A stretch of DNA of 64,000 bases. Source: Alphaproteobacteria bacterium. GTDB taxonomy: Bacteria > Pseudomonadota > Gammaproteobacteria > Burkholderiales > Burkholderiaceae_C. A program made the position numbers and the translations under genes. Below, piece by piece: positions 1 through 64,000 of this stretch. The notes below the pieces were generated by a model. It was not told the origin of the DNA and did not search any database. It saw only the letters and a list, made by a program, of their open reading frames with translations. The stretch is from positions 62,001 through 126,000 of the forward strand of contig JASGCM010000002.1 in assembly GCA_030054175.1 (NCBI GenBank), in the 5' to 3' direction. Position 1 is the stretch's first letter. Each line of letters starts with the position of its first letter.

Positions 1-592
1 TGGTGTCGGCCAAAACCGCTTGGACGGCGGGCCCACCACCACCGAAGGGGACATGCAGTACATCGGCCTTGGAGCGCCGCTTGATGTCTTCCATGACCAA
101 CTGGTTCATCGAACCCAGGCCCGTCGATGCGTAGCTGAATTTACCGGGCTGCTGACGCGCCTCTTCCAGAAAACCTTTGAGGTCGTTGGCTTTGACGCTG
201 GCACTGGCAGCAATGACCAAAGGAAAACGCACTGCCAAAGTGACGCCAGAGAAGTCTTTGAAGGTGTCGTAAGGCAAGTTGGGTTTGGCGATGGGGTTGA
301 TGGCATGCGAGTCAAAACAGACCAGGAGCGTGTTGCCATCGGGTGCCGATTTGGCCACATACTGGGTGCCCACTTGGCTGGCGGCACCCGGCTTGTTATC
401 GACCACGACCGGACGCCCGATGCGAGCCGACAACACCGGCTGCAGAATGCGTGCGGTGATGTCGGTGCTGCCGCCAGGAGGGAAGGTCACGATCAGGCGC
501 ACGCTGTTGTCGGTCTGGGCAGAGGCCCACCAAGGGGTCCCCAAGGCGGCTGCCGAGGCAGCCAATACGGTGCGGCGTTGCAAAGTGTTCAT
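1..592 (-). CDS. Bug-family (TctC-like) tripartite tricarboxylate transporter substrate-binding protein, partial
   Basis: Periplasmic binding protein of the Bug/TctC family, which captures small carboxylates for TTT transporters or acts as an orphan receptor. About 197 codons are visible from ATG 592-590, and the gene runs off the left edge. The N-terminus has a signal peptide with an Arg-Arg pair (QRRTVLAASAAALG) and an Ala-rich cleavage region (WWASAQ). It is followed by family-typical stretches: IVTFPPGGSTDITARIL, GRPVVVDNKPGA and, later, YASTGLGSMNQL. It begins 21 bp after the stop of the ThDP enzyme, so it is the distal gene of that operon. No TctA/TctB membrane genes are visible, so it may be an orphan receptor. 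The family is secure; the ligand is unknown. Confidence 0.9.
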   Translation of the reverse strand, partial: MNTLQRRTVLAASAAALGTPWWASAQTDNSVRLIVTFPPGGSTDITARILQPVLSARIGRPVVVDNKPGAASQVGTQYVAKSAPDGNTLLVCFDSHAINPIAKPNLPYDTFKDFSGVTLAVRFPLVIAASASVKANDLKGFLEEARQQPGKFSYASTGLGSMNQLVMEDIKRRSKADVLHVPFGGGGPAVQAVLADT

Positions 593-613
593 GATTAACT
601 CCTGCGAATTCAA

Positions 614-2305
614 TCAACCCATCCATTGACTGACGGGTGTGGCGGCATCTTGCAATTGTTGCGAAACCACATCAACCAGTGCCGGTCCAGGGTGATTCAG
701 CGCTGCCAGGATGGCTGCATCGAGTTGCGCTGGATCTTCCACCCGCCATGACCGAACACCGAATGCTTCGGCCACCCTGGCATGTTCGGTGCGGCCAAAA
801 TCAACCGAGAAATACCGTTCGTCATAGCCGACCTTTTGACTGGCCTTGATCCAGCCAAAGACGGTGTTCGTAAACACGATCATTTTCAAAGGAACCTGAC
901 GCCTGACGATGGTCTCCAACTCGCCGCAAGTGAAGTTGAAACTGCCATCGCCCATGACTGCAAGCACCGTGCGATCAGGACGGCCAAACCAGGCCCCCAC
1001 GCCAGCCGACATGGCATAACCCAGAGCGCCATGCGCCCGGTTGGTGATGAAGTGCCGGCCCGGTACGGTTGAGTTGTTCAAATAGGCCGACATGTAGGGG
1101 CAGGGTGTCCCAGGGTCTGCGACCACGATGCTATTGGGGGGCAATAATCGGTTGAGGGCGTCAACCACCCGTTCGGGTTTGATGGGGCGATCCAAAGAGG
1201 CGGCCAAGGGGGCGAACTGTGCCCACTTGAGCTGTCGGGCCTGCTCAGCCAGCGCCAAACCGCTGACCACATCGACTCGAGGATGCAATTTGAGTCTGTC
1301 GGCCAAAGCCAGGTTCAAGGCCGCCAAGCTCAGCCGGGCATCACCCACCAAACCGACCTCGGTCTTGTAATTGGCCCCCACGGTGGAGGCGTCGACATCC
1401 AAGTGAATGATAGGCACTTGGCGGCTGGGCACCTTCCAGTGTTCGGTGGCCGTGGATCCCACCCTACAGCCAATGAACATGACCAGATCGGCTTGCGAAA
1501 CCACATCCCGGGTGGCGTTGATACCGCCATTGGAACCCACCACACCGGCATTGTGGGGATGCTGGTCAGCCAGGCACCCCTGACCGCTGACGGTAGTGAC
1601 CAACGCTGCGTCGAGCATGCACACCAATTGGTCCAGCTCTTGGTGGGCACCCGAGATGACGACCCCGCCGCCACAAAAGATGACAGGCGAGCGCGCTTGG
1701 CTGATCAGGGCGGCGGCGCGCTCAATGTCTGCGGGGTCGGCCATGGATCGCAAAGCCGGCGCTTGGTGATGGCCGGGTTGCGCCCAGACATCAGCGGGGT
1801 CAGCCGCATGCTTCTGAATGTCGTAAGGCAGGCCGATGTGGGCCGCACCGGGACGACCTGAGGTGATGGATCGAAACGCCGTGCGCACGGCATGTGGAAT
1901 TTGATCGACCCGGTCGATGACCGTGTTCCAGCAGGTCAAGGGTTTGTAGAGCGCGCGCTGATCGAGTTCAGTCAATGGAAATCGCCCGCGAGAGCCGACT
2001 GAGATATCACTGGTGATGGCCAGCAGCGGCACTGAAGATTCGTTGGCTTCGATGACGCCGGGCAAGATGTAAGTGGCGCCGCCTCCACTGGGCCCTTCGC
2101 ATACCCCGACACGGCCGGTGACACGCGCATAGCCGTCGGCCATGTAGGCGGCGCTGCGTTCGTCGCGTGTCAGGATGTGGTCGATGCCATGATCGAGTCT
2201 CGCGAGCGCGTCATAGTAGGGTAGGCTGGTATCACCGCACAGACCAAAAATGTGTTTTACGCCGTTGAGTTGCAACATGCGCACCAGCGCGTCGGCTCCA
2301 TTCAT
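614..2305 (-). CDS. Thiamine pyrophosphate-dependent enzyme, acetolactate synthase large subunit-like
   Basis: A 563-aa member of the ThDP-binding decarboxylase/ligase superfamily. It has an N-terminal PYR domain with the cofactor-activating Glu49 (in DERSAAYMADGYA), a central domain, and a C-terminal PP domain with the GDG ThDP/Mg motif at about residue 452 ending in FTN near 480. The start was set at ATG 2305 because AAGGAG lies about 9 nt upstream; an upstream extension would overlap the preceding transporter gene. It lies 17 bp after the second chromate-transporter half and before a Bug binding protein. No small regulatory subunit (IlvH) is adjacent, so a catabolic lyase, sulfoacetaldehyde- or oxalyl-type reaction is as likely as acetolactate synthesis. 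The substrate is not determinable here. Confidence 0.85.
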   Translation of the reverse strand: MNGADALVRMLQLNGVKHIFGLCGDTSLPYYDALARLDHGIDHILTRDERSAAYMADGYARVTGRVGVCEGPSGGGATYILPGVIEANESSVPLLAITSDISVGSRGRFPLTELDQRALYKPLTCWNTVIDRVDQIPHAVRTAFRSITSGRPGAAHIGLPYDIQKHAADPADVWAQPGHHQAPALRSMADPADIERAAALISQARSPVIFCGGGVVISGAHQELDQLVCMLDAALVTTVSGQGCLADQHPHNAGVVGSNGGINATRDVVSQADLVMFIGCRVGSTATEHWKVPSRQVPIIHLDVDASTVGANYKTEVGLVGDARLSLAALNLALADRLKLHPRVDVVSGLALAEQARQLKWAQFAPLAASLDRPIKPERVVDALNRLLPPNSIVVADPGTPCPYMSAYLNNSTVPGRHFITNRAHGALGYAMSAGVGAWFGRPDRTVLAVMGDGSFNFTCGELETIVRRQVPLKMIVFTNTVFGWIKASQKVGYDERYFSVDFGRTEHARVAEAFGVRSWRVEDPAQLDAAILAALNHPGPALVDVVSQQLQDAATPVSQWMG

Positions 2306-2322
2306 TCCCACTCTCTCCTTGA

Positions 2323-2907
2323 TTAAACCCATCCCAATAGGCCCAGTGCGGCGCCCATGGCCAAAAGCCACAACAAATGCACCCGGGTGCGCAACACCAT
2401 CCAAACAGTACCAGTCATCAACAGCCAAAGACCCCAGTCTTGGGGCAGGTCATCGTGCCGGGCTTGCATGAGCCACCCGGTGGAGGTCATGAGCCCAATC
2501 ACGATGGGGGCCATGCCTGATTTGAAGGCCCGAACGCCCAACCGTTCGCGTTCACGATGCAGCCACTGGGTGATGTTGTAGGTCAAGAAAGAAGAGGGCA
2601 ACAGGACGCAGGCCAGGCAAGCCAGAGCAAACAGCAAAGACGCCCCGACAGCCGCCCATCCGGCACCTAAACCGCCTTGTGCGTGCAAGGCCATGTTCCA
2701 GCCCATCAAGGCGACGAACATCACGTTGGGACCCGGAGCGATCTGGCCCAGCGCCACCGAGTTGACGAACTGATCGTCGCTGAGATATTGGTGCTCTTCA
2801 ACCAGAAAACGATGCATCTCGGGCAAGGCCGATATGGCTCCGCCGACCGCCATGAGTGACACGCCACAAAAATGCAAGCAAATCGGCCAGATCTCGGACC
2901 AACTCAT
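2323..2907 (-). CDS. Chromate transporter family protein (ChrA half, second)
   Basis: A 194-aa hydrophobic protein of the CHR family, single-domain type. It shows the family signature: a GGA-IS start to the first helix (SLMAVGGAISALPEM), the QIAPGPN motif near residues 54-60, and several membrane spans ending in a Leu-rich tail. Short ChrA proteins usually work as pairs of opposite topology, and this one overlaps its partner by ATGA (2904-2907). The start at 2907 makes that overlap; the reading frame extends upstream but into the partner. CHR proteins export chromate, but many genomic copies have unproven substrates. The surrounding SDR, ThDP enzyme and Bug protein suggest another anion, possibly an organic or sulfur acid; that is inference. 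Confidence 0.88.
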   Translation of the reverse strand: MSWSEIWPICLHFCGVSLMAVGGAISALPEMHRFLVEEHQYLSDDQFVNSVALGQIAPGPNVMFVALMGWNMALHAQGGLGAGWAAVGASLLFALACLACVLLPSSFLTYNITQWLHRERERLGVRAFKSGMAPIVIGLMTSTGWLMQARHDDLPQDWGLWLLMTGTVWMVLRTRVHLLWLLAMGAALGLLGWV

Positions 2908-3488
2908 GGGCGCCCCGCTGACTCGATGCGGCGCAACTGTCGGGCAGCCCATGCACAAGACAACCCGCCCAAACCCAGCAACACCCAAATCAGGGGCATG
3001 CGCAACAGGGCCACGCAGACGAAAGAAAGCCCGGCCCAAGCCAGACCCAAACCAAATCCCAAGGGGTTGCTGCGCAATGCCGGCAACAACTTCAACCCGG
3101 TGGCGATCACCATGCCCGCCACCACGGCACCCATGCCTCGCAATGCTGCCTGCGCCGCCCGAGTGTGGGCCACCGAATCGTAAAAGGCAGCCAAAGAAAG
3201 AGCCAAGGCCCCGGGGACCAAGAGCAAGCCTGCCAGGGAAGCCAAGGCGCCACGCAGGCCGAACTCCCGGGAACCGATCATGATGGACAGGTTGATCACA
3301 TTGGGACCCGGCAGGGCTTGCGCGACTGACCAGTCTTCGATGAATTGTTCACGCGTCAACCATTGTTGCTTATCGACCAGTTCACGCTGCACCACCGCCA
3401 ACACGCCGCCAAAGCCTTGCAAGGCCATCCACATGAACGAGAGGAATAAGTCGCGGCAAGAACGGGGCCGGGATGGCGCGGAGGTCAT
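2904..3488 (-). CDS. Chromate transporter family protein (ChrA half, first)
   Basis: A 194-aa half-size CHR transporter and partner of the following gene. It carries the [18 protein letters not shown] segment and the ALPGPN motif (about residues 58-63) that define the CHR domain, followed by four or more hydrophobic stretches and a short charged tail. It overlaps the SDR stop upstream by ATGA (3485-3488) and the next gene by ATGA, indicating translational coupling of SDR, ChrA and ChrA. Two adjacent non-identical halves are the usual arrangement of the short-chain CHR subfamily, so neither copy is truncated. Substrate unproven. Confidence 0.88.
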
Positions 3489-4234
3489 ACGGTCATGCCA
3501 CCCGAGACTTCCAACACCGCGCCATTGATATAGCCGGCCTCATCGCTGGCCAAAAAAGCGTAAACATTGGCAATGTCCTCGGGTTGACCCAGTCGCCTCA
3601 GAGGAACTCGTTCAGTCATCCCGGCAATCACTTTGTCAGGCATGCTGTCCAAAATGGGGGTTTGAACGAAACCCGGGGCGACTGCATTGACTCGGACGCC
3701 TTTGGGGCCCAATTCACGGCTCCACGTTTTGGTGAAACCAATGACGCCAAATTTGGTGGCAGCATAGTTGGTTTGACCAAAGTTGCCGTAAATGCCCACC
3801 ACCGAAGAGGCATTCAGGATGACGCCTGCGCCTTGAGCGACCATGGTTTCACTGACGGCTTGAGCACAATGAAAGACGCCTCGAAGATTGACGTCGATGA
3901 CCTGGTCAAACTGCTCCAAGGTCATTTTTTGCAAGCGTGCGTCTTGAGTGATCCCCGCGTTGTTGACCAACACATCGATGCGGCCCCACTCGCTCAATAC
4001 CCTCTGAACCATGGCGTCGACCATGTCGCGCTGGGTCACGTCAACCACCAGCCCCAGGGCCTGCCCCCCGAGTTGACGGCATTGCTCAGCGGCAGCATCG
4101 ACATGCTGTTGCCTGATGTCGCATGCAACCAACGTGGCGCCTTCACGGACAAATTTGAGCGCGGTGGCCAGACCGATTCCCTGGCCCGCGCCAGTGATGA
4201 TCGCAACCTTGCCCGCCAGCCTGGGGGTACTCAT
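3485..4234 (-). CDS. Short-chain dehydrogenase/reductase, FabG-like
   Basis: A 249-aa classical SDR. The Rossmann motif TGAGQGIG is at residues 14-21, the NNAG motif at 91-94, structural Asn115 in DVNLRGVF, and the catalytic Ser144/Tyr157/Lys161 set (NASSVVG, YAATK) is complete. The protein resembles acetoacetyl-CoA/3-oxoacyl-ACP reductases (FabG/PhaB). It is the first gene of a minus-strand operon running through two CHR genes, the ThDP enzyme and the Bug receptor. No acyl carrier or fab genes surround it, so a role in oxidising or reducing a small hydroxy/keto substrate in that operon is more likely than fatty-acid synthesis. Substrate unknown. Confidence 0.87.
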
Positions 4235-4338
4235 GCTAAGAATCCTTGTTTGTGGTTAGGGGCAGGGAACTGCCCAAAAGCAACCATCATATCGAGCCAG
4301 ACTGAGGCAGTCTGTCACCGAAAAAACCAGTATAGTCA

Positions 4339-4358
4339 TTTCATGATTTCTCATGAAA
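4339..4358. promoter_or_regulatory. Perfect 8-bp inverted repeat in the murI/SDR divergent region
   Basis: TTTCATGA and TCATGAAA are separated by TTTC, a perfect 8+8 inverted repeat. It lies about 35 bp before the murI start and about 105 bp upstream of the divergent SDR operon. It could be a repressor operator or an mRNA hairpin in the murI leader. No regulator gene is adjacent, so the binding protein is unknown. Confidence 0.4.
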
Positions 4359-4392
4359 GCGGGGCCCTTGGGTCTAGCCCCAGTGCAGCGCC

Positions 4393-5184
4393 ATGATGGC
4401 GGACTTACAAGGCGCCATTGGCGTTTTTGATTCGGGTGTGGGCGGCCTGTCGGTGCTGCGGGCCATACGCCAAGCGTTGCCCCACGAACACTTGGTTTAC
4501 GTGGCCGACTCAGGTCATGCACCCTATGGCCATAAATCTGCCTCGTAAATCGTCGAGCGCACTTTGAACATGGGTCGGTGGTTGGCGCAGCGTGGCGTTC
4601 GCGCCATCACCGTGGCTTGTAATACAGCCACGGTCGCGGCCGTGCAAGAGCTGTGTCACATCGCCCATGTCCCGGTGGTTGCGATTGAGCCAGCCATCAA
4701 GCCTGCTGCTGCGTTGACCCGGACCGGCGTGGTCGGTGTGTTGGCCACCCAGCACACCATCCAAAGTGAGAGTGTCGCCCGCTTGGTGGCGCTTCATGGT
4801 CAAAGGCTGCGGTTTGTCTTGCAAGCCTGTCCGGGTTGGGTCGAGCAAGTCGAACAAGGTGATTTGACATCAGAAACCACCCATCGGCTGGTGCGTCAAC
4901 ACACCCGCCCCTTGGTCCATGCTGGAGCCGATGTCTGGGTCTTGGGCTGCACGCACTACCCCTATTTGATGGACGTACTGCGAAGCGTATCCTCCCCAGA
5001 TGTGCAATGGCTCGACCCGGCACAAGCCGTGGCCCGCGAGTTGGTTCGGCGACTGCCTGCGACATCCCTGTCCTGCGGGGTGGGGTCAACCCGTTTTTTC
5101 ACGACCGGGTCGGTACCGGATGCGTGTCGGGTCATGTCCTTGCTTTGGGGCAAACCTGTCCAGGCCCTTCCCATCGCTGCTTAG
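4393..5184 (+). pseudogene. murI: Glutamate racemase interrupted by a single in-frame TAA
   Basis: MurI makes D-glutamate for peptidoglycan. The frame opens at ATG 4393 (or ATG 4396) with the family start [12 protein letters not shown] and reaches the PYGHKS loop. It then hits TAA at 4546-4548 (codon 52) and continues in the same frame with IVERTL to the normal C-terminus at 5184. There is no frameshift: the residues on both sides align with MurI without a gap. Both catalytic cysteines remain after the stop (ACNTAT and GCTHYP), but the N-terminal Asp/Ser region lies before it. A downstream ATG at 4564 could restart a 206-aa fragment lacking the FDSGVGG loop. MurI is normally essential, so a sequencing error, readthrough or a second racemase must be considered. 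Confidence 0.85.
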
Positions 5185-5289
5185 ACCCCAGTCTCATGAG
5201 CTGGGTTGGGCCGTGTGCGGCCCTGCCACACATCGGGTCATCGGCGTCAACCCGTGCGTCACCCTGCTGCAAGCCCTACACTTGAGGGT

Positions 5290-7578
<2,289 letters not shown>

Positions 7579-7587
7579 CCGGCCCAA

Positions 7588-8414
7588 TCAAGGCAGGTCA
7601 GCGAGTTCCTGCGCCAGGTATGGCGCAAAAAAGCGGGCTGAACCCAAGGTGGCATGCCCCTGGGTTTGATCGTCTCGAGGCACCCAGACCACCCGCCCAC
7701 GCTTGACGCGCTGCATCGCTTGTTCCAAGAAACCCAGTTCGGGGGGATTGCGCTCGTCGTCTTGGTTGTTGATGGCCAACACACGCGCCCGGATGCGCTC
7801 TAACCCTGTGCTGGCGTCATAATCGCTCGATGCCTCGTACTGGTACAGGGCATCGTTGGCATCGACGCTTGGGGCCATGCCAAGCCGATGGTTCAACCAG
7901 GCATCAGCGGCCTCTCGGGTGCCACCCAGCCTTTGCAAACCCAGCGTCCCGCCACTGGTAGCCACCGCATAAAAGGTCAACGCCGCATGCGTCGATGCCA
8001 GTGGTGGCGTGTAATCGCCCAGTTTCCACAGTGGATCGTTTCGGATGGTGTCGATCACCAAGCGGCGCATCATCCAATTGCGACCCGACATGGGCGTGGG
8101 CATGCAAGCCATGGGCACGGCCAAATCCATGAGTTCCGGATGCTGCTGCGCCCACAGCCCAGGGCGTCGGGCACGATGACCCGATGTCGGTGCAAGTCCA
8201 GGACTTGGCCAGATTTGAATAAGGCGTCTTGCCACTCGGGCGTGACCAAGCCAGTCGCCGAGCCGTTGGTGCCATGCAGCAGCAGCACGGGCTGCCCCTC
8301 AGGATTTCCCCAGATGGCGCAATGCATGCGCAACTCGCTCAGGACCTGCCCCGTGTGAAACGTGAAATCTCTCAGAATGTGGGTTTGTTGCTCGGGTACC
8401 CTATTGAAAAGCCT
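7588..8414 (-). pseudogene. Alpha/beta hydrolase (homoserine acetyltransferase-like), internal deletion, frameshift and lost start
   Basis: Two frames carry one broken MetX-like alpha/beta hydrolase. The N-terminal part (8414 to about 8170) reads THILRDFTFHTGQVLSELRM, then VLLLHGTNGSATG and VIVPDALGCGRSS. The C-terminal part (7588 to about 8190, another frame) resumes with QQHPELMDLAVPMACMPTPMSGRNW and continues to the end. Compared with the family, roughly 50 residues are missing at the junction, including the segment with the nucleophile elbow (GTSMGCMHA in relatives). A simple frameshift therefore cannot explain it. No ATG/GTG start precedes the N-terminal part; its frame is closed by a stop inside the adjoining inverted-repeat element. 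The gene cannot make an active hydrolase. Confidence 0.85.
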
Positions 8415-8583
8415 CTAGGGAATCTCTGCAAAACCCCATGCGTCGTTTCATCCCAAACTCGGGTGCCCTGCTTCGTTGGATCTCTTGCAGGTATCTACGG
8501 ATATCTGCGGCGAAATCCGCCTTGCATGGCATCCCGATTTTGGGCGAAACTTGCACGCAGCGAGTTTTGCAGAGCTTCCCTGG
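8415..8583. mobile_element. MITE-like non-autonomous element with about 55-bp imperfect terminal inverted repeats
   Basis: The left end AGGGAATCTCTGCAAAAC (8417 on) and the right end read on the other strand, AGGGAAGCTCTGCAAAAC (from 8581), match at 17 of 18 positions. Imperfect matching continues inward for about 55 bp on each side (TTTCATCCCAAACTCGGG against TTTCGCCCAAAATCGGG). The 169-bp unit has no transposase and its centre has smaller hairpins (for example GGCGAAATCCGCC). It abuts the 5' end of the decayed hydrolase and sits 12 bp before the aminotransferase start. I could not define a target-site duplication or assign an IS family. Confidence 0.65.
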
Positions 8584-8595
8584 CGAAATTGTCCC

Positions 8596-9765
8596 ATGAA
8601 ACCATTGCGTCCTCAAATTGCCCAACTCCAGCCCTCACTGATTCGCGAGGTGGCCAATGCGGGCATTGGCAGAAGCGACGTGTTGGCCTTTTGGTTTGGT
8701 GAGTCCGATGAGATATCTCCCATCAAGGTGCGTCAAGCGGCCATCGACTCACTGCAGGCTGGCGAGACTTTTTATGCCCACAATCTGGGACTCCCTCCCT
8801 TGAGAGAAGCCGTTGCCCGCTACACCCAAGATCAGCACGGTCAGACTTGCGGCGTCACGGCACAGCGGATCGCAGTGACTTCTGGCGGGGTGAGCGCGCT
8901 GATGCTGGCCATGCAAGCGATTTTGGGGGTCGGTGACGAATGTCTGGTGGTGACACCGATCTGGCCCAACCTGTTGGCGCAGCCGCAAATCCTGGGGGCA
9001 CGCGTTCGCACCCACAGCCTGCGTCCGTTCAACGGTTTGTGGCAACTTGACTTGAAGGCCCTGCTGGCCGACATCACCCCCGAAACGCGGCTGTTGGTCT
9101 TGAACGCTCCAAACAATCCCACTGGCTGGCATCTGACGCATGACGAGCAGCTGGCCATTTTGTCGCGTTGCCGCGAAACAGGCACCTGGATTTTGGCCGA
9201 CGAGGTCTACGAGCGCCTCTATTACGGGGGGACGCGCTGCGCCCCTTCATTTTTAGACCTGACTCGGCCCGACGATGCGGTGATGGTGGCGCACAGTTTT
9301 TCCAAAAGCTTTCTGATGACCGGATGGCGATTGGGTTGGTTGGTGGTGCCCGAATCAATGCTGGATGCCATGGGAAAATTGATCGAATTCAAAACCTCTT
9401 GCGCCCCCGTTTTCGTGCAACGTGCCGCCATGGCGGCCTTGGCCCGACAAGACGAGATCACCCCGCCCTTGGTGCGGCACTTGCAAAACTGTCGTGATAC
9501 TTTGGTGCCTTTGTTGCAAGCCATCGAAGGGGTCGAGGCCGCATCCGCCGCCGCAGGCATGTATGTGTTTTTCCGCTTGCCCGGCCATGAGGATGGTTTA
9601 CTCACCGCCAAGCGACTGGTGTCCGAGGCCGGTTTGGGACTGGCCCCCGGCGAGGCCTTCGGCCCCGAAGCGGCAGGCTGGTTGCGTTGGTGCTTCGCTT
9701 CGCGAGACTTGAGTCGGTTGCATGAGGGTGCCAAACGCCTGCAAAGCTGGCTTCGCGGGGCCTGA
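8596..9765 (+). CDS. PLP-dependent aminotransferase, fold type I (class I/II)
   Basis: A 389-aa aminotransferase of the AspC/ArAT-like group. The PLP-binding set is visible: NAPNNPTGW near residue 172, Asp202 in ILADEVYERLYY, Lys237 in HSFSKSFLMTGWRLGW (the Schiff-base lysine), and a C-terminal Arg-rich end (RWCFASRDLSRL). The start at ATG 8596 is preferred because the upstream in-frame extension lies in the inverted-repeat element. That element has therefore become this gene's immediate upstream region and may affect its expression. The amino-donor specificity cannot be read from the sequence. The gene faces the VOC gene tail to tail. Confidence 0.9.
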   Translation: MKPLRPQIAQLQPSLIREVANAGIGRSDVLAFWFGESDEISPIKVRQAAIDSLQAGETFYAHNLGLPPLREAVARYTQDQHGQTCGVTAQRIAVTSGGVSALMLAMQAILGVGDECLVVTPIWPNLLAQPQILGARVRTHSLRPFNGLWQLDLKALLADITPETRLLVLNAPNNPTGWHLTHDEQLAILSRCRETGTWILADEVYERLYYGGTRCAPSFLDLTRPDDAVMVAHSFSKSFLMTGWRLGWLVVPESMLDAMGKLIEFKTSCAPVFVQRAAMAALARQDEITPPLVRHLQNCRDTLVPLLQAIEGVEAASAAAGMYVFFRLPGHEDGLLTAKRLVSEAGLGLAPGEAFGPEAAGWLRWCFASRDLSRLHEGAKRLQSWLRGA

Positions 9766-9776
9766 TTTTTCAGGCC
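9759..9776. terminator. Hairpin between convergent genes
   Basis: GGCCTGA-TTTT-TCAGGCC is a perfect 7-bp stem spanning the stops of the aminotransferase (plus) and the VOC protein (minus). It could serve as a bidirectional terminator, but there is no U-tract after either arm, so the call is tentative. Confidence 0.35.
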
Positions 9777-10162
9777 AGTTCTGAAATTTCGATCAGATTC
9801 AGATCGGGATCCCGGACATAAACCGAACGGATTTTTTGTGTCGCTCCGGTGCGCATCACCGGCCCCTCGATGATGGGCCAACGCTCGCGCTCCAAATGGG
9901 CGACGACCTCGCTCAGTGGCCGATCTGCCAGAAAACACAAATCGAGCGCACCGGGCACCGGCAGGTGCGCTTTCGGGTCGTGCTCACGTCCCTTGACATG
10001 CAGATTGATTTTTTGTGCCCCGAAGCGAAAGGCCTTGCGTTCGACCGGCGGCGTGCCCCCCACAAAGGTTTCCAAACGCATGCCCATAATGCGGGTGTAG
10101 AAGTCCACGCAAGCGACTTCATCGGTGGTGGTCAAGACCAGGTGGTCCAAGTGATCAATCAT
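9770..10162 (-). CDS. VOC family protein (glyoxalase/bleomycin-resistance fold)
   Basis: A 130-aa single VOC-fold protein. Typical features are the first metal-ligand strand IDHLDHLVLTT (His near residue 7), the segment FYTRIMGMRLETF, KINLHVKG in the middle, and the C-terminal strand VYVRDPDLNLIEISE, with Glu127 as the usual last metal ligand. Relatives are called virulence or VOC proteins and include dioxygenases, isomerases and resistance proteins; the reaction here is unknown. It begins 3 bp after the CaiB-type gene stops, so the two are probably co-transcribed. Confidence 0.88.
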   Translation of the reverse strand: MIDHLDHLVLTTTDEVACVDFYTRIMGMRLETFVGGTPPVERKAFRFGAQKINLHVKGREHDPKAHLPVPGALDLCFLADRPLSEVVAHLERERWPIIEGPVMRTGATQKIRSVYVRDPDLNLIEISELA

Positions 10163-10165
10163 GTC

Positions 10166-11062
10166 TTACTCCAAGGTATGAAGTGGGATGTCGAGTCGTT
10201 GGGCCAATCGATTCAGTTGGGTCCGCGTCAGCCCGGCGAACCAATTCTTCAGGTGTTGGTGAATGGCCGGATGGGTCATGGGCCAACTCGCCTGAGTGGC
10301 TGGCAAGCCGGCCACTTGGCAAAGACTGCGGGCAAAGTGTGGTTCCAGTGCCGCGACAGCCACGCGTCCGTTCTTGCAGGCATACACCTGATAACCGGCG
10401 TGGGCGCCGCCCACCGCGCCATCGGGCGTGGTCAGCCCCCATTGGTGGGGCAACCCCAGATAAGCGGCCGCATCGCTCAGCGAGACCTGATGGACGCTGC
10501 CACGCCCTTGCTGACGGCCCGGTTGTTGGCGCTTCCACAAGGCTTGCAGGACGGTCTCAGCGACCCACAGCGATCCGCCCATGTCGGCAAACAGGCTGGG
10601 GGGCAAGTGCAGTCCCTGAACCAAGCCGCACTCGGCCATATAGGTCAGGTCATGGCCTGGCTCCTCGGCCCGTTCGCCCAAAGCGCCGACGATGGCCACC
10701 TGAATCAACGAAGGGTACTGTCGCTTCAACGACCCCGCAGCCAATCCCAATTTGTTCAATGCAGAAGGCCGAAATGAGGTAATCAGCACATCGCTTCGGG
10801 CCAAGAGTCGGTGCAACTGCTTTTGTCCGGTCGGGGTTTTGAGGTCTGCACGCACCACCTTCATGCCCCGATGCATGTGCTCATAGGCCGCCGGCTTGTA
10901 CTGCGCCATTGGATCCCCACTGCCGCCACTCGATGAGACCGGTTCGAATTTCGTGCATTGGGCCCCCAAGGCGGTCAACCGCATCACCGCAGCAGGGCCG
11001 GGCAGGTTCAAGGCCAGCGTCAGGACGCGCACGCCGCGCAAAGAGGTCGATGTCTGGTTCAT
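10166..11062 (-). CDS. CaiB/BaiF family CoA transferase (short, 298 aa)
   Basis: A class III CoA-transferase-like protein. The N-terminal motif LRGVRVLTLALNLPGPAA, the DLKTPTGQ segment and the catalytic-type Asp138 in GHDLTYMAECG are present, as is a small-domain region (HAGYQVYACKNGRVAVAALE). At 298 aa it is shorter than oxalate or carnitine CoA transferases (about 380-430 aa) but similar to alpha-methylacyl-CoA racemase-like members that lack part of the C-terminus. The start is at ATG 11062. It lies 24 bp after the amino-acid permease gene, in the position where an ABC ATPase would be expected, and is followed by the VOC gene. Substrate unknown. Confidence 0.87.
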   Translation of the reverse strand: MNQTSTSLRGVRVLTLALNLPGPAAVMRLTALGAQCTKFEPVSSSGGSGDPMAQYKPAAYEHMHRGMKVVRADLKTPTGQKQLHRLLARSDVLITSFRPSALNKLGLAAGSLKRQYPSLIQVAIVGALGERAEEPGHDLTYMAECGLVQGLHLPPSLFADMGGSLWVAETVLQALWKRQQPGRQQGRGSVHQVSLSDAAAYLGLPHQWGLTTPDGAVGGAHAGYQVYACKNGRVAVAALEPHFARSLCQVAGLPATQASWPMTHPAIHQHLKNWFAGLTRTQLNRLAQRLDIPLHTLE

Positions 11063-11086
11063 GGCAGTTCGTGGTCAGGTGGATCT

Positions 11087-12157
11087 TTAAGCCCGGCGCA
11101 AGGCATGGCGTTGTTGCAAACCCAGACTGTATCTGGACAGGCTGTAGCAAAAAACAAAGTAAATCAAAGCGATGAACAGATAAGCCTCAATTTTGAAAGG
11201 GCGCCAATCGGCATCCCCATTGAGCGCCAGGGCCATGGCGCCCGACAGTTCATAGAGACTGACGATGGTCACCAGCGATGTGTCTTTGAACAAACCGATG
11301 AAATGATTCACCATGGCAGGCAGGCTATTGAGCAACGCTTGGGGCAACAACACATGTCGATGCATCTGGATGTAGTTCAGGCCCAGCGCCGTGGCTGCCA
11401 GGGTTTGGCCTTGTGATACCCCTTGCAATCCACCGCGCACCACCTCGGCCAGGTACGCGGCCAAAAACAAAGCCAAGGCCACGGTAACGCGCAGCAGCAC
11501 ATCGGGTGATGTGCCAGCAGGCAAGAGCAGGGGAATCATGAAACTGGCCATGAAGAGCACGCTGACCAAGGGCACGCCACGCACCAGTTCGATGAAACCG
11601 GCACACGCGCTGCTGAGCACCGGCCAATGGCTACGCCGTCCCAAGGCCAGCAGGACCGCGAGCGGAAACGCCAGCCCCACCCCCAGCACGCTCAACATGA
11701 GGGTCAAGGGCAAACCTCCCCACATATCGCTGGAGACAGGCGTCAAGCCCAAAGGCTTCAAGGAGCAAGGGCCCAATCGCCCCGCCATCAAGGCCCAGCA
11801 CCCGCCTCCGATCACCAACCAACACAGCCCCAAGTTGCGACCCCAGCGCGCGGGGTTGGCGCTGTAGATTAAAGCCAAGACGAGGGCAATGCTGGCCAGC
11901 ATAGGCCGCCAATGCGCGTCAAAAGGATAACGCCCAAAGAGGATCAGGCGATGCTTTTCAACGATCACGCCCCAACAGGCCCCCACCCCTCTGGCATCGG
12001 CGCAAGCCTGCGCATCGGCCTGCCAAACCGCATGAACCACGCCCCATTGCAAGAAGCCATAAAGGGCAGGCAACATCGTCAACAGCAACATGATGGTGAC
12101 CACCCGGGAGGTCGGGCCAGACCAACAGGCGCGCCAAAACCCTGGTTCAGTGCGCAT
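11087..12157 (-). CDS. Amino-acid ABC transporter permease, AapM-like
   Basis: A 356-aa inner-membrane permease of the His/Glu/Gln/Arg family, equivalent to AapM of general L-amino-acid transporters. An extended N-terminal membrane region (residues 15-150) precedes the BPD_transp_1 domain, which contains FIELVRGVPLVSVLFM and the EAA-type loop AATALGLNYIQMHRHVLLPQAL. The start at 12157 overlaps the preceding permease by 11 bp. It is the last transporter gene here: no aapP-type ATPase follows, because the next gene is a CaiB-type transferase. The function probably depends on an ATPase encoded elsewhere. Confidence 0.9.
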   Translation of the reverse strand: MRTEPGFWRACWSGPTSRVVTIMLLLTMLPALYGFLQWGVVHAVWQADAQACADARGVGACWGVIVEKHRLILFGRYPFDAHWRPMLASIALVLALIYSANPARWGRNLGLCWLVIGGGCWALMAGRLGPCSLKPLGLTPVSSDMWGGLPLTLMLSVLGVGLAFPLAVLLALGRRSHWPVLSSACAGFIELVRGVPLVSVLFMASFMIPLLLPAGTSPDVLLRVTVALALFLAAYLAEVVRGGLQGVSQGQTLAATALGLNYIQMHRHVLLPQALLNSLPAMVNHFIGLFKDTSLVTIVSLYELSGAMALALNGDADWRPFKIEAYLFIALIYFVFCYSLSRYSLGLQQRHALRRA

Positions 12158-13064
12158 GGCGATTCACCCTTTGGTTGTAACGATTCATGATCCAAGCGGT
12201 CAGTAATGAGACGCTCAGGTAAATCATCATGATGATGGCGATGCACTCGACCGCTCGCCCTGTCTGGTTGAGGGCGGTATTGGCGATGCTGACCAAATCA
12301 GGGTAGCCAATGGCCACGGCCAAGGAAGAATTCTTGGTCAAATTCAGATATTGACTGGTCAGGGGCGGCAGGCTCACGCGCATCGCCTGGGGCAGCACGA
12401 CCCAGCGCAAACTTTGTCCGACCGATAGCCCCAGGCTTTGTGCCGCCAAGGTTTGGGCGCGCGGCACGGCTTCGATGCCGGCACGAAACACTTCGGCAAT
12501 GAAGGCTGCGGTGTACAAGATCAGCCCGAGCAATAAAGCCAGGTACTCGGGGCTGAGGTAGCCGCTCATTCCCCACACATCCAGGCTGAAACCGGCCTTG
12601 CTCCACATCAGCGCATCGCCCCAGCGCCAAGGCTCACCGGCCTCGGGCATGAACTCAATCATCAGCACATACCATGTGAACAACTGAATGAGCAGCGGCA
12701 CATTGCGCAGGGTTTCGATGCAGGCGGCGCACAGGGCGCGCGCCAGGGGATGGCTGCTGATTCGGCCCACCGCCAGCAGCAATCCCAACAAGGTGGCTCC
12801 GATCATGCCCGGGATCGCCACCCACAGAGTGTTGACCAAGCCAACCAGAAAGGCGAGCCAAAAGGGAGATTCGGCGCTGTAACCCAAGGCCGTCTCAGCG
12901 ATGTCAAACCCGGCAGGGTCCAACAAATAGTCAAAACCGCTTTGAATGCCCCTGGCCCGCATATTGATCCAAGTGTTGTGTGACAACCAGGCCAAAACAG
13001 CGGCCAGGCTCAACAACAACAGGACCTGCCAGACCAAGGCCGTCCAGGAATGGGATTTGCGCAT
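12147..13064 (-). CDS. Amino-acid ABC transporter permease, AapQ-like
   Basis: A 305-aa permease partner of the following AapM-like gene. The start was set at ATG 13064 (MRKSHSWTALVW), just after the binding-protein stop; the longer frame runs into the upstream gene. The N-terminal helix is followed by a periplasmic segment (NMRARGIQSGFDYLLDPAGFDI) characteristic of AapQ. The permease core then has CIETLRNVPLLIQLFTWY and the EAA loop AAQSLGLSVGQSLRWVVLPQAM. It is somewhat shorter than typical AapQ (about 400 aa), the difference lying in the periplasmic region. Specificity is inferred only from family resemblance. Confidence 0.9.
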   Translation of the reverse strand: MRKSHSWTALVWQVLLLLSLAAVLAWLSHNTWINMRARGIQSGFDYLLDPAGFDIAETALGYSAESPFWLAFLVGLVNTLWVAIPGMIGATLLGLLLAVGRISSHPLARALCAACIETLRNVPLLIQLFTWYVLMIEFMPEAGEPWRWGDALMWSKAGFSLDVWGMSGYLSPEYLALLLGLILYTAAFIAEVFRAGIEAVPRAQTLAAQSLGLSVGQSLRWVVLPQAMRVSLPPLTSQYLNLTKNSSLAVAIGYPDLVSIANTALNQTGRAVECIAIIMMIYLSVSLLTAWIMNRYNQRVNRHAH

Positions 13065-13072
13065 GAATGCGA

Positions 13073-14098
13073 TCAGCGCAAGGGCAGAGCGTAAATCAGT
13101 CCGCCCTGGGTCCACAAGGCGTTCGCACCTCGCTTCAAGCCCACGGGCGTTTTCTCGCCGACATGGCGCTCGAACATTTCGCCATAGTTGCCCACTGCGG
13201 CAATGGCGCGAGCCATCCAATCTTTGTCCAGGCCCAGCATCTTGCCCAAATCATCGCCTTTGCCTATCAGGCGGTTCACGGTCGGGTCAGTGCTTTCATT
13301 GAGCAATTGCGACAGGTTGGCCGAGGTCACGCCCAGTTCTTCGGCTTCGATCAGGCCGTAGACAGTCCAACGCACGATCGACAACCATTCATCGTCACCC
13401 TTGCGCACCATCGGACCCAGTGGTTCTTTGGAAATCAGGTCGGGCAAGATCACATGCTCTTTGGGGTTCTTGGCTTCACGAGAGCGGATTGAGGCCAAGC
13501 CGGAAGCGTCGGTCGTGTAAGCCTGGCAGCGACCGGAAAAATAGGCGGCGTTGCTGCCGTCAATCTTCTCAAACACCACCGGCTTGATGTTCAATTTTTG
13601 GGCCCGCGAGTAATCGCTCAGGTTCCTTTCGGTGGTCGTGCCCGACTGCACGCAGACGGTGGCGTTCTTCAACTGCTTAGCGCTTTTGATGCCCGATTTA
13701 GCGGGCACCATGAATCCCTGACCATCGTAAAACAGCACCGCCGTCAGGCTTAAACCCAGAGTGGTGTCGCGACTCAGGGTGACGGTGGTGTTGCGCGACA
13801 AAATGTCGACCTCGCCGGACTGCAAGGCGGTGAATCGCTGCGGCGCCGACAAGGGCACGTAGCGCACCTTATCCGGGCTGCCCAAGACGGCGGCGGCCAG
13901 GGCCTTGCAGACATCGACATCGATGCCACTCCACTTGCCTTGGCTGTCGGCGGCGCCGAACCCGGCGACGCCAGTGTTGACGCCGCAGGTGATCTGGTCT
14001 TTTTGTTTGATTTGGTCCAAGGTCTTGCCAGCCCATGCAGGAGCGAACAGAGTGAGGCTGAGGGTGGTGGCCAAGGCCATCAAAGGGGACGTTTTCAT
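13073..14098 (-). CDS. General L-amino-acid ABC transporter substrate-binding protein, AapJ-like
   Basis: A 341-aa periplasmic binding protein (SBP_bac_3 family). The signal peptide ends in LTLFAPAWAGK. The mature protein has the AapJ-type stretch ITCGVNTGVAGFGAADSQG, then SGIDVDVCKALAAAVLG, the ligand-site region SGEVDILSRNTTVTLSRDT, and GFMVPAKSGIKSAKQL. The start at ATG 14098 lies downstream of GGAAGA and gives a clean signal peptide. It is the first gene of the transporter operon, divergent from the amidohydrolase. AapJ proteins bind a broad range of L-amino acids. Confidence 0.92.
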   Translation of the reverse strand: MKTSPLMALATTLSLTLFAPAWAGKTLDQIKQKDQITCGVNTGVAGFGAADSQGKWSGIDVDVCKALAAAVLGSPDKVRYVPLSAPQRFTALQSGEVDILSRNTTVTLSRDTTLGLSLTAVLFYDGQGFMVPAKSGIKSAKQLKNATVCVQSGTTTERNLSDYSRAQKLNIKPVVFEKIDGSNAAYFSGRCQAYTTDASGLASIRSREAKNPKEHVILPDLISKEPLGPMVRKGDDEWLSIVRWTVYGLIEAEELGVTSANLSQLLNESTDPTVNRLIGKGDDLGKMLGLDKDWMARAIAAVGNYGEMFERHVGEKTPVGLKRGANALWTQGGLIYALPLR

Positions 14099-14265
14099 GG
14101 GGTCTTCCTTGCGTGGGTCAGGGGGACTGCGTTGGGTTTGAATTGTAGGGGGCGGGCCAGATGCGCCCGCCACCGTCGCCTAGGTGATTGGCTAGGGGTT
14201 TATCACAATCCTTTCATGGGGGCAGTCCTGATCGAATCGTCAAAAATGTTCACCACAAACAGGAG
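14099..14265. promoter_or_regulatory. Divergent control region between aapJ and the amidohydrolase
   Basis: This 167-bp region must hold promoters in both directions. It contains a perfect 7-bp stem, GGCGGGC (14151-14157) and GCCCGCC (14165-14171). AGGAG lies directly against the amidohydrolase ATG. No consensus promoter boxes stand out. Confidence 0.35.
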
Positions 14266-15348
14266 ATGGCATTGAATCGTCCTCATGCATACACCGGCTT
14301 TTGTGCCTGCCACCCGGGCGCGTCCCGGCGCGGTTTCCTGCAGTCTTTGGCCGGCGTTGGCGCCGTGGGAGCCTTGGGACTGACGGGTTGTGCCACCATG
14401 GGCACACCTGCCAAGCCCCATCGCATCGACGTCCATCACCACCTGTCGCCCCCAGTCTGGGTCAATGCCCTCAAAAAAGCCAAACTCGACTCGCCCCCGG
14501 TCAACAACTGGACCCCGCAAAAATCACTGGACGACATGGATCAGGCCGGCATTGCCACCTCGATGACTTCGCCCACGCTGCCTGCGGTGGGTTTCCTGCC
14601 CCCCGCCGAGGCTGCCGCAGTCGCTCGCGCTTCGAACGAGTACGCCCGCCAACTGGCCGATCAGTACCCGGGCCGATTTGGCGTCTTTGCGCTCTTGCCC
14701 ATGCCCCATGTGGATGCCACCCTGCGTGAAATCGAATACGCTTTTGACGTGCTCAAGGCCGACGGCGTGGCTTTCATGACCAGCTATGACGACAAATTTC
14801 TGGGTCACCCAACGTTTGCACCCGTCATGGACGAGCTGAACCGCCGAAAAGCCACCGCCTACACCCATCCCAACAACCCGGCCTGCTGCACCAACCTCGA
14901 TACCGGCGTGCCCCCCGTCATCATCGAATATGGCACCGACACCACCCGCACCATCGCCAGCCTGATTTACTCGGGCACGGCACAGCGCTGCCCCAATATC
15001 AACTTCATCTTCTCACACGCCGGAGGGAGCATCACGGCTCTGACTGAGCGTTTCAACACCCAAGCCGTGCGTTTGCCTAACCTCAAAGCCGAGGGCTTTG
15101 ATTTCGATGTGGTCATGAAACTGCTGCGCGGCTTTTATTACGACACGGCTCAAGCGGCCAATCCGATCGCCATGGCCTCGTTGACCAAAATGGTCAATGT
15201 CAGCCAAATCGTGTTTGGCACCGACTACCCCTACCGGACCGGTTTGGAGCATGTGCAGGGTTTGAGTCAGATTTTTAGTGGCAGCGACCTGCGTGCCATT
15301 GATCGCGACAACGCCTTGAGAATTTTGCCGGCGCGTTGGCGCAGCTGA
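14266..15348 (+). CDS. Amidohydrolase family protein (ACMSD-like), exported by a twin-arginine/lipobox signal
   Basis: A 360-aa metal-dependent hydrolase/decarboxylase of the amidohydrolase-2 (ACMSD/6-methylsalicylate decarboxylase) group. It begins with a twin-arginine signal (SRRGFLQSLAGVGAVGALGL) ending in the lipobox-like LTGC, so it is probably a Tat-exported lipoprotein. The metal-binding start HRIDVHHHLSPP follows, then FIFSHAGGSITAL and the distal Asp in VFGTDYPYRT. Start choice is open: ATG 14266 directly abuts AGGAG, while TTG 14272 would have a better 6-nt spacing. It is divergent from the amino-acid ABC operon and is followed by the PaiB-like gene. Substrate unknown. Confidence 0.88.
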   Translation: MALNRPHAYTGFCACHPGASRRGFLQSLAGVGAVGALGLTGCATMGTPAKPHRIDVHHHLSPPVWVNALKKAKLDSPPVNNWTPQKSLDDMDQAGIATSMTSPTLPAVGFLPPAEAAAVARASNEYARQLADQYPGRFGVFALLPMPHVDATLREIEYAFDVLKADGVAFMTSYDDKFLGHPTFAPVMDELNRRKATAYTHPNNPACCTNLDTGVPPVIIEYGTDTTRTIASLIYSGTAQRCPNINFIFSHAGGSITALTERFNTQAVRLPNLKAEGFDFDVVMKLLRGFYYDTAQAANPIAMASLTKMVNVSQIVFGTDYPYRTGLEHVQGLSQIFSGSDLRAIDRDNALRILPARWRS

Positions 15349-15412
15349 CAACGCCCGCAAGGCAGAACGCGCTCGCTGCTTCTGCGCTAAAGTCGGGGAT
15401 CGAGAATTTGCC

Positions 15413-16048
15413 ATGTACTTGCCCCGCCAATTTCAAGCCGAGGATTGGGCTCTGGCCCAACGCCTGATGAGGGAACACCCCTTAGCGACCCTGGTCAACA
15501 TCGATGATCAGGGTTTTCCGTTCGCCTCACACCTGCCCCTGAAGTTGGAACTATGTGAGCCGAACGGACAGCCCAGCCTCTTGTTGGGGCATCTGGCCCG
15601 CGCCAACCCACAGGCCGCGCACCTGGCCCAACGCCCGGAAGCCTTGGTGATTTTTTTGGGCCCGCACGCTTTCATGTCGACCCGTGTGTACCCTGACTTG
15701 CAGCGGGTGCCCACCTGGAATTACCTCAGTGTTCAAGCCCGCGTGCGCATCCGTTTGTTGTCGGGCGAGAAGGCCAAAGACGCCATGCTCAAACAACTGA
15801 TTGGAGAGCACGACCCGCCTTATGCCGACCAGTGGCGCGGGTTGCCCGAGAAATACACGCATGGCATGTTGTCCGCCATCGTGGCCTTCGAGCTGCAAGT
15901 GATCGATATCCAGACCAAGATCAAGCTCAATCAGCACCGGCCCGAATCACACGCCGCCATGCACGCGGCTTATGCCTCGGGCAACCCCAGAGAACGCGAA
16001 CTGGCCCAGTGGATGAGCGAATTGGGGATGGCGGGCAACGCAAAATGA
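15413..16048 (+). CDS. FMN-binding negative transcriptional regulator family (PaiB-like)
   Basis: A 211-aa PaiB-family protein with a flavin-binding split-barrel fold. Family signatures are the start MYLPRQF, the segment HPLATLVNIDDQGFPFASHLP, HLARANPQ, the FLGPHAFMS motif, YPDLQRVPTWNY and a C-terminal basic end. PaiB of Bacillus represses protease and sporulation genes, but most proteobacterial homologues are uncharacterised and may be flavin-dependent redox proteins. Its TGA stop overlaps the TadA fusion's ATG (ATGA, 16045-16048), so the two are translationally coupled. Confidence 0.88.
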   Translation: MYLPRQFQAEDWALAQRLMREHPLATLVNIDDQGFPFASHLPLKLELCEPNGQPSLLLGHLARANPQAAHLAQRPEALVIFLGPHAFMSTRVYPDLQRVPTWNYLSVQARVRIRLLSGEKAKDAMLKQLIGEHDPPYADQWRGLPEKYTHGMLSAIVAFELQVIDIQTKIKLNQHRPESHAAMHAAYASGNPRERELAQWMSELGMAGNAK

Positions 16049-17406
16049 ACGATGCGTTATTCATGCGCTTGGCCTTGGCCGAAGCCGAGACCGCCCAAGC
16101 CGCCGGCGAGGTCCCCGTGGGTGCTGTGGTGGTCAAAGACGGACAGGTCATCGGGGTCGGGCACAACTCACCTATCACTGCCCAAGACCCCAGCGCCCAT
16201 GCCGAAATGGTGGCCCTGCGGGCTGCGGCAAGACACTTGGGCAACTATCGGCTTGATGGCTGTGAATTGTTCGTGACCCTCGAGCCTTGCGCCATGTGCG
16301 CCGGCGCCATGTTGCATGCTCGGCTGAGCCGAGTGGTGTATGGAGCGAGAGAACCCCGCAGCGGCGCGGCCGGCTCGGTGCTGAACTTGTTCGGCTGGCC
16401 CGAACTGAACCACCACACAAGCGTGACAGGTGGGGTGCTGGCCAAAGAGTCGGGCACGTTGCTGAAAGACTTTTTCAAAGGAAAGCGCATGAATCTCTGG
16501 CCTTTGCGTGACGATGCCTTGCGAACCCCCGATGAGGCATTTCAAGGCTTGCCCGATTACCCCTGGACAGCGCATTACCTGAACGATTTGCCGGCACTCG
16601 ATGGCTTGCGCATGCATTACCTCGACGAAGGCCCCAAGGATGCCAGCGTCACTTGGTTGTGCCTGCATGGCAACCCGGCTTGGAGCTATCTTTACCGTAA
16701 GATGATTCCAGTCTGGATGGCGGCAGGTCACCGCGTGGTCGCCCCAGATATGCCAGGTTTTGGCAAAAGCGACAAGCCCAAAAAAGAGGGCGCCCATCGC
16801 TTCGAATGGCACCGCGATGTGCTTGCGCAATTCGTCGAGGACCTGGATTTGAATCGGGTCAACCTGGTGGTGCAAGATTGGGGGGGCATTTTGGGTTTGA
16901 CTCTGCCCATGGTGTCGCCCCAGCGTTATCGCGGTTTGCTGGTCATGAACACCCACTTGGCTACCGCCGAGGCCCCTCTGTCGGCCGGTTTTCTGGCCTG
17001 GCGCGAGATGTGTGCCAAAAACCCTGACTTTTCCGTCAGCCGCTTGATCGCTCGGGGCAATCCGCACATGAGTCCAGCCGAATGCGCCGCCTATGACGCC
17101 CCTTTCCCCAACTCAGGTTACAGAGCTGCCCTGCGGGCGTTTCCGCCAATGGTGCCAGAGCATACCGATAGTCCAGGTGCAGGGCTATCGAGACAGGCGG
17201 CAGAGTTCTGGCGACACCAATGGAACGGACGCAGCCTGATGGCGGTTGGGGCCATGGATCCGGTACTGGGCTCGGGGGTGATGAACGCGTTGGCTGGCGT
17301 GATCGCGCATTGCCCTGAGCCCTGGCTTTTGGATCAGGCGGGCCATTTCGTCCAGGAACATGGGCAACTCATCGCTGAACGGGCTTTGCAGGTCCTGACG
17401 GTTTGA
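16045..17406 (+). CDS. tadA: Fusion of tRNA-specific adenosine deaminase TadA with a haloalkane dehalogenase-like alpha/beta hydrolase
   Basis: A 453-aa two-domain protein. Residues 1-148 are TadA, which converts A34 of tRNA-Arg to inosine: zinc ligand His52 and proton shuttle Glu54 (HAEM), and Cys82/Cys85 (PCAMC). Residues 149-453 are a haloalkane dehalogenase-like domain: oxyanion region HGNP (His208), nucleophile Asp278 with halide-binding Trp279 (VQDWGG), acid Asp405 (AMDPVLG) and base His434 (GHFVQEH). The frame runs through with no stop. An AAGGAAA sequence precedes the internal ATG 16489, so separate translation of the dehalogenase is possible. The ATG at 16045 overlaps the PaiB stop. 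The domains are intact; the benefit of the fusion is unknown. Confidence 0.93.
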   Translation: MNDALFMRLALAEAETAQAAGEVPVGAVVVKDGQVIGVGHNSPITAQDPSAHAEMVALRAAARHLGNYRLDGCELFVTLEPCAMCAGAMLHARLSRVVYGAREPRSGAAGSVLNLFGWPELNHHTSVTGGVLAKESGTLLKDFFKGKRMNLWPLRDDALRTPDEAFQGLPDYPWTAHYLNDLPALDGLRMHYLDEGPKDASVTWLCLHGNPAWSYLYRKMIPVWMAAGHRVVAPDMPGFGKSDKPKKEGAHRFEWHRDVLAQFVEDLDLNRVNLVVQDWGGILGLTLPMVSPQRYRGLLVMNTHLATAEAPLSAGFLAWREMCAKNPDFSVSRLIARGNPHMSPAECAAYDAPFPNSGYRAALRAFPPMVPEHTDSPGAGLSRQAAEFWRHQWNGRSLMAVGAMDPVLGSGVMNALAGVIAHCPEPWLLDQAGHFVQEHGQLIAERALQVLTV

Positions 17407-17418
17407 GAGAATGCGCCC

Positions 17419-18342
17419 ATGAGTCACATTTACATTTATTCGCCAAGTGGGGCAGTGAGAGACAAAGCTGCGTTCCAGCGAGGTGTGAAGCACCTGAGCG
17501 CCTTGGGCCACCAGATCAGCGTGGATCCTGCGGCTTTGAAACGGGTGCAGCGCTTTGCGGGCGACGACGCCGATCGCTTGGTGGCATTGTCTCGCACCGC
17601 CGCTTCCGGGGCGAATGCCGCTCTGATTTCCAGAGGCGGCTATGGCCTGACCCGTTTGTTGCCTGATCTGCCCTTCAAGGACATCGCCCGCTCGATACGC
17701 CAGGGCATGGCATGGGTGGGCTACAGCGATTTCACCGCCTTGCAATTGGCGTTGTTGACACAAACTGGCTCGGTCACTTGGTCGGGCCCCTCGCTTTGCG
17801 ACAGCTTCGGAGCCCCCGAGGTGGATGAGATTGCACAGGCCTGCTTCGATGACCTCTTGCTGGAGCAAGGCGAGGGCAGTGGCTGGCGCATGGGGGTGGC
17901 TGCAGCCAAAGGGCTGGCGGCACGCAAAAGCGGAGTCTGGGCCCGTGACGCGCAACTCTGGGGCGGCAATTTGACGGTACTGTGCAGCTTGCTGGGCACC
18001 CCTTATTTTCCATCGATTGATGGTGGCGTGTTGTTCCTGGAGGACGTGGGCGAACATCCTTATCGGATCGAGCGAATGCTGTCACAGCTCTTGCATGCCG
18101 GTGTCCTGGCGCGACAAAAAGCCATTGTTTTAGGGCAATTCACAGAGTATCGTCTGACCGAGCATGATCAACGCTTTGGCATGTCCACTGTCTTGCAATG
18201 GCTACGCGCTCAACTCAAGTGTCCGGTGTTGACCGATCTGCCATTTGGCCACGTCGCCACCCGTGTTTGCCTGCCCGTGGGTGCCAAGGTCGACTTGTTG
18301 GTGGAGGGCCGTGACGCCATGTTGGTCTGGGGGCACATTTGA
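17419..18342 (+). CDS. ldcA: LD-carboxypeptidase (muramoyltetrapeptide carboxypeptidase)
   Basis: A 307-aa S66-family peptidase that trims the terminal D-Ala from murein tetrapeptides during recycling in the cytoplasm. Visible signatures are the IYSPSG start, the RGGYG motif (72-76), nucleophile Ser103 in GYSDFT, and the later Glu and His regions (WGGNLTVL and EDVGEHPYRIER). The length is normal. The start at ATG 17419 lies 12 bp after the TadA-fusion stop, so it is likely in the same transcript. Confidence 0.92.
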   Translation: MSHIYIYSPSGAVRDKAAFQRGVKHLSALGHQISVDPAALKRVQRFAGDDADRLVALSRTAASGANAALISRGGYGLTRLLPDLPFKDIARSIRQGMAWVGYSDFTALQLALLTQTGSVTWSGPSLCDSFGAPEVDEIAQACFDDLLLEQGEGSGWRMGVAAAKGLAARKSGVWARDAQLWGGNLTVLCSLLGTPYFPSIDGGVLFLEDVGEHPYRIERMLSQLLHAGVLARQKAIVLGQFTEYRLTEHDQRFGMSTVLQWLRAQLKCPVLTDLPFGHVATRVCLPVGAKVDLLVEGRDAMLVWGHI

Positions 18343-18348
18343 TCCGCG

Positions 18349-18368
18349 TTATGCAAAATAATGCATAA
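18349..18368. promoter_or_regulatory. Perfect 7-bp inverted repeat upstream of the aldehyde dehydrogenase
   Basis: TTATGCA and TGCATAA are separated by AAATAA in an AT-rich 61-bp leader before ATG 18404. The position and symmetry suit an operator for the downstream dehydrogenase. ATGCA-type words recur nearby (18351 and 18361), and TGCAT appears again near 18381. The regulator is unknown. Confidence 0.4.
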
Positions 18369-18403
18369 AATAAGATGGTCTGCATTTAAATTCAAGAAAT
18401 CAC

Positions 18404-19837
18404 ATGAAAGCTTATGACTCGCACTACATCCATGGACACTGGGTCAAGGCCCAATCCAGCCAGACTTTTTCGGTGTACGATTCAACCACCGAAGAGGTGA
18501 TCGCCACCGTGCCCCAAGGCAGTGCGGCCGAGGCCGAACAAGCGGTTTTGGCCGCGCGTGCTGCCTTTGACGCATGGTCGCAGACCCCTCTGGAAACCCG
18601 ATGCGCCTTGATCGACAAGGTGGTCGAAGGACTCAAGGCCCGCGCCGAAGAAATGGCTCAAGCGATTGCCTGTGAAGTGGGCATGCCCATCAAACTGGCC
18701 CGCATGGTGCAGGTCGGTGGACCGATCTTCAATTGGGGCAACGCCGCCAAACAAGCGCGTCGCTTCGAGTGGGAAGAGAAGGTCGGCAACTCGCTGGTGG
18801 TGCGCGAGCCCGTCGGCGTGGTGGGTTGCATCACCCCCTGGAATTTCCCGCTCAACCAAATCACGCTCAAGGTCGCTCCCGCGCTGGCAGCAGGCTGCAC
18901 CGTGGTGCTCAAGCCCAGCGAAGTGGCGCCGATCAACGCCATGATCTTGGCCGAGATCATCCATGACGCAGGCTTCCCGCCGGGCGTCTTCAACCTGGTC
19001 AACGGCGCGGGTCCGGTGGTGGGCGAAGTGCTATCAGGCCACCCGGAAGTGGACATGGTGAGCTTCACCGGTTCGACCCGTGCCGGTAAACGGGTCGGCG
19101 AGTTGGCGTCTCAGTCGATCAAGCGTGTCGCCTTGGAGTTGGGTGGAAAATCGGCCAGCGTGATCCTGCCCGACGCCGATCTGGCCAGTGCAGTCAAAGG
19201 CAGTGTGTCGGCGTGCATGCTCAACAGCGGCCAAACCTGTTCAGCGCACACCCGCATGCTGGTACCCGCCGACCGTTTGGAAGAAGCCAAACAACTGGCT
19301 GCTGCCGCAGTGGCCAAGTTGACCTTGGGCCCAAGCCTGGACGAGAACACCCGACTCGGGCCGCTGGTCAGCGCAGCGCAGCGCGACCGGGTGCTGCATT
19401 TCATCGAGTTGGGCCTGAAAGAGGGCGCCGAGTTGGTTGCCGGTGGGCCAGAGCGTCCCAACATGGATCAAGGCTACTTTGTGCAACCGACCGTGCTGGT
19501 GGTCCAGCCTGAGCATACCCTGGCACGCGAGGAGATCTTCGGCCCTGTGCTGGTGATCATTGCTTACCAAGACGAGGCCGATGCGATCCGCATCGCCAAC
19601 GACACCATTTATGGCTTGGGTGGCGGTGTATGGAGCCAAGACGAAGCCCATGCGGTGCGCGTGGCACGTCGAATCCGAACCGGACAAGTTGATATCAATG
19701 GCGCCCCTTTCAACAGCAACGCACCTTTTGGGGGTTACAAGCAATCAGGCCATGGCCGCGAAAACGGCAAATACGGCCTGGAAGAGTTCTTGGAATACAA
19801 AGCCCTGCAGTTCAAGCCCGCCGACAAAACGGCTTGA
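18404..19837 (+). CDS. NAD(P)-dependent aldehyde dehydrogenase
   Basis: A 477-aa aldehyde dehydrogenase oxidising an aldehyde to an acid. The core residues are present: the [10 protein letters not shown] segment with the active-site Asn, KPSEVAP for cofactor binding, [11 protein letters not shown], general base Glu245 in LELGGKSA, nucleophile Cys279 in [12 protein letters not shown], and EEIFGPVL. The length and order are standard. It is monocistronic, with its own operator-like palindrome, and faces the PhyH gene with only 5 bp between stops. The substrate cannot be assigned. Confidence 0.92.
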
Positions 19838-19839
19838 AG

Positions 19840-19863
19840 CACTCAGGCCCGGTGGCCTGTGCT
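19840..19863. terminator. Hairpin at the aldehyde dehydrogenase/PhyH convergent junction
   Basis: CAGGCC-CGGT-GGCCTG is a perfect 6-bp stem, extended with one bulge by AGCAC and TGCT on the outside. It overlaps the end of the PhyH coding region and follows the aldehyde dehydrogenase stop. No T-run follows, so terminator function is only possible. Confidence 0.3.
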
Positions 19864-20649
19864 GAAGTCGTTGCGTCCACAGACATCTCGGCCACGCAAC
19901 AGCCACAGGGGGCGAGTGGCGAAGCTGACTGGCACGCCACTTTGACCGTTGACCGGATTGAGACTGCGGTCAAAGTGCGAGCTCGCCGGCATGTAACGCA
20001 GAGCCACGCCCGTGCGCCGCATCGCCGATGTGTTGGGTTGCGCCCCGTGGATCATGTAAACATCGTGCATGGACATTTGTCCCGCTTGCAGTTCAATGTC
20101 GACGGCCTGATTTTCATCAAAAGTGCCGTCGGCCATGCGTTGTTGCAAAGTCAGGTCGGTGCGGTCTTCATACAGGTGCGGATGCAACACCTGGCCCAGG
20201 TGAGAGCCGGGTATGACCCGCAGACAGCCATTGGCACGGGTGCTGGGCTCAAGGGCCACCCAGACCGTGCAAGTGGCCAAAGGGCGGATCGGCCAGTAGT
20301 GGCCATCTTGGTGCCAGGGGGTCTCGTAGCCTTTCAGGGGTGGCTTGCAAAATACATGGCAGCCCCAAAGGATGATGTGCTCACCGATCAGCTCTTGCAC
20401 CAAATCGACGATCGGCGGATGCATGGCCAGGTCCAGAAAACGCCGACTGCCCTTGATGCCTTCTCCGTTGTCTCCTTGGATATGGGCGCTGACCAGTTTT
20501 TCAGGGCGCACACCTGGGTTGTCTCGAATCAGTTGATTCAGCGCGTCTTGTAACTCATGAAGAAAAGAATCTTCCAATCGGTAGGGAGGAACCAGCCAAC
20601 CCTCTCGACGGTACGTCTGAAGCTGCTCGGGGCTCAGTCGCTGACTCAT
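19843..20649 (-). CDS. Phytanoyl-CoA dioxygenase family protein
   Basis: A 268-aa non-haem Fe(II)/2-oxoglutarate oxygenase of the PhyH family. The iron triad is visible as His113 and Asp115 (PWHQDGHYWP) and His201 (MIHGAQPN), with an Arg pair at 211-212 in place for 2-oxoglutarate. The start at ATG 20649 sits 10 bp after the ABC ATPase stop; a longer frame would overlap that gene. It is the last gene of the carbohydrate ABC operon, which suggests hydroxylation of the imported compound or of a related metabolite; that is inference. Bacterial members act on varied substrates (ectoine, phosphonates, secondary metabolites). Confidence 0.85.
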   Translation of the reverse strand: MSQRLSPEQLQTYRREGWLVPPYRLEDSFLHELQDALNQLIRDNPGVRPEKLVSAHIQGDNGEGIKGSRRFLDLAMHPPIVDLVQELIGEHIILWGCHVFCKPPLKGYETPWHQDGHYWPIRPLATCTVWVALEPSTRANGCLRVIPGSHLGQVLHPHLYEDRTDLTLQQRMADGTFDENQAVDIELQAGQMSMHDVYMIHGAQPNTSAMRRTGVALRYMPASSHFDRSLNPVNGQSGVPVSFATRPLWLLRGRDVCGRNDFSTGHRA

Positions 20650-20659
20650 GCTGAGTACC

Positions 20660-21712
20660 TCAAACACGCTCGCCTGTGGAGCCATCAAAGAGGTGGATCT
20701 TGGTCGGTGCGACGGCCAGATACACGGTGTCGTCAGGCCTCACATCAGGTCGGCCGTGGGTGACCACCGTCAGCGGTTGTTCGCCCACCTGAACCAGCAA
20801 CTCGGTTTCAGCCCCGGTGGGCTCGACCACAATCACCCGGGCCGCCACACCCTGATTGGACAACTCGAAATCAGTGGGGCGCACGCCATAGTGCAAGGCC
20901 TGCCCTTGGACCAAGCCGAGGCCAGAGGGCAGAGGCCAAACCTGACCCAACGCACGCAAAACGCTTCCTTCGACCGTGCCCTGAACCAGGTTCATGGCCG
21001 GCGAGCCGATGAATTGGGCGACGAAGAGGTTGCGCGGATGATCAAAGAGTTCCAGAGGCGTGCCGATTTGCTCGATGATGCCGTCGTGCATGACCACGAT
21101 GCGGTCGGCCATGGTCATGGCTTCGATCTGATCGTGGGTCACATACACCGTGGTGGTTTTCAGGCGTTGGTGCAATGCCTTGATTTCAGCCCGCATGGCC
21201 ACGCGCAATTTTGCGTCCAAATTGGAGAGGGGCTCGTCAAACAAAAATACCTTGGGGTCGCGCACGATAGCGCGCCCCATGGCGACGCGCTGTCGTTGTC
21301 CCCCCGAGAGTTCACGCGGGTAACGGTCGAGCAGGACATCCAAATTCAAAATCCGTGCCGCATGATCAACGCGCTGGGCAATCGTCGTCGGGCTTTCTTT
21401 TCGCAGCTTGAGCGAAAAACCCATGTTCTCGCGCACGGTCATGTGCGGGTATAGAGCATACGACTGAAAGACCATGGCGATGTCGCGATCCTTGGACTCG
21501 AGGTCATTGATGACCTGATTGTCAATGCGGATCTCGCCACCGGTGATGTCCTCGAGTCCGGCCAGCATGCGCAACAGGGTCGATTTCCCGCAACCCGAAG
21601 GGCCCACCAAGACGACGAATTCGCCCGACTGGATCTCAAAGCTGATGCCGTGGATGACCTTGACCTTTTGGCCATACACCTTTTCAATGTGGTGAAACGA
21701 GACGGATGACAT
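20660..21712 (-). CDS. Carbohydrate ABC transporter ATP-binding protein (UgpC/MalK family)
   Basis: A 350-aa ATPase energising the adjacent sugar permeases. It has Walker A GPSGCGKST (residues 37-45), the signature LSGGQRQR, Walker B VFLFDEPLSNLDAK and the switch His in VYVTHDQIEAMTM. The C-terminal TOBE regulatory domain contains HYGVRPTDF, typical of the MalK/UgpC group. The start was set at ATG 21712 (MSSVSFHHIEKVYGQ), 11 bp after the upstream permease stop. It sits in the order binding protein, permease, permease, ATPase, PhyH. Confidence 0.93.
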   Translation of the reverse strand: MSSVSFHHIEKVYGQKVKVIHGISFEIQSGEFVVLVGPSGCGKSTLLRMLAGLEDITGGEIRIDNQVINDLESKDRDIAMVFQSYALYPHMTVRENMGFSLKLRKESPTTIAQRVDHAARILNLDVLLDRYPRELSGGQRQRVAMGRAIVRDPKVFLFDEPLSNLDAKLRVAMRAEIKALHQRLKTTTVYVTHDQIEAMTMADRIVVMHDGIIEQIGTPLELFDHPRNLFVAQFIGSPAMNLVQGTVEGSVLRALGQVWPLPSGLGLVQGQALHYGVRPTDFELSNQGVAARVIVVEPTGAETELLVQVGEQPLTVVTHGRPDVRPDDTVYLAVAPTKIHLFDGSTGERV

Positions 21713-21723
21713 GCAAAGTTCCC

Positions 21724-22566
21724 TCAGCTTTTGACGGCACCGGCGGTCAGCCCGGACACCATATAGCGTTTGAATGTGTAGTAAATGGCGGCTGGCGGCA
21801 GGGCATAAATCAGACCGGTGGCCATCAGCAACTCCCAAGGAGAGTCATCGGCTTGCAGAAAATTACCCAAAGCCACCGCCAATGTCAGGCTCTCGTCGCG
21901 CGACAGCAGCAAAAAAGCGTAGAGGTACTCGTTCCAGGCCAACAACAACGCATAGGTTCCCACGGCCACCAGGGATGGCGTCATCAAAGGCAGGTACACC
22001 AAGTAGAACAACTGCAAGGGGCTGGCACCGTCGATCCGGGCGGCCTCGTCCAATTCAAAAGGCAGTTTGTCGCTGGCCTGCTTGAGCACCCAAATACAGT
22101 AGGGCGACGCAATGGTCACCATGGCCAAAATCAAGGCCCATTGATTGTTGAGCAAACCGTACAAGCCCATGGTTTTGTACATGGGCACGGCCAAAAAGGC
22201 AGCCGGAATAAAGTAGGTGAACAAGGCCATGTTCATCACAGTGCGGCCTGACTTGAGTTTCAGCCGACTGATGGCGAAAGCAGCGCAGGTTGCGACAAAC
22301 AAGGTCAGCGCACCGACGGCGACGGCGATCAGCACCGAGTTCCAGATCTGGTCCCAAAAATGGTTCAGGTAAAAGTGTTTTTTGTTGAATGCGATCTCAA
22401 AGTTTTGCAGGGTGGGGTGATCGGGCCAGAGCTTGCCCGTGGTGCCTTCGTCCTTGGGCGAAAAGGCAAACAGAGCCAGGTGATAAATGGGCAACAGGGT
22501 CCAGACCAGTACCGGGATACCAATCAGCCAAAGTTTCGCTTCGCGCGTCACGACTTGCAGTTTCAT
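21724..22566 (-). CDS. Carbohydrate ABC transporter permease (MalG/UgpE type)
   Basis: A 280-aa inner-membrane permease with six predicted spans. The EAA loop reads LDEAARIDGASPLQLFYLVYLPLM, the standard contact for the ATPase. The C-terminus is GLTAGAVKS, typical of MalG-type subunits. It overlaps the upstream permease by ATGA (22563-22566). The CUT1 family moves oligosaccharides, polyols or glycerol phosphates; substrate not determined. Confidence 0.92.
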   Translation of the reverse strand: MKLQVVTREAKLWLIGIPVLVWTLLPIYHLALFAFSPKDEGTTGKLWPDHPTLQNFEIAFNKKHFYLNHFWDQIWNSVLIAVAVGALTLFVATCAAFAISRLKLKSGRTVMNMALFTYFIPAAFLAVPMYKTMGLYGLLNNQWALILAMVTIASPYCIWVLKQASDKLPFELDEAARIDGASPLQLFYLVYLPLMTPSLVAVGTYALLLAWNEYLYAFLLLSRDESLTLAVALGNFLQADDSPWELLMATGLIYALPPAAIYYTFKRYMVSGLTAGAVKS

Positions 22567-23414
22567 TTGGAGAGCCGTTTCATCATGAAGTAGACCAGGG
22601 GCAAGACCAGTGGCAAGGCCACCACGATGGAGGCCATGGCCAAGTCCACCTGATCCAGTCTCAAATAGCGGATCCCCAAGGTGGCCAGAACATGGGTCAA
22701 ATCGGCTGGCCCGCCGCCGGTCAGCAAATACACGCTGTTGAAGTCACCCAGGGTCCATATCGCCGACAAGATGGTCGAGGTCAGGTATAGACTGCGCATC
22801 GAAGGCCAGGTGATGTATTTGAATTTTTGCCAGCGGGTGGCGCCATCGACCGAGGCGGCTTCGTACTGCTCGGTGGGAATCGACATGCGACCTGCAATCA
22901 GGATCAGAGTCCAAAAGGGCAGGGACTTCCAGATGTGCATCAGCATGGAAAAGCTCAAGCCCAACATGGGGTCGTTGAGCCAGTTGGGGCCATCCAGACC
23001 CGTCAGGCGAAAAATGGTGCTGTTGATCACACCCCACTCGGGGTTGAGCATGAAGCGGACCGACAAGATGGTGGGAATGGAGGGAACTGCCCAGGGCAGT
23101 ATGAAAATCACCGAGACGATCTTGATCCACCAACGGTCATGCAGGAAAAAACCCGACAAAGCCAAGGCCACCATCATTTTCAAGTTGATGGCCACGGCCA
23201 GAAAAATCACGGTGTTGATGAGGGTTCGAAAGAAAATCGGATCCGCCAACAAGGCCTCGTAGCTGGCAGGGTGTCGGGCCAACCACAAACCGTAGAACAC
23301 CGGATACAGGACAAAGACCAAAAAAATCAATAGATAGGGCACGACCATCAAGCGAGCCCAAAAAACCCAAGGGGACAGGCGTGAACCAACAGGGGAGACT
23401 AAAGCGCTATTCAT
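22563..23414 (-). CDS. Carbohydrate ABC transporter permease (MalF/UgpA type)
   Basis: A 283-aa permease forming the heterodimer partner of the MalG-type gene. It starts with a short cytoplasmic tail and a first long helix (LMVVPYLLIFLVFVLYPVFY). Its EAA loop, YEAASVDGATRWQKFKYITWPSM, is conserved. It starts 77 bp after the binding-protein gene, with a strong hairpin in that gap, and is coupled to the next permease by a 4-bp overlap. Confidence 0.92.
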   Translation of the reverse strand: MNSALVSPVGSRLSPWVFWARLMVVPYLLIFLVFVLYPVFYGLWLARHPASYEALLADPIFFRTLINTVIFLAVAINLKMMVALALSGFFLHDRWWIKIVSVIFILPWAVPSIPTILSVRFMLNPEWGVINSTIFRLTGLDGPNWLNDPMLGLSFSMLMHIWKSLPFWTLILIAGRMSIPTEQYEAASVDGATRWQKFKYITWPSMRSLYLTSTILSAIWTLGDFNSVYLLTGGGPADLTHVLATLGIRYLRLDQVDLAMASIVVALPLVLPLVYFMMKRLSK

Positions 23415-23455
23415 GAAATGTGCCCAAGGCCGTCCAACGGCTCGCCCGGAGAAAA

Positions 23456-23485
23456 GCAGGCCGGGGGCATCAACCGCCGGCCTGC
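23456..23485 (-). terminator. Leaky intrinsic terminator or attenuator between binding-protein and permease genes
   Basis: Read on the minus strand, GCAGGCCGG (23485-23477), a 12-nt loop and CCGGCCTGC (23464-23456) form a perfect 9-bp GC-rich stem followed directly by TTTTCTCC. It lies within the 77-bp gap. Such elements commonly lower permease expression relative to the abundant binding protein. Confidence 0.6.
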
Positions 23486-23491
23486 GCTGGA

Positions 23492-24880
23492 TCAGTCGCC
23501 GGCGACTTCCTTGATGCGGGCGATCATCTCGTCGACGGCTCTCTCAAGGGGCACCTTCTCGTTCAAATGGCGGTTCATGGCCTTGGCCCACACATTCTCG
23601 TTGTTGATCACGGTGAACTTGTAGTTCTTGGTGAACTCAAACGGGGTGGTGCCGTTCATGAATTGGTTGTAGACCGCCAAGCGGTGCGGATCGTCTTTCC
23701 AGAATGGGCTTTGTTGCCCCTTCTTGGTGACCGGGAACCAACGACCCAAGGAGCCTTCCACATAGGGGGTCAGATTAGCATCTTCCAAAATGAAGGCGAC
23801 GAATTTTTTGGCATCCGCCTTGTTCATGGCGTTTTTGAAAATGACACCGGTTTTGACGGCAGCCCGGTAAGTCATCTTGGTGCCGTCAGGCTTGTCGGGA
23901 AAGCCGGCGGTGGCGATGTTTTGGGTGTAATTCTTTTTGGCCACTTCCCGCTGTTCTGCGGTCAAGGCGGTGTTGTTCATGTCATCGAGCCACTTGGCAG
24001 CGATCGAAATGGTCGCGTTGTGGGTCATGACGGTGGTTTTGTTGTGAAAAGCGACGTTGTTATCCGGATCTTTCCAACTGGTGGAAGAGGGCGGGGTGCA
24101 GGCCTTGGTGTAGACAGCGGTGTAGTCGCGCATGGCGTTGATCAGCCCCTGGCGGACAGTGGGATCATCGACCAGCAACTTGCCCGAGTCATTGACCAGA
24201 CGCACGTTATAAGCATCGACGAAAGTCAGGAAAGAAAAGAAGGCATCGCTGGAGTCCACGCCCATCGGAAAGCCCGTGCCAAATCCGCGCTTGCCGCTTT
24301 TTTGTCGATAGGCGGGTTGTACCTTGCTGCACCAGAAGTCCCAGTACTCGTCCCATTTGGTAGGTATGTCCTTGTCGCTGAAACCCGCCTCGGCCAGCAT
24401 GTCCTTCCAATACTGGATGTGCATGGTCTGCTGCTTGATGGGATAAGCGTAATAGGCGCGCTTCTTGTCGGCATTGTTGTACAAAAAAGTGGTAGACAAG
24501 GCGTTGGGCTCAAAGTTGTTGCGCACCTTGTCAATCACATCGCTGATGTCTTCGAGTTTGCTGTCGTATGCCCACTTGGCGGTGACTTGGAAGTCATACA
24601 CGTCGGAGTAGGCCACATCAGGTGGCGAACCCGAATCGAGCGCTGCGACGGTCTTGGGGATGGTGTCTTGAATGGGATATTGAGACAACTCGATCTTGAT
24701 GTCCTTGTTGCGGGCCTCAAACTTCTTGATGGCTTCAAACAGGGCATCGTCTTCGGCTTTGTAAAAGCCCTTGACCCACCAGACCGTGAGCTTGCGTTGC
24801 TGCTGTGCTTGCGAGGGCAGGGCGGCGGCCAACAGGCCCGTGAGCACCAAAACGCCCACCCCAAGGGATTTCAATTTCAT
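23492..24880 (-). CDS. Carbohydrate ABC transporter extracellular substrate-binding protein
   Basis: A 462-aa SBP_bac_1-type binding protein. The signal peptide (VGVLVLTGLLAAALPSQAQ) is followed by the lobe-1 start KLTVWWVKGFYKAEDDALFEAIKKFEA. Further family features are SGSPPDVAYSDVYDF, a Trp/Tyr-rich ligand groove (WDEYWDFWCSKV), the MTHNATISIAAKWL segment and a C-terminal helix pair. The spacing of Trp residues matches sugar-binding proteins. It is the first gene of the minus-strand operon and is divergent from the dehydratase operon, suggesting that transporter and enzymes serve the same compound. Confidence 0.92.
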   Translation of the reverse strand: MKLKSLGVGVLVLTGLLAAALPSQAQQQRKLTVWWVKGFYKAEDDALFEAIKKFEARNKDIKIELSQYPIQDTIPKTVAALDSGSPPDVAYSDVYDFQVTAKWAYDSKLEDISDVIDKVRNNFEPNALSTTFLYNNADKKRAYYAYPIKQQTMHIQYWKDMLAEAGFSDKDIPTKWDEYWDFWCSKVQPAYRQKSGKRGFGTGFPMGVDSSDAFFSFLTFVDAYNVRLVNDSGKLLVDDPTVRQGLINAMRDYTAVYTKACTPPSSTSWKDPDNNVAFHNKTTVMTHNATISIAAKWLDDMNNTALTAEQREVAKKNYTQNIATAGFPDKPDGTKMTYRAAVKTGVIFKNAMNKADAKKFVAFILEDANLTPYVEGSLGRWFPVTKKGQQSPFWKDDPHRLAVYNQFMNGTTPFEFTKNYKFTVINNENVWAKAMNRHLNEKVPLERAVDEMIARIKEVAGD

Positions 24881-25099
24881 GGGTTGTCTCCAAATTTCAT
24901 GTTTTTTGTTTCATCGGACACGCCTTGTGTACAGTCGGTCCGCGCATTGCTGCGGGTTCGAGTTTGGAGTTGAATACCTATGGGCCATATCAGGACAAAC
25001 CCTTGAGCCCAGGGGCACGTGGTCAATCTTGTCCTGAGAGGGTCAGCGACATGCCTTGACGCGGGTTAACATGGGGTTGATTTTCATAGGACGAGGACC
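24881..25099. promoter_or_regulatory. Divergent control region with a perfect 9-bp inverted repeat (24990-24998 and 25029-25037)
   Basis: TCAGGACAA and TTGTCCTGA lie 30 bp apart, centres about 39 bp from one another (near four helical turns), in the 219-bp space between the sugar-binding-protein gene and the IlvD/Edd dehydratase. They may be paired half-sites or two operators for one repressor of both operons. The word TTGTCCTGA resembles half-sites of GntR- or LacI-type regulators, but no regulator gene is present in the window. Confidence 0.5.
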
Positions 25100-26836
25100 A
25101 TGAGCCATCCCCCCAAAAAGAAACCTTCCGACCTGCGTAGCCAGCAGTGGTTTGGTCGTCAAGACCGCGATGGCTTTGCCTACCGCAGTTGGGTCAAAGG
25201 AAAAGGCGTGCCACACGACCAATTCGATGGCCGCCCGGTCATCGGCATCTGCAACACCTTCAGCGAACTCACGCCCTGCAATTCGCATTTCCGTACCTTG
25301 GCCGAACAGGTCAAGATTGGCGTCTACGAGGCCGGCGGATTTCCCCTCGAATTTCCGGTGATGTCCCTGGGTGAAACGCTGCTGCGTCCCACCGCCATGC
25401 TCTATCGCAACTTGGCCAGCATGGATGTCGAGGAAAGCATTCGGGGCAATCCCATTGATGGCGTGGTGCTGTTGATGGGGTGCGACAAAACAACCCCCTC
25501 TTTGCTGATGGGCGCCTCCAGCGTCAACTTGCCCACCATCGGCGTGAGTGGTGGCCCCATGCTCAACGGCAAGTGGCGTGGCCAGGAACTGGGCTCTGGC
25601 ACTGGCGTTTGGAGCATGAGCGAACAAGTGCGCGCGGGCACCCTGAAACTGCAGGATTTCTTCGAGGCCGAAAGCTGCATGCACCGCAGCCACGGACATT
25701 GCATGACCATGGGTACAGCCTCGACCATGGCCAGCATGGTCGAAGCCCTGGGGATCGGTTTGCCCGGAAATGCGGCTTATCCAGCCGTTGATGGCCGGCG
25801 CAATGTTCTGGCCCGCGATGCTGGCCGACGCATCGTGCAAATGGTGAAAGACGACATCACCATTTCGCAAATCCTGACTCGCCAAGCTTTCGAAAACGCC
25901 ATTCGCACCTTGGCCGCAATCGGGGGCTCGACCAATGCAGTCATTCACCTGATCGCCATCGCTGGACGTTTGGGCGTTGAGTTGAAGTTGGAAGACTTTG
26001 ACCGGCTGGGGTCAGAAATGCCTTGTTTGCTGAATCTGCAACCTTCGGGCCAGTACCTCATGGAAGACTTCTGCTATGCAGGCGGTCTGCCCGTGGTGAT
26101 GAAGGAAATCCTGTCGCACCTGCACGGCGACGCCCTGACCGTCAGCGGCCATACCGTGGCGGAAAACATCGCTTCGGCGCAAAACTTCAACACCGAGGTG
26201 ATCAAACCTTTGAATCAACCCTTCAAAGACAAGGCTGGCATCGCCGTCTTGCGTGGCAACCTGGCGCCGCGTGGCGCCGTCATCAAGCCCAGCGCCGCCA
26301 CTCCTGAGTTGATGAAGCACACGGGTCGGGCGGTGGTCTTTGAGGACAGCGACGACTTTCATCGCCGCATCGATGACGAATCGCTCGATGTCGATGAAAC
26401 CTGCGTGCTGGTGCTGAAAAATTGTGGCCCCAAAGGGTATCCCGGCATGGCCGAGGTTGGCAATATGCCGCTGCCGCCGAAGATTTTGCGCAAAGGAATC
26501 ACCGACATGGTCCGCATCAGTGATGCCCGCATGAGCGGGACCGCCTATGGCACCGTGGTCCTGCACACCGCGCCCGAAGCCGCCGCCGGCGGTCCTTTGG
26601 GCCTGGTGCAAAACGGCGACCTGATCACGCTGGATGTGTCTGCGCGCAGCTTGCACCTGCATGTGGATGAAGCTGAAATGCAGCGTCGCCGTCAGGCCTG
26701 GCAGACTCCCCCGCCAGCCATGTCCAGCGGTTATTGGAAGCTGTACATCGACCATGTGCTGCAAGCCGATGAGGGTGCAGACCTGGATTTTCTGCGCGGC
26801 ATGCGTGGCGCCGCCGTACCCAAAGACAACCACTGA
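25100..26836 (+). CDS. IlvD/Edd family dehydratase (L-arabinonate dehydratase-like)
   Basis: A 578-aa Fe-S dehydratase removing water from a sugar acid to give a 2-keto-3-deoxy acid. Its start, [21 protein letters not shown], matches the pentonate/aldonate subgroup rather than IlvD. Cluster-ligand cysteines lie in [13 protein letters not shown] (Cys60), [11 protein letters not shown] and [14 protein letters not shown]. The active-site Ser-containing C-terminal motif is [15 protein letters not shown]. The length is normal for sugar-acid dehydratases. It is followed after 12 bp by an SDR and then a UxaA-family gene. Arabinonate, fuconate or a related aldonate is plausible; the exact substrate is unproven. 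Confidence 0.9.
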
Positions 26837-26848
26837 GGAGACCCATCC

Positions 26849-27610
26849 ATGAGCACATCGCAACGTCTGACCGGCAAGATCGCCATGGTGACGGCGGCAG
26901 GGCAAGGCATCGGACGGGCCACCGCCGAAGCCTTCGTCCGTGAGGGCGCACAAGTGATCGCCTGCGACATCAATGTCGCCACTTTGGCCACACTGCGCGA
27001 AGCGACCGGCTGTCAGACTGACGTGCTTGACGTGTTGCAACCTCAGGCCATTGCCGATTTGGCACGTCGCCACCCGCACATAGACACCTTGTTCAATGCA
27101 GCAGGCTTTGTGCACGCCGGGAGTATCCTGGAGAGCACCGAAGAAGAGTGGGACTTCGCTTTCAACCTCAATGTGCGCTCGCAATACCGGATGATCAAGG
27201 CGTTTTTACCTGGCATGTTGCAGCGCGGCGGGGGATCGATCATCAACGTGGCCTCCGTCGTGGGCAGTCTGAAAGGCACAACCAACCGCTTCATCTACGG
27301 GGCTTCCAAGGCCGCCATCATTGGGCTGACCAAATCGGTCGCAGCCGATTACGTCGGGCGGGGCGTGCGCTGCAACGCCATTTGCCCAGGCACCATCGAG
27401 TCGCCTTCGCTGCGCGAACGCATCAGCGCTCAAGCCCAGGCCACCGGCCAAAGTCTGGCTGACACCGAGGCCTTTTTTGTCGCCCGTCAACCCATGGGAC
27501 GCCTGGGTCGCACCGCTGAGATCGCCGCTTTGGCCGTCTACCTGGCCAGCGACGATGCGGCCTTCACCACTGGCACGGCCCAAGTCATCGACGGCGGCTG
27601 GTCCAACTGA
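26849..27610 (+). CDS. SDR dehydrogenase, DHRS6/2-keto-3-deoxy-L-fuconate dehydrogenase-like
   Basis: A 253-aa short-chain dehydrogenase. TAAGQGIG (residues 15-22) binds NAD, CDINVATL gives NAD preference through Asp, NAAGF replaces NNAG, and INVASVVGSLKG with YGASKAA supplies the Ser-Tyr-Lys catalytic set. The C-terminal RQPMGRLGRTAEIAALAVYLASDDA and VIDGGWSN are typical of the BDH2/DHRS6 group. In bacteria that group includes 2-keto-3-deoxy-L-fuconate 4-dehydrogenase of the non-phosphorylative fucose route. Its position right after a sugar-acid dehydratase fits that role. Substrate inferred. Confidence 0.88.
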   Translation: MSTSQRLTGKIAMVTAAGQGIGRATAEAFVREGAQVIACDINVATLATLREATGCQTDVLDVLQPQAIADLARRHPHIDTLFNAAGFVHAGSILESTEEEWDFAFNLNVRSQYRMIKAFLPGMLQRGGGSIINVASVVGSLKGTTNRFIYGASKAAIIGLTKSVAADYVGRGVRCNAICPGTIESPSLRERISAQAQATGQSLADTEAFFVARQPMGRLGRTAEIAALAVYLASDDAAFTTGTAQVIDGGWSN

Positions 27611-27621
27611 AGGGCAGGGCG

Positions 27622-29151
27622 ATGGATCAAGTGTTTTTGCTGCACCCGGACGACGATGTTGCCATTGCCCGACAACAATTGTTGGGTGGCACGCGACTGC
27701 CCTCTGGGGCCAACTCACGCGGCCTCATTCCACCGGGCCACAAAGTGGCCCTGCGGGATCTGGTCGCAGGACATGCGGTGCGTCGATACAACCAGGTGAT
27801 CGGCTATGCATTGCACGACATCGGTGCCGGGGAACATGTGCATGTCCACAACCTGGGCTTGCGCGACGACAGCCTGAACACCGATCGCGATTACGCCTTT
27901 TGTGCCGACCTGCAACCTGAGCCCCGCCGGCAGGACGCATATTTTCAAGGCATCGTCCGACCGGACGGTCGTGTGGCTACCCGAAATTACATCGCCGTGC
28001 TCTCGACCGTGAACTGCTCGGCCACGGTGGCCCGCGCCATTGCCGATCATTTCTCACGCCGTCATCATCCTCAGGCCCTGGCCGACTTTCCCCAAGTCGA
28101 CGGCGTCATTGCGCTGACGCACGGTTCTGGCTGTGGCATGGACGGCGAGGGCGATGGTTTGCGCGTGCTCGAGCGAACGCTGGCGGGCTATGCCCGCCAT
28201 GCCAATTTGGGCGGTGTGCTGGTGGTTGGCTTAGGGTGCGAAGCCAACCAGGTCGATGTCTGGCTCCAGCGATCGCACCTGGCTGACGGCCCCTTGCTGC
28301 GCACGTTCAACATCCAAGACAGCGGTGGCACCACCCAAACCATCGAGCGCGGAATCGCACTGGTGCAACACATGCTGCCGGTGGCCAATGCCGTGTCGCG
28401 TCAACCTTGCAGCGCCAGCCACATCATGGTCGGCTTACAGTGCGGCGGCTCGGACGGTTACTCGGGCATCAGCGCCAACCCGGCCTTGGGCGCAGCCGTT
28501 GATCGACTGGTGGCGCACGGCGGTACCGCCATCCTCAGCGAAACCCCCGAGATCTATGGCGCCGAACACTTGCTGACTCGACGAGCTGTCCGTGTTGAAG
28601 TCGGTCAAAAACTGGTCCAACGCATCCGCTGGTGGGAGAACTACACCCGCATCAACGGCGGCAAGATGGACAACAATCCGTCCCCGGGCAATAAAAATGG
28701 CGGTCTGACGACTATATTTGAAAAGTCGTTGGGTGCCGTCGCCAAAGGCGGGACAACCAACTTACAGGCCGTTTACGAATACGCAGAACCGGTGACGGCC
28801 AACGGTTTCGTGTTCATGGACACACCGGGTTACGACCCGGTCAGTGCCACAGGTCAAGTCGCCGGGGGTGCCAACCTGATCTGTTTCACCACCGGCCGCG
28901 GTTCGGCCTATGGTTGCGCGCCCGCACCTTCTCTGAAGTTGTCGACCAATAGCGCCTTGTACCAACGCCAAAAGGATGACATTGACATCAATTGCGGTGA
29001 AGTGATCGATGGACAGATTGATATCGACGCAATGGGTCAATTGATTTTTGAGACTATTTTGGAAACTGCCAGCGGAAAAGCCACGCGCAGTGAGTCGCAC
29101 GGCTATGGCCAAAACGAGTTTGTGCCGTGGCAGTTGGGTGCGGTAATGTGA
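27622..29151 (+). CDS. UxaA family hydrolyase (altronate dehydratase-like)
   Basis: A 509-aa protein with both domains of UxaA/GarD: an N-terminal SAF domain (residues 1-90, KVALRDLVAGHAVRRYNQVIG and GEHVHVHNLG) and a C-terminal dehydratase domain (from about 115: RPDGRVATRNYIAVLSTVNC, HGSGCGMDGEG, GLGCEANQVD, GLQCGGSDGYSGISANP, GGLTTIFEKSLGAVAKGGT). The cysteines probably bind iron or an Fe-S cluster. The start is ATG 27622, 11 bp after the SDR. UxaA-type enzymes dehydrate altronate, but homologues linked to aldonate dehydratases handle other acids, so altronate should not be assumed. It is the last gene of the operon. Confidence 0.9.
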   Translation: MDQVFLLHPDDDVAIARQQLLGGTRLPSGANSRGLIPPGHKVALRDLVAGHAVRRYNQVIGYALHDIGAGEHVHVHNLGLRDDSLNTDRDYAFCADLQPEPRRQDAYFQGIVRPDGRVATRNYIAVLSTVNCSATVARAIADHFSRRHHPQALADFPQVDGVIALTHGSGCGMDGEGDGLRVLERTLAGYARHANLGGVLVVGLGCEANQVDVWLQRSHLADGPLLRTFNIQDSGGTTQTIERGIALVQHMLPVANAVSRQPCSASHIMVGLQCGGSDGYSGISANPALGAAVDRLVAHGGTAILSETPEIYGAEHLLTRRAVRVEVGQKLVQRIRWWENYTRINGGKMDNNPSPGNKNGGLTTIFEKSLGAVAKGGTTNLQAVYEYAEPVTANGFVFMDTPGYDPVSATGQVAGGANLICFTTGRGSAYGCAPAPSLKLSTNSALYQRQKDDIDINCGEVIDGQIDIDAMGQLIFETILETASGKATRSESHGYGQNEFVPWQLGAVM

Positions 29152-29446
29152 GTTTGATGTTGATTTAATCATTTAATACGATGTATATTATGTTAAGTTA
29201 AATGTGAATCAACGGATTTACACCCCCCGAATCTGACCCCTTGCTTAAGCACACCGAAACGACCCCTTTGCACGGATCCGGTTCAAACAGACGTGCCAAA
29301 GATCAATTAATTGCTCAAATACAACAATGAAATAATACTCATCAATTATTTCAGTCATAATTGCAGTGTTCGGTTCGAAATTTTGCCGAGCGGTTTTGCT
29401 GGCCTCAGGGTCAGTTGTCCACTTGTTTGACTTCGAAGGTGAACCC
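29152..29446. other. AT-rich intergenic region
   Basis: The 295 bp between the dehydratase stop and the lipoprotein start are clearly AT-richer than the rest of the window (for example ATGTATATTATGTTAAG near 29180). I see no ORF with a family match, tRNA or IS end. It must contain the lipoprotein promoter; AAGGTG precedes ATG 29447. Confidence 0.5.
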
Positions 29447-30487
29447 ATGCACAGCCTCATTGGCAGCACACTGATCCGCCGTCCACTCTCCCGATCCGCT
29501 CTTTGGCTGACCCTGGCTCTGGCTGGTTTGCTGCAAGCCTGTGGGGGTGGTGGCGTGAGCAACGATTTGCCGATTGCTCAATGTATACCCAAAACCAGGG
29601 CGTTGGCGGCATGCGAAACTTTCGATTCCTGTAATGCATGGACCATGGATTCGTCGGATTTCGACACCGATTGGGTCAGTTCTTCTGCCAACTTCACGTC
29701 GATGGCCGTTGATGCCAACGGCCTGTTTTACATATCCCAAAGCAACAAAGGCGTCACCGGCATCGCCAATATCACCAAGTCCAGTGGCATCTCTTACAGC
29801 ACGGTTTACGGCCCTGACTTCATTGAAGGCTACGCGTCTTCTCCGGGCGGTCTGGCCACCGACACTTGCGGCAATACGTATTTCACCGATACCGGCAGAC
29901 AGCAAATTTATCGCACCAGATCAGGTTCGACCAAGCTGATCAGCAGCCTCACCATCCCCAGTCCCAAAGCGATGACATCTGACGAAGTCGGTAATTTGTT
30001 TGTTGCTGCCAAAATAGCCAACAGCAATTTCAGCATCCAGAAGTTGTCGACTCAAGGGGTCGCCACCACTGTCAAGTCCAATTTAAGCCAAGAGGTCCTC
30101 AGTCTGACCTACAGCCCCAAAAAAGGGCGCATTTACTATATCAACGGATCCAATGAGCTCAGATGGTTTGATCCTGCAACGCCCAACACAGAAACCCTTA
30201 TTTCATTGTCATTCACCCCCTTGGAAGTGGTCTCTGACGCCTTGGGCAATCTTTATGTGCTGCAAAAAACAACCCGATCAGGCGTCACCACCTACGGAAT
30301 TTCTCGCCTCAGTTGGGACAGCCAACTTTCACAGCTTTCGAGTACCATCCGAACTGTCCTGCCGACGGCGTTGTCTACCGATAAACTGGTTTTGCCCTCG
30401 TCCCTCACGCTCGGCGATTCCGGGTCAATTTTCGTGTTTGACATCGACATGAACGAACCCAAACTGCGGATGTTCACCCCCCAGTGA
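29447..30487 (+). CDS. Lipoprotein with NHL/SMP-30-like beta-propeller repeats
   Basis: A 346-aa secreted lipoprotein. The signal peptide ALWLTLALAGLLQAC ends at lipobox Cys32, followed by a Gly tract (GGGG). The mature part has repeated blade-like strands: VDANGLFYISQSNKGVTGI, SPGGLATDTCGNTYFTDTGRQQI, PSPKAMTSDEVGNLFVAAK, YSPKKGRIYYINGSNEL and VVSDALGNLYVLQK. These fit an NHL/SMP-30-type propeller of about five to six blades. Ser and Thr content is high and the local GC is low compared with the flanking operons. The start at ATG 29447 follows AAGGTG. The function is unknown, possibly ligand binding or an extracellular scaffold. Confidence 0.75.
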   Translation: MHSLIGSTLIRRPLSRSALWLTLALAGLLQACGGGGVSNDLPIAQCIPKTRALAACETFDSCNAWTMDSSDFDTDWVSSSANFTSMAVDANGLFYISQSNKGVTGIANITKSSGISYSTVYGPDFIEGYASSPGGLATDTCGNTYFTDTGRQQIYRTRSGSTKLISSLTIPSPKAMTSDEVGNLFVAAKIANSNFSIQKLSTQGVATTVKSNLSQEVLSLTYSPKKGRIYYINGSNELRWFDPATPNTETLISLSFTPLEVVSDALGNLYVLQKTTRSGVTTYGISRLSWDSQLSQLSSTIRTVLPTALSTDKLVLPSSLTLGDSGSIFVFDIDMNEPKLRMFTPQ

Positions 30488-30511
30488 AGACTGGGGCCAT
30501 CACATCCGCCC

Positions 30512-31222
30512 TCACCTTTTGACGGGTCTTAAGGCGGCACGGATCAGAGCCGCCGATTCGGGATGCTGTCCGTTGACTGCAAAATCCAGGGCGGACAATC
30601 CAAACTGGTTTTTCAGTTTGACGTCTGCGCCCTCCTCCAGCAACAGTTTGGTCACGCCGGGGTTGCCGTAGTGGGCGGCCATCATGAGCGGCGTGGTGCC
30701 GTTGGGTGATTCGGCATCGATGTAGGCGTGTTTCTCTAGCAACAACTTGACCACTTCTGCATGTCCGCTGGTGGCGGCGTAGTGCAGTGGCGTCCATCCG
30801 GTCTTGTTCACATCGGCTCCACGGGCCAGCAGCTGTTCAACCAGCCGAAGTCGTCCTTTGAGCGCCGCCAACATCAAAGGGGTTTCAGCACTGGGATTGA
30901 GCTGGTTGACCTGGATGGTCGGCCAAGCGATCAAGGCCTCGGCCACTTTCAGGGCATCTTTTTGAAGAGCCAGACTCAGTGCAGGCTGCAAGTCGGGTGA
31001 TGGCGTATTGGGGTCAAAACCTCTTTTCAACAGGCTTTCGACTGTCTCAGCCTGATCGAATTCGATGGCCCTGAAAAATTGTTCGTAAGATTGAGCCTGT
31101 GCAGAAGAAAACCCAACAAAAACAAGACTCAATAAGCAAAAATTAAGGTATTGAATGAATTTTATCGAACCACTGCCACGGATCCAATGGATAAAATTAA
31201 AGTTATTCATAATCAATGACAT
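30512..31222 (-). CDS. Ankyrin-repeat protein with signal peptide
   Basis: A 236-aa protein with an N-terminal hydrophobic segment (FIQYLNFCLLSLVFVGFSSAQA) reading as a signal peptide cleaved after AQA, then five to six ankyrin repeats. Examples are AETPLMLAALKGRLRLVEQLLARGADVN, GWTPLHYAATSGHAEVVKLLLEKHA, GTTPLMMAAHYGNPGVTKLLLEEGADV and GLSALDFAVNGQHPESAALI. It is a probable periplasmic protein-protein interaction module. Neither ATG 31222 nor ATG 31210 has a good ribosome site, so the start is uncertain. It lies 12 bp downstream of tatD on the same strand and may be the last gene of that operon. Confidence 0.85.
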   Translation of the reverse strand: MSLIMNNFNFIHWIRGSGSIKFIQYLNFCLLSLVFVGFSSAQAQSYEQFFRAIEFDQAETVESLLKRGFDPNTPSPDLQPALSLALQKDALKVAEALIAWPTIQVNQLNPSAETPLMLAALKGRLRLVEQLLARGADVNKTGWTPLHYAATSGHAEVVKLLLEKHAYIDAESPNGTTPLMMAAHYGNPGVTKLLLEEGADVKLKNQFGLSALDFAVNGQHPESAALIRAALRPVKR

Positions 31223-31234
31223 ATTTTGATTGGC

Positions 31235-32035
31235 TCATGTTGTCGAGGTGATTCGATGGAACAAACGCTGGGTGTTTTCGAATGTGATGCGTCCCATCTC
31301 CAAGGGGTCCAAGCCGCGAATCTCAGCCAACTGGCGCGCCACCCAGGGCACCAAAGACGGGTCATTGGTTTTGCCCCGATGCGGGGCGGGGGCCAGGTAG
31401 GGGCTGTCGGTTTCGATCAACATACGATCGAGCGGTACCCAACGCGCCAGATCACGCAAATCCTGGGCATTTTTGAAGGTCACAATGCCCGAAAAAGAGA
31501 TGTAAAAACCCAAATCCAAGGCGGCACGAGCCACTTCGGCGGTTTCTGTGAAGCAATGAAATACCCCGCCCACGCTGCCGCTTGACCCGTCTTCCCCCTC
31601 TTCTTTCAACAGCGTCAAGGTATCGGCCGACGCCGCCCGGGTATGGATGACCAAGGGCAAGCCCAGGGTTCGCGCCGCACGGATATGACGGCGAAAGCGC
31701 TGACGTTGCCACTCCATGTCGGCCAGACTGCGTTCACCCAACCGGTAGTAATCGAGCCCCGTCTCACCGATGGCAACCACTTTGTCTCGCTTCCCCATGT
31801 CCAGCAACTGCTCCAAGCTGGGGTCGATGACTTGGTCTTCATCGGGGTGCACGCCCGCCGTGCACCAGAAATTATCATGGGCCATGGCCAAGGCATGCAC
31901 CTGCTCAAAGGTCTCGACTTTGGTTGAAATGAGCAAAGCGCGCTCAACCCCGGCCTGCGACATCTGACGACGGATCTCGTCCAATCGGGTCATCAACTCG
32001 GGGAAATTCAAATGACAATGTGAATCGAAATACAT
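31235..32035 (-). CDS. TatD family metal-dependent hydrolase (YcfH-like)
   Basis: A 266-aa TatD/YcfH deoxyribonuclease-family protein with a two-metal TIM barrel. Metal ligands are seen in FDSHCHLNF (residues 3-11), the Glu in GETGLDYYR, the His in LVIHTRAA and the Asp in IETDSPYLAP. The start at ATG 32035 gives the canonical MYFDSHCHL N-terminus. It follows holB after 15 bp, keeping the tmk-holB-tatD order known from many proteobacteria. Confidence 0.92.
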   Translation of the reverse strand: MYFDSHCHLNFPELMTRLDEIRRQMSQAGVERALLISTKVETFEQVHALAMAHDNFWCTAGVHPDEDQVIDPSLEQLLDMGKRDKVVAIGETGLDYYRLGERSLADMEWQRQRFRRHIRAARTLGLPLVIHTRAASADTLTLLKEEGEDGSSGSVGGVFHCFTETAEVARAALDLGFYISFSGIVTFKNAQDLRDLARWVPLDRMLIETDSPYLAPAPHRGKTNDPSLVPWVARQLAEIRGLDPLEMGRITFENTQRLFHRITSTT

Positions 32036-32050
32036 GGTCTGAAAAAAAGA

Positions 32051-33055
32051 TCAATCGGGACGCATGGCCAGCCGCGCCCTCACTGCCCAAGCCTGCAATT
32101 GCAAACCGGCGTTGTAGGGGTGTTCAACATGGCGCACCAAAGCCTGCAATTCTGCGGCCCACAATGCCGCCCTGCGCGGCGAAGGGCTTTTGGGCAAGTG
32201 CTGGGGCTGGAAAAAGCGCGGCGCGGCCCCTAGACTCAGAGCCAACAGGTCGTGACACAGCTTTTGCAAACTGGCCAAGCCCTCGGTGGGCGAGAGCAAT
32301 TCCAACAAACCCGCCTGGCCGCGCGCCAGTTGACGTGGCCATTGACTCCATTGTTCCGCACTCAGACCGTCGCGCACCCGATCCAGCACCCAATTCGGAC
32401 GCCCCCCGCTGGCACGCCACAAGACTTCGGCCTGCTCGGACGGCACCCCCTGAACGTTCAACCAAGCCAGGGCTTCAGCGTCATCGGGAACTTGCATGGC
32501 GTGGCTTTGACAACGGCTGCGGATGGTCGGCAACAGTTGATGCACCGAATCGGTGGTCAGCACGAAGCGGGTATCCCCAGGGGGCTCTTCCAGTGTTTTG
32601 AGCAAGGTGTTGGCCGTGATGGCATTCATGCGATCGGCCGGGTGGATGAAGACCACCTGACCGCGTGAGCCCAGATGAGTGGTTTGACTGAAGGCCACCA
32701 TTTGGCGCGCCGCTTCGACCCGGATGTCCTTGCTGGGTTTGCGCTTTTTATCGTCCAACTCTTGTTGGGTTTTTTCGTCCAGCGGCCACCCCAGCGACAA
32801 ACTGTGGGTTTCTGGCATCAAGGTGCATAAGTCGGCGTGGGTGTGTCGATCAAAACCCAGGCAACTGGGGCACAAGCCGCAGGCGCCATCATCATGGGGC
32901 TGGGCGCACAACCAGGCCTTGGCCAATGCCGAAGCCAATTCGTACTGCCCCAGACCCGAAGGGCCTTGCAACAGCCAGGCGTGCCCTTGACGCATGAGCA
33001 GGCTGCGCAACTGGCGTTGCAGCCAAGGGGCCAAAGGGGCGGTGGATTCGAGCAT
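32051..33055 (-). CDS. holB: DNA polymerase III subunit delta'
   Basis: A 334-aa clamp-loader subunit. The N-terminal AAA+ segment WLLQGPSGLGQYELASALA carries a degenerate P-loop without the Lys, as usual for delta', which does not hydrolyse ATP. The zinc-binding cysteines are in GACGLCPSCLGFD, and VVFIHPADRMNAITANTLLKTLEEPP with LTTDSVHQLLPTIRSRCQ (SRC motif) are diagnostic. The start at ATG 33055 lies 3 bp after the tmk stop. It acts in the replisome to help load the beta clamp. Confidence 0.92.
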   Translation of the reverse strand: MLESTAPLAPWLQRQLRSLLMRQGHAWLLQGPSGLGQYELASALAKAWLCAQPHDDGACGLCPSCLGFDRHTHADLCTLMPETHSLSLGWPLDEKTQQELDDKKRKPSKDIRVEAARQMVAFSQTTHLGSRGQVVFIHPADRMNAITANTLLKTLEEPPGDTRFVLTTDSVHQLLPTIRSRCQSHAMQVPDDAEALAWLNVQGVPSEQAEVLWRASGGRPNWVLDRVRDGLSAEQWSQWPRQLARGQAGLLELLSPTEGLASLQKLCHDLLALSLGAAPRFFQPQHLPKSPSPRRAALWAAELQALVRHVEHPYNAGLQLQAWAVRARLAMRPD

Positions 33056-33058
33056 GCT

Positions 33059-33727
33059 TCAGGACTGCAGGGCGGGGGGGACCTGCACCATGATCGAGAG
33101 CTTGCCACGGCCAATCAACTCACGGGTGAGCTGCTGCCACACCTGATGGCGTTGCAAACTGGCATCGAGGGTGATGAAGCGTTGCGGATCGAGTTGGACC
33201 CGGCGTTCATAACCCTGGTGCACCGCCTGGAAAAATCCCAGCGGCTGCGACTCAAAGCGATCAGGCACTCGGGCATCGGCCAAGCGTTGGGCGGCGATGG
33301 CCGGGTCGAGCCTGAACCAGACCGTCAGATCGGGTTGGCGCAAGGCGCCGGCCGGCGTGGCCTGTACCCAGCGTTCCAACTGGATCAAAACATCCCAATC
33401 ATTACCCCGACCACCGCCCTGGTACGCAAACGTGGCGTCGGTGTAGCGGTCACACAGCACCACATCGCCACGCGCCAAGGCGGGTTCGATCACCTGTTGC
33501 AGGTGATCGCGCCGGGCGGCAAACACCAACAATGCCTCGGTCAATGGATCCATGGGCTGGTGCAACACCATCTCGCGCAGCGACTCGGCCAACGCTGTGC
33601 CACCGGGCTCACGCGTCAGAGACACCTGTCGACCCTGTTGTCGAAACAGCTCCGCCAAACCCTGAATGTGGGTGGACTTGCCGGCCCCATCGATGCCTTC
33701 AAAACTGATGAACAAACCTTGCGCCAT
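33059..33727 (-). CDS. tmk: Thymidylate kinase
   Basis: A 222-aa dTMP kinase (dTMP + ATP to dTDP + ADP). P-loop [14 protein letters not shown] is at residues 8-21, [15 protein letters not shown] contains the DRX-like base-binding region, [16 protein letters not shown] is the Asp-Arg motif, and a LID segment follows (RVPDRFES). The start was placed at ATG 33727 ([11 protein letters not shown]), 4 bp after the mltG stop; the longer frame reads into mltG. Confidence 0.94.
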
Positions 33728-33731
33728 GGCG

Positions 33732-34769
33732 CTATTGTGCCTTGCCCTGAGCGCTCTGGCGACGCAATTGGTAGCGCTCGACGGCGGCATTGTGAGCGGC
33801 CAAATCGTCGCTGAATTGGCTGCTGCCGTCGCCTCTGGCGACGAAGTAAAGCGCGCGGCTGCTGGCGGGTTGCACTGCGGCCATCAAAGAGGCCTTGCCG
33901 GGCAAGGCGATCGCCGTGGGGGGCAGCCCGATGCGGGTGTAGGTGTTCCAAGGGTGATCGGTGCGCAGGTGGATGCGCTTGAGGTTGCCGTCAAAAGTCG
34001 GCCCCAAGCCATAAATCACCGTGGGGTCGGTTTGCAAGGGCATTTGGACGCGCAAGCGGTTGTGAAACACCGAGGAAATCATGGCCCGGTCACCGGCTCG
34101 TCCAGTCTCTTTCTCGATGATGCTGGCCAATATCAGTGCTTGCTCTGGGGTTTGCAGTCGTTGGACTGGGGCACGGGCCTGCCAGGCTTGCGCCAAATGT
34201 TTGTCCATGGCCCGCAAAGCCCGTTGGTAGATACGCAGATCAGGACTGCCCTTGCCGTAGGTGTAGGTGTCGGGATAAAAGCGCCCCTCGGCGGTCAGCC
34301 CAGCTCGCCCGAGTCGTGCCATCAATTCGGCATCGCTCAGGCCCAGGGTGTCATGGCGCAAGCCCTCGGATTGGTCGATCAGGCGACGCATTTGGGCCAA
34401 CGTCCAGCCCTCAGGCACCGTCAAAGCGCGCAGGCTTTCGTCGCCACGCACCAGTTTTTGCAGCAAAAACCAGGGGCTGGTTTCGCGCCCCAATTCATAG
34501 CTGCCGGCGCGCAAACGGCGGGCCTGCCCGCTGAGGCGAAACATCAGCCACAGGGCCTGGGGCGACACCTCAACCCCGCTGTCTGTCACGGCCTGAGCCA
34601 CGCCGCGCACCGATGTGCCGGGCTCTATCGATAAATCCACCGTGTCGGCGGTCAAGCGCATGGGGGCCATCAACCAATACATCACCAGTGCCAGGACCAA
34701 AAAGATGCCGGTGCTCAGCCCCAACAGCCAGCGGGTGAGTTTGTTGCGGTTTTGAGTCCTTCTTGCCAT
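33732..34769 (-). CDS. mltG: Endolytic transglycosylase MltG
   Basis: A 345-aa inner-membrane lytic transglycosylase that cleaves nascent glycan strands. One N-terminal membrane helix ([20 protein letters not shown]) is followed by the LysM-like and YceG domains. The catalytic Glu lies in [16 protein letters not shown], and [18 protein letters not shown] is a strong YceG signature. The first 57 bp of the gene and its upstream region lie in the left copy of a 113-bp duplication (34713-34825). Only the left copy keeps the working mltG start (ATG 34769); the right copy has a stop after two further codons. Confidence 0.93.
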
Positions 34770-34825
34770 GCCAATCTTTCACTCGGCATGATAATTCAGC
34801 CCTGTCTGATTTCCCACAACCCGCC
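34713..34825. repeat. 113-bp direct repeat, left copy (mltG 5' end plus ygfZ start region)
   Basis: This sequence matches 36141-36253 at roughly 90 percent (about 10 mismatches by eye, no gaps). It contains the functional mltG start on the minus strand. The ygfZ start it carries is ruined: CTG instead of ATG at the position equivalent to 36230. Its right end (ACAACCCGCC) is where the inserted gene segment begins. Confidence 0.85.
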
Positions 34826-34829
34826 TTGA

Positions 34830-36056
34830 TTGAACTTTGCCGGAATCACGGGAGTCGTCAGGGAAATTCAACTCCAATCAAACTTTGCGGACCTCGGGGG
34901 ACTCGGGGCAGTTAGCACCCGACGTGCCCTCAGTAATGTCGCACCGCTTTACGAGGCCCTTAGATTGCACCCAAATGCCACGGAACATGAAGTGGCAACT
35001 GCCTCCAGAGTGATCGACCAGCTTAGACTGCGGCAAGAAGGCGCTGCGCCAGCACCCGACAACGGTGACAACGGTGACACCGGTGGTCCTTTTGACACGT
35101 TAAAACAGGTCTACCAGGATTTGCGTGGTACCAGTGCCACCTTTGCCAAGGTGGATTTGTCGACGACCTCGCGTGAGATGCTAGAGCGTTTGCGCAATGA
35201 TGTGCAGCTGGCGACCCTTCCCTATACAGTGCGGCGGCCTGAAGACTCAGGGGTAGACCTTGTGGCCACCACAGATTTTGCCGAGAAACTCAATGCCCGG
35301 TTGCAAACGCAGCTGCAAGGGGTATGGGGGACTCCTGTGCCCAGTGGTGCGATCCCTAACCAGGGCGATCCTGCCCTTTTGGGGCAGTTCATCGACCGCA
35401 GGTCGGGACTGACCGCCAATGTGCTGGTGGACTCAGGCAAAAAAGAAATCAAAGTGGTGTTCGGCGGGACCACAGCAGGCTTGGTCAAAAGCGACAGTTT
35501 TTTCACACGCTGCAAAGACAACTTTGTCAGCACCCTGAGCCAGTGGAGCAGCAACCTCAAGGTGGGACTGGGTTTCAAGGCCCATTCCCTGAAGCAGGCG
35601 GCCAATCTGACGGCGCAGGTGGTGGAATTGGTTCAAACTGATCCCGCTTACCGGAACCAGGACTACACCGTCAGTACAGTGGGCCATGGGCAAGGATCTT
35701 CCGAGGCGGTTTTTGCGGCCTTGTCGTTGGATGTGCCGTTGAAAGCCACAGGCTTTTCCTCGGCTGACCTGAGTGGGCGTTTGGTGCGCGGGTTGCCTGA
35801 GGCGAACGTGGCGCGCGCCAAGGAACTGGTCAGCCATGTCCATGTGAGGGGTGACATTGTGCCCAATTTGCGCTGGGTGATGCACCACATGCGGCCTCTG
35901 GGTCAGGAGTCGGTGGTCCCCGCCTTGGGTGCTGCCGGGCCGCTGAGCCGAAATGATGAATTCGCCACCCACATCACGGCGCATCTGAATACGCTTCTGG
36001 CTGGGTTGCCCCAGGCCCAGGCCCAAGCCCAGCCTGATCAAATCGGCGGACAGTGA
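34830..36056 (+). CDS. Unknown protein with lipase-3-like region, inserted between mltG and ygfZ
   Basis: A 408-aa protein I cannot name. The middle and C-terminal half resembles class 3 lipase/alpha-beta hydrolase folds: KKEIKVVFGGTTAG as the oxyanion strand, VSTVGHGQGSSEAVFAALSL as the nucleophile elbow and VHVRGDIVPNLR as the acid-strand equivalent. At the elbow Gly287 stands where lipases have Ser (GHSxG), so it is probably not a normal hydrolase. An acidic Pro/Asp/Gly linker lies near residues 75-87. No signal peptide is seen. The only start is TTG 34830, immediately after an in-frame TGA and without a clear Shine-Dalgarno, so the 5' end may be truncated. The C-terminus ends in QPDQIGGQ, shared with the 50-codon ORF downstream. 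It is an effector- or toxin-like candidate only. Confidence 0.6.
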   Translation: MNFAGITGVVREIQLQSNFADLGGLGAVSTRRALSNVAPLYEALRLHPNATEHEVATASRVIDQLRLRQEGAAPAPDNGDNGDTGGPFDTLKQVYQDLRGTSATFAKVDLSTTSREMLERLRNDVQLATLPYTVRRPEDSGVDLVATTDFAEKLNARLQTQLQGVWGTPVPSGAIPNQGDPALLGQFIDRRSGLTANVLVDSGKKEIKVVFGGTTAGLVKSDSFFTRCKDNFVSTLSQWSSNLKVGLGFKAHSLKQAANLTAQVVELVQTDPAYRNQDYTVSTVGHGQGSSEAVFAALSLDVPLKATGFSSADLSGRLVRGLPEANVARAKELVSHVHVRGDIVPNLRWVMHHMRPLGQESVVPALGAAGPLSRNDEFATHITAHLNTLLAGLPQAQAQAQPDQIGGQ

Positions 36057-36146
36057 CCTGCCTCTCGGTCCGAGGCAGCCCAGTTCTGCTCCAGACCGAT
36101 GGCTGTGACGACGCAGCAAAGGCGGACGCGATCCGATCGGGCTCAG
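35989..36146. repeat. 3'-end module, copy 1 (C-terminal codons plus downstream non-coding DNA)
   Basis: From AATACGCTTCTGGC to GCTCAG this stretch aligns with 37315-37453. It covers the last 22 codons of the unknown protein and about 90 bp beyond its stop, with small indels. The conserved non-coding words include ACCGATGGCT and GACGACGCAGCAAA. Similarity extends past the stop, so this is a duplicated DNA unit and not only a protein motif. Confidence 0.75.
36058..36078 (+). terminator. Hairpin just after the unknown gene
   Basis: CTGCCTC-TCGGTCC-GAGGCAG is a perfect 7-bp stem 2 bp after the TGA of the unknown gene. There is no T-run. The related module downstream has a different stem at about the same place (GTCCAGA/TCTGGAC near 37389-37408), so structure there may be kept while sequence is not. 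Confidence 0.35.
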
Positions 36147-36253
36147 TCCCAACAGCCAGTGGGTGAGTTTGTTGTGGTTTTTAGTCCCTCATGCCATGCC
36201 AACCTTTCACTCGGCATGATAATTCAGCCATGTCTGATTTCGCACAACCCGCC
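36141..36253. repeat. 113-bp direct repeat, right copy
   Basis: Partner of 34713-34825. This copy holds the working ygfZ start (ATG 36230). Its remnant of the mltG 5' end is dead: after ATG on the minus strand the frame meets a stop two codons later. The two copies bracket the inserted unknown gene. Confidence 0.85.
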
Positions 36254-37141
36254 CTGAGCTTGCAGGGTACTTGTCCCCTGCCCCACCTGGGTGTGATCCG
36301 TTGCCAGGGCGAGGACGCTGCGCGTTTTTTACACAACCAACTCACCAACGACGTTGAATTGCTCCCCGTGGGCCAAGCCCGACTGGCCGGCTTTTGCAAC
36401 GCCCAGGGACGGCTGCAAGCCACCTTTGTGGTCTTCAAACACGCGGCCGAAGAGGTTTGGTTGATCACCCGACGCGACCTGTTGCCGCGAACCCTGAAGC
36501 GCTTGACGATGTTCGTGTTGCGAGCCAAAGTCAAACTCAGCGACATCAGCGAGCAACAGGCCGTGTGGGGCTTGGCGGGCGAAGACATGCGAGCGCTCAG
36601 CGAGACCCCGCTGCCCCCCTGGGCCACGCTGGCTCTGCCCCAAGGCGTGGTGATTGGGCTGTATCCGGTAGGTGAACAACCGCGTGCGCTGTTGTTGCCG
36701 CAAGCCGAATGGCCTTTTCAAGCCACCATCACCCAGGACGATTGGCTGGCGGGTGAAGTGCTTGCCGGTGTGGCCGACGTGCAGGAAGCCACCTTTGAAG
36801 CCTTTGTACCGCAAATGCTCAACCACGAGTCTGTGGGTGGCGTGAACTTCAAAAAGGGCTGCTACCCCGGCCAAGAGGTGGTGGCGCGCAGCCAGTTCAG
36901 AGGCACTTTGAAGCGGCGCACTTTCGTGGTGCAAAGCGCCGCTCCTATTGCGGCTGGCACCGAAGTGTTCGCAGGCACCGAATCTTGCGGCCAGATCGCG
37001 CAGTCGGCCCCCTTGCCTCAAGGCGGTGGCGTGGCGCTGGCTTGCCTGCTTCTCAGCCAAAGCGGGCGCGACGATTTGCAGGCCGAAGGACTCGCCCTTC
37101 GGGTTTGGCCTCTGCCCTACCCCTTGCTTCAGGACATTTGA
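36230..37141 (+). CDS. ygfZ: Folate-binding protein YgfZ
   Basis: A 303-aa YgfZ/GcvT-like protein that uses a folate to support Fe-S cluster assembly or repair. The signature KGCYPGQEVVAR places the key Cys at residue 211, and the N-terminus has HLGVIRCQGEDAARFLHNQLTNDV and FCNAQGRLQATF. The start at ATG 36230 (MSDFAQPALSLQ) lies in the right copy of the 113-bp repeat; the longer frame from 36191 is repeat sequence. In relatives ygfZ typically sits head to head with mltG, which is the arrangement the insertion has interrupted here. Confidence 0.92.
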   Translation: MSDFAQPALSLQGTCPLPHLGVIRCQGEDAARFLHNQLTNDVELLPVGQARLAGFCNAQGRLQATFVVFKHAAEEVWLITRRDLLPRTLKRLTMFVLRAKVKLSDISEQQAVWGLAGEDMRALSETPLPPWATLALPQGVVIGLYPVGEQPRALLLPQAEWPFQATITQDDWLAGEVLAGVADVQEATFEAFVPQMLNHESVGGVNFKKGCYPGQEVVARSQFRGTLKRRTFVVQSAAPIAAGTEVFAGTESCGQIAQSAPLPQGGGVALACLLLSQSGRDDLQAEGLALRVWPLPYPLLQDI

Positions 37142-37218
37142 CCCTCATTGCGTCGGTTGACTGCGGCGCTGGACCAAAGAATTGTAACAACCGACGATTC
37201 TCTTCAAGAGAAGAAACG

Positions 37219-37371
37219 ATGAGCGAAGAATCGATGAAGCGCATTCGCAGAGAGATGTCCACGCAACTGGGGCAAGCTCTGAAACCCCAAGATGGCATGC
37301 TGTTCCTGGCTGACAATACGCTTCTGGCCGGGTTTCCCCGGCCCCAGCCTGATCAAATCGGCGGGCGGTGA
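37219..37371 (+). CDS. Small 50-aa ORF sharing the C-terminal module of the unknown protein
   Basis: A 50-codon ORF beginning MSEESMKRIRREMSTQLG and ending NTLLAGFPRPQPDQIGGR. The last 18 residues match the end of the 408-aa protein (NTLLAG, then QPDQIGG), with the difference of a six-codon deletion in the Pro/Gln stretch. An AGAGAAG ribosome-site candidate precedes ATG 37219, within a hairpin TTCTCTT-CA-AGAGAA. It may be a small real gene or the 3' remnant of a second family member fused to a new start. The first 32 residues (basic, amphipathic) match nothing I recognise. Confidence 0.5.
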   Translation: MSEESMKRIRREMSTQLGQALKPQDGMLFLADNTLLAGFPRPQPDQIGGR

Positions 37372-37453
37372 CGTGCCCGACCCGAAGCAGTCCAGATCTC
37401 CTTCTGGACCGATGGCTCTGACGACGCAGCAAATGCGTTGCATTCGGGCTCAG
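37315..37453. repeat. 3'-end module, copy 2
   Basis: Copy of 35989-36146, covering the last 18 codons and stop of the 50-aa ORF and about 80 bp beyond, ending at the same GGCTCAG that ends copy 1. The final bases overlap the stop of the convergent GNAT gene. The remainder of the 308-bp space after ygfZ (37142-37218) shows no feature. Confidence 0.75.
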
Positions 37454-37878
37454 AGCTTGCAGACCATCTCCACGTGATCGATGCCGGCCTCGGTGAAGAC
37501 CTCGCCTTGGGCAACGAAGCCCTCGCGCTCGTAAAAACCACGGGCACTGAGTTGCGCGTGCAATCGCACCTGGTGGTCGCCACGCTCGCGTGCCACGGCC
37601 ATCAGGCCGCGCAAGACCTGTCGACCGTGGCCCCGGCCCCGCATCGATGCCTGCACTGCCATGCGCCCTATGCGTGCCACGCCGGGGGCGCGTTGCAGCA
37701 AGCGTCCGGTGGCCAGCACATGCCCGGACTGATCTTGCCAGACCCCGTGTACCGCGCTGATGTCTTCATGGTCCCACTCCAACTCTTGGGGCACCCCTTG
37801 CTCGCGCACAAAGACTTCGGTGCGCAAGGGAGCCGCCAAAGCCTGCATTTCGTTCCAGTGTCCGGTCAGCCAGATCAT
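37450..37878 (-). CDS. GNAT family N-acetyltransferase (ElaA-like)
   Basis: A 142-aa acetyltransferase. The N-terminus (LRTEVFVREQGVPQELEWDHED) and the acetyl-CoA binding motif IGRMAVQASMRGRGHGRQVLRGL (Q/RxxGxG/A type) are clear, as is the C-terminal GFYEREGFVAQGEVFTEAGIDHVEM. The last codons run into the GGCTCAG end of the repeated module, so the natural C-terminus may have been altered. It overlaps the esterase stop by ATGA. Substrate unknown. Confidence 0.88.
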   Translation of the reverse strand: MIWLTGHWNEMQALAAPLRTEVFVREQGVPQELEWDHEDISAVHGVWQDQSGHVLATGRLLQRAPGVARIGRMAVQASMRGRGHGRQVLRGLMAVARERGDHQVRLHAQLSARGFYEREGFVAQGEVFTEAGIDHVEMVCKL

Positions 37879-38837
37879 GTCCGTTCCTCAAAAGCCTCTC
37901 GCAATGCACGGGCGGCGTCTTGGTGCGCTTGCAGCGCCTGCGGCACGAAGCGCCCCATGTTGACAAAGCCATGCACCACCCCCCGGTAAATCTCCAAATC
38001 AACCGGCACCCCCGCCATGCGCAGCACATCGGCGTACTGCAAGCCCTCGTCAAAGAGGGGATCACACTCTGCCAACCCCAACCAGACCGGAGCCAAGCCC
38101 GAATGATCGGGGGCATTCAAAGGCGCAAAACGCCAATCGCTGCGGTCGGCTTGATCGATGTAGTGGTCAAAAAACCAGGCGATGGTCTCGCTGTCGAGCA
38201 TGAATCCCTGGCCATAGCGGTGGTGCGAAGGGGTGTCTTGGTGCGCCGTGGTGCCTGGGAAAAACAGCAATTGCAAGCGCAGTGGCCAGGCGAAGTCGCG
38301 TGCCCTCAGTGCGCAGACCGCCGCCAAGGTACCCCCCGCACTGTCCCCCCCCACGGCCATGCGTCGCTCATCCAGACCCAGCGCCTGGGCTTGCTCGCGC
38401 ACCTGACACAAGGCATGCCAAGCGTCATCGACGGCAGTCGGGAAGCGATGCTCGGGGGCCAGGCGGTAATTCACCGACACCACTGCGCATTGCGCCAAAC
38501 GACACAGGTGTCGGCACAAGACATCGTGTGTGGCTGGGCTGCCGATGGTGAAGCCCCCACCGTGAAAGTACACCAGCACGGGCAAGTCGGTGGAATCTGA
38601 GTCAGCGTAAAAGCGAGCCGACAACTGGGCGCCATCGGGCAAAACCAGGTTCAGGGCCTCATGGCGCAAGATGTTGGGTGGAGGCACATCCAACAGGGGT
38701 GCGCCGGCCTCGTAAAAGGCCCGGGCTTGCGCCACCGTCATGGCCTGCATGGGCGGATGACCGGCGCGATGCACGCGCTCAATTAACTGCCGCATGGCCG
38801 GTAGCAATGCCTGAGCCGGGTGGGCGCGTTGCTTCAT
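37875..38837 (-). CDS. Alpha/beta hydrolase, hormone-sensitive lipase family esterase
   Basis: A 320-aa esterase of family IV. The oxyanion motif HGGG is at residues 92-95, the nucleophile Ser166 is in GGDSAGG, Asp lies in GLAECDPLFDEG, and His in YRGVVHGFVNMG, completing the triad. NYRLAPEHRFP is also diagnostic. The start at ATG 38837 overlaps the patatin stop by 4 bp (ATGA), and its end overlaps the GNAT start the same way, so the three are one unit. Probably cytoplasmic; acyl-chain preference unknown. Confidence 0.91.
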   Translation of the reverse strand: MKQRAHPAQALLPAMRQLIERVHRAGHPPMQAMTVAQARAFYEAGAPLLDVPPPNILRHEALNLVLPDGAQLSARFYADSDSTDLPVLVYFHGGGFTIGSPATHDVLCRHLCRLAQCAVVSVNYRLAPEHRFPTAVDDAWHALCQVREQAQALGLDERRMAVGGDSAGGTLAAVCALRARDFAWPLRLQLLFFPGTTAHQDTPSHHRYGQGFMLDSETIAWFFDHYIDQADRSDWRFAPLNAPDHSGLAPVWLGLAECDPLFDEGLQYADVLRMAGVPVDLEIYRGVVHGFVNMGRFVPQALQAHQDAARALREAFEERT

Positions 38838-39910
38838 GGCAAAGCCTCGACCCGATCGGGGCCAGGGTCGCGCAGCCACTGCGCCCACTCGTCGGCCAGT
38901 TGTTGCGCAGCGCGGGTAGCGGTCTGCCAAACCCGGATGCGACCGGCCAGATCATGGGCGTAGGTGCTGAAGTCGGTGCGGTCGGGTAACTTGCCTGCTG
39001 GCAAGGTGGCAACCCACTCGGGCGTGGGACACAACACAACCATGCGATCCAAAAAAGGCGTGACACCATGACGTCGTTTCCAAGCCTTGTCCAACCAACC
39101 GGGTACGATCTGCGGCTGGAAATGGGGATACAGCACCAAACCGGAGTGAGCGCGGTAATCCAGATGCAGGTGGTAATCGGTGATGCCGCCGTCCCAGTGC
39201 GCTCCTGGCGGCGCCAGTGGAATGTCGTGCACCGCCTGCAAAAGGAACGGGATGGAGCAACTGGCCTGCACCGCCGGCATGAAGTTGGCCTCGGTCAGGG
39301 CGACATGGCGGGTTGGAAAATCGCTCACATCAAAAGGCAAACCCGCTTGAGGTTGCGCCGAAAACACCACCCGATGCAACCAATGACCGAGCAGGCGCCT
39401 TGAGACTGCATTGCTGAGATAGGCACCGGCATAACCCAAGGGGGTGCGGATGGGCCCCTCGCGACGCAATACATGTCGACCCGCCGAGGTCAGCACATGC
39501 AATCGATAGCGCGGGTGCGTCAACACCTCGCACAAGCGGCCACCGTAAAACGCCTTCAGACTTTGGCCGAATTCGCTGCTGACTTGCTCGGCGCTGGGGC
39601 GCTTTTGACCCGGCAGCAGTTGATAGTGTTGGTGAATGTAATCGTGCTCCAAACGGTGCAACGCTGCCACCGGCGTGTCCAAACACGCGCTGGCCAACCG
39701 CCATGCCCCGATCGAAGCCCCAACCAAGTGCACCTCTTGGCCGGAGGCCGGCAACCACTCTCCAAACAAAAACCGATCGATCGGCCCCAGAATCAATCCC
39801 TTGGGGCCGCCAGCAGCCCCCGGAATCACACCGATGTCGCCCGCAACCAGCCCCTGTCGGCGGATGTGCGCCAAGGCGCCGGGACCGGCCAAAATGCGCA
39901 ATGCCTTCAT
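38834..39910 (-). CDS. Patatin-like phospholipase family protein
   Basis: A 358-aa patatin-domain protein. The oxyanion Gly-rich segment GAAGGPKGLI is at residues 31-40, nucleophile Ser66 is in GASIGAW, and the catalytic Asp is in HWDGGITDYH (DGG motif). This Ser-Asp dyad is complete. No signal peptide is apparent. The start at ATG 39910 follows the tex stop by 10 bp; the longer frame overlaps tex. It is probably part of a lipid-turnover unit with the downstream esterase. Confidence 0.88.
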   Translation of the reverse strand: MKALRILAGPGALAHIRRQGLVAGDIGVIPGAAGGPKGLILGPIDRFLFGEWLPASGQEVHLVGASIGAWRLASACLDTPVAALHRLEHDYIHQHYQLLPGQKRPSAEQVSSEFGQSLKAFYGGRLCEVLTHPRYRLHVLTSAGRHVLRREGPIRTPLGYAGAYLSNAVSRRLLGHWLHRVVFSAQPQAGLPFDVSDFPTRHVALTEANFMPAVQASCSIPFLLQAVHDIPLAPPGAHWDGGITDYHLHLDYRAHSGLVLYPHFQPQIVPGWLDKAWKRRHGVTPFLDRMVVLCPTPEWVATLPAGKLPDRTDFSTYAHDLAGRIRVWQTATRAAQQLADEWAQWLRDPGPDRVEALP

Positions 39911-39920
39911 GGGCAAGATC

Positions 39921-42272
39921 TCATGAACGCAAACCCTGCAATTTGGCAAAAGCAGACGCCATGGCGCCTTGGGCCGGGGCTTCGCAAGGGCGTGCCCCGC
40001 CCCTTTGGCGCGGCGCAGACTCAAATCGGTTGTCGCGCGGTCCTTCTCTGCGCGGTGCGGCCGCGTCGCTGCGCATACTCAGGCTGATGCGCTTGCGGGC
40101 CACGTCGACTTCGAGCACCTTGACCTTGACCACATCGCCGGTTTTAACCACCTCGCGTGCGTCTTGCACAAAGCGATTGGCCAGCTGACTCACGTGTACC
40201 AAGCCGTCTTGGTGTACGCCCAGGTCAACGAAGGCCCCAAAAGCGGCCACATTGCTGACCGTGCCCTCTAACACCATGCCAGCTTTCAAGTCACCGATGT
40301 CCTCGACCCCTTCGGTGAATCGGGCCACCTGAAAATCGGGGCGTGGATCGCGACCGGGTTTTTCCAACTCAACGAGGATGTCTTTGATCGTGATGACACC
40401 GACGACGTCGTTGGCAAACAAGTCTGGGCGCAAGGTTTTCAGCATGTCGGCACGCCCCATGACCTCTGTAATGGGCCGTCCCACATGGCCCAAAATGCGC
40501 TCGACCACCGGGTAACTCTCGGGGTGGACCGAGGTCATGTCCAAGGGCTGTTCGCCATCGCGGATGCGCAGAAAACCCGCGCATTGCTCGAAGGTTTTCG
40601 GGCCCAAACCGGTCACTTCCAGCAACTGAATTCGAGACCGGAAGGCCCCTTGCTGATCTCGCCAACGCACCACCGAGCGCGCCAAACTGGCGCTCAGTCC
40701 AGAGACCCGCGACAACAGTGGCACGCTGGCGGTATTGAGGTCCACGCCCACCTTGTTTACGCAGTCCTCGACCACCGCGGTCAAGGTGCGGGCCAATTCG
40801 GTCGGGTTGACATCGTGCTGGTACTGCCCCACGCCGATCGACTTGGGATCGATCTTGACCAACTCGGCCAGGGGGTCTTGCAAACGTCGCGCAATGCTGA
40901 CCGCGCCGCGCAGACTCACATCGATGTCCGGTAATTCCTGACTGGCGAATTCACTGGCGCTGTAAACCGATGCACCGGCCTCGCTCACCACCACTTTCAG
41001 GGGCACCTTGAGCGCCGAATCGCTGGCGGACAACTGGCTCAGGCGCTTGATCAGATCAGCGGCCAGGTGATCGGTTTCACGGCTGGCTGTGCCGTTGCCA
41101 ATGGCGATCAGGTCCACCCCATGCGACACACACAGGTGACCCAGTCGATGCAAAGAGCCTTCCCAATCGCGCCTCGGTTCGTGAGGATAGACCGTCTCGG
41201 TGGCCAGCAAACGCCCGGTGGCGCTCACCACCGCGACCTTGACCCCGGTGCGGATGCCGGGGTCCAGCCCCATCACCACTTTCGGCCCAGCCGGTGCAGC
41301 CAGTAACAGATCGCGCACATTGTCACCAAAAACCTTGATGGCAACTTGTTCCGCAGATTCGCGCAGCTTGGCAAACAGATCGCGCTCGATCGACAAGCTG
41401 AGCTTGACGCGCCAAGTCCATCCCACGCAACGGCGCAGCAAGTCATCGGCAGGCCGCCCCTGATGCGACCACCCGAGATAGACGGCAATGCGCCCTTCGG
41501 CCAGACTGGGTTGACCCGCTTCAGGCTCGACGGGCAACGCCAGTCGAGCATCCAAAAACCCTTGGGTGCGTCCCCGAAACACCGCCAATGCACGGTGCGA
41601 GGGCACTTGGGACATGGCTTCGTCGTACTCAAAATAGTCACGGAATTTGGCCACCTCAGGATCGTCGGGGTTTTTGCCGGTCACCAAGCGGGATCGCAAC
41701 AATCCCTCGTTCCACAACCAGTCTCGCATGTGCTGCAGCAAGACGGCGTCTTCAGCCCACATTTCAGAGATCAGATCCCGGACCCCATCGAGGACCAGAG
41801 TGACGCTAGAGAAGTCCGCCCCCTCGATGGCGCCAGCCGGAGACACATGAGCCTGCGCCTCGTGCTGCGGATCCAATTCGGGGTTGTTCCATAAGGCCAG
41901 GGCCAAAGGCTCCAAGCCGGCATCACGGGCGATCATGGCTTTGGTGCGGCGCTTGGGCTTGAACGGCAGGTACAGATCTTCCAACACCTGCTTGGTGGTT
42001 GCGGCCATGATGGCCTGCAGCAGTTCAGGCGTCATCTTGCTCTGCTCTTCGACGCTCTGGATGATGGCATCGCGGCGCTGGTGCATTTCACGCAAATAGA
42101 TCAACCGTTGTTCGAGTTCGCGCAGTTGCACATCATCGAGGCCGCCAGTGGCTTCTTTTCGATAGCGGGCGATGAAGGGAACGGTGGCACCGCCGTCGAG
42201 CAAATCGATGGTGGCTTGTACTTGAGGGGTTTTGACGCCCAATTCCTGGGCGATGAGTTGAGCAATGGACAT
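39921..42272 (-). CDS. tex: Tex family RNA-binding transcription accessory protein
   Basis: A 783-aa Tex/YhgF protein. Domains in order are an N-terminal HTH region (TVPFIARYRKEATGGLDDVQLREL), a YqgF-like RNase H fold (VVMGLDPGIRTGVKVAVVS), helix-hairpin-helix repeats (LNTASVPLLSRVSGLSASLA, LLEVTGLGPKTFEQCAGFLRI) and a C-terminal S1 domain near residues 640-710 (GMVLEGTVSNVAAFGAFVDLGVHQDGLVHVSQL). It binds nucleic acids and acts in transcription and RNA turnover. The start codon is directly next to a strong hairpin and has no purine-rich ribosome site. Confidence 0.94.
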   Translation of the reverse strand: MSIAQLIAQELGVKTPQVQATIDLLDGGATVPFIARYRKEATGGLDDVQLRELEQRLIYLREMHQRRDAIIQSVEEQSKMTPELLQAIMAATTKQVLEDLYLPFKPKRRTKAMIARDAGLEPLALALWNNPELDPQHEAQAHVSPAGAIEGADFSSVTLVLDGVRDLISEMWAEDAVLLQHMRDWLWNEGLLRSRLVTGKNPDDPEVAKFRDYFEYDEAMSQVPSHRALAVFRGRTQGFLDARLALPVEPEAGQPSLAEGRIAVYLGWSHQGRPADDLLRRCVGWTWRVKLSLSIERDLFAKLRESAEQVAIKVFGDNVRDLLLAAPAGPKVVMGLDPGIRTGVKVAVVSATGRLLATETVYPHEPRRDWEGSLHRLGHLCVSHGVDLIAIGNGTASRETDHLAADLIKRLSQLSASDSALKVPLKVVVSEAGASVYSASEFASQELPDIDVSLRGAVSIARRLQDPLAELVKIDPKSIGVGQYQHDVNPTELARTLTAVVEDCVNKVGVDLNTASVPLLSRVSGLSASLARSVVRWRDQQGAFRSRIQLLEVTGLGPKTFEQCAGFLRIRDGEQPLDMTSVHPESYPVVERILGHVGRPITEVMGRADMLKTLRPDLFANDVVGVITIKDILVELEKPGRDPRPDFQVARFTEGVEDIGDLKAGMVLEGTVSNVAAFGAFVDLGVHQDGLVHVSQLANRFVQDAREVVKTGDVVKVKVLEVDVARKRISLSMRSDAAAPRREGPRDNRFESAPRQRGGARPCEAPAQGAMASAFAKLQGLRS

Positions 42273-42293
42273 GCGCCGATTTTAGGTCGGCGC
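42273..42293 (-). promoter_or_regulatory. Hairpin abutting the tex start codon
   Basis: On the minus strand GCGCCGA-CCTAAAA-TCGGCGC ends at the base before the tex ATG. The perfect 7-bp GC stem occupies the place of the Shine-Dalgarno. It may restrict tex translation or stabilise the end of the upstream SDR message. Confidence 0.5.
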
Positions 42294-42298
42294 AGGGC

Positions 42299-43201
42299 TC
42301 AAACGCGCAAAGCGCGACGCAATTCCGCACCGACTTCAGGTCTGGCGGCAAAAGAATCGGGCGGTTGCGTGATTTGCAAAATGGCCTCCATGCGCTGTTG
42401 CACGTTGCCCAGGGCCTTGGGGTGGCTGAAAATATAGAACTGGTCTTGTGCCATGGCGTCAAACACCTTTTGCGCCACTTCGGCCGCACTGACCTTGCCG
42501 CTGCCGACGGCCTTTTCGCTCATGGCTTGGCCAATCAACTGGCTGGTGGTCGGCTGCGCCGAGGCCAAGTCTTTGGGTCGGTTGCGTTCACTCTGGCTGA
42601 TGCCAGTCGGCACGAAATATGGGCACAGCACGCTGGCGCTGACCTGGTCGGTCACCAACCTCAGGTCTTGGAACAAGGTTTCAGTGAGCGACACCACCGC
42701 GTGTTTGGTCGTGTTGTAGATGCCCATATTCGGGGGTGTCAGCAAACCGGCCATGCTGGCGGTGTTGACGATGTGCCCACGATAGGTCGGATCGCGACGG
42801 GCTTGGGCCAACATCATGGGGGTAAACAGGCGCACGCCATGGATGACGCCCCACAAATTCACGCCCAACAACCACTCCCAATCGGCGACCGTGTTTTCCC
42901 ACACCAGGCCCCCTGCCGCAACTCCGGCGTTGTTGAAGACAAAGTGCGGCACGCCGACTTCCGTGGCCACGAAATCGGCCAGAGACTGCATGGCGCTGGC
43001 ATCTGCAACATTGACCTGGCGGGTTTCAACCCGACCGCCCTGCCCCTGCAACTCGGCTTGAGCCCGAGCCAGGGCGTCGGCCTGCACATCGACCAACACC
43101 AGGGTCATCCCCAGACGGGCCCCGATGCGTGCGCATTCCAGCCCAAAGCCGGAAGCACCGCCGGTCAGCACAGCGATTTTGTGATGGAAATCTTGGATCA
43201 T
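42299..43201 (-). CDS. SDR family NAD(P)-dependent oxidoreductase
   Basis: A 300-aa SDR. TGGASGFGLECARIGARLG (from residue 14) is the cofactor motif, NNAGVAAGGLVW follows, and ASMAGLL with YNTTKHAVVSLTE supplies the Ser and Tyr-Lys pair. The C-terminus is longer than in FabG-type SDRs, as in many acyl or hydroxysteroid dehydrogenases of degradation clusters. The start was set at ATG 43201 next to the CurA-like gene stop (43210). It is the last gene of the fatty-acid catabolic block before tex. Confidence 0.87.
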   Translation of the reverse strand: MIQDFHHKIAVLTGGASGFGLECARIGARLGMTLVLVDVQADALARAQAELQGQGGRVETRQVNVADASAMQSLADFVATEVGVPHFVFNNAGVAAGGLVWENTVADWEWLLGVNLWGVIHGVRLFTPMMLAQARRDPTYRGHIVNTASMAGLLTPPNMGIYNTTKHAVVSLTETLFQDLRLVTDQVSASVLCPYFVPTGISQSERNRPKDLASAQPTTSQLIGQAMSEKAVGSGKVSAAEVAQKVFDAMAQDQFYIFSHPKALGNVQQRMEAILQITQPPDSFAARPEVGAELRRALRV

Positions 43202-43209
43202 GGCCGACC

Positions 43210-44223
43210 TCAGATCTTGACCAACTGTTTGCCGAAATTTTTCCCTTTCAGCAAGCCCAGAAATGCCTTGGGCGCGTTCTCCAAACCTTGCTCGATGGTT
43301 TCGCGCGGACGGAATCGACCGCTGCCCACCAGTTGCCCCAATTCTTGCAGGGCCTCCGGCCACACCTCCATGTGCTCGCTGACGATGAACCCTTGCACCT
43401 TGATGCGGTTGACCAAAATCAAGGCCGGCGCCGTCATGGGCAGGGGCTTGCCATCGTAACCTGCGATCATGCCGCAGACGGCGATCCGGGCGAAAGCGTT
43501 GGTGCGCAGCATGACGGCATCCAGCACCATGCCGCCCACGTTCTCAAAGTGACCGTCAATGCCGTTCGGACAAGCTTGCTTGAGCGCCTTGGACAAAGAA
43601 GCCGCATCGGCATGCTGCTTGTAATCGATGCAAGCGTCAAAGCCCAGCGCCTTGACCACGTAATCGCATTTATCCTGACCACCAGCAATGCCGACCACCC
43701 GGCAACCACGCGCTTTGGCCAAGGCCCCATAGGCACTGCCCACGGCGCCGCTGGCCGCGCTGACGGTGACGGTTTCGCCAGCCTTGGGCTCGATGATTTT
43801 GACCAACCCATACCAAGCGGTCACGCCGGGCATGCCCACCGCACCCAAATAATGGCTGAGCGGAACATGGGTGGTGTCGACTTTTCGGATGGCACCGAGC
43901 GCGTCCGCCTTCACTACGCTGAACTCCTGCCACCCTCCCATGCCAACGACTCGGTCGCCCGATTGGTAACGCGGGTGGCGAGATTCGACCACCTCTCCCA
44001 CGGTGCCACCAATCATGACTTGGCCCAAAGGCTGGGGTTGGGCATAGCTTTTGCCCTCGTTCATGCGCCCGCGCATATAGGGGTCGAGACTGAGATAGTG
44101 ATGCCGCACCAGAACCTCACCTTCTTGCAGGTCGGGCGTCGGCGTGGTGACCAGGCGGAAGTTGGACTCGGTGGCTTCGGCCACGGGCCGGTTGTCGAGC
44201 AGGATCTGGCGGTTCATGGGCAT
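43210..44223 (-). CDS. NADP-dependent oxidoreductase, medium-chain (CurA/leukotriene B4 dehydrogenase-like)
   Basis: A 337-aa zinc-free MDR enzyme reducing an activated double bond. The N-terminus MNRQILLDNRPVAEATESNFRLV and the VRHHYLSLDPYMRGRM segment are signatures of the CurA group. The nucleotide site is TVSAASGAVGSAYGALAKARG, followed by KCDYVVKALGFDACIDYKQ. The start was chosen at ATG 44223 because GGAG lies 7 nt upstream; ATG 44217 is the alternative. It is tightly packed between thioesterase and SDR genes of the beta-oxidation block. Confidence 0.91.
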   Translation of the reverse strand: MPMNRQILLDNRPVAEATESNFRLVTTPTPDLQEGEVLVRHHYLSLDPYMRGRMNEGKSYAQPQPLGQVMIGGTVGEVVESRHPRYQSGDRVVGMGGWQEFSVVKADALGAIRKVDTTHVPLSHYLGAVGMPGVTAWYGLVKIIEPKAGETVTVSAASGAVGSAYGALAKARGCRVVGIAGGQDKCDYVVKALGFDACIDYKQHADAASLSKALKQACPNGIDGHFENVGGMVLDAVMLRTNAFARIAVCGMIAGYDGKPLPMTAPALILVNRIKVQGFIVSEHMEVWPEALQELGQLVGSGRFRPRETIEQGLENAPKAFLGLLKGKNFGKQLVKI

Positions 44224-44236
44224 GGGGATTCTCCAA

Positions 44237-44671
44237 TCAGTCGGTGGACAAGGGTTGATGGGTTTCGCGCCGAGGCACGTACTTGAAAGTCCCCGTGGCG
44301 TGGGCACACAAGGTGCCTAGTTCATTGAAAAGCCGGGTTTCGACAAACGCCATGGAGCGGGTGCGATGGAGCAAGTGTCCTTTGGCGGTGAGCATTCCAT
44401 TGGCCGGTTGCATGAAACTGGTTTTCATCTCGATGGTCACCACGCCCATGGCCTTCTCGACACTGCGCGCGGCCGTGGCCATCGAGACATCAAGCAAGGC
44501 CATGATGGCCCCGCCGTGCGCGACGTCAAACGAGTTTTTGTGCTCGGGCTTGGGCGTGAATCGCATCTCGGAACGCCCGGCGTCAAAAAACACCATCTCA
44601 AACCCCAAATGTTCAACAAAGGGGATGCGAACTCCAAAGGCTTGCTCATGCGCGTTGACTACCGCAGACAT
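44237..44671 (-). CDS. PaaI-type hotdog-fold thioesterase
   Basis: A 144-aa acyl-CoA thioesterase. NSFDVAHGGAIMALLDVSMATAA carries the family HGG motif and the helix with the catalytic Asp. ATG 44671 is preferred because GGAG sits 9 nt upstream; the longer reading begins with TTG 44686. It probably releases free acids from CoA intermediates made by the neighbouring oxidation genes. Confidence 0.9.
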   Translation of the reverse strand: MSAVVNAHEQAFGVRIPFVEHLGFEMVFFDAGRSEMRFTPKPEHKNSFDVAHGGAIMALLDVSMATAARSVEKAMGVVTIEMKTSFMQPANGMLTAKGHLLHRTRSMAFVETRLFNELGTLCAHATGTFKYVPRRETHQPLSTD

Positions 44672-44707
44672 CTTTTGACGCTCCAAAAAAGTAAGGACAG
44701 GGTCGAA

Positions 44708-46519
44708 TTAGAACGCCTCTTCGGGCATGTCGGTACAGGTGGTGTCACCTGCGCACACGACCTGCAACCAGGCATCGATCTTGGGCAATTCATAGCGGAA
44801 GAAAAACTGGCAAGCGGCACGACGCCCGGCATCGGCCGTGGTTTGCGTCAAGCTATGACGAGCCACATCCAACCAAATCCAAGCCAACACCACATGACCA
44901 AAGGCTTGCATGTAGGGCACGGCGTTGGCCAAGGCTTGCGCCGGAGGATGACACCAAGCCAACTCGGTGGCCTGCGTCAAACGCCCCCAAGCTTGATTCA
45001 ATTCGATGGCCCATGGGGATAAAACAGGGTGCTCTTGGCAGGCCCCAATGGTTTTTCGCATGCGCTCACCCAACAGGCGCACGCCGCGCCCCTGGTTGAG
45101 CCGCACTTTGCGACCCAACAGGTCTTGGGCTTGAATGCCGTGGGTGCCCTCGTGGATCATGTTCAAGCGGTTGTCGCGCCAGTATTGCTCCACCGCGAAA
45201 TTTCGGGTGTAACCATAGCCCCCATGCACTTGTATGGCCAAACTGTTGGCCTCCAAACACCACTCGCTGGGCCAGCTTTTGGCGATCGGTGTGAGCACTT
45301 CGAGCAACTCGCGCGCCTCGTCTTGTTCGGTGGCCTCCCCGGTGTGGGTGTCGTCCACCAAATGGGCGCAATACAACTCCAGGGCCAAAGCACCCTCGGC
45401 GTAGGTTTTTTGCGCCAACAGCATGCGGCGCACGTCGGCGTGTTCGATGATGCGCACCATGGGCTGATTCGGGTCTTTGCCCGCCTCACCCGACAGCCGC
45501 CCTTGGGGGCGTTGACGGGCGTAGTCCAGGGAGGCTCGATAGCCCGCCATGCCCAACATGGTTGCGGCCATGCCCACACCGATGCGTGCCTCGTTCATCA
45601 TGTGAAACATGCAGCGCAAGCCCTCACCGACCGCACCCACCCGATAGCCGATGGCACCGGGATGTCCATCCAGCGGATAGCGCCCTTCGCCAAAATTGAG
45701 CAGGGTGTTGACGGTCCCTCGCCAACCGCATTTGTGATTCAAGCCAGCCAGCGACACATCGTTGCGCCCCAGCAAGCGACCCTGTGTATCAACCCGATGC
45801 TTGGGCACGATGAACAATGAAATGCCCCGTGTGCCGGGGATCAGCCGACCGTCGGGGCCGGGGATTTTGGCCAACACCAGGTGAATGATGTTCTCAGTCA
45901 GTTCGTGATCGCCATTGGAGATCCACATTTTGTGGCCGCGCAGGCGATACCGGGGCCCCAAAGGGTCCTCTTGATATCCATCCCCATCGGGCTCGGCCCG
46001 GGTCTGGATGTCGCTCAGCGAAGATCCGGCTTGGGGCTCGCTCAGGCACATGGTGCCGGCCCAACGCCCGTTGAATTCGTTCCAGGCGAACACCTGTTGT
46101 TGCAGGGGCGTGCCGTGAGCCATCAGCAGGTTGGCGTTGCCCACTGTCAGCATGTGAGCCCCGATGCTGACAGATGCGCAAGCAAAAAAAGCGTTCGCCG
46201 CTGATTCGATGATGAAGGGCAACTGCATGCCACCCAACTCGGCCGACTGCGCTGCGGCCAACATGCCCGAATCGACAAAGGCTCGGTGCGCCTCGTGGGT
46301 GGCCTGTGGCAAGATCACCCGTTCACCGTCAAAACGCGGCTCTTCGGTGTCTACAAGTCGGTTGAATGGGGCGAATTTCTCGCGCGCAATTCGCTCACAG
46401 GTGTCAAGCACAGCGTCAAAGGTCTCACGCGCATGCTCGGCATGGCGTTCGCGCCGGCACAGGTGCTCGACCTGCAGCCAGTCGTACAACAGGTGATCGA
46501 GGGTGGTGCGCAGGCTCAC
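44708..46519 (-). CDS. Acyl-CoA dehydrogenase, long (about 600-aa) type with C-terminal extension
   Basis: A 603-aa FAD-dependent dehydrogenase introducing the 2,3 double bond into acyl-CoA. It has the [16 protein letters not shown] segment for FAD/substrate contact, [47 protein letters not shown] and the C-terminal [42 protein letters not shown] further helical C-terminal domain is typical of the large family members. The start is GTG 46519, overlapping the thiolase stop as GTGA; there is no better ATG. Confidence 0.92.
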
Positions 46520-47691
46520 AGCACTTCGAAAATGCCTGCCGCCCCCATCCCGCCACCGATGCACATCGTCACAGCCACACGCTTGGCACCGCGACGTTTG
46601 CCTTCGATCAGTGCGTGTCCGGTCAGGCGCTGACCGCTGACACCGTAGGGGTGACCCAAGGCAATCGCACCGCCGTTCACATTCAACCGGTCAGCCGAAA
46701 TACCCAGACGGTTGCGGCAGTACAAGACCTGCACGGCAAACGCCTCATTCAATTCCCACAGGTCGATGTCACCAACCTTCAGGCCCAGTCGATCGAGCAC
46801 CTTGGGCACGGCAAACACCGGTCCAATGCCCATCTCGTCGGGCTCGCAACCGGCCACGGCAAAGCCCAAGAACCGACCCAAGGGTTTGAGGCCCTTGCGC
46901 TCGGCGACCGCCTCGTCCATGACCACACAGGCACCGGCACCATCCGAGAACTGGCTGGCATTGCCGGCCGAGATCGATCCGCCGGGCATGGCAGGCTTGA
47001 TGCCGCTGATGCCCTCGGCAGTGGTACCTTCGCGCAAACCCTCGTCCTTGGAGACCGTGACCTCTTTGCTCATCATGCCCATGACTTTATCGGCCATGCC
47101 GGCCATGACGGTGATGGGGGCGATTTCGGTTTCGAACAGGCCGGCAGCCTGTGCCGCGCAGGCCTTTTGCTGGCTGGCTGCGCCGTACTCGTCCATGACA
47201 TCGCGCGAGATGTTGTAACGCTTGGCCACTTGCTCGGCGGTTTGCAGCATGGGCCAGTAGATTTCCGGTTTGCTCTTGAGCAGATTGGGGTCTTGGAACA
47301 TGTGCATGTTCATTTCCTGCTGCACGCAAGAAATGCTCTCGACGCCGCCGGCGACATAGGTACTGCCCTCACCGGCGATGATGCGCTGCGCGGCCATGGC
47401 GATGGTTTGCAGGCCCGATGAGCAAAATCGATTGATGGTCACGCCACTCACGGTGATGGGCAAACCCCCGGCCAGTGCAGACTGGCGGGCAATGTTCCAG
47501 CCGGTGGCTCCCTCTGGGTTGGCGCAACCCATCAGCACATCCTCGACTTCAGCCGGATCGATGCCGGCACGTGCCACCGCATGGCGAATGGCGTGGCCTC
47601 CTAAAGTGGAGCCGTGGGTCATGTTGAATGCGCCTTTCCAGCTTTTGGTCAGGGGTGTGCGGGCAGTGGAAACAATGACGGCCTTGCTCAT
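46516..47691 (-). CDS. Acetyl-CoA C-acyltransferase (thiolase)
   Basis: A 391-aa thiolase cleaving 3-ketoacyl-CoA. The nucleophile Cys90 is in [13 protein letters not shown], and the C-terminal acid-base residues lie in [17 protein letters not shown] (His) and [13 protein letters not shown] (Cys). It is the beta-oxidation partner of the upstream FadB/J-like gene, 21 bp away. Chain-length preference unknown. Confidence 0.94.
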
Positions 47692-47712
47692 GGTGGTGTC
47701 CTTAAAAGCGAT

Positions 47713-49821
47713 TCACTTGACGTTGTTGAAAGTTTGACCTTCGGCGACACATCGGGCCAACAGGGGTGCGGGTTGCCAGAATTGGGCATCGTCATGCGGG
47801 TTGCGGGCAAAGCGGTTCATGGCCTGCACCACATTGAAGAGTCCAAATTGATCGGCGTAAAGCATCGGGCCACCGCGATGAATGGGAAAGCCATAGCCGG
47901 TGATGTAGACCACATCAATGTCGCTGGCCTTGGCGGCGATGCCCTCTTCCAAAATGTGGGCGGCTTCGTTGACCAAAGAAAAAACCAAGCGCTGCACGAT
48001 TTCCTCGTCGCTGATCTTGCGCGCTGAAATCCCCAAATCAGCACGGTGCTTGACGATCATGTCCTCGACCAGCTTAGAGGGCATGGCGTCGCGCTTGCCA
48101 GCATGGTAGTCGTACCAGCCCGCCCCGGTTTTTTGACCATAGCGGCCCATCTCGCACAACAGGTCGGCGGTCTTGCTGTAACGCAGATGCGGCTTCTCGA
48201 CATAACGGCGCTTGCGGATCGCCCAGCCGATGTCGTTGCCCGCCAAGTCCCCCATGCGGAACGGGCCCATGGCAAAACCGAATTTTTCGATCGCTCGATC
48301 AACCTGAGAGGGCGTGCAGCCCTCTTCCAGCAAAAAGCCGGCTTGGCGCGAGTACTGCTCGATCATGCGGTTGCCGATGAAGCCGTCGCAGACCCCCGAG
48401 ACCACGGCGGTCTTCTTGATTTTCTTGGCCACTGACATGACCGTGGCCATGACGTCTTTGGCCGTGTGGACACCACGCACCACTTCGAGCAACTTCATCA
48501 CATTGGCCGGGCTGAAAAAGTGCATGCCGACCACGTCTTGCGGTCGGTTGGTGAAGCCGGCGATTTGATTGACGTCCAGGGTGGACGTATTGCTGGCCAA
48601 AATTGCGCCAGGCTTCATGACCTGATCAAGTTTCTTGAAGACCGCCTCTTTGACGCCAATTTCCTCGAAAACCGCCTCAATCACCAAATCGGCCTGGGCA
48701 ATATCGTCGTAGCTGAGCGTGGTGGACAAGAGGCTCATGCGCTGTTGATAGACATCGGATTTGAGCTTACCTTTACCCACCTGAGCTTCATAGTTCTTGC
48801 GGAGGGTCGCCAAACCCCGATCCAGCGCGTCTTGCTTCATCTCGAGGATCTTGACCGGTATGCCGGCATTGAGGAAGTTCATGGCGATACCGCCGCCCAT
48901 GGTGCCCGCGCCGATGATCGCCACCTGGGCGATGTTGCGGGAGGGTGTGGTGTCGGGCACATCGGCGATTTTCGAGGCCGCGCGCTGGGCCACAAACAAG
49001 TGCCTCAGGGCGCGGCACTCGGGTGTGAACATCAGGTTGATGAAGCGCTCGCGCTCGAACACCATGCCCTCGTCGAATTTCTTCTTCGTCGCCGCTTCCA
49101 CGGCATCGACGCATTGCGCGGAGGCAGGAAAATTCTTGGACATGCCCTTGACCATGTTGCGGGCGAATTGGAAGTAAGCGTCGCCAAGTGGGTGTTTGCA
49201 AGGCAGGTCACGCACTCGCGGCAGGGGCCGTACATCGGACACCTTGCGGGCGAAGGCGATGGCCTCGTCCAACAGACTTTGGGCCGAAGCAGCCATGACA
49301 TCGAAAAGCTTCTGTCCGGGCAAAGAGGCCAATTTTTCGCTTGGAATGGCCTCGCCACTGACGATCATGTTGAGCGCCACTTCAACCCCCAACACACGCG
49401 GCAAGCGTTGCGTGCCACCGGCACCGGGGATGAGGCCAATTTTGACTTCGGGCAGCGCCACGCTGCAACCAGGGGCCGCGACGCGGTAATGGCACCCCAG
49501 CGCCAGCTCCAGGCCGCCCCCCATGGCCACGCTGTGAATGGCCGCCACCACGGGCTTGGGGGCATTGTCCAGCGCGGCAATCAAGCTCAGCAGGTTGGGC
49601 TCTTGGGTGGCCTTGGGTGAGCCGAACTCTTTGATGTCCGCACCACCAGAAAACGCCTTGCCGGCACCAGTCACGACCACCGCTTTGACTTGGGAGTCGC
49701 TCATCGCTTTTTGCAAGCCGTCGACAAATGCCAATCGGGTGGCCAAGCCCAAACCATTGACGGGTGGGTTGTTCAGGGTGATGACGGCCACGTCGCCTTG
49801 TACCTGATAGTCTGCGCTCAT
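47713..49821 (-). CDS. Bifunctional enoyl-CoA hydratase/3-hydroxyacyl-CoA dehydrogenase (FadB/FadJ-like)
   Basis: A 702-aa multifunctional beta-oxidation enzyme. The N-terminal crotonase domain (residues 1-190) has AIHSVAMGGGLELALGCHYRVA and LPEVKIGLIPGAGGTQRLPR with its catalytic Glu residues. The NAD-binding domain begins VAIIGAGTMGGGIAMNFLNAG near residue 300, and FFSPANVMKLLEVVRG and the C-terminal dehydrogenase repeats follow. The start is ATG 49821, and a palindrome typical of TetR operators lies about 30 bp upstream. It is the first gene of the oxidation part of the block, after a 91-bp gap from livF, and probably has its own promoter. Confidence 0.94.
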   Translation of the reverse strand: MSADYQVQGDVAVITLNNPPVNGLGLATRLAFVDGLQKAMSDSQVKAVVVTGAGKAFSGGADIKEFGSPKATQEPNLLSLIAALDNAPKPVVAAIHSVAMGGGLELALGCHYRVAAPGCSVALPEVKIGLIPGAGGTQRLPRVLGVEVALNMIVSGEAIPSEKLASLPGQKLFDVMAASAQSLLDEAIAFARKVSDVRPLPRVRDLPCKHPLGDAYFQFARNMVKGMSKNFPASAQCVDAVEAATKKKFDEGMVFERERFINLMFTPECRALRHLFVAQRAASKIADVPDTTPSRNIAQVAIIGAGTMGGGIAMNFLNAGIPVKILEMKQDALDRGLATLRKNYEAQVGKGKLKSDVYQQRMSLLSTTLSYDDIAQADLVIEAVFEEIGVKEAVFKKLDQVMKPGAILASNTSTLDVNQIAGFTNRPQDVVGMHFFSPANVMKLLEVVRGVHTAKDVMATVMSVAKKIKKTAVVSGVCDGFIGNRMIEQYSRQAGFLLEEGCTPSQVDRAIEKFGFAMGPFRMGDLAGNDIGWAIRKRRYVEKPHLRYSKTADLLCEMGRYGQKTGAGWYDYHAGKRDAMPSKLVEDMIVKHRADLGISARKISDEEIVQRLVFSLVNEAAHILEEGIAAKASDIDVVYITGYGFPIHRGGPMLYADQFGLFNVVQAMNRFARNPHDDAQFWQPAPLLARCVAEGQTFNNVK

Positions 49822-49851
49822 TCGGATTCCTTGGATGATGGGGGCAAAAAA

Positions 49852-49863
49852 GAACGGTCGTTC
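49852..49863. promoter_or_regulatory. Palindrome GAACG-GT-CGTTC in the fad promoter
   Basis: The perfect 5+5 inverted repeat with a 2-bp spacer lies in the 91-bp gap between livF and the FadB/J-like gene. Sites of the form AACG-NN-CGTT are typical of TetR-family fatty-acid degradation repressors in proteobacteria. No such regulator gene is in the window. Confidence 0.45.
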
Positions 49864-49912
49864 GTATTCTAATACTAGGCGGGGTGGGCAGGCACACCCT
49901 CAGGGTTGTCAC

Positions 49913-50611
49913 TCATGAAATTTCCAACCATTCACGGCGCACCGCCTCTTGCTGACGGAACTCAGCCGATGTGCCGCTATACACCACCTGGCCGTGACCC
50001 ATGACCAGCACGCGGTCGCTGATGTCCAATGCGATGGTCAGCTTTTGCTCGATCAACAACACCGAGATGTGACGCGAACGCAGCACCTTCAGAAAATCGG
50101 CCACCGCTTGCACCATCATGGGCGCCAGTCCTTCGGTGGGCTCATCGACAATGATCAATGCTGGATCACCCATCAAGGTGCGGCACAAGGTCAACATTTG
50201 CTGCTCCCCCCCCGACAGCATGCCGGCGGGCACCGCAGCCCGCTCTTGCAGGCGGGGAAACATGGCGTACATATCTGCCAAACCCCAACGCTGGGTGCGC
50301 TTGCCGGGCTGGATGCCCAACAACAGGTTTTGCGCCACGCTCAAGCGAGGAAAGATGTCACGATTTTCCGGAACATAACCCAACCCCAGTCGCGCGATCC
50401 GGTGCGGTGGCAACCCCGTCAGACTTTGCCCGTTCCATGAACATTCGCCATGGGCTTGCACCAAACCCATCAGCGCCTTGGCCGTGGTCGATCGACCGGA
50501 GCCGTTGCGCCCCAACAAGGCCACGATTTCTCCGGGGGCGATGTCGAAATCGACCCCGTGCAACACGTGGCTTTTGCCGTAATAAGCATGCAGTCCGCGC
50601 ACCCTCAGCAT
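49913..50611 (-). CDS. livF: Branched-chain amino acid/carboxylate ABC transporter ATPase, LivF-type
   Basis: A 232-aa ATPase of the HAAT family. Walker A reads GRNGSGRST with Arg40 in place of the usual Lys; the signature MLSGGEQQML and Walker B LIIVDEPTEGLAP are normal, and the switch region IALDISDRVLVMGHG follows. The substitution may be characteristic of this subgroup, but it lowers certainty about ATPase activity. It overlaps livM-livG (50605-50611). The gene context (beta-oxidation, CoA ligase) suggests transport of a carboxylic acid rather than leucine. Confidence 0.91.
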   Translation of the reverse strand: MLRVRGLHAYYGKSHVLHGVDFDIAPGEIVALLGRNGSGRSTTAKALMGLVQAHGECSWNGQSLTGLPPHRIARLGLGYVPENRDIFPRLSVAQNLLLGIQPGKRTQRWGLADMYAMFPRLQERAAVPAGMLSGGEQQMLTLCRTLMGDPALIIVDEPTEGLAPMMVQAVADFLKVLRSRHISVLLIEQKLTIALDISDRVLVMGHGQVVYSGTSAEFRQQEAVRREWLEIS

Positions 50612-52701
50612 GGGTCCCCCTGGGGTACTTCGCCCAAATAGGCCTGTCGCACCGCCGGGTCAGAGCGGACACGATCTGGCGCATCAAAAGCGATCACCTC
50701 GCCATAGACCAACACCGCAACTCGATCGGCCAGACCAAACACCACGTCCATGTCATGCTCGACCATGATCAGGGTCTTGCCTTGGGTCAGGCGACGAATC
50801 AGCCCGATCATGTAGGTGGTCTCGGCGCGGCTCATGCCGGCGGTGGGCTCGTCGAGCAGAATCAGATCGTGTCCAGCGGCCAAGGTCACCGCCAATTCGA
50901 GGGCGCGTTGTTCGGCATAGGTCAGGTTCATGGCGGGTTCGTGGCGGCGGTGTTCCAGCCGAACGTCGCTCAGCAACTGCTCGGCGCGTTGGGTGACATC
51001 AGCCAAACCATCTAGGCCCCGCCAGAAGCAATAGCCATGCCCCAAGCTGTACAACAGGCTGCAGCGCAAGTTGTCAATGACACTCAGGCGATGAAAAATG
51101 TGCGTGACCTGAAAACTGCGCGATAAGCCCAGGCGTTGAATGGCCTGCGGTTTAAAACCCGTGATGTCGTTCGCACCCAAAAGAATTTGCCCATGCGTGG
51201 GCGCAAAACGCCCGCTGATCAAATTGAACAGGGTGGATTTGCCCGCCCCATTGGGACCAATCAGCGCCACACGTTCGCCTGTGCGCACCGACCAATCGAC
51301 CCCCCGAATGATCTCGGTGGCGCCAAACTGTTTGCGCACACCCCGCAGTTCCAGCGCAATGGGGCGTGCATCTTGTGATGGAAGGGGCAGGCATTGTGCC
51401 GGCGCCGGTTCTTGCGCACCATCGGCCCCGATGACCGAAGGAGAAAGCAGATCAAGCGCAGGGGCAGACGTTTGCAACTGCTCCAGCATGCCGATCCAAC
51501 GACGATGAAATGGGAGCCATGCGTACCATGTGGCCGCCAAGCCCAGCAACGACCAAGTCACGACACCCACCCAAGTCGAGATGGATCCCGTGTGCAGCGT
51601 CAAGCCAACCATCTGTAGCTCAGGCGATAGCGAGGCACTGAGTTGCAGGTGGTAAACCATTTCAATGCACACCGCCACCCCAGCCAGACCCAGACCAGCC
51701 CAGGGAAGAAACAGCGCATAAGCGCGCAGCAAGGGCACGCCCAGCCCCTGTCGCAACAAACGCAGATGTTGCATTAGAAGGCCAGCCAAACCGCTTGGCA
51801 CAAACATCACCATCAGGACAAAGACCAGCCCCAGGTACAACAGCCAAGCCTGCGTCCACTCGGACAATAAAACGCTGGCCACCACCATCAGAACCGCCCC
51901 CAATATGGGGCCGATGAAGTAGGTCGAACCGCCCAAAAACACAAACAGAAGAAAAGCCCCGGAGCGATGTGCACTGACCACTTCAGAAGTCACGATCTCG
52001 AAGTGCAGTGTGGCCAAGCCGCCACCGATGCCGGCAAAAAAAGCCGCCAGGCAAAAAGCGATGTAACGCACCATGCGCGGGTCGTAGCCCACAAATGCAA
52101 CCCGCTCGGGGTTATCGCGCACGGCATTGAGCATTCGCCCCATGGGGGTTTGGGTCAAGGCATACATCAGCCCCGTACACGCCCAGGCGTAAACGGCGAT
52201 CAGGGCATAGAGTTCGATTTGTGGCCCCAGGGTGATGCCCCAGGGTTTGGTGCCCGTGACGCGGTTGCCACTGATGCCACCCTCGCCGCCAAAAAAACCG
52301 GGGAACATCAGCGACATGGCCCACACCAACTCGCCCACACCCAAGGTGATCATCGCAAAGGGCGTGGCCGATTTTTGGGTGCTGACCCATCCCAACAGTG
52401 CAGCCACAGCCAAGCCTGTGAATCCCCCCACCAGAGGGATCAGGCTAATCGGCATAGGCCATTGCCCAGCGCTGACCGCATTGAGGGTATGAATGGCCAA
52501 AAAAGACCCCAGACCCGAGTACACGGCATGACCGAAACTGAGCATCCCGCCCTGCCCCAGCAAGATGTTGTAACTCAGGCAAACGATGATCGCGATGCCC
52601 ATCTGACTGAGCAGGTTGTGCGCCAAGCTCGAATTGAAGACCCAGGGCAAAATCGCCAACAAGAAGGCGAAGACCAAGCCCATGGAAGTCGTTTTGCGCA
52701 T
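50605..52701 (-). CDS. livM: Fused ABC transporter permease and ATPase, LivM-LivG type
   Basis: A 698-aa single-chain fusion. Residues 1-330 form the LivM permease (LLGQGGMLSFGHAVYSGLGSF, FFGGEGGISGNRVTGT, GLATLHFEIVTSEVVSAHRSGAFLLFVFLGG). Residues 335-435 add hydrophobic segments (YALFLPWAGLGLAGVAVCIEMV and WVGVVTWSLLGLAATWYAWL) not needed in either domain. Residues 455-698 form LivG: Walker A GPNGAGKST, signature LTYAEQRALELAVTLA, Walker B LILLDEPTAGMSRAET. The start is ATG 52701, 6 bp after livH. One chain therefore carries a permease, extra membrane helices and an ATPase. Confidence 0.9.
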   Translation of the reverse strand: MRKTTSMGLVFAFLLAILPWVFNSSLAHNLLSQMGIAIIVCLSYNILLGQGGMLSFGHAVYSGLGSFLAIHTLNAVSAGQWPMPISLIPLVGGFTGLAVAALLGWVSTQKSATPFAMITLGVGELVWAMSLMFPGFFGGEGGISGNRVTGTKPWGITLGPQIELYALIAVYAWACTGLMYALTQTPMGRMLNAVRDNPERVAFVGYDPRMVRYIAFCLAAFFAGIGGGLATLHFEIVTSEVVSAHRSGAFLLFVFLGGSTYFIGPILGAVLMVVASVLLSEWTQAWLLYLGLVFVLMVMFVPSGLAGLLMQHLRLLRQGLGVPLLRAYALFLPWAGLGLAGVAVCIEMVYHLQLSASLSPELQMVGLTLHTGSISTWVGVVTWSLLGLAATWYAWLPFHRRWIGMLEQLQTSAPALDLLSPSVIGADGAQEPAPAQCLPLPSQDARPIALELRGVRKQFGATEIIRGVDWSVRTGERVALIGPNGAGKSTLFNLISGRFAPTHGQILLGANDITGFKPQAIQRLGLSRSFQVTHIFHRLSVIDNLRCSLLYSLGHGYCFWRGLDGLADVTQRAEQLLSDVRLEHRRHEPAMNLTYAEQRALELAVTLAAGHDLILLDEPTAGMSRAETTYMIGLIRRLTQGKTLIMVEHDMDVVFGLADRVAVLVYGEVIAFDAPDRVRSDPAVRQAYLGEVPQGDPC

Positions 52702-52707
52702 GCAGAC

Positions 52708-53676
52708 TCAACCTTCCCGCTGACCCAGCAAACCCCGGGGGCGAAAAATCAGCATCAGCACCAGGAAGAGATAGGGCAAAATGGGTGCGACCTGAGAGAG
52801 CTTGAGCTCAAACAAGGGATAGCCCCAGTGGGTGTGTGTCAGCATGACCCCCCAACGCGCCGCCAAGGTCACGACCGATTGGTCGATGGCCACTGCCAGG
52901 GTCTGAACGATCCCGATCAGCAAAGAAGCGACGAAGGCCCCAGCCAAAGAACCCATCCCGCCCACCACCACCACCACGAAAATCACAGAGCCCACGGTAG
53001 CGGCCATGCCAGGCTCGGTGACAAAAGCGTTACCGCCCAAGACGCCTGCCAGGCCAGCCAAGGCCGCCCCGGCACCAAACACCCCCATGAAAAGGCGCGG
53101 CACATTGTGACCCAAGGCCTGCACCGTTTCAGGGTGCGTCAGCGCGGCCTGAATCAACAAACCGACCCGAGTTCGGGTGAGCAAAAGCCACAGCGCCAAG
53201 AGCATGAGCAACGACACCCCCATCATGAAAGCGCGGTAGGTGGGGAATTGGGTTTCAAACAAGGTGAACAAGGGGCCATCGAGTTCGGGTGGAACCCGGT
53301 AATCCATCGAGCTGCGCCCCCAAATCAGCTGGACCACTTCCAAGATGATGTAACTCAGGCCAAATGTGATCAGCAATTCAGGCACATGCCCCATGGCATG
53401 CACCCTGCGCAGGCACCAACGCTCGAAGGCTGCGCCTAAAAAACCCACCAGCAAAGGAGCCAACAACAAAGCCCCCAAAAACCCCAACCACTGGGTGAGG
53501 GCATGGGCCAAATAGGCACCCAACATGTAAAAGCTCGCGTGGGCGAAATTGAGCACGCCCATCATGCTGAAAATCAGGGTCAGGCCTGAACTCAGCATGA
53601 ACAGCAAGAGCCCGTAGCTGATCCCATTGAGCAATGAAATCGCAAAAAACTCCATCAGGGACGTTTCATCTGGCAA
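52708..53676 (-). CDS. livH: ABC transporter permease, LivH-type
   Basis: A 322-aa inner-membrane permease with about eight predicted helices. Signatures are FFAISLLNGISYGLLLFMLSSGLTLIFSMMGVLNFAHASFYMLGAYLA at the N-terminus and GGMGSLAGAFVASLLIGIVQTLA near residue 240. The start at 53676 overlaps the binding-protein frame by 22 bp. It pairs with the LivM part of the fused gene. Confidence 0.92.
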   Translation of the reverse strand: MPDETSLMEFFAISLLNGISYGLLLFMLSSGLTLIFSMMGVLNFAHASFYMLGAYLAHALTQWLGFLGALLLAPLLVGFLGAAFERWCLRRVHAMGHVPELLITFGLSYIILEVVQLIWGRSSMDYRVPPELDGPLFTLFETQFPTYRAFMMGVSLLMLLALWLLLTRTRVGLLIQAALTHPETVQALGHNVPRLFMGVFGAGAALAGLAGVLGGNAFVTEPGMAATVGSVIFVVVVVGGMGSLAGAFVASLLIGIVQTLAVAIDQSVVTLAARWGVMLTHTHWGYPLFELKLSQVAPILPYLFLVLMLIFRPRGLLGQREG

Positions 53677-54884
53677 CTGGTCGGTGTGCTGGCCACATAG
53701 GGTTCGATGACCTTGATCGAATCAAAGTTGTAACCCGTATTCTCTTCGCTATACGGCTTCTTGGGCGTCGCCCGGGTCCATTGGCTGACATACAGCGTTT
53801 GCAGTAACTGGTGATCCGATTTTCTCATCTCGGCCTCGCCATTGAAATTGGGAAAGCGCAGGCCGCTCATGGCTTGGGCCAACTTCAGCGGATCGGTGCT
53901 TTTGGCCTTGGCCATGCCGGCTGAAAGAAGAGCAATGCCCGCGTATGTTTGGAAAGTGTAATAGTCATCGTTGAATCGGGCCTTGAATTCGTTGCGAAGT
54001 TTGGCCAAGTCGCCCTCAAAATTGGAATGGCTGATGGCGATCTGGTTGACGTTTTTCTCGCCACCCAAGGCCAAGGCCGTGGGGGTGCCAGAGACGCCGG
54101 CATAGTAAGCATAAATGGCAATTTTCAGACCCGCGTCATTGATGGCCTTGATCAGTAACGTCATGTCCTGACCCCAATTGCCGGTCACCAGGGTATCGGC
54201 ACCCGATTGCTTGATTTTGGCCACGTAAGGGGCAAAGTCTTTCACCTGACCCAAAGGGTGCAAGTCTTCGCCAACGATTTGGGCATCGGGGCGCTTGGCT
54301 GTGATGCCCTCTTTGAAGTAGCGCGCCACCTGTTGACCGTGCGAATAATTTTGATTGACCAAATAGATTTTTTTCACCACCGGCTGGTCTTTCATGTAAG
54401 AGGTCAGCGCCTCCATCTTCATTGATGTATCTGCATCTAGGCGGAAATGCCAAAAGCTGCACTTCTCGTTGGTCAGCGCCGGATCGACGGCGGCATAGTT
54501 GAAGTAGATCACTTCTTTGCCCGGATTGCGCTCATTGTGTTTGCTGACAGCATCGGATATGGCCAATGCGGCCCCCGAACCATTGCCTTGAGTCACATAT
54601 CGAAACCCCTGATCAATGGCGGCTTTTAAGGCATTCAGACTCTCTTGGGGTCAGCCCTTGTTGTCAAAGCCCACAATTTCAAATTTGACACCCGCCGGGT
54701 TCTTGGTGCCGGCCATGCGCTCAGCGATGAACTGCCAACTTTTCAGCTGGTTTTGCCCCACATTGGCAAAGGGCCCGGAAAACGGGTCGATGTGCGCGAT
54801 GCGCACGGTCTCGCCAGACTGCGCCAAGGCCCACAGCGGTTGCAACAAGCAAAGGGCAATGGCCCGAGCAACGATCCTGGACAT
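53655..54884 (-). pseudogene. livK: ABC transporter substrate-binding protein (LivK/HAAT type) with one in-frame TGA
   Basis: A Leu/Ile/Val-type periplasmic binding protein frame of 409 codons. The signal peptide (RIVARAIALCLLQPLWALAQS) and the lobe-1 start VRIAHIDPFSGPFANVGQNQL are intact up to FEIVGFDNKG. TGA follows at 54653-54651, then the same frame resumes PQESLNALKAAIDQGFRYV and continues to the end. No bases are lost: the stop replaces one codon (a Ser codon TCA would differ by one base). The remaining 312 residues include the ligand lobe (KIYLVNQNYSHGQQVARYF, ADTLVTGNWGQDMTLLIKA). With the stop the product would be a 77-aa secreted fragment. A sequencing error or a recent mutation is possible. 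Confidence 0.85.
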
Positions 54885-54905
54885 GCGATTCTCCTGATGA
54901 ATTTA

Positions 54906-54917
54906 GATGACGTCATC
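54906..54917. promoter_or_regulatory. Perfect 12-bp palindrome upstream of livK
   Basis: GATGACGTCATC lies 22 bp before the binding-protein start, in the 90-bp gap after the acyl-CoA ligase. It is a candidate operator for the transporter genes. The flanks are AT-rich (GTTTTTCGCATTAAAAAG at 54921-54938) and suit a promoter. Confidence 0.45.
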
Positions 54918-54974
54918 ATAGTTTTTCGCATTAAAAAGAATACCTTAGTAAACACCTATCTGACTGGCCGGAAC

Positions 54975-56603
54975 TCAGGTGCCGGGCAGTTTGTAGTCGA
55001 TCAACTTTTTACGCAACTCGGTTTTGAGCATTTTGCCCGTCGCCCCTAGAGGTATGGCATCGAGGAACACGACATCGTCAGGGATTTGCCACTTGGCGGT
55101 TTTGCCTTGGTAAAAATCGATGAGTTCATCGCGGCTGACTTCCAGGCCCTGTTTTTTCACCACGACCACGATGGGGCGTTCGTCCCATTTGGGGTGTTTG
55201 ACACCCACACAGGCCGCCATGGCCACGGCCGGATGCGCCATGGCGATGTTTTCGATATCGATCGAGCTGATCCATTCGCCACCGGACTTGATCACGTCTT
55301 TGCTGCGGTCGGTGATTTGCATGTAGCCATCGGCGTCGATGGTGGCCACGTCGCCAGTCGGGAACCAGCCGTCACGCAGGGGATCACCGCCCTCGCCTTT
55401 GAAGTACTCGCGAATCACCCAGGGACCGCGCACCAACAAATCCCCAAAGGCCACGCCGTCGTGCGGCTGCTCTTGGCCATCGTCGCCGACGATTTTCATG
55501 TCAACCCCAAAAATCGCGCGTCCTTGCTTGAGGCGGATCGTCATCTGCTGATCGGGGGGCAAACTTTGGTGCTTGTTCTTCAGAGTGCAGAGGGTGCCCA
55601 GAGGGCTCATCTCGGTCATGCCCCACGCATGCAGGACGTCCACCCCATACTCTTCGCGGAATGCGGTGATCATGGCCGGTGGGCAGGCCGAGCCGCCGAT
55701 CACCGTGCGCTGCAAGGTTCCAAAGCGCAATCCGGCCGGTTTCATGTGACCCAACAGCATTTGCCAAACGGTCGGCACGCCAGCTGCAAAAGTCACCCCT
55801 TCAGCTTCCAGGAGCTCATAGACGGATTTGCCGTCGAGCTGGGCACCGGGGAAAACCAATTTCGCGCCCACCATGGCGCAACTGTATGGGATGCCCCAGG
55901 CGTTCACATGGAACATGGGCACCACCGGCAACACCGAGTCGCGGGCCGACAGGCACATCACATCGGGCAAGGCGGCGGCAAAAGCATGCAGGATGGTCGA
56001 ACGGTGCGAGTACAGCGCGGCTTTGGGGTTGCCGGTGGTGCCACTGGTGTAGCATATGCTCGATGCAGTGTTCTCGTCAATTTCAGCCCAGTCGTAGGTC
56101 GGTCTCTGTTGCCCCATCCAGGCTTCGTAACTGACCAGGTTGGGGATGCCAGTGTCGGCGGGCAAGGCGGCGGCCTCACACAAGGCCACATAGTGGCGTA
56201 TGGTCTTGCACTGGGCATGCACTTTCTGCACCAAGGGCAAAAAGGTCATGTCAAAACACAGCACCTGGTCTTCGGCATGGTTGGCGATCCAGGCGACCTG
56301 ATCGGGGTGCAAGCGCGGATTGATGGTGTGCAGCACCCGGCCCGAGCCACTGACACCAAAATAGATCTCCAGGTGACGGTAGCCGTTCCAGGCCAGTGTC
56401 GCGATGCGGTCGCCCAGGGCCAGGCTCCAACCGTCCAAGGCATTGGCGACTTGGCGCGCTCGGCGGGCAATCCCGGCCCAGTCGGTACGGTGGATGTCCC
56501 CCTCCACCCGGCGCGAGACGATCTCGGTGTCGCCGTGGTGTTTTTCAGCATGAACGATCAACGACGAAATGTTCAAGGGCATTTGCTGCATCAAACCCAT
56601 CAT
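54975..56603 (-). CDS. AMP-dependent acyl-CoA ligase (long-chain fatty-acid-CoA ligase-like)
   Basis: A 542-aa ANL superfamily enzyme activating a carboxylic acid with ATP and CoA. It has the P-loop SICYTSGTTGNPKAALYSHRS, the core motif HAWGMTEMSPLGTL, the hinge TGDVATIDADGYMQITDRSKDVIKSGGEW and the catalytic Lys in GATGKMLKTELRKK. The start was set at ATG 56603, 5-6 nt after AAGGAGG, rather than at the two earlier in-frame methionines. It is the first gene of the minus-strand block and is divergent from SelO. It would supply the CoA thioesters for the downstream beta-oxidation genes. Chain length is not determinable. Confidence 0.92.
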   Translation of the reverse strand: MMGLMQQMPLNISSLIVHAEKHHGDTEIVSRRVEGDIHRTDWAGIARRARQVANALDGWSLALGDRIATLAWNGYRHLEIYFGVSGSGRVLHTINPRLHPDQVAWIANHAEDQVLCFDMTFLPLVQKVHAQCKTIRHYVALCEAAALPADTGIPNLVSYEAWMGQQRPTYDWAEIDENTASSICYTSGTTGNPKAALYSHRSTILHAFAAALPDVMCLSARDSVLPVVPMFHVNAWGIPYSCAMVGAKLVFPGAQLDGKSVYELLEAEGVTFAAGVPTVWQMLLGHMKPAGLRFGTLQRTVIGGSACPPAMITAFREEYGVDVLHAWGMTEMSPLGTLCTLKNKHQSLPPDQQMTIRLKQGRAIFGVDMKIVGDDGQEQPHDGVAFGDLLVRGPWVIREYFKGEGGDPLRDGWFPTGDVATIDADGYMQITDRSKDVIKSGGEWISSIDIENIAMAHPAVAMAACVGVKHPKWDERPIVVVVKKQGLEVSRDELIDFYQGKTAKWQIPDDVVFLDAIPLGATGKMLKTELRKKLIDYKLPGT

Positions 56604-56710
56604 GGTGGCCTCCTTGTTCTGAATGAATACATTTTGCATCAAATAGATGGCCCCGAAACGGCATAGCCGCAAGGGCAGCAAGGGCGAGCCGATTGACCGA
56701 CAATGAATCC

Positions 56711-58201
56711 ATGCGTTCTAACCGAGGTCTCCACCCTGCCCCACAATGGGTGAACCGCTGGGCCCGCCTGGGACCGTCGTTCTATACCCCCTGGCAGGCC
56801 ACGCCTCTGCCCGAGGCCACTTGGGTGGCTTGGTCGAATGCCTTGGCCACCGATTTGGGCTGGCCCTCCGACTGGCACGAGCAACCCGGCATGATCGACA
56901 TCTTGGCGGGCAACCAGCCTTGGCCAGGCAGTGAACCCTTGGCCAGCGTCTACAGCGGTCATCAATTCGGTGTCTGGGCGGGTCAGTTGGGCGATGGCAG
57001 AGCCCTTTGGCTGGGAGAAATCAGCAGCCCCATGGGCCCACAAGAGATCCAATTGAAGGGTGCGGGACCGACGCCCTACTCACGCCGCGCCGACGGTCGC
57101 GCAGTCTTGAGGTCCAGCATTCGAGAGTTTTTATGCTCCGAAGCCATGCACGGTTTGGGCATACCCACGACCCGCGCATTGGCTTTGGTGGCCTCGCCGC
57201 AGCCGGTCTGGCGCGAAACCGCCGAGACGGCCGCCGTCGTCACCCGGGTGGCCCCGAGTTTCATGCGCTTCGGGCATTTTGAGCATTTCGCCTCGATCGA
57301 CGACCTTGAGGCCCTGACCCGTTTGCTCGAATTCAGCCGCACCGAATTGGGTTTGGGTCAGTGCCCCGCCGCACATCCGGGATTGGCCTTGCTATTGGAG
57401 GTGACTCAACGCACCGCAGAATTAATGGCGCGCTGGCAGGCGGTCGGCTTTTGTCACGGTGTGATGAACACCGACAACATGAGCCTGCTGGGGTTGACAC
57501 TGGACTATGGTCCATTTCAATTCATGGACGCCTACGACCCCGGTCATATTTGCAACCACACCGACACCCAGGGACGCTATGCCTTTGCCCGCCAGCCTCG
57601 GGTGGCGCACTGGAACTTGCATGCTTTGGGGCAGGCCCTGATGGCCCTGGTCGATGACGCCGATGCGATCCTTGCGGTCTTGCAAACTTTCCCAGACACC
57701 TTTGAACAGGCTTGGCTGACTCATATCCGTGGCAAATTGGGGTTGACTCTGGCCGAACCCGATGATCTGGCGCAGTGTCAAGAGTTGTTCCGCTGGATGG
57801 CCGAGGAAGCCTGTGACCACACCATCTTCTGGCGCCGTCTCAGTCATGCTGTGGCCCTCTGGCAAGGCGGGCTACCGTCAGAGCAAGCCTTCAGCCCGGT
57901 GAGCGATCTAGCCCTGCAAGGGCCGCGCATGGCCGCATGGCTGACTTGGCTGCGCCAGCGCCTCAATGCGGAGGGTCGGGTTGACGCCGGCCAGCGTATG
58001 CTGCGCATCAACCCCAAATTCGTACTGCGCAATCACCTGGCCGAACAAGCCATTCGGGCCTCGCAAAGTGGCTCGCATGCCATGGTGCGAGACTTGTTGG
58101 CGGTCTTGCAAAGCCCCTATGATGAACACCCGGACCATGAGGATTGGGCCGGTTTTCCGCCCGATTGGGCTCAACACATTGAGATATCCTGCTCGTCATG
58201 A
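56711..58201 (+). CDS. selO: Protein adenylyltransferase SelO (YdiU)
   Basis: A 496-aa pseudokinase-fold enzyme that transfers AMP from ATP to Ser/Thr/Tyr of redox proteins. Signatures are [64 protein letters not shown] and [27 protein letters not shown]. The C-terminus ends in Cys-Ser-Ser, the Cys standing where the mitochondrial enzyme has selenocysteine. The start is uncertain: ATG 56711 is used, but TTG 56693 has a better ribosome site. Its TGA overlaps msrB by ATGA, coupling two redox-linked genes. Confidence 0.93.
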
Positions 58202-58608
58202 ACGATCTGCCGCAAACCGATGATCAATGGCGCGAATGGCTGCGCCAGCAAGGGGCCGAGCCCTTGGCCTTCGAAGTCACTCGCCGCGCCGCCACTGAGC
58301 GCCCATTCACCGGCCTCTACGAAGACCATTGGGTCAAAGGCCGTTACTACTGCGTCTGTTGCGGATCTTTGCTGTTTGATTCGGGCACCAAATTCGACGC
58401 CGGCTGTGGCTGGCCCAGCTTCTGGCAAGCCGCCGAGCCTGGCGCCATCCAGGAAGTGGTCGACCGCAGCCACGGCATGGAGCGCACCGAAACCCGCTGC
58501 TCCCGCTGCAATGCCCATTTGGGCCACGTATTCCCCGATGGCCCAGCCCCCACCGGCCTGCGTTACTGCATGAATTCAGCCGCCCTGAAATTCAAGGACC
58601 CGGCATGA
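58198..58608 (+). CDS. msrB: Peptide-methionine (R)-S-oxide reductase
   Basis: A 136-aa MsrB. Zinc cysteines are in [11 protein letters not shown] and [13 protein letters not shown], and the resolving/catalytic end is [13 protein letters not shown] with the catalytic Cys. GCGWPSFWQ is another family signature. It repairs oxidised methionine in proteins. ATGA overlaps at both ends join it to selO and yciB, so the genes are one unit. Confidence 0.95.
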
Positions 58609-59141
58609 AGTTGCTGATTGATTTTTTCCCCATCATCCTGTTTTTTGTCGCATTCAAACTGTTCGACATCTACATGGCAACGGCCGTGGCCATCGTCGCC
58701 ACGCTGGTCCAAATCGCCTGGCTGCGCCATAAAACCGGTCACATCGAGCCCATGCAATGGCTCAGCCTGGGGGTGATCGTATTGTTTGGCGGCGCCACCT
58801 TGCTGGCCCACGACGAGACCTTCATCAAATGGAAACCCACCGTGCTGTATGCCCTGATGGCCGCAGCGCTGTGGGGAGGCTGGCTCTTCGCCGGGCGCAA
58901 TTTCATACGCACCCTCATGCAAAAGCAACTCGAGTTGCCGGAGGCAATTTGGATCAAACTCATGCACGCCTGGGCTGGATTCTTCTCCTTCATGGCTGTC
59001 TTGAACCTGTGGGTGGCCTACACATTCGATACCGACACCTGGGTCAACTTCAAACTGTTTGGTGGCATGGGCTTGATGGTGATTTTTGTCCTCGGCCAGG
59101 CCGTATTTTTGGGCCGCCACATGAAAGAGCCTGAAGCATGA
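58605..59141 (+). CDS. yciB: Septation protein A family (YciB/IspZ) inner-membrane protein
   Basis: A 178-aa polytopic membrane protein. The start [30 protein letters not shown] and the motif [24 protein letters not shown] are characteristic, followed by the conserved [22 protein letters not shown] segment. It is linked to cell-envelope assembly and elongation/septation. It overlaps both neighbours by 4 bp. Confidence 0.93.
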
Positions 59142-59407
59142 ACATCCGTGCCGAGGTGTTGCAGGAGCGCTTGCAATCCAAACTGCAACCTCGTTTCCTG
59201 GAGGTCATCGACGAGAGCGCCGCGCATGCTGGGCATGCCGGGGCAGGTACTGAGGGCTGGGGCACCCACTTTCGGGTTCGTGTGGGTGACCCCGCTTTCA
59301 GCCAACTGACGCGGGTGGCCCGACATCGGCTTGTGTATGATGCTGTACAAGATTTCATGGCTCAGGGCCTGCACGCGCTGGCCATTGAAGTCGTGCCCTT
59401 TGAGTGA
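59138..59407 (+). CDS. BolA family protein
   Basis: An 89-aa BolA-like protein. It has the N-terminal ERLQSKLQPRFLEVIDESAAHAGH (with family His), GWGTHFRVRVGDPAFSQLTRVARHRLVYDAVQDFM and LHALAIEVVPFE. BolA proteins partner monothiol glutaredoxins in Fe-S trafficking or act as regulators. It overlaps yciB by ATGA and precedes the parvulin gene, a common order in Burkholderiales. Confidence 0.92.
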   Translation: MNIRAEVLQERLQSKLQPRFLEVIDESAAHAGHAGAGTEGWGTHFRVRVGDPAFSQLTRVARHRLVYDAVQDFMAQGLHALAIEVVPFE

Positions 59408-59435
59408 CATTCGTTAGACCAAGGATTCCCCTGAA

Positions 59436-60215
59436 ATGAAAATGCATTTGACCGCTGCGGCGCTGACCCTGGGTTTGGCCGCCCTGACCCTTCCCGTCCA
59501 GGCACAGAACTTGGCCATCGTCAACGGCAAGGCCGTGCCCAAGACCCGAGCCGAGGCCCTGTCTCAGCAGCTGGCTCGATCGGGTCGACCGGCCACACCC
59601 GATGTCGAAGCCCAAATCAAGGAAGAAGTCATCGCCCGCGAAATCTTCATGCAGGAAGCGCAAAAGCGTGGTCTGGATGCGACCGATGACTTCAAAGGTC
59701 AACTTGAATTGGCTCGTCAAACCATCCTGATTCGTGAATTGTTCGCCGACGAACAGAAAAAGAATCCGGTCACCGAAGCCGACATCAAAGGCGAGTACGA
59801 CAAATTTGTTGCTGCCAATGGCGGCAAAGAGTACCGTGCCCGTCACATCCTGGTTGAGAAAGAGGAACAAGCCAAGGCCATCCTGGCCAGCCTGAAGAAA
59901 GGCGCCAAGTTTGAAGATTTGGCCAAAAAGCAATCCAAAGACCCCGGCTCGGGTGCCAACGGCGGCGACCTCGATTGGGCTTCGCCGGGTAATTTCGTCA
60001 AAGAGTTCTCGGACGCCATGGTCGCCTTGAAAAAAGGCCAAGTCTCTGACCCGGTCAAGAGCCAATTCGGTTTTCACGTCATTCGACTCGATGACGTGCG
60101 CGAGGCCCAGTTGCCCAAGTTCGACGAAGTCAAGGGCCAGATTGCCCAGCAACTGCAACAGCAGCGTTTGGGCAATTTCCAGCAAGAGATGCGCGCCAAG
60201 GCCAAGGTCGAGTAA
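59436..60215 (+). CDS. Periplasmic peptidyl-prolyl isomerase, parvulin type (PpiC/SurA-like)
   Basis: A 259-aa parvulin-family chaperone. The signal peptide (LTLGLAALTLPVQAQN) is followed by an N-terminal helical chaperone region to about residue 130. The rotamase domain then reads YRARHILVEKEEQAKAILASLKKGAKFEDLAKKQSKDPGSGANGGDLDW and VSDPVKSQFGFHVIRLDDVR. It probably helps outer-membrane protein folding. It begins 28 bp after bolA and is likely in the same transcript. Confidence 0.93.
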   Translation: MKMHLTAAALTLGLAALTLPVQAQNLAIVNGKAVPKTRAEALSQQLARSGRPATPDVEAQIKEEVIAREIFMQEAQKRGLDATDDFKGQLELARQTILIRELFADEQKKNPVTEADIKGEYDKFVAANGGKEYRARHILVEKEEQAKAILASLKKGAKFEDLAKKQSKDPGSGANGGDLDWASPGNFVKEFSDAMVALKKGQVSDPVKSQFGFHVIRLDDVREAQLPKFDEVKGQIAQQLQQQRLGNFQQEMRAKAKVE

Positions 60216-60261
60216 TTGATCCGGCCAGAGTGCCGGCTCGGCGGCACCCTACAATCGGGTC

Positions 60262-62232
60262 ATGACTCTATTGGCCCACCAACTCGAGTTGCTCTCTCCG
60301 GCGCGTGACGCCGACATCGGTATTGCCGCCATCCACCATGGCGCAGATGCTGTCTATATCGGCGCGCCGGCCTTCGGGGCCCGTGCAGCGGCCTCCAACT
60401 CTCTGCGCGACATCGAACGTTTGTGTGCCGAAGCCCATCGCTTTCACAGTCGAATTTTCATCACCCTCAACACCATCTTGCGCGATGACGAGTTGGAAGA
60501 CGCCCGTCAATTGGCCTGGGATGTATACCACGCCGGCGCCGACGTGCTCATTATCCAGGACATGGGTTTGCTGCAACTCGACTTGCCCCCCATCCAGTTG
60601 CACGCCAGCACACAAACTGACATCCGAACCCCGGAGAAAGCCCGCTTTTTGCAAGACGTGGGCTTCTCGCAAATGGTACTGGCACGTGAGCTGACCCTGG
60701 ATCAAATCGCCCAGATCCGTGCCGCCACCGATCCTGAGCGACTGACGCTGGAGTTTTTCATCCACGGTGCCCTGTGCGTGGCCTACAGCGGCCAATGCTT
60801 TATCAGCCATGCTCACACCGGACGCAGCGCCAACCGGGGCGACTGTTCGCAAGCCTGCCGATTGCCCTACGAGGTTCGGGATACCCAGGGTCGCATCGTC
60901 GCCCATGACAAGCATGTGCTTTCCATGAAAGACAACAACCAAAGCGCCAACTTGGCGGCCCTGGTCGATGCCGGTGTGCGCAGCTTCAAGATCGAGGGCC
61001 GCTACAAAGACATGGCCTACGTGAAAAACATCACGGCCCATTACAGACAACTGTTCGATGAGTTACTCGAACAAAGACCCGAGTTGGTTGCTTCATCGCA
61101 TGGCCGCTGCTCCTACACCTTCCAACCAGATCCCGATCAGAACTTCAACCGCGAGTTCACCGACTATTTTGTCAATGGCCGCAAGGAAGACATTGGTGCC
61201 TTCGACACCCCGAAAAACCCTGGCCGACCGCTTGGATGGGTCGAGCAGGTCGTCGCTGACCATGTGCTGTTGCACACCGAAGACCCGCAAGCCGTGTTGC
61301 ACAACGGCGACGGCCTGTGCTATTTGACCCTGCAAAACGATCTGGTGGGTTTACCCATCAATCGGGCCGAGCCGGCCGGCGACGGACTCTGGCGGCTGTG
61401 GCCCAAAGATCCGCTCGATAACTATCCTGAACTACGCAGTGGCCTGCGGGTCAACCGCAATCGCGACATGGCTTGGGTGCGGGTGCTGAACAAAAAATCG
61501 GCCAATCGGCGCATCGGTGTCTGGATGCGCCTGAGCGCCACCGACGATGGACTGAAGCTGACCCTGACCGATGAAGTGGGTCACGAAGCCAGCGCCGACA
61601 TCCACTTGCTCTGGCAAGCCCCGCAAGATGCCGATGCCGGGCACGACAAGCTGTCTCAAGGCCTGGCCCGTCTGGGCGATACCGTTTTCACCCCGATCGA
61701 CATCCAGATCGACCTGCAACGCCCCTGGTTCGTACCGCCCTCACAACTCAATCGCTTGCGCCGCGACGCGGTTGCGGCTCTCGAACTGGCTCGCCTGCAC
61801 GCCTTGCCGCGTTTGCCTCGCGCCGCCCCGATCGAACCACCAGCGCCCTACCCCGAGGACAGCTTGAGCTACTTGGCGAATGTCTACAACCATCCCGCGC
61901 GTGACTTTTACGCCCGTCATGGCGTCCAAGTGATTGACTCGGCCTACGAGAGCCACGAAGAAACCGGTGAGGTGAGCCTGATGATCACCAAGCATTGCGT
62001 GCGCTACTCGCTGAGCCTGTGTCCCAAACAGGCCAAAGGTGTGACGGGCGTTCAAGGGACGGTCAAGGCCGAGCCCATGCAGCTGATCAACGGCAAGGAA
62101 AAACTCACCCTGCGATTTGACTGCAAGCCCTGCGAAATGCATGTGGTAGGCAAGATCAAGCGCAGCGTCCTGAATGCGGTGCCTGAATCACCGGTCCGCT
62201 TTTACAAAAAGCGCCCCACCACCGCGGCCTGA
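60262..62232 (+). CDS. rlhA: 23S rRNA 5-hydroxycytidine C2501 synthase, U32 peptidase family
   Basis: A 656-aa U32-family protein of RlhA (YdcP) length and domain order. The N-terminus reads ELLSPARDADIGIAAIHHGADAVYIGAPAFGARAAA. The iron-sulfur Cys set lies in FIHGALCVAYSGQCFISHAHTGRSANRGDCSQACRLPYE, and KIEGRYKDMAYVKNITAHYRQ follows. A long C-terminal part with MITKHCVRYSLSLCPKQAK and RFDCKPCEMHVVGKIKRS separates it from short U32 members. It hydroxylates a cytidine of 23S rRNA. A TACAAT box lies upstream (60250). Confidence 0.92.
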   Translation: MTLLAHQLELLSPARDADIGIAAIHHGADAVYIGAPAFGARAAASNSLRDIERLCAEAHRFHSRIFITLNTILRDDELEDARQLAWDVYHAGADVLIIQDMGLLQLDLPPIQLHASTQTDIRTPEKARFLQDVGFSQMVLARELTLDQIAQIRAATDPERLTLEFFIHGALCVAYSGQCFISHAHTGRSANRGDCSQACRLPYEVRDTQGRIVAHDKHVLSMKDNNQSANLAALVDAGVRSFKIEGRYKDMAYVKNITAHYRQLFDELLEQRPELVASSHGRCSYTFQPDPDQNFNREFTDYFVNGRKEDIGAFDTPKNPGRPLGWVEQVVADHVLLHTEDPQAVLHNGDGLCYLTLQNDLVGLPINRAEPAGDGLWRLWPKDPLDNYPELRSGLRVNRNRDMAWVRVLNKKSANRRIGVWMRLSATDDGLKLTLTDEVGHEASADIHLLWQAPQDADAGHDKLSQGLARLGDTVFTPIDIQIDLQRPWFVPPSQLNRLRRDAVAALELARLHALPRLPRAAPIEPPAPYPEDSLSYLANVYNHPARDFYARHGVQVIDSAYESHEETGEVSLMITKHCVRYSLSLCPKQAKGVTGVQGTVKAEPMQLINGKEKLTLRFDCKPCEMHVVGKIKRSVLNAVPESPVRFYKKRPTTAA

Positions 62233-62237
62233 GGCAT

Positions 62238-64000
62238 TCAGCCCACCCAGCGGCGGGCATTGCGCCATAACCGCATCCAGGGGCTGAACTCGCTGGCCGA
62301 GCCAGGGGTCCAACTCATCTGAAGATGTCGGAACACCCGCTCTGGGTGCGGCATCATGGCCGTGAAACGACCATCGTCGGAGGCGACTGCTGTCAAACCC
62401 CCAGGGCTGCCATTGGGATTGTGCGGGTAACGTTCAGTGGGCAGGCCGTGGCCGTCGACATAGCGCATCGCGGCCCGCACTCGGTTCGCGTCGCCTTGCA
62501 GGCCAAAGTGCGCATAGCCCTCGCCATGCGACACCACGATCGGCAGAATGCTACCCGCCATCCCTTGCAGGAAGACGCTGGGCGAATCGAGCACTTCCAC
62601 TTGTGACAAACGCGCTTCGAAGCGCTCGCTTTGGTTGGTGGTGAACCGGGGCCAAGCCTGTGCGCCCGGGATGATGGCGGCCAATTCGGCAAACATCTGA
62701 CACCCATTGCAAACGCCCAGAGCAAAGGTGTCTGAGCGCTGGAAAAAGTCGCTGAACTGCTCACGCATGGCAGCATGAAAGGTGATGCTGCGCGCCCAAC
62801 CCACACCAGCCCCTAAAGTATCGCCATAGCTGAAACCGCCGCAAGCCACCAGACCCTGAAAACCCTTCAGGTTGGTGCGACCCGATTGCAAGTCGCTCAT
62901 GTGCACATCGTGCGACTCAAAACCCGCAATATGGAAGGCATAGGCCATCTCCAGGTGGGAATTCACGCCCTGCTCGCGCAGGACCGCGACTTTGGGCCGT
63001 GACAGGTTCAAGAACGGCGCAGCCACATCCTGGGTCGGATCGAAGCTGGGCTTGAACTGCAAACCGGGGTCATCGACCTGTCCGGCCACATCATGCTCGC
63101 TGTCGGCACAGGCCGGGTTGTCGCGCAACTGGCAAATCTTCCAACTGACACTGTCCCAGACCTGATGCAAATCGCGCAGCTCAGCGCTGAAGATTTCTTT
63201 GGCGTCTCGCCAAATGCTGACCTTGCCTTTGCCGGCGTTCAAGGCGGAAGATTCGGGTCGGGTCTTGCCCACATAGTGGCTGTGTTTGGACAAGCCGTGT
63301 TCGCGCAGCACCAGCATGGCTTCGTCGCGCTGGGCCGTGCGCACCTGCAAGACCACCCCCAACTCCTCGTTGAACAAAGCCCGTAGACTCAAGTCATCTC
63401 GGCGGACGCTGACCTGGCTCGCCCAATTCTTGCTGTCGCCGTATTCAGCGCGGCTGTCACCGATGCCGTCGCCCTCGGTGACCAACATGTCGATGTTCAA
63501 TGACACACCCACATGACCGGCAAAAGCCATTTCACAGGCGGTCGCCCACAGCCCCCCATCGCTGCGGTCGTGGTAGGCCAAGACCAAACCGCGCCGGCGC
63601 AACTCACTCAAGACATGGCTCAGGCGCAGCAGGCTGTCGGGTTCGTTGAGGTCGGGCACGGCATCGTGGAACTGGTGGCCTTGCTGGTTCAGCCATTGCT
63701 CCAAAATACTGCCGCCCATGCGCCGACGCCCCTGCCCCAAGTCCACCAGGACCAAAGTGGTGTCGGTCTCTTGGCCGTCAAGTTGTGGCGTCCAGGTGCC
63801 TCGCACATCGTCCATGCTGACAAAGCCGCTCACAATCAGGCTCACCGGCGACGTCACTTGGCGTCGTTGACCCTCACCAGACCATTGCGTTCGCATGGAC
63901 AGGCTGTCTTTGCCCACCGGAATCGAAATGCCCAATTGCGGGCACAGCTCCAAACCCACCGCTTTGACAGTCTCGTACAAAGCCGCATCTTCGCCCGGCT
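62238..64000 (-). CDS. purL: Phosphoribosylformylglycinamidine synthase (PurL, large form), C-terminal part
   Basis: The gene enters from the right edge; about 587 codons of its C-terminal half are visible. FGAM synthase catalyses the fourth step of purine synthesis. The visible part begins in the second AIR-synthase-like domain (PQLGISIPVGKDSLSMRT, LAYHDRSDGGLWATACEMAFAGHVG). The class I glutaminase domain follows: nucleophile Cys in FALGVCNGCQMF and the His/Glu pair in MMPHPERVFR near the C-terminus. This one-chain arrangement is typical of proteobacteria. It faces rlhA tail to tail with 5 bp between stops. Confidence 0.95.
   Translation of the reverse strand, partial: PGEDAALYETVKAVGLELCPQLGISIPVGKDSLSMRTQWSGEGQRRQVTSPVSLIVSGFVSMDDVRGTWTPQLDGQETDTTLVLVDLGQGRRRMGGSILEQWLNQQGHQFHDAVPDLNEPDSLLRLSHVLSELRRRGLVLAYHDRSDGGLWATACEMAFAGHVGVSLNIDMLVTEGDGIGDSRAEYGDSKNWASQVSVRRDDLSLRALFNEELGVVLQVRTAQRDEAMLVLREHGLSKHSHYVGKTRPESSALNAGKGKVSIWRDAKEIFSAELRDLHQVWDSVSWKICQLRDNPACADSEHDVAGQVDDPGLQFKPSFDPTQDVAAPFLNLSRPKVAVLREQGVNSHLEMAYAFHIAGFESHDVHMSDLQSGRTNLKGFQGLVACGGFSYGDTLGAGVGWARSITFHAAMREQFSDFFQRSDTFALGVCNGCQMFAELAAIIPGAQAWPRFTTNQSERFEARLSQVEVLDSPSVFLQGMAGSILPIVVSHGEGYAHFGLQGDANRVRAAMRYVDGHGLPTERYPHNPNGSPGGLTAVASDDGRFTAMMPHPERVFRHLQMSWTPGSASEFSPWMRLWRNARRWVG

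Follow-up and report, generated by a model that had tools for sequence, protein, structure and literature searches.

Tandem duplication followed by random loss (TDRL) is commonly invoked to explain rearranged gene orders, above all in the mitochondrial genomes of animals. In bacteria, gene-order change has been argued largely from models, because duplication with complementary loss tends to erase itself. The duplications considered under the SNAP model are said by Brandis and Hughes 2020 (PMC7055797) to comprise tens to hundreds of genes, to arise by direct-repeat recombination and to be kept by selection. The same authors state that direct empirical evidence for SNAP-caused rearrangements in modern species was still lacking and that a finished SNAP event leaves no unique feature, and they suggest a search of chromosomes for intermediate steps. 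Brandis 2021 (PMC8046335) counts duplication followed by asymmetric loss among the possible mechanisms and leaves the matter undecided.

The locus described here lies within a window of 64 kb (the whole stretch of DNA analyzed, 64,000 nucleotides) and, with a probability of roughly 0.85, is the relic of a gene-order change that proceeded via tandem duplication and complementary loss. As in TDRL, a multi-gene tandem copy, complementary loss, a new order of neighbours and leftover pieces between the genes can be recognized. Unlike mitochondrial TDRL, the locus belongs to a bacterial chromosome, the unit consists of two genes, the junction and the relics are still legible and the join was made at a microhomology. 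The locus also resembles SNAP as outlined in PMC7055797, in that the copies made by duplication each lost different genes, the arrangement would have been trapped and a new order arose; unlike the SNAP duplications, however, the unit measures a few kb and the join 6 bp. Since SNAP requires that a duplication be kept by selection for gene dosage in a new niche, the locus is classed as a case of the duplication and complementary-loss kind and not as SNAP.

No bacterial case in which both relics and the junction are preserved was noticed in a literature search of titles and abstract openings, which extended to few subscription journals and does not prove absence. The locus constitutes a trace of the kind that the SNAP authors urged looking for (PMC7055797). 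If the reading is true, it would provide direct sequence evidence for a process which, according to the same source, leaves no unique trace when finished, and one that was started here by microhomology and not by direct-repeat recombination. The signature is searchable and could be counted across genomes: two repeat pairs that interlock as L...R-L...R, genes lost in a complementary fashion, and a short junction common to both pairs.

The left neighbour at the locus is an intact mltG (YceG-like; 33732-34769, minus strand; Pfam YceG, E 2.9e-78). An intact ygfZ (36230-37141, plus strand; Pfam GCV_T, E 5.7e-13) is followed by a convergent gene for a GNAT acetyltransferase (37450-37878, minus strand; Pfam Acetyltransf_10, E 1.7e-14). 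Between mltG and ygfZ lies a 408-codon frame with a class-3 lipase fold (34830-36056, plus strand; the assignment includes a VIA-align second look), here termed gene X.

The initial annotation had proposed that the mltG-ygfZ junction be compared among relatives. A ygfZ match was obtained in 35 of 40 other genomes of the genus (36 of 41 with the own genome), and the comparison covered 29 loci among the ygfZ matches listed (30 listed, with the own locus excluded). In 27 of these 29 listed loci, mltG and ygfZ are divergent neighbours with a start-to-start distance of 10-250 bp, the other two having no mltG match in the fetched stretch, while neither X nor the 50-residue X relic described below was detected in any of the 29. 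The ancestral state is accordingly one mltG/ygfZ start region that lacks X, and the simplest view is that X was added in this lineage.

GNAT is an inconstant neighbour of ygfZ. In 8 of the 29 listed loci the two genes are convergent and 15-76 bp apart, and in 6 others GNAT is found 812-1421 bp away (one convergent, five not); in the remaining 15, no GNAT match was present within the fetched stretch. In the locus of the best-scoring ygfZ relative (L005), an esterase-like gene and then GNAT stand behind ygfZ on the ygfZ strand, and in three further loci (L006, L019 and L022) GNAT and then an esterase-like gene follow in convergent orientation. The gene order behind ygfZ has been altered more than once in the genus.

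The mltG start, the intergenic region and the ygfZ start are present twice in direct orientation, at 34713-34829 and 36141-36257 (repeat L). The two copies are aligned over 117 nt without gaps, with 107 identical positions and 10 differences (8.5%). This repeat is far above chance: the next-highest ungapped match of the 117-mer in the 64-kb window, on either strand, was 52/117, and the one other ungapped direct repeat of at least 40 nt in the window is 46 nt long and 72% identical. A query spanning 34713-36253 matched the own genome (3.1 Mb) only at its own place and at the second X tail, which follows ygfZ, such that repeat L occupies no additional place in that genome. An assembly artefact is an unlikely source of the copies, because they differ from each other and sit inside a 191-kb contig.

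Copy 1 of repeat L retains a working mltG start and a relic of ygfZ, in which the ATG has become CTG and the homology stops after 9 codons. The CTG is a derived state, since ygfZ starts with ATG in all eight of the printed junctions of relatives, as read by eye. Copy 2 carries the intact ygfZ with its working start, together with a dead mltG relic in which the ATG persists and codon 3 is TGA. Most of what the initial annotation had described at this level is thus borne out. The duplication, given there as 113 bp with about 10 differences and no gaps, is real and slightly longer; the left copy, with a working mltG start and CTG in place of the ygfZ ATG, is as it was read; an open reading frame indeed occupies 34830-36056 between the copies; and the mltG start of the right copy, beside ygfZ, was rightly called dead in effect, given the early stop codon.

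A second direct repeat, absent from the initial annotation, was found at 35988-36146 and 37315-37453 (repeat R, plus strand). It contains the last 18 codons of X, the X stop codon and the DNA from there to the GNAT stop codon, its first copy forming the right end of the duplicated unit. A local comparison by BLAST over 35988-36124 gave 107 identical columns of 138, with 16 gap columns (E 5e-26), and the repeat was carried on to a GCTCAG motif by global alignment and by a 19-nt repeat at 79%. In the non-coding tail, 15 of 81 bases differ (18.5%) and 3 indel events are evident, as against 10 of 117 in the mltG/ygfZ part; the divergence between the copies is therefore uneven. Since the X tail and the DNA downstream of it also occur between ygfZ and GNAT, X would originally have been located downstream of ygfZ, within the duplicated unit. 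The presence of the X tail beside GNAT thus points to ygfZ-X-GNAT as the probable ancestral order; neither this order nor an intermediate was found in any genome, X itself being unmatched at E 0.001 in the 83 further genomes of the genus.

These data bear directly on the origin of the flanked gene, for which the initial annotation had suggested either a tandem duplication with subsequent cassette capture or an undescribed insertion mechanism. The tandem duplication stands, but capture or insertion at the site is unnecessary, because X, as its tail behind ygfZ indicates, already lay downstream of ygfZ. The 113 bp, previously taken for a target duplication, are therefore what remains of the left end of the duplicated unit. 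The insertion of a cassette between mltG and ygfZ, with a target duplication of about 113 bp, would account for a direct repeat that flanks a gene, but it leaves the X tail and the copy of the downstream DNA behind ygfZ unexplained, gives no reason for the right flank of X to match the DNA before the GNAT stop, and finds no mobile-element family for X or for the two antisense ORFs that accompany it. The repetition, moreover, is not confined to the target, as would be expected of a transposon or cassette, in that the X tail and its flank recur behind ygfZ. A cassette with a long target duplication is for practical purposes ruled out by the second repeat pair. The more ordinary reading that replaces a new insertion mechanism is also the more informative one, for the locus is a legible record of bacterial gene-order change.

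It could further be supposed that an X-bearing element was inserted on two separate occasions, once on each side of ygfZ, and that the right insertion decayed. The X tail and about 90 bp are indeed found on both sides of ygfZ. Such insertions would nevertheless account neither for the 117-bp repeat of the mltG/ygfZ region nor for the common GCTCAG junction, and X has no other full match in its own genome; we consider this alternative highly improbable.

The motif GCTCAG marks the ends and the join of the duplicated unit. It occurs in mltG at 34713-34718 (the left parental breakpoint), where the identity of repeat L sets in, and at the stop codon of GNAT at 37448-37453 (the right parental breakpoint), where repeat R ends. 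At 36141-36146 it forms the recombinant junction of unit copies 1 and 2: the X-tail homology ends at 36146 and the mltG homology begins at 36141, such that the R parent is matched up to, and the L parent from, one and the same 6 bp. The run shared by the parental sites is exactly 6, the flanking bases on either side being different. Among random pairs of sites 500-3500 bp apart in the 64-kb window, a shared run of at least 6 was observed at a frequency of 0.0021 (200,000 draws). The two repeat pairs interlock, as L-X-R followed by L-ygfZ-R, which is the order predicted by tandem duplication, and both meet at 36141-36146, i.e., the copies stand in direct tandem order and share one common junction. 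The losses are complementary: the body of ygfZ is found only in copy 2, while copy 2 retains of X its last 18 codons and, probably, its N-terminus.

The architecture of the junction also bears on merodiploidy, in which a diverged relative that carried X behind ygfZ would have supplied a second copy, and this copy would have recombined beside the resident one before complementary loss. The copies differ by 8.5% in repeat L to 18.5% in the non-coding tail, which exceeds the expectation for a very recent duplication, and mixed ancestry would be compatible with the uneven divergence. In contrast, the 6-bp microhomology at the ends of the unit, with no extra DNA at the junction, points to an internal duplication, and no X-bearing relative was encountered among the other 83 genomes of the genus. 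Merodiploidy is thus considered unlikely, although it is the least improbable of the alternatives.

According to the preferred reading, tandem duplication with complementary loss, we infer that this lineage first acquired X at a position between ygfZ and GNAT, which converge. The segment between mltG codon 18 and the stop codon of GNAT, which included ygfZ and X, would then have been duplicated in tandem, by joining of two GCTCAG sites with no bases added; the footprint of this step, in the junction and the relics, is directly visible. Copy 1 would subsequently have lost nearly all of ygfZ, undergone the change of its start codon and probably also lost the 5' end of X, while copy 2 would have lost the middle of X, with the frame still open, and its extra mltG start would have gained a stop; the end state of these losses is seen in the present sequence, their succession and any selection upon them being reconstructed. 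X thus came to lie between mltG and ygfZ because copy 1 lost ygfZ and copy 2 lost X. With ygfZ now confined to copy 2 and X to copy 1, any collapse of the duplication would presumably have cost a gene, and the new order mltG-X-ygfZ-GNAT would thereby have been fixed.

The frame of X in copy 1 opens with a TTG, immediately preceded by a TGA where repeat L ends, and its first in-frame ATG is codon 117; the native 5' end has probably been lost from this copy. The relic in copy 2 is a 50-residue frame (37219-37371, plus strand), in which 32 residues run on without a frameshift into the final 18 codons of X. The sequence AAGAGAAG is located upstream of its ATG. Because they are fused in frame to the X tail, these 32 residues are assigned to X and probably represent its original N-terminus. 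The relic was matched at E 0.5 or better in 52 of 399 genomes of the family (own included), the best match elsewhere (E 0.011) being taken as noise, and it has no convincing relative among these 399.

By codon score, the X frame is favoured over codons 131-408 (0.116 and 0.212) but not over codons 1-130 (0.002, versus 0.016 on the opposite strand). Neutral decay was simulated under several rates. With the divergence of the repeat only and no indels, the 408-codon frame remained open in 21% of cases, and codons 116-408 alone in 33%. When repeat and tail were pooled and indels included, the full frame was open in 0 of 5000 simulations and codons 116-408 alone in 0.12%, figures obtained from 198 aligned bases under an assumed model of neutral change; with the rates of the tail alone, none of 5000 was open, for the full frame and for codons 116-408 alike. 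The results are mixed, but the pooled simulations would argue for constraint on X after the duplication.

Promoter-like matches were observed at 34763-34795 and 36196-36223, i.e., in both copies of the mltG/ygfZ start region, and 3 such matches were found in 34600-37600 versus 0.5 expected. A promoter directed into X may still be present in copy 1. A broader proposal, to which we give somewhat less than even odds, is that the locus represents a completed yet legible gene swap in a bacterial chromosome, started by microhomology and with the unit ends, the junction and both relics preserved in ~2.7 kb, and that the event perhaps also converted a lipase to a protein that is non-catalytic but was retained, with the duplicated start region of ygfZ driving its expression.

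A 7-bp hairpin (GTCCAGA/TCTGGAC) is located at 37390-37409, in the non-coding stretch that separates the X relic from GNAT. The folding of 37372-37449 gave z -2.84 on the plus and -1.65 on the minus strand, and the copy behind X (36057-36142) folds otherwise, with no hairpin (z -1.00). The hairpin may be terminator-like and decayed in copy 1; a scan of 34600-37600 returned no terminator-like sites (shuffles, mean 4.1).

Gene X has the Lipase_3 fold but lacks the GHSxG serine and the histidine of an active lipase. It differs from the class-3 lipases (Lipase_3/Mbeg1-like) in that the position of the catalytic Ser is Gly287 and that of the family His is Asn375, while Asp342 of the triad is retained. 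All 14 aligned homologues have Ser and His at these positions; the Ser count is biased, GHSKGGGE having been the search pattern, and the His count is unbiased. The alignment comprises 14 of 20 homologue loci (L066 and L074, with long frames, and L078-L081, weak or short, were omitted), and three of four homologues from a separate set (L034, L035 and L036) are not independent of it, since by their translations they seem to be the same genes as L062, L067 and L065. Among the 16 loci from whole-genome searches, 12 have GHS in an open frame and 4 have no such motif. Because a lipase fold is combined with the lack of the catalytic Ser and His, X appears to be either a descendant that no longer acts as an enzyme or a gene far advanced in decay.

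At E up to 1, weak matches to X were obtained in 24 of the other 83 genomes of the genus (best 0.006), and a first scan of genome contigs confirmed no further occurrence. The two antisense ORFs (127 and 239 residues), which lie within X or overlap its end, had no Pfam or PHROGs match at E up to 1. A mobile-element origin was also considered and rejected: neither X nor the two antisense ORFs matched a PHROG, the phage records reached noise level only (5 records, best E 0.7), and no occurrence of X was confirmed in viral contigs by a search that finds close relatives only. Four plasmid records were listed, with one good match, from Arsenophonus nasoniae (E 1e-9), which is a distant family member and not the source of X.

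Homologues of X occur in environmental genera as well as in several others, which we take to be host-associated. Active members of the X family may be secreted effectors. The injectisome secretin model TIGR02516 gave 4 matches in the own genome, the best at 114.6 versus a cut-off of 238.45 bits, and since none of 14 control genomes passed this cut-off, the comparison has no positive control. No secretion genes were recognized among 9 chosen neighbour ORFs at four homologue loci, 4 of the 9 being without any family. One X homologue (L036, 1330-2655) adjoins an ORF (2788-3549) that by eye resembles a leucine-rich-repeat protein. Elsewhere in the own genome, on contig C34, two secretin-like matches at 125330-126142 (plus strand) and 169511-170323 (minus strand), 44 kb apart, have equal scores and E-values, and this pair may be an inverted duplication.
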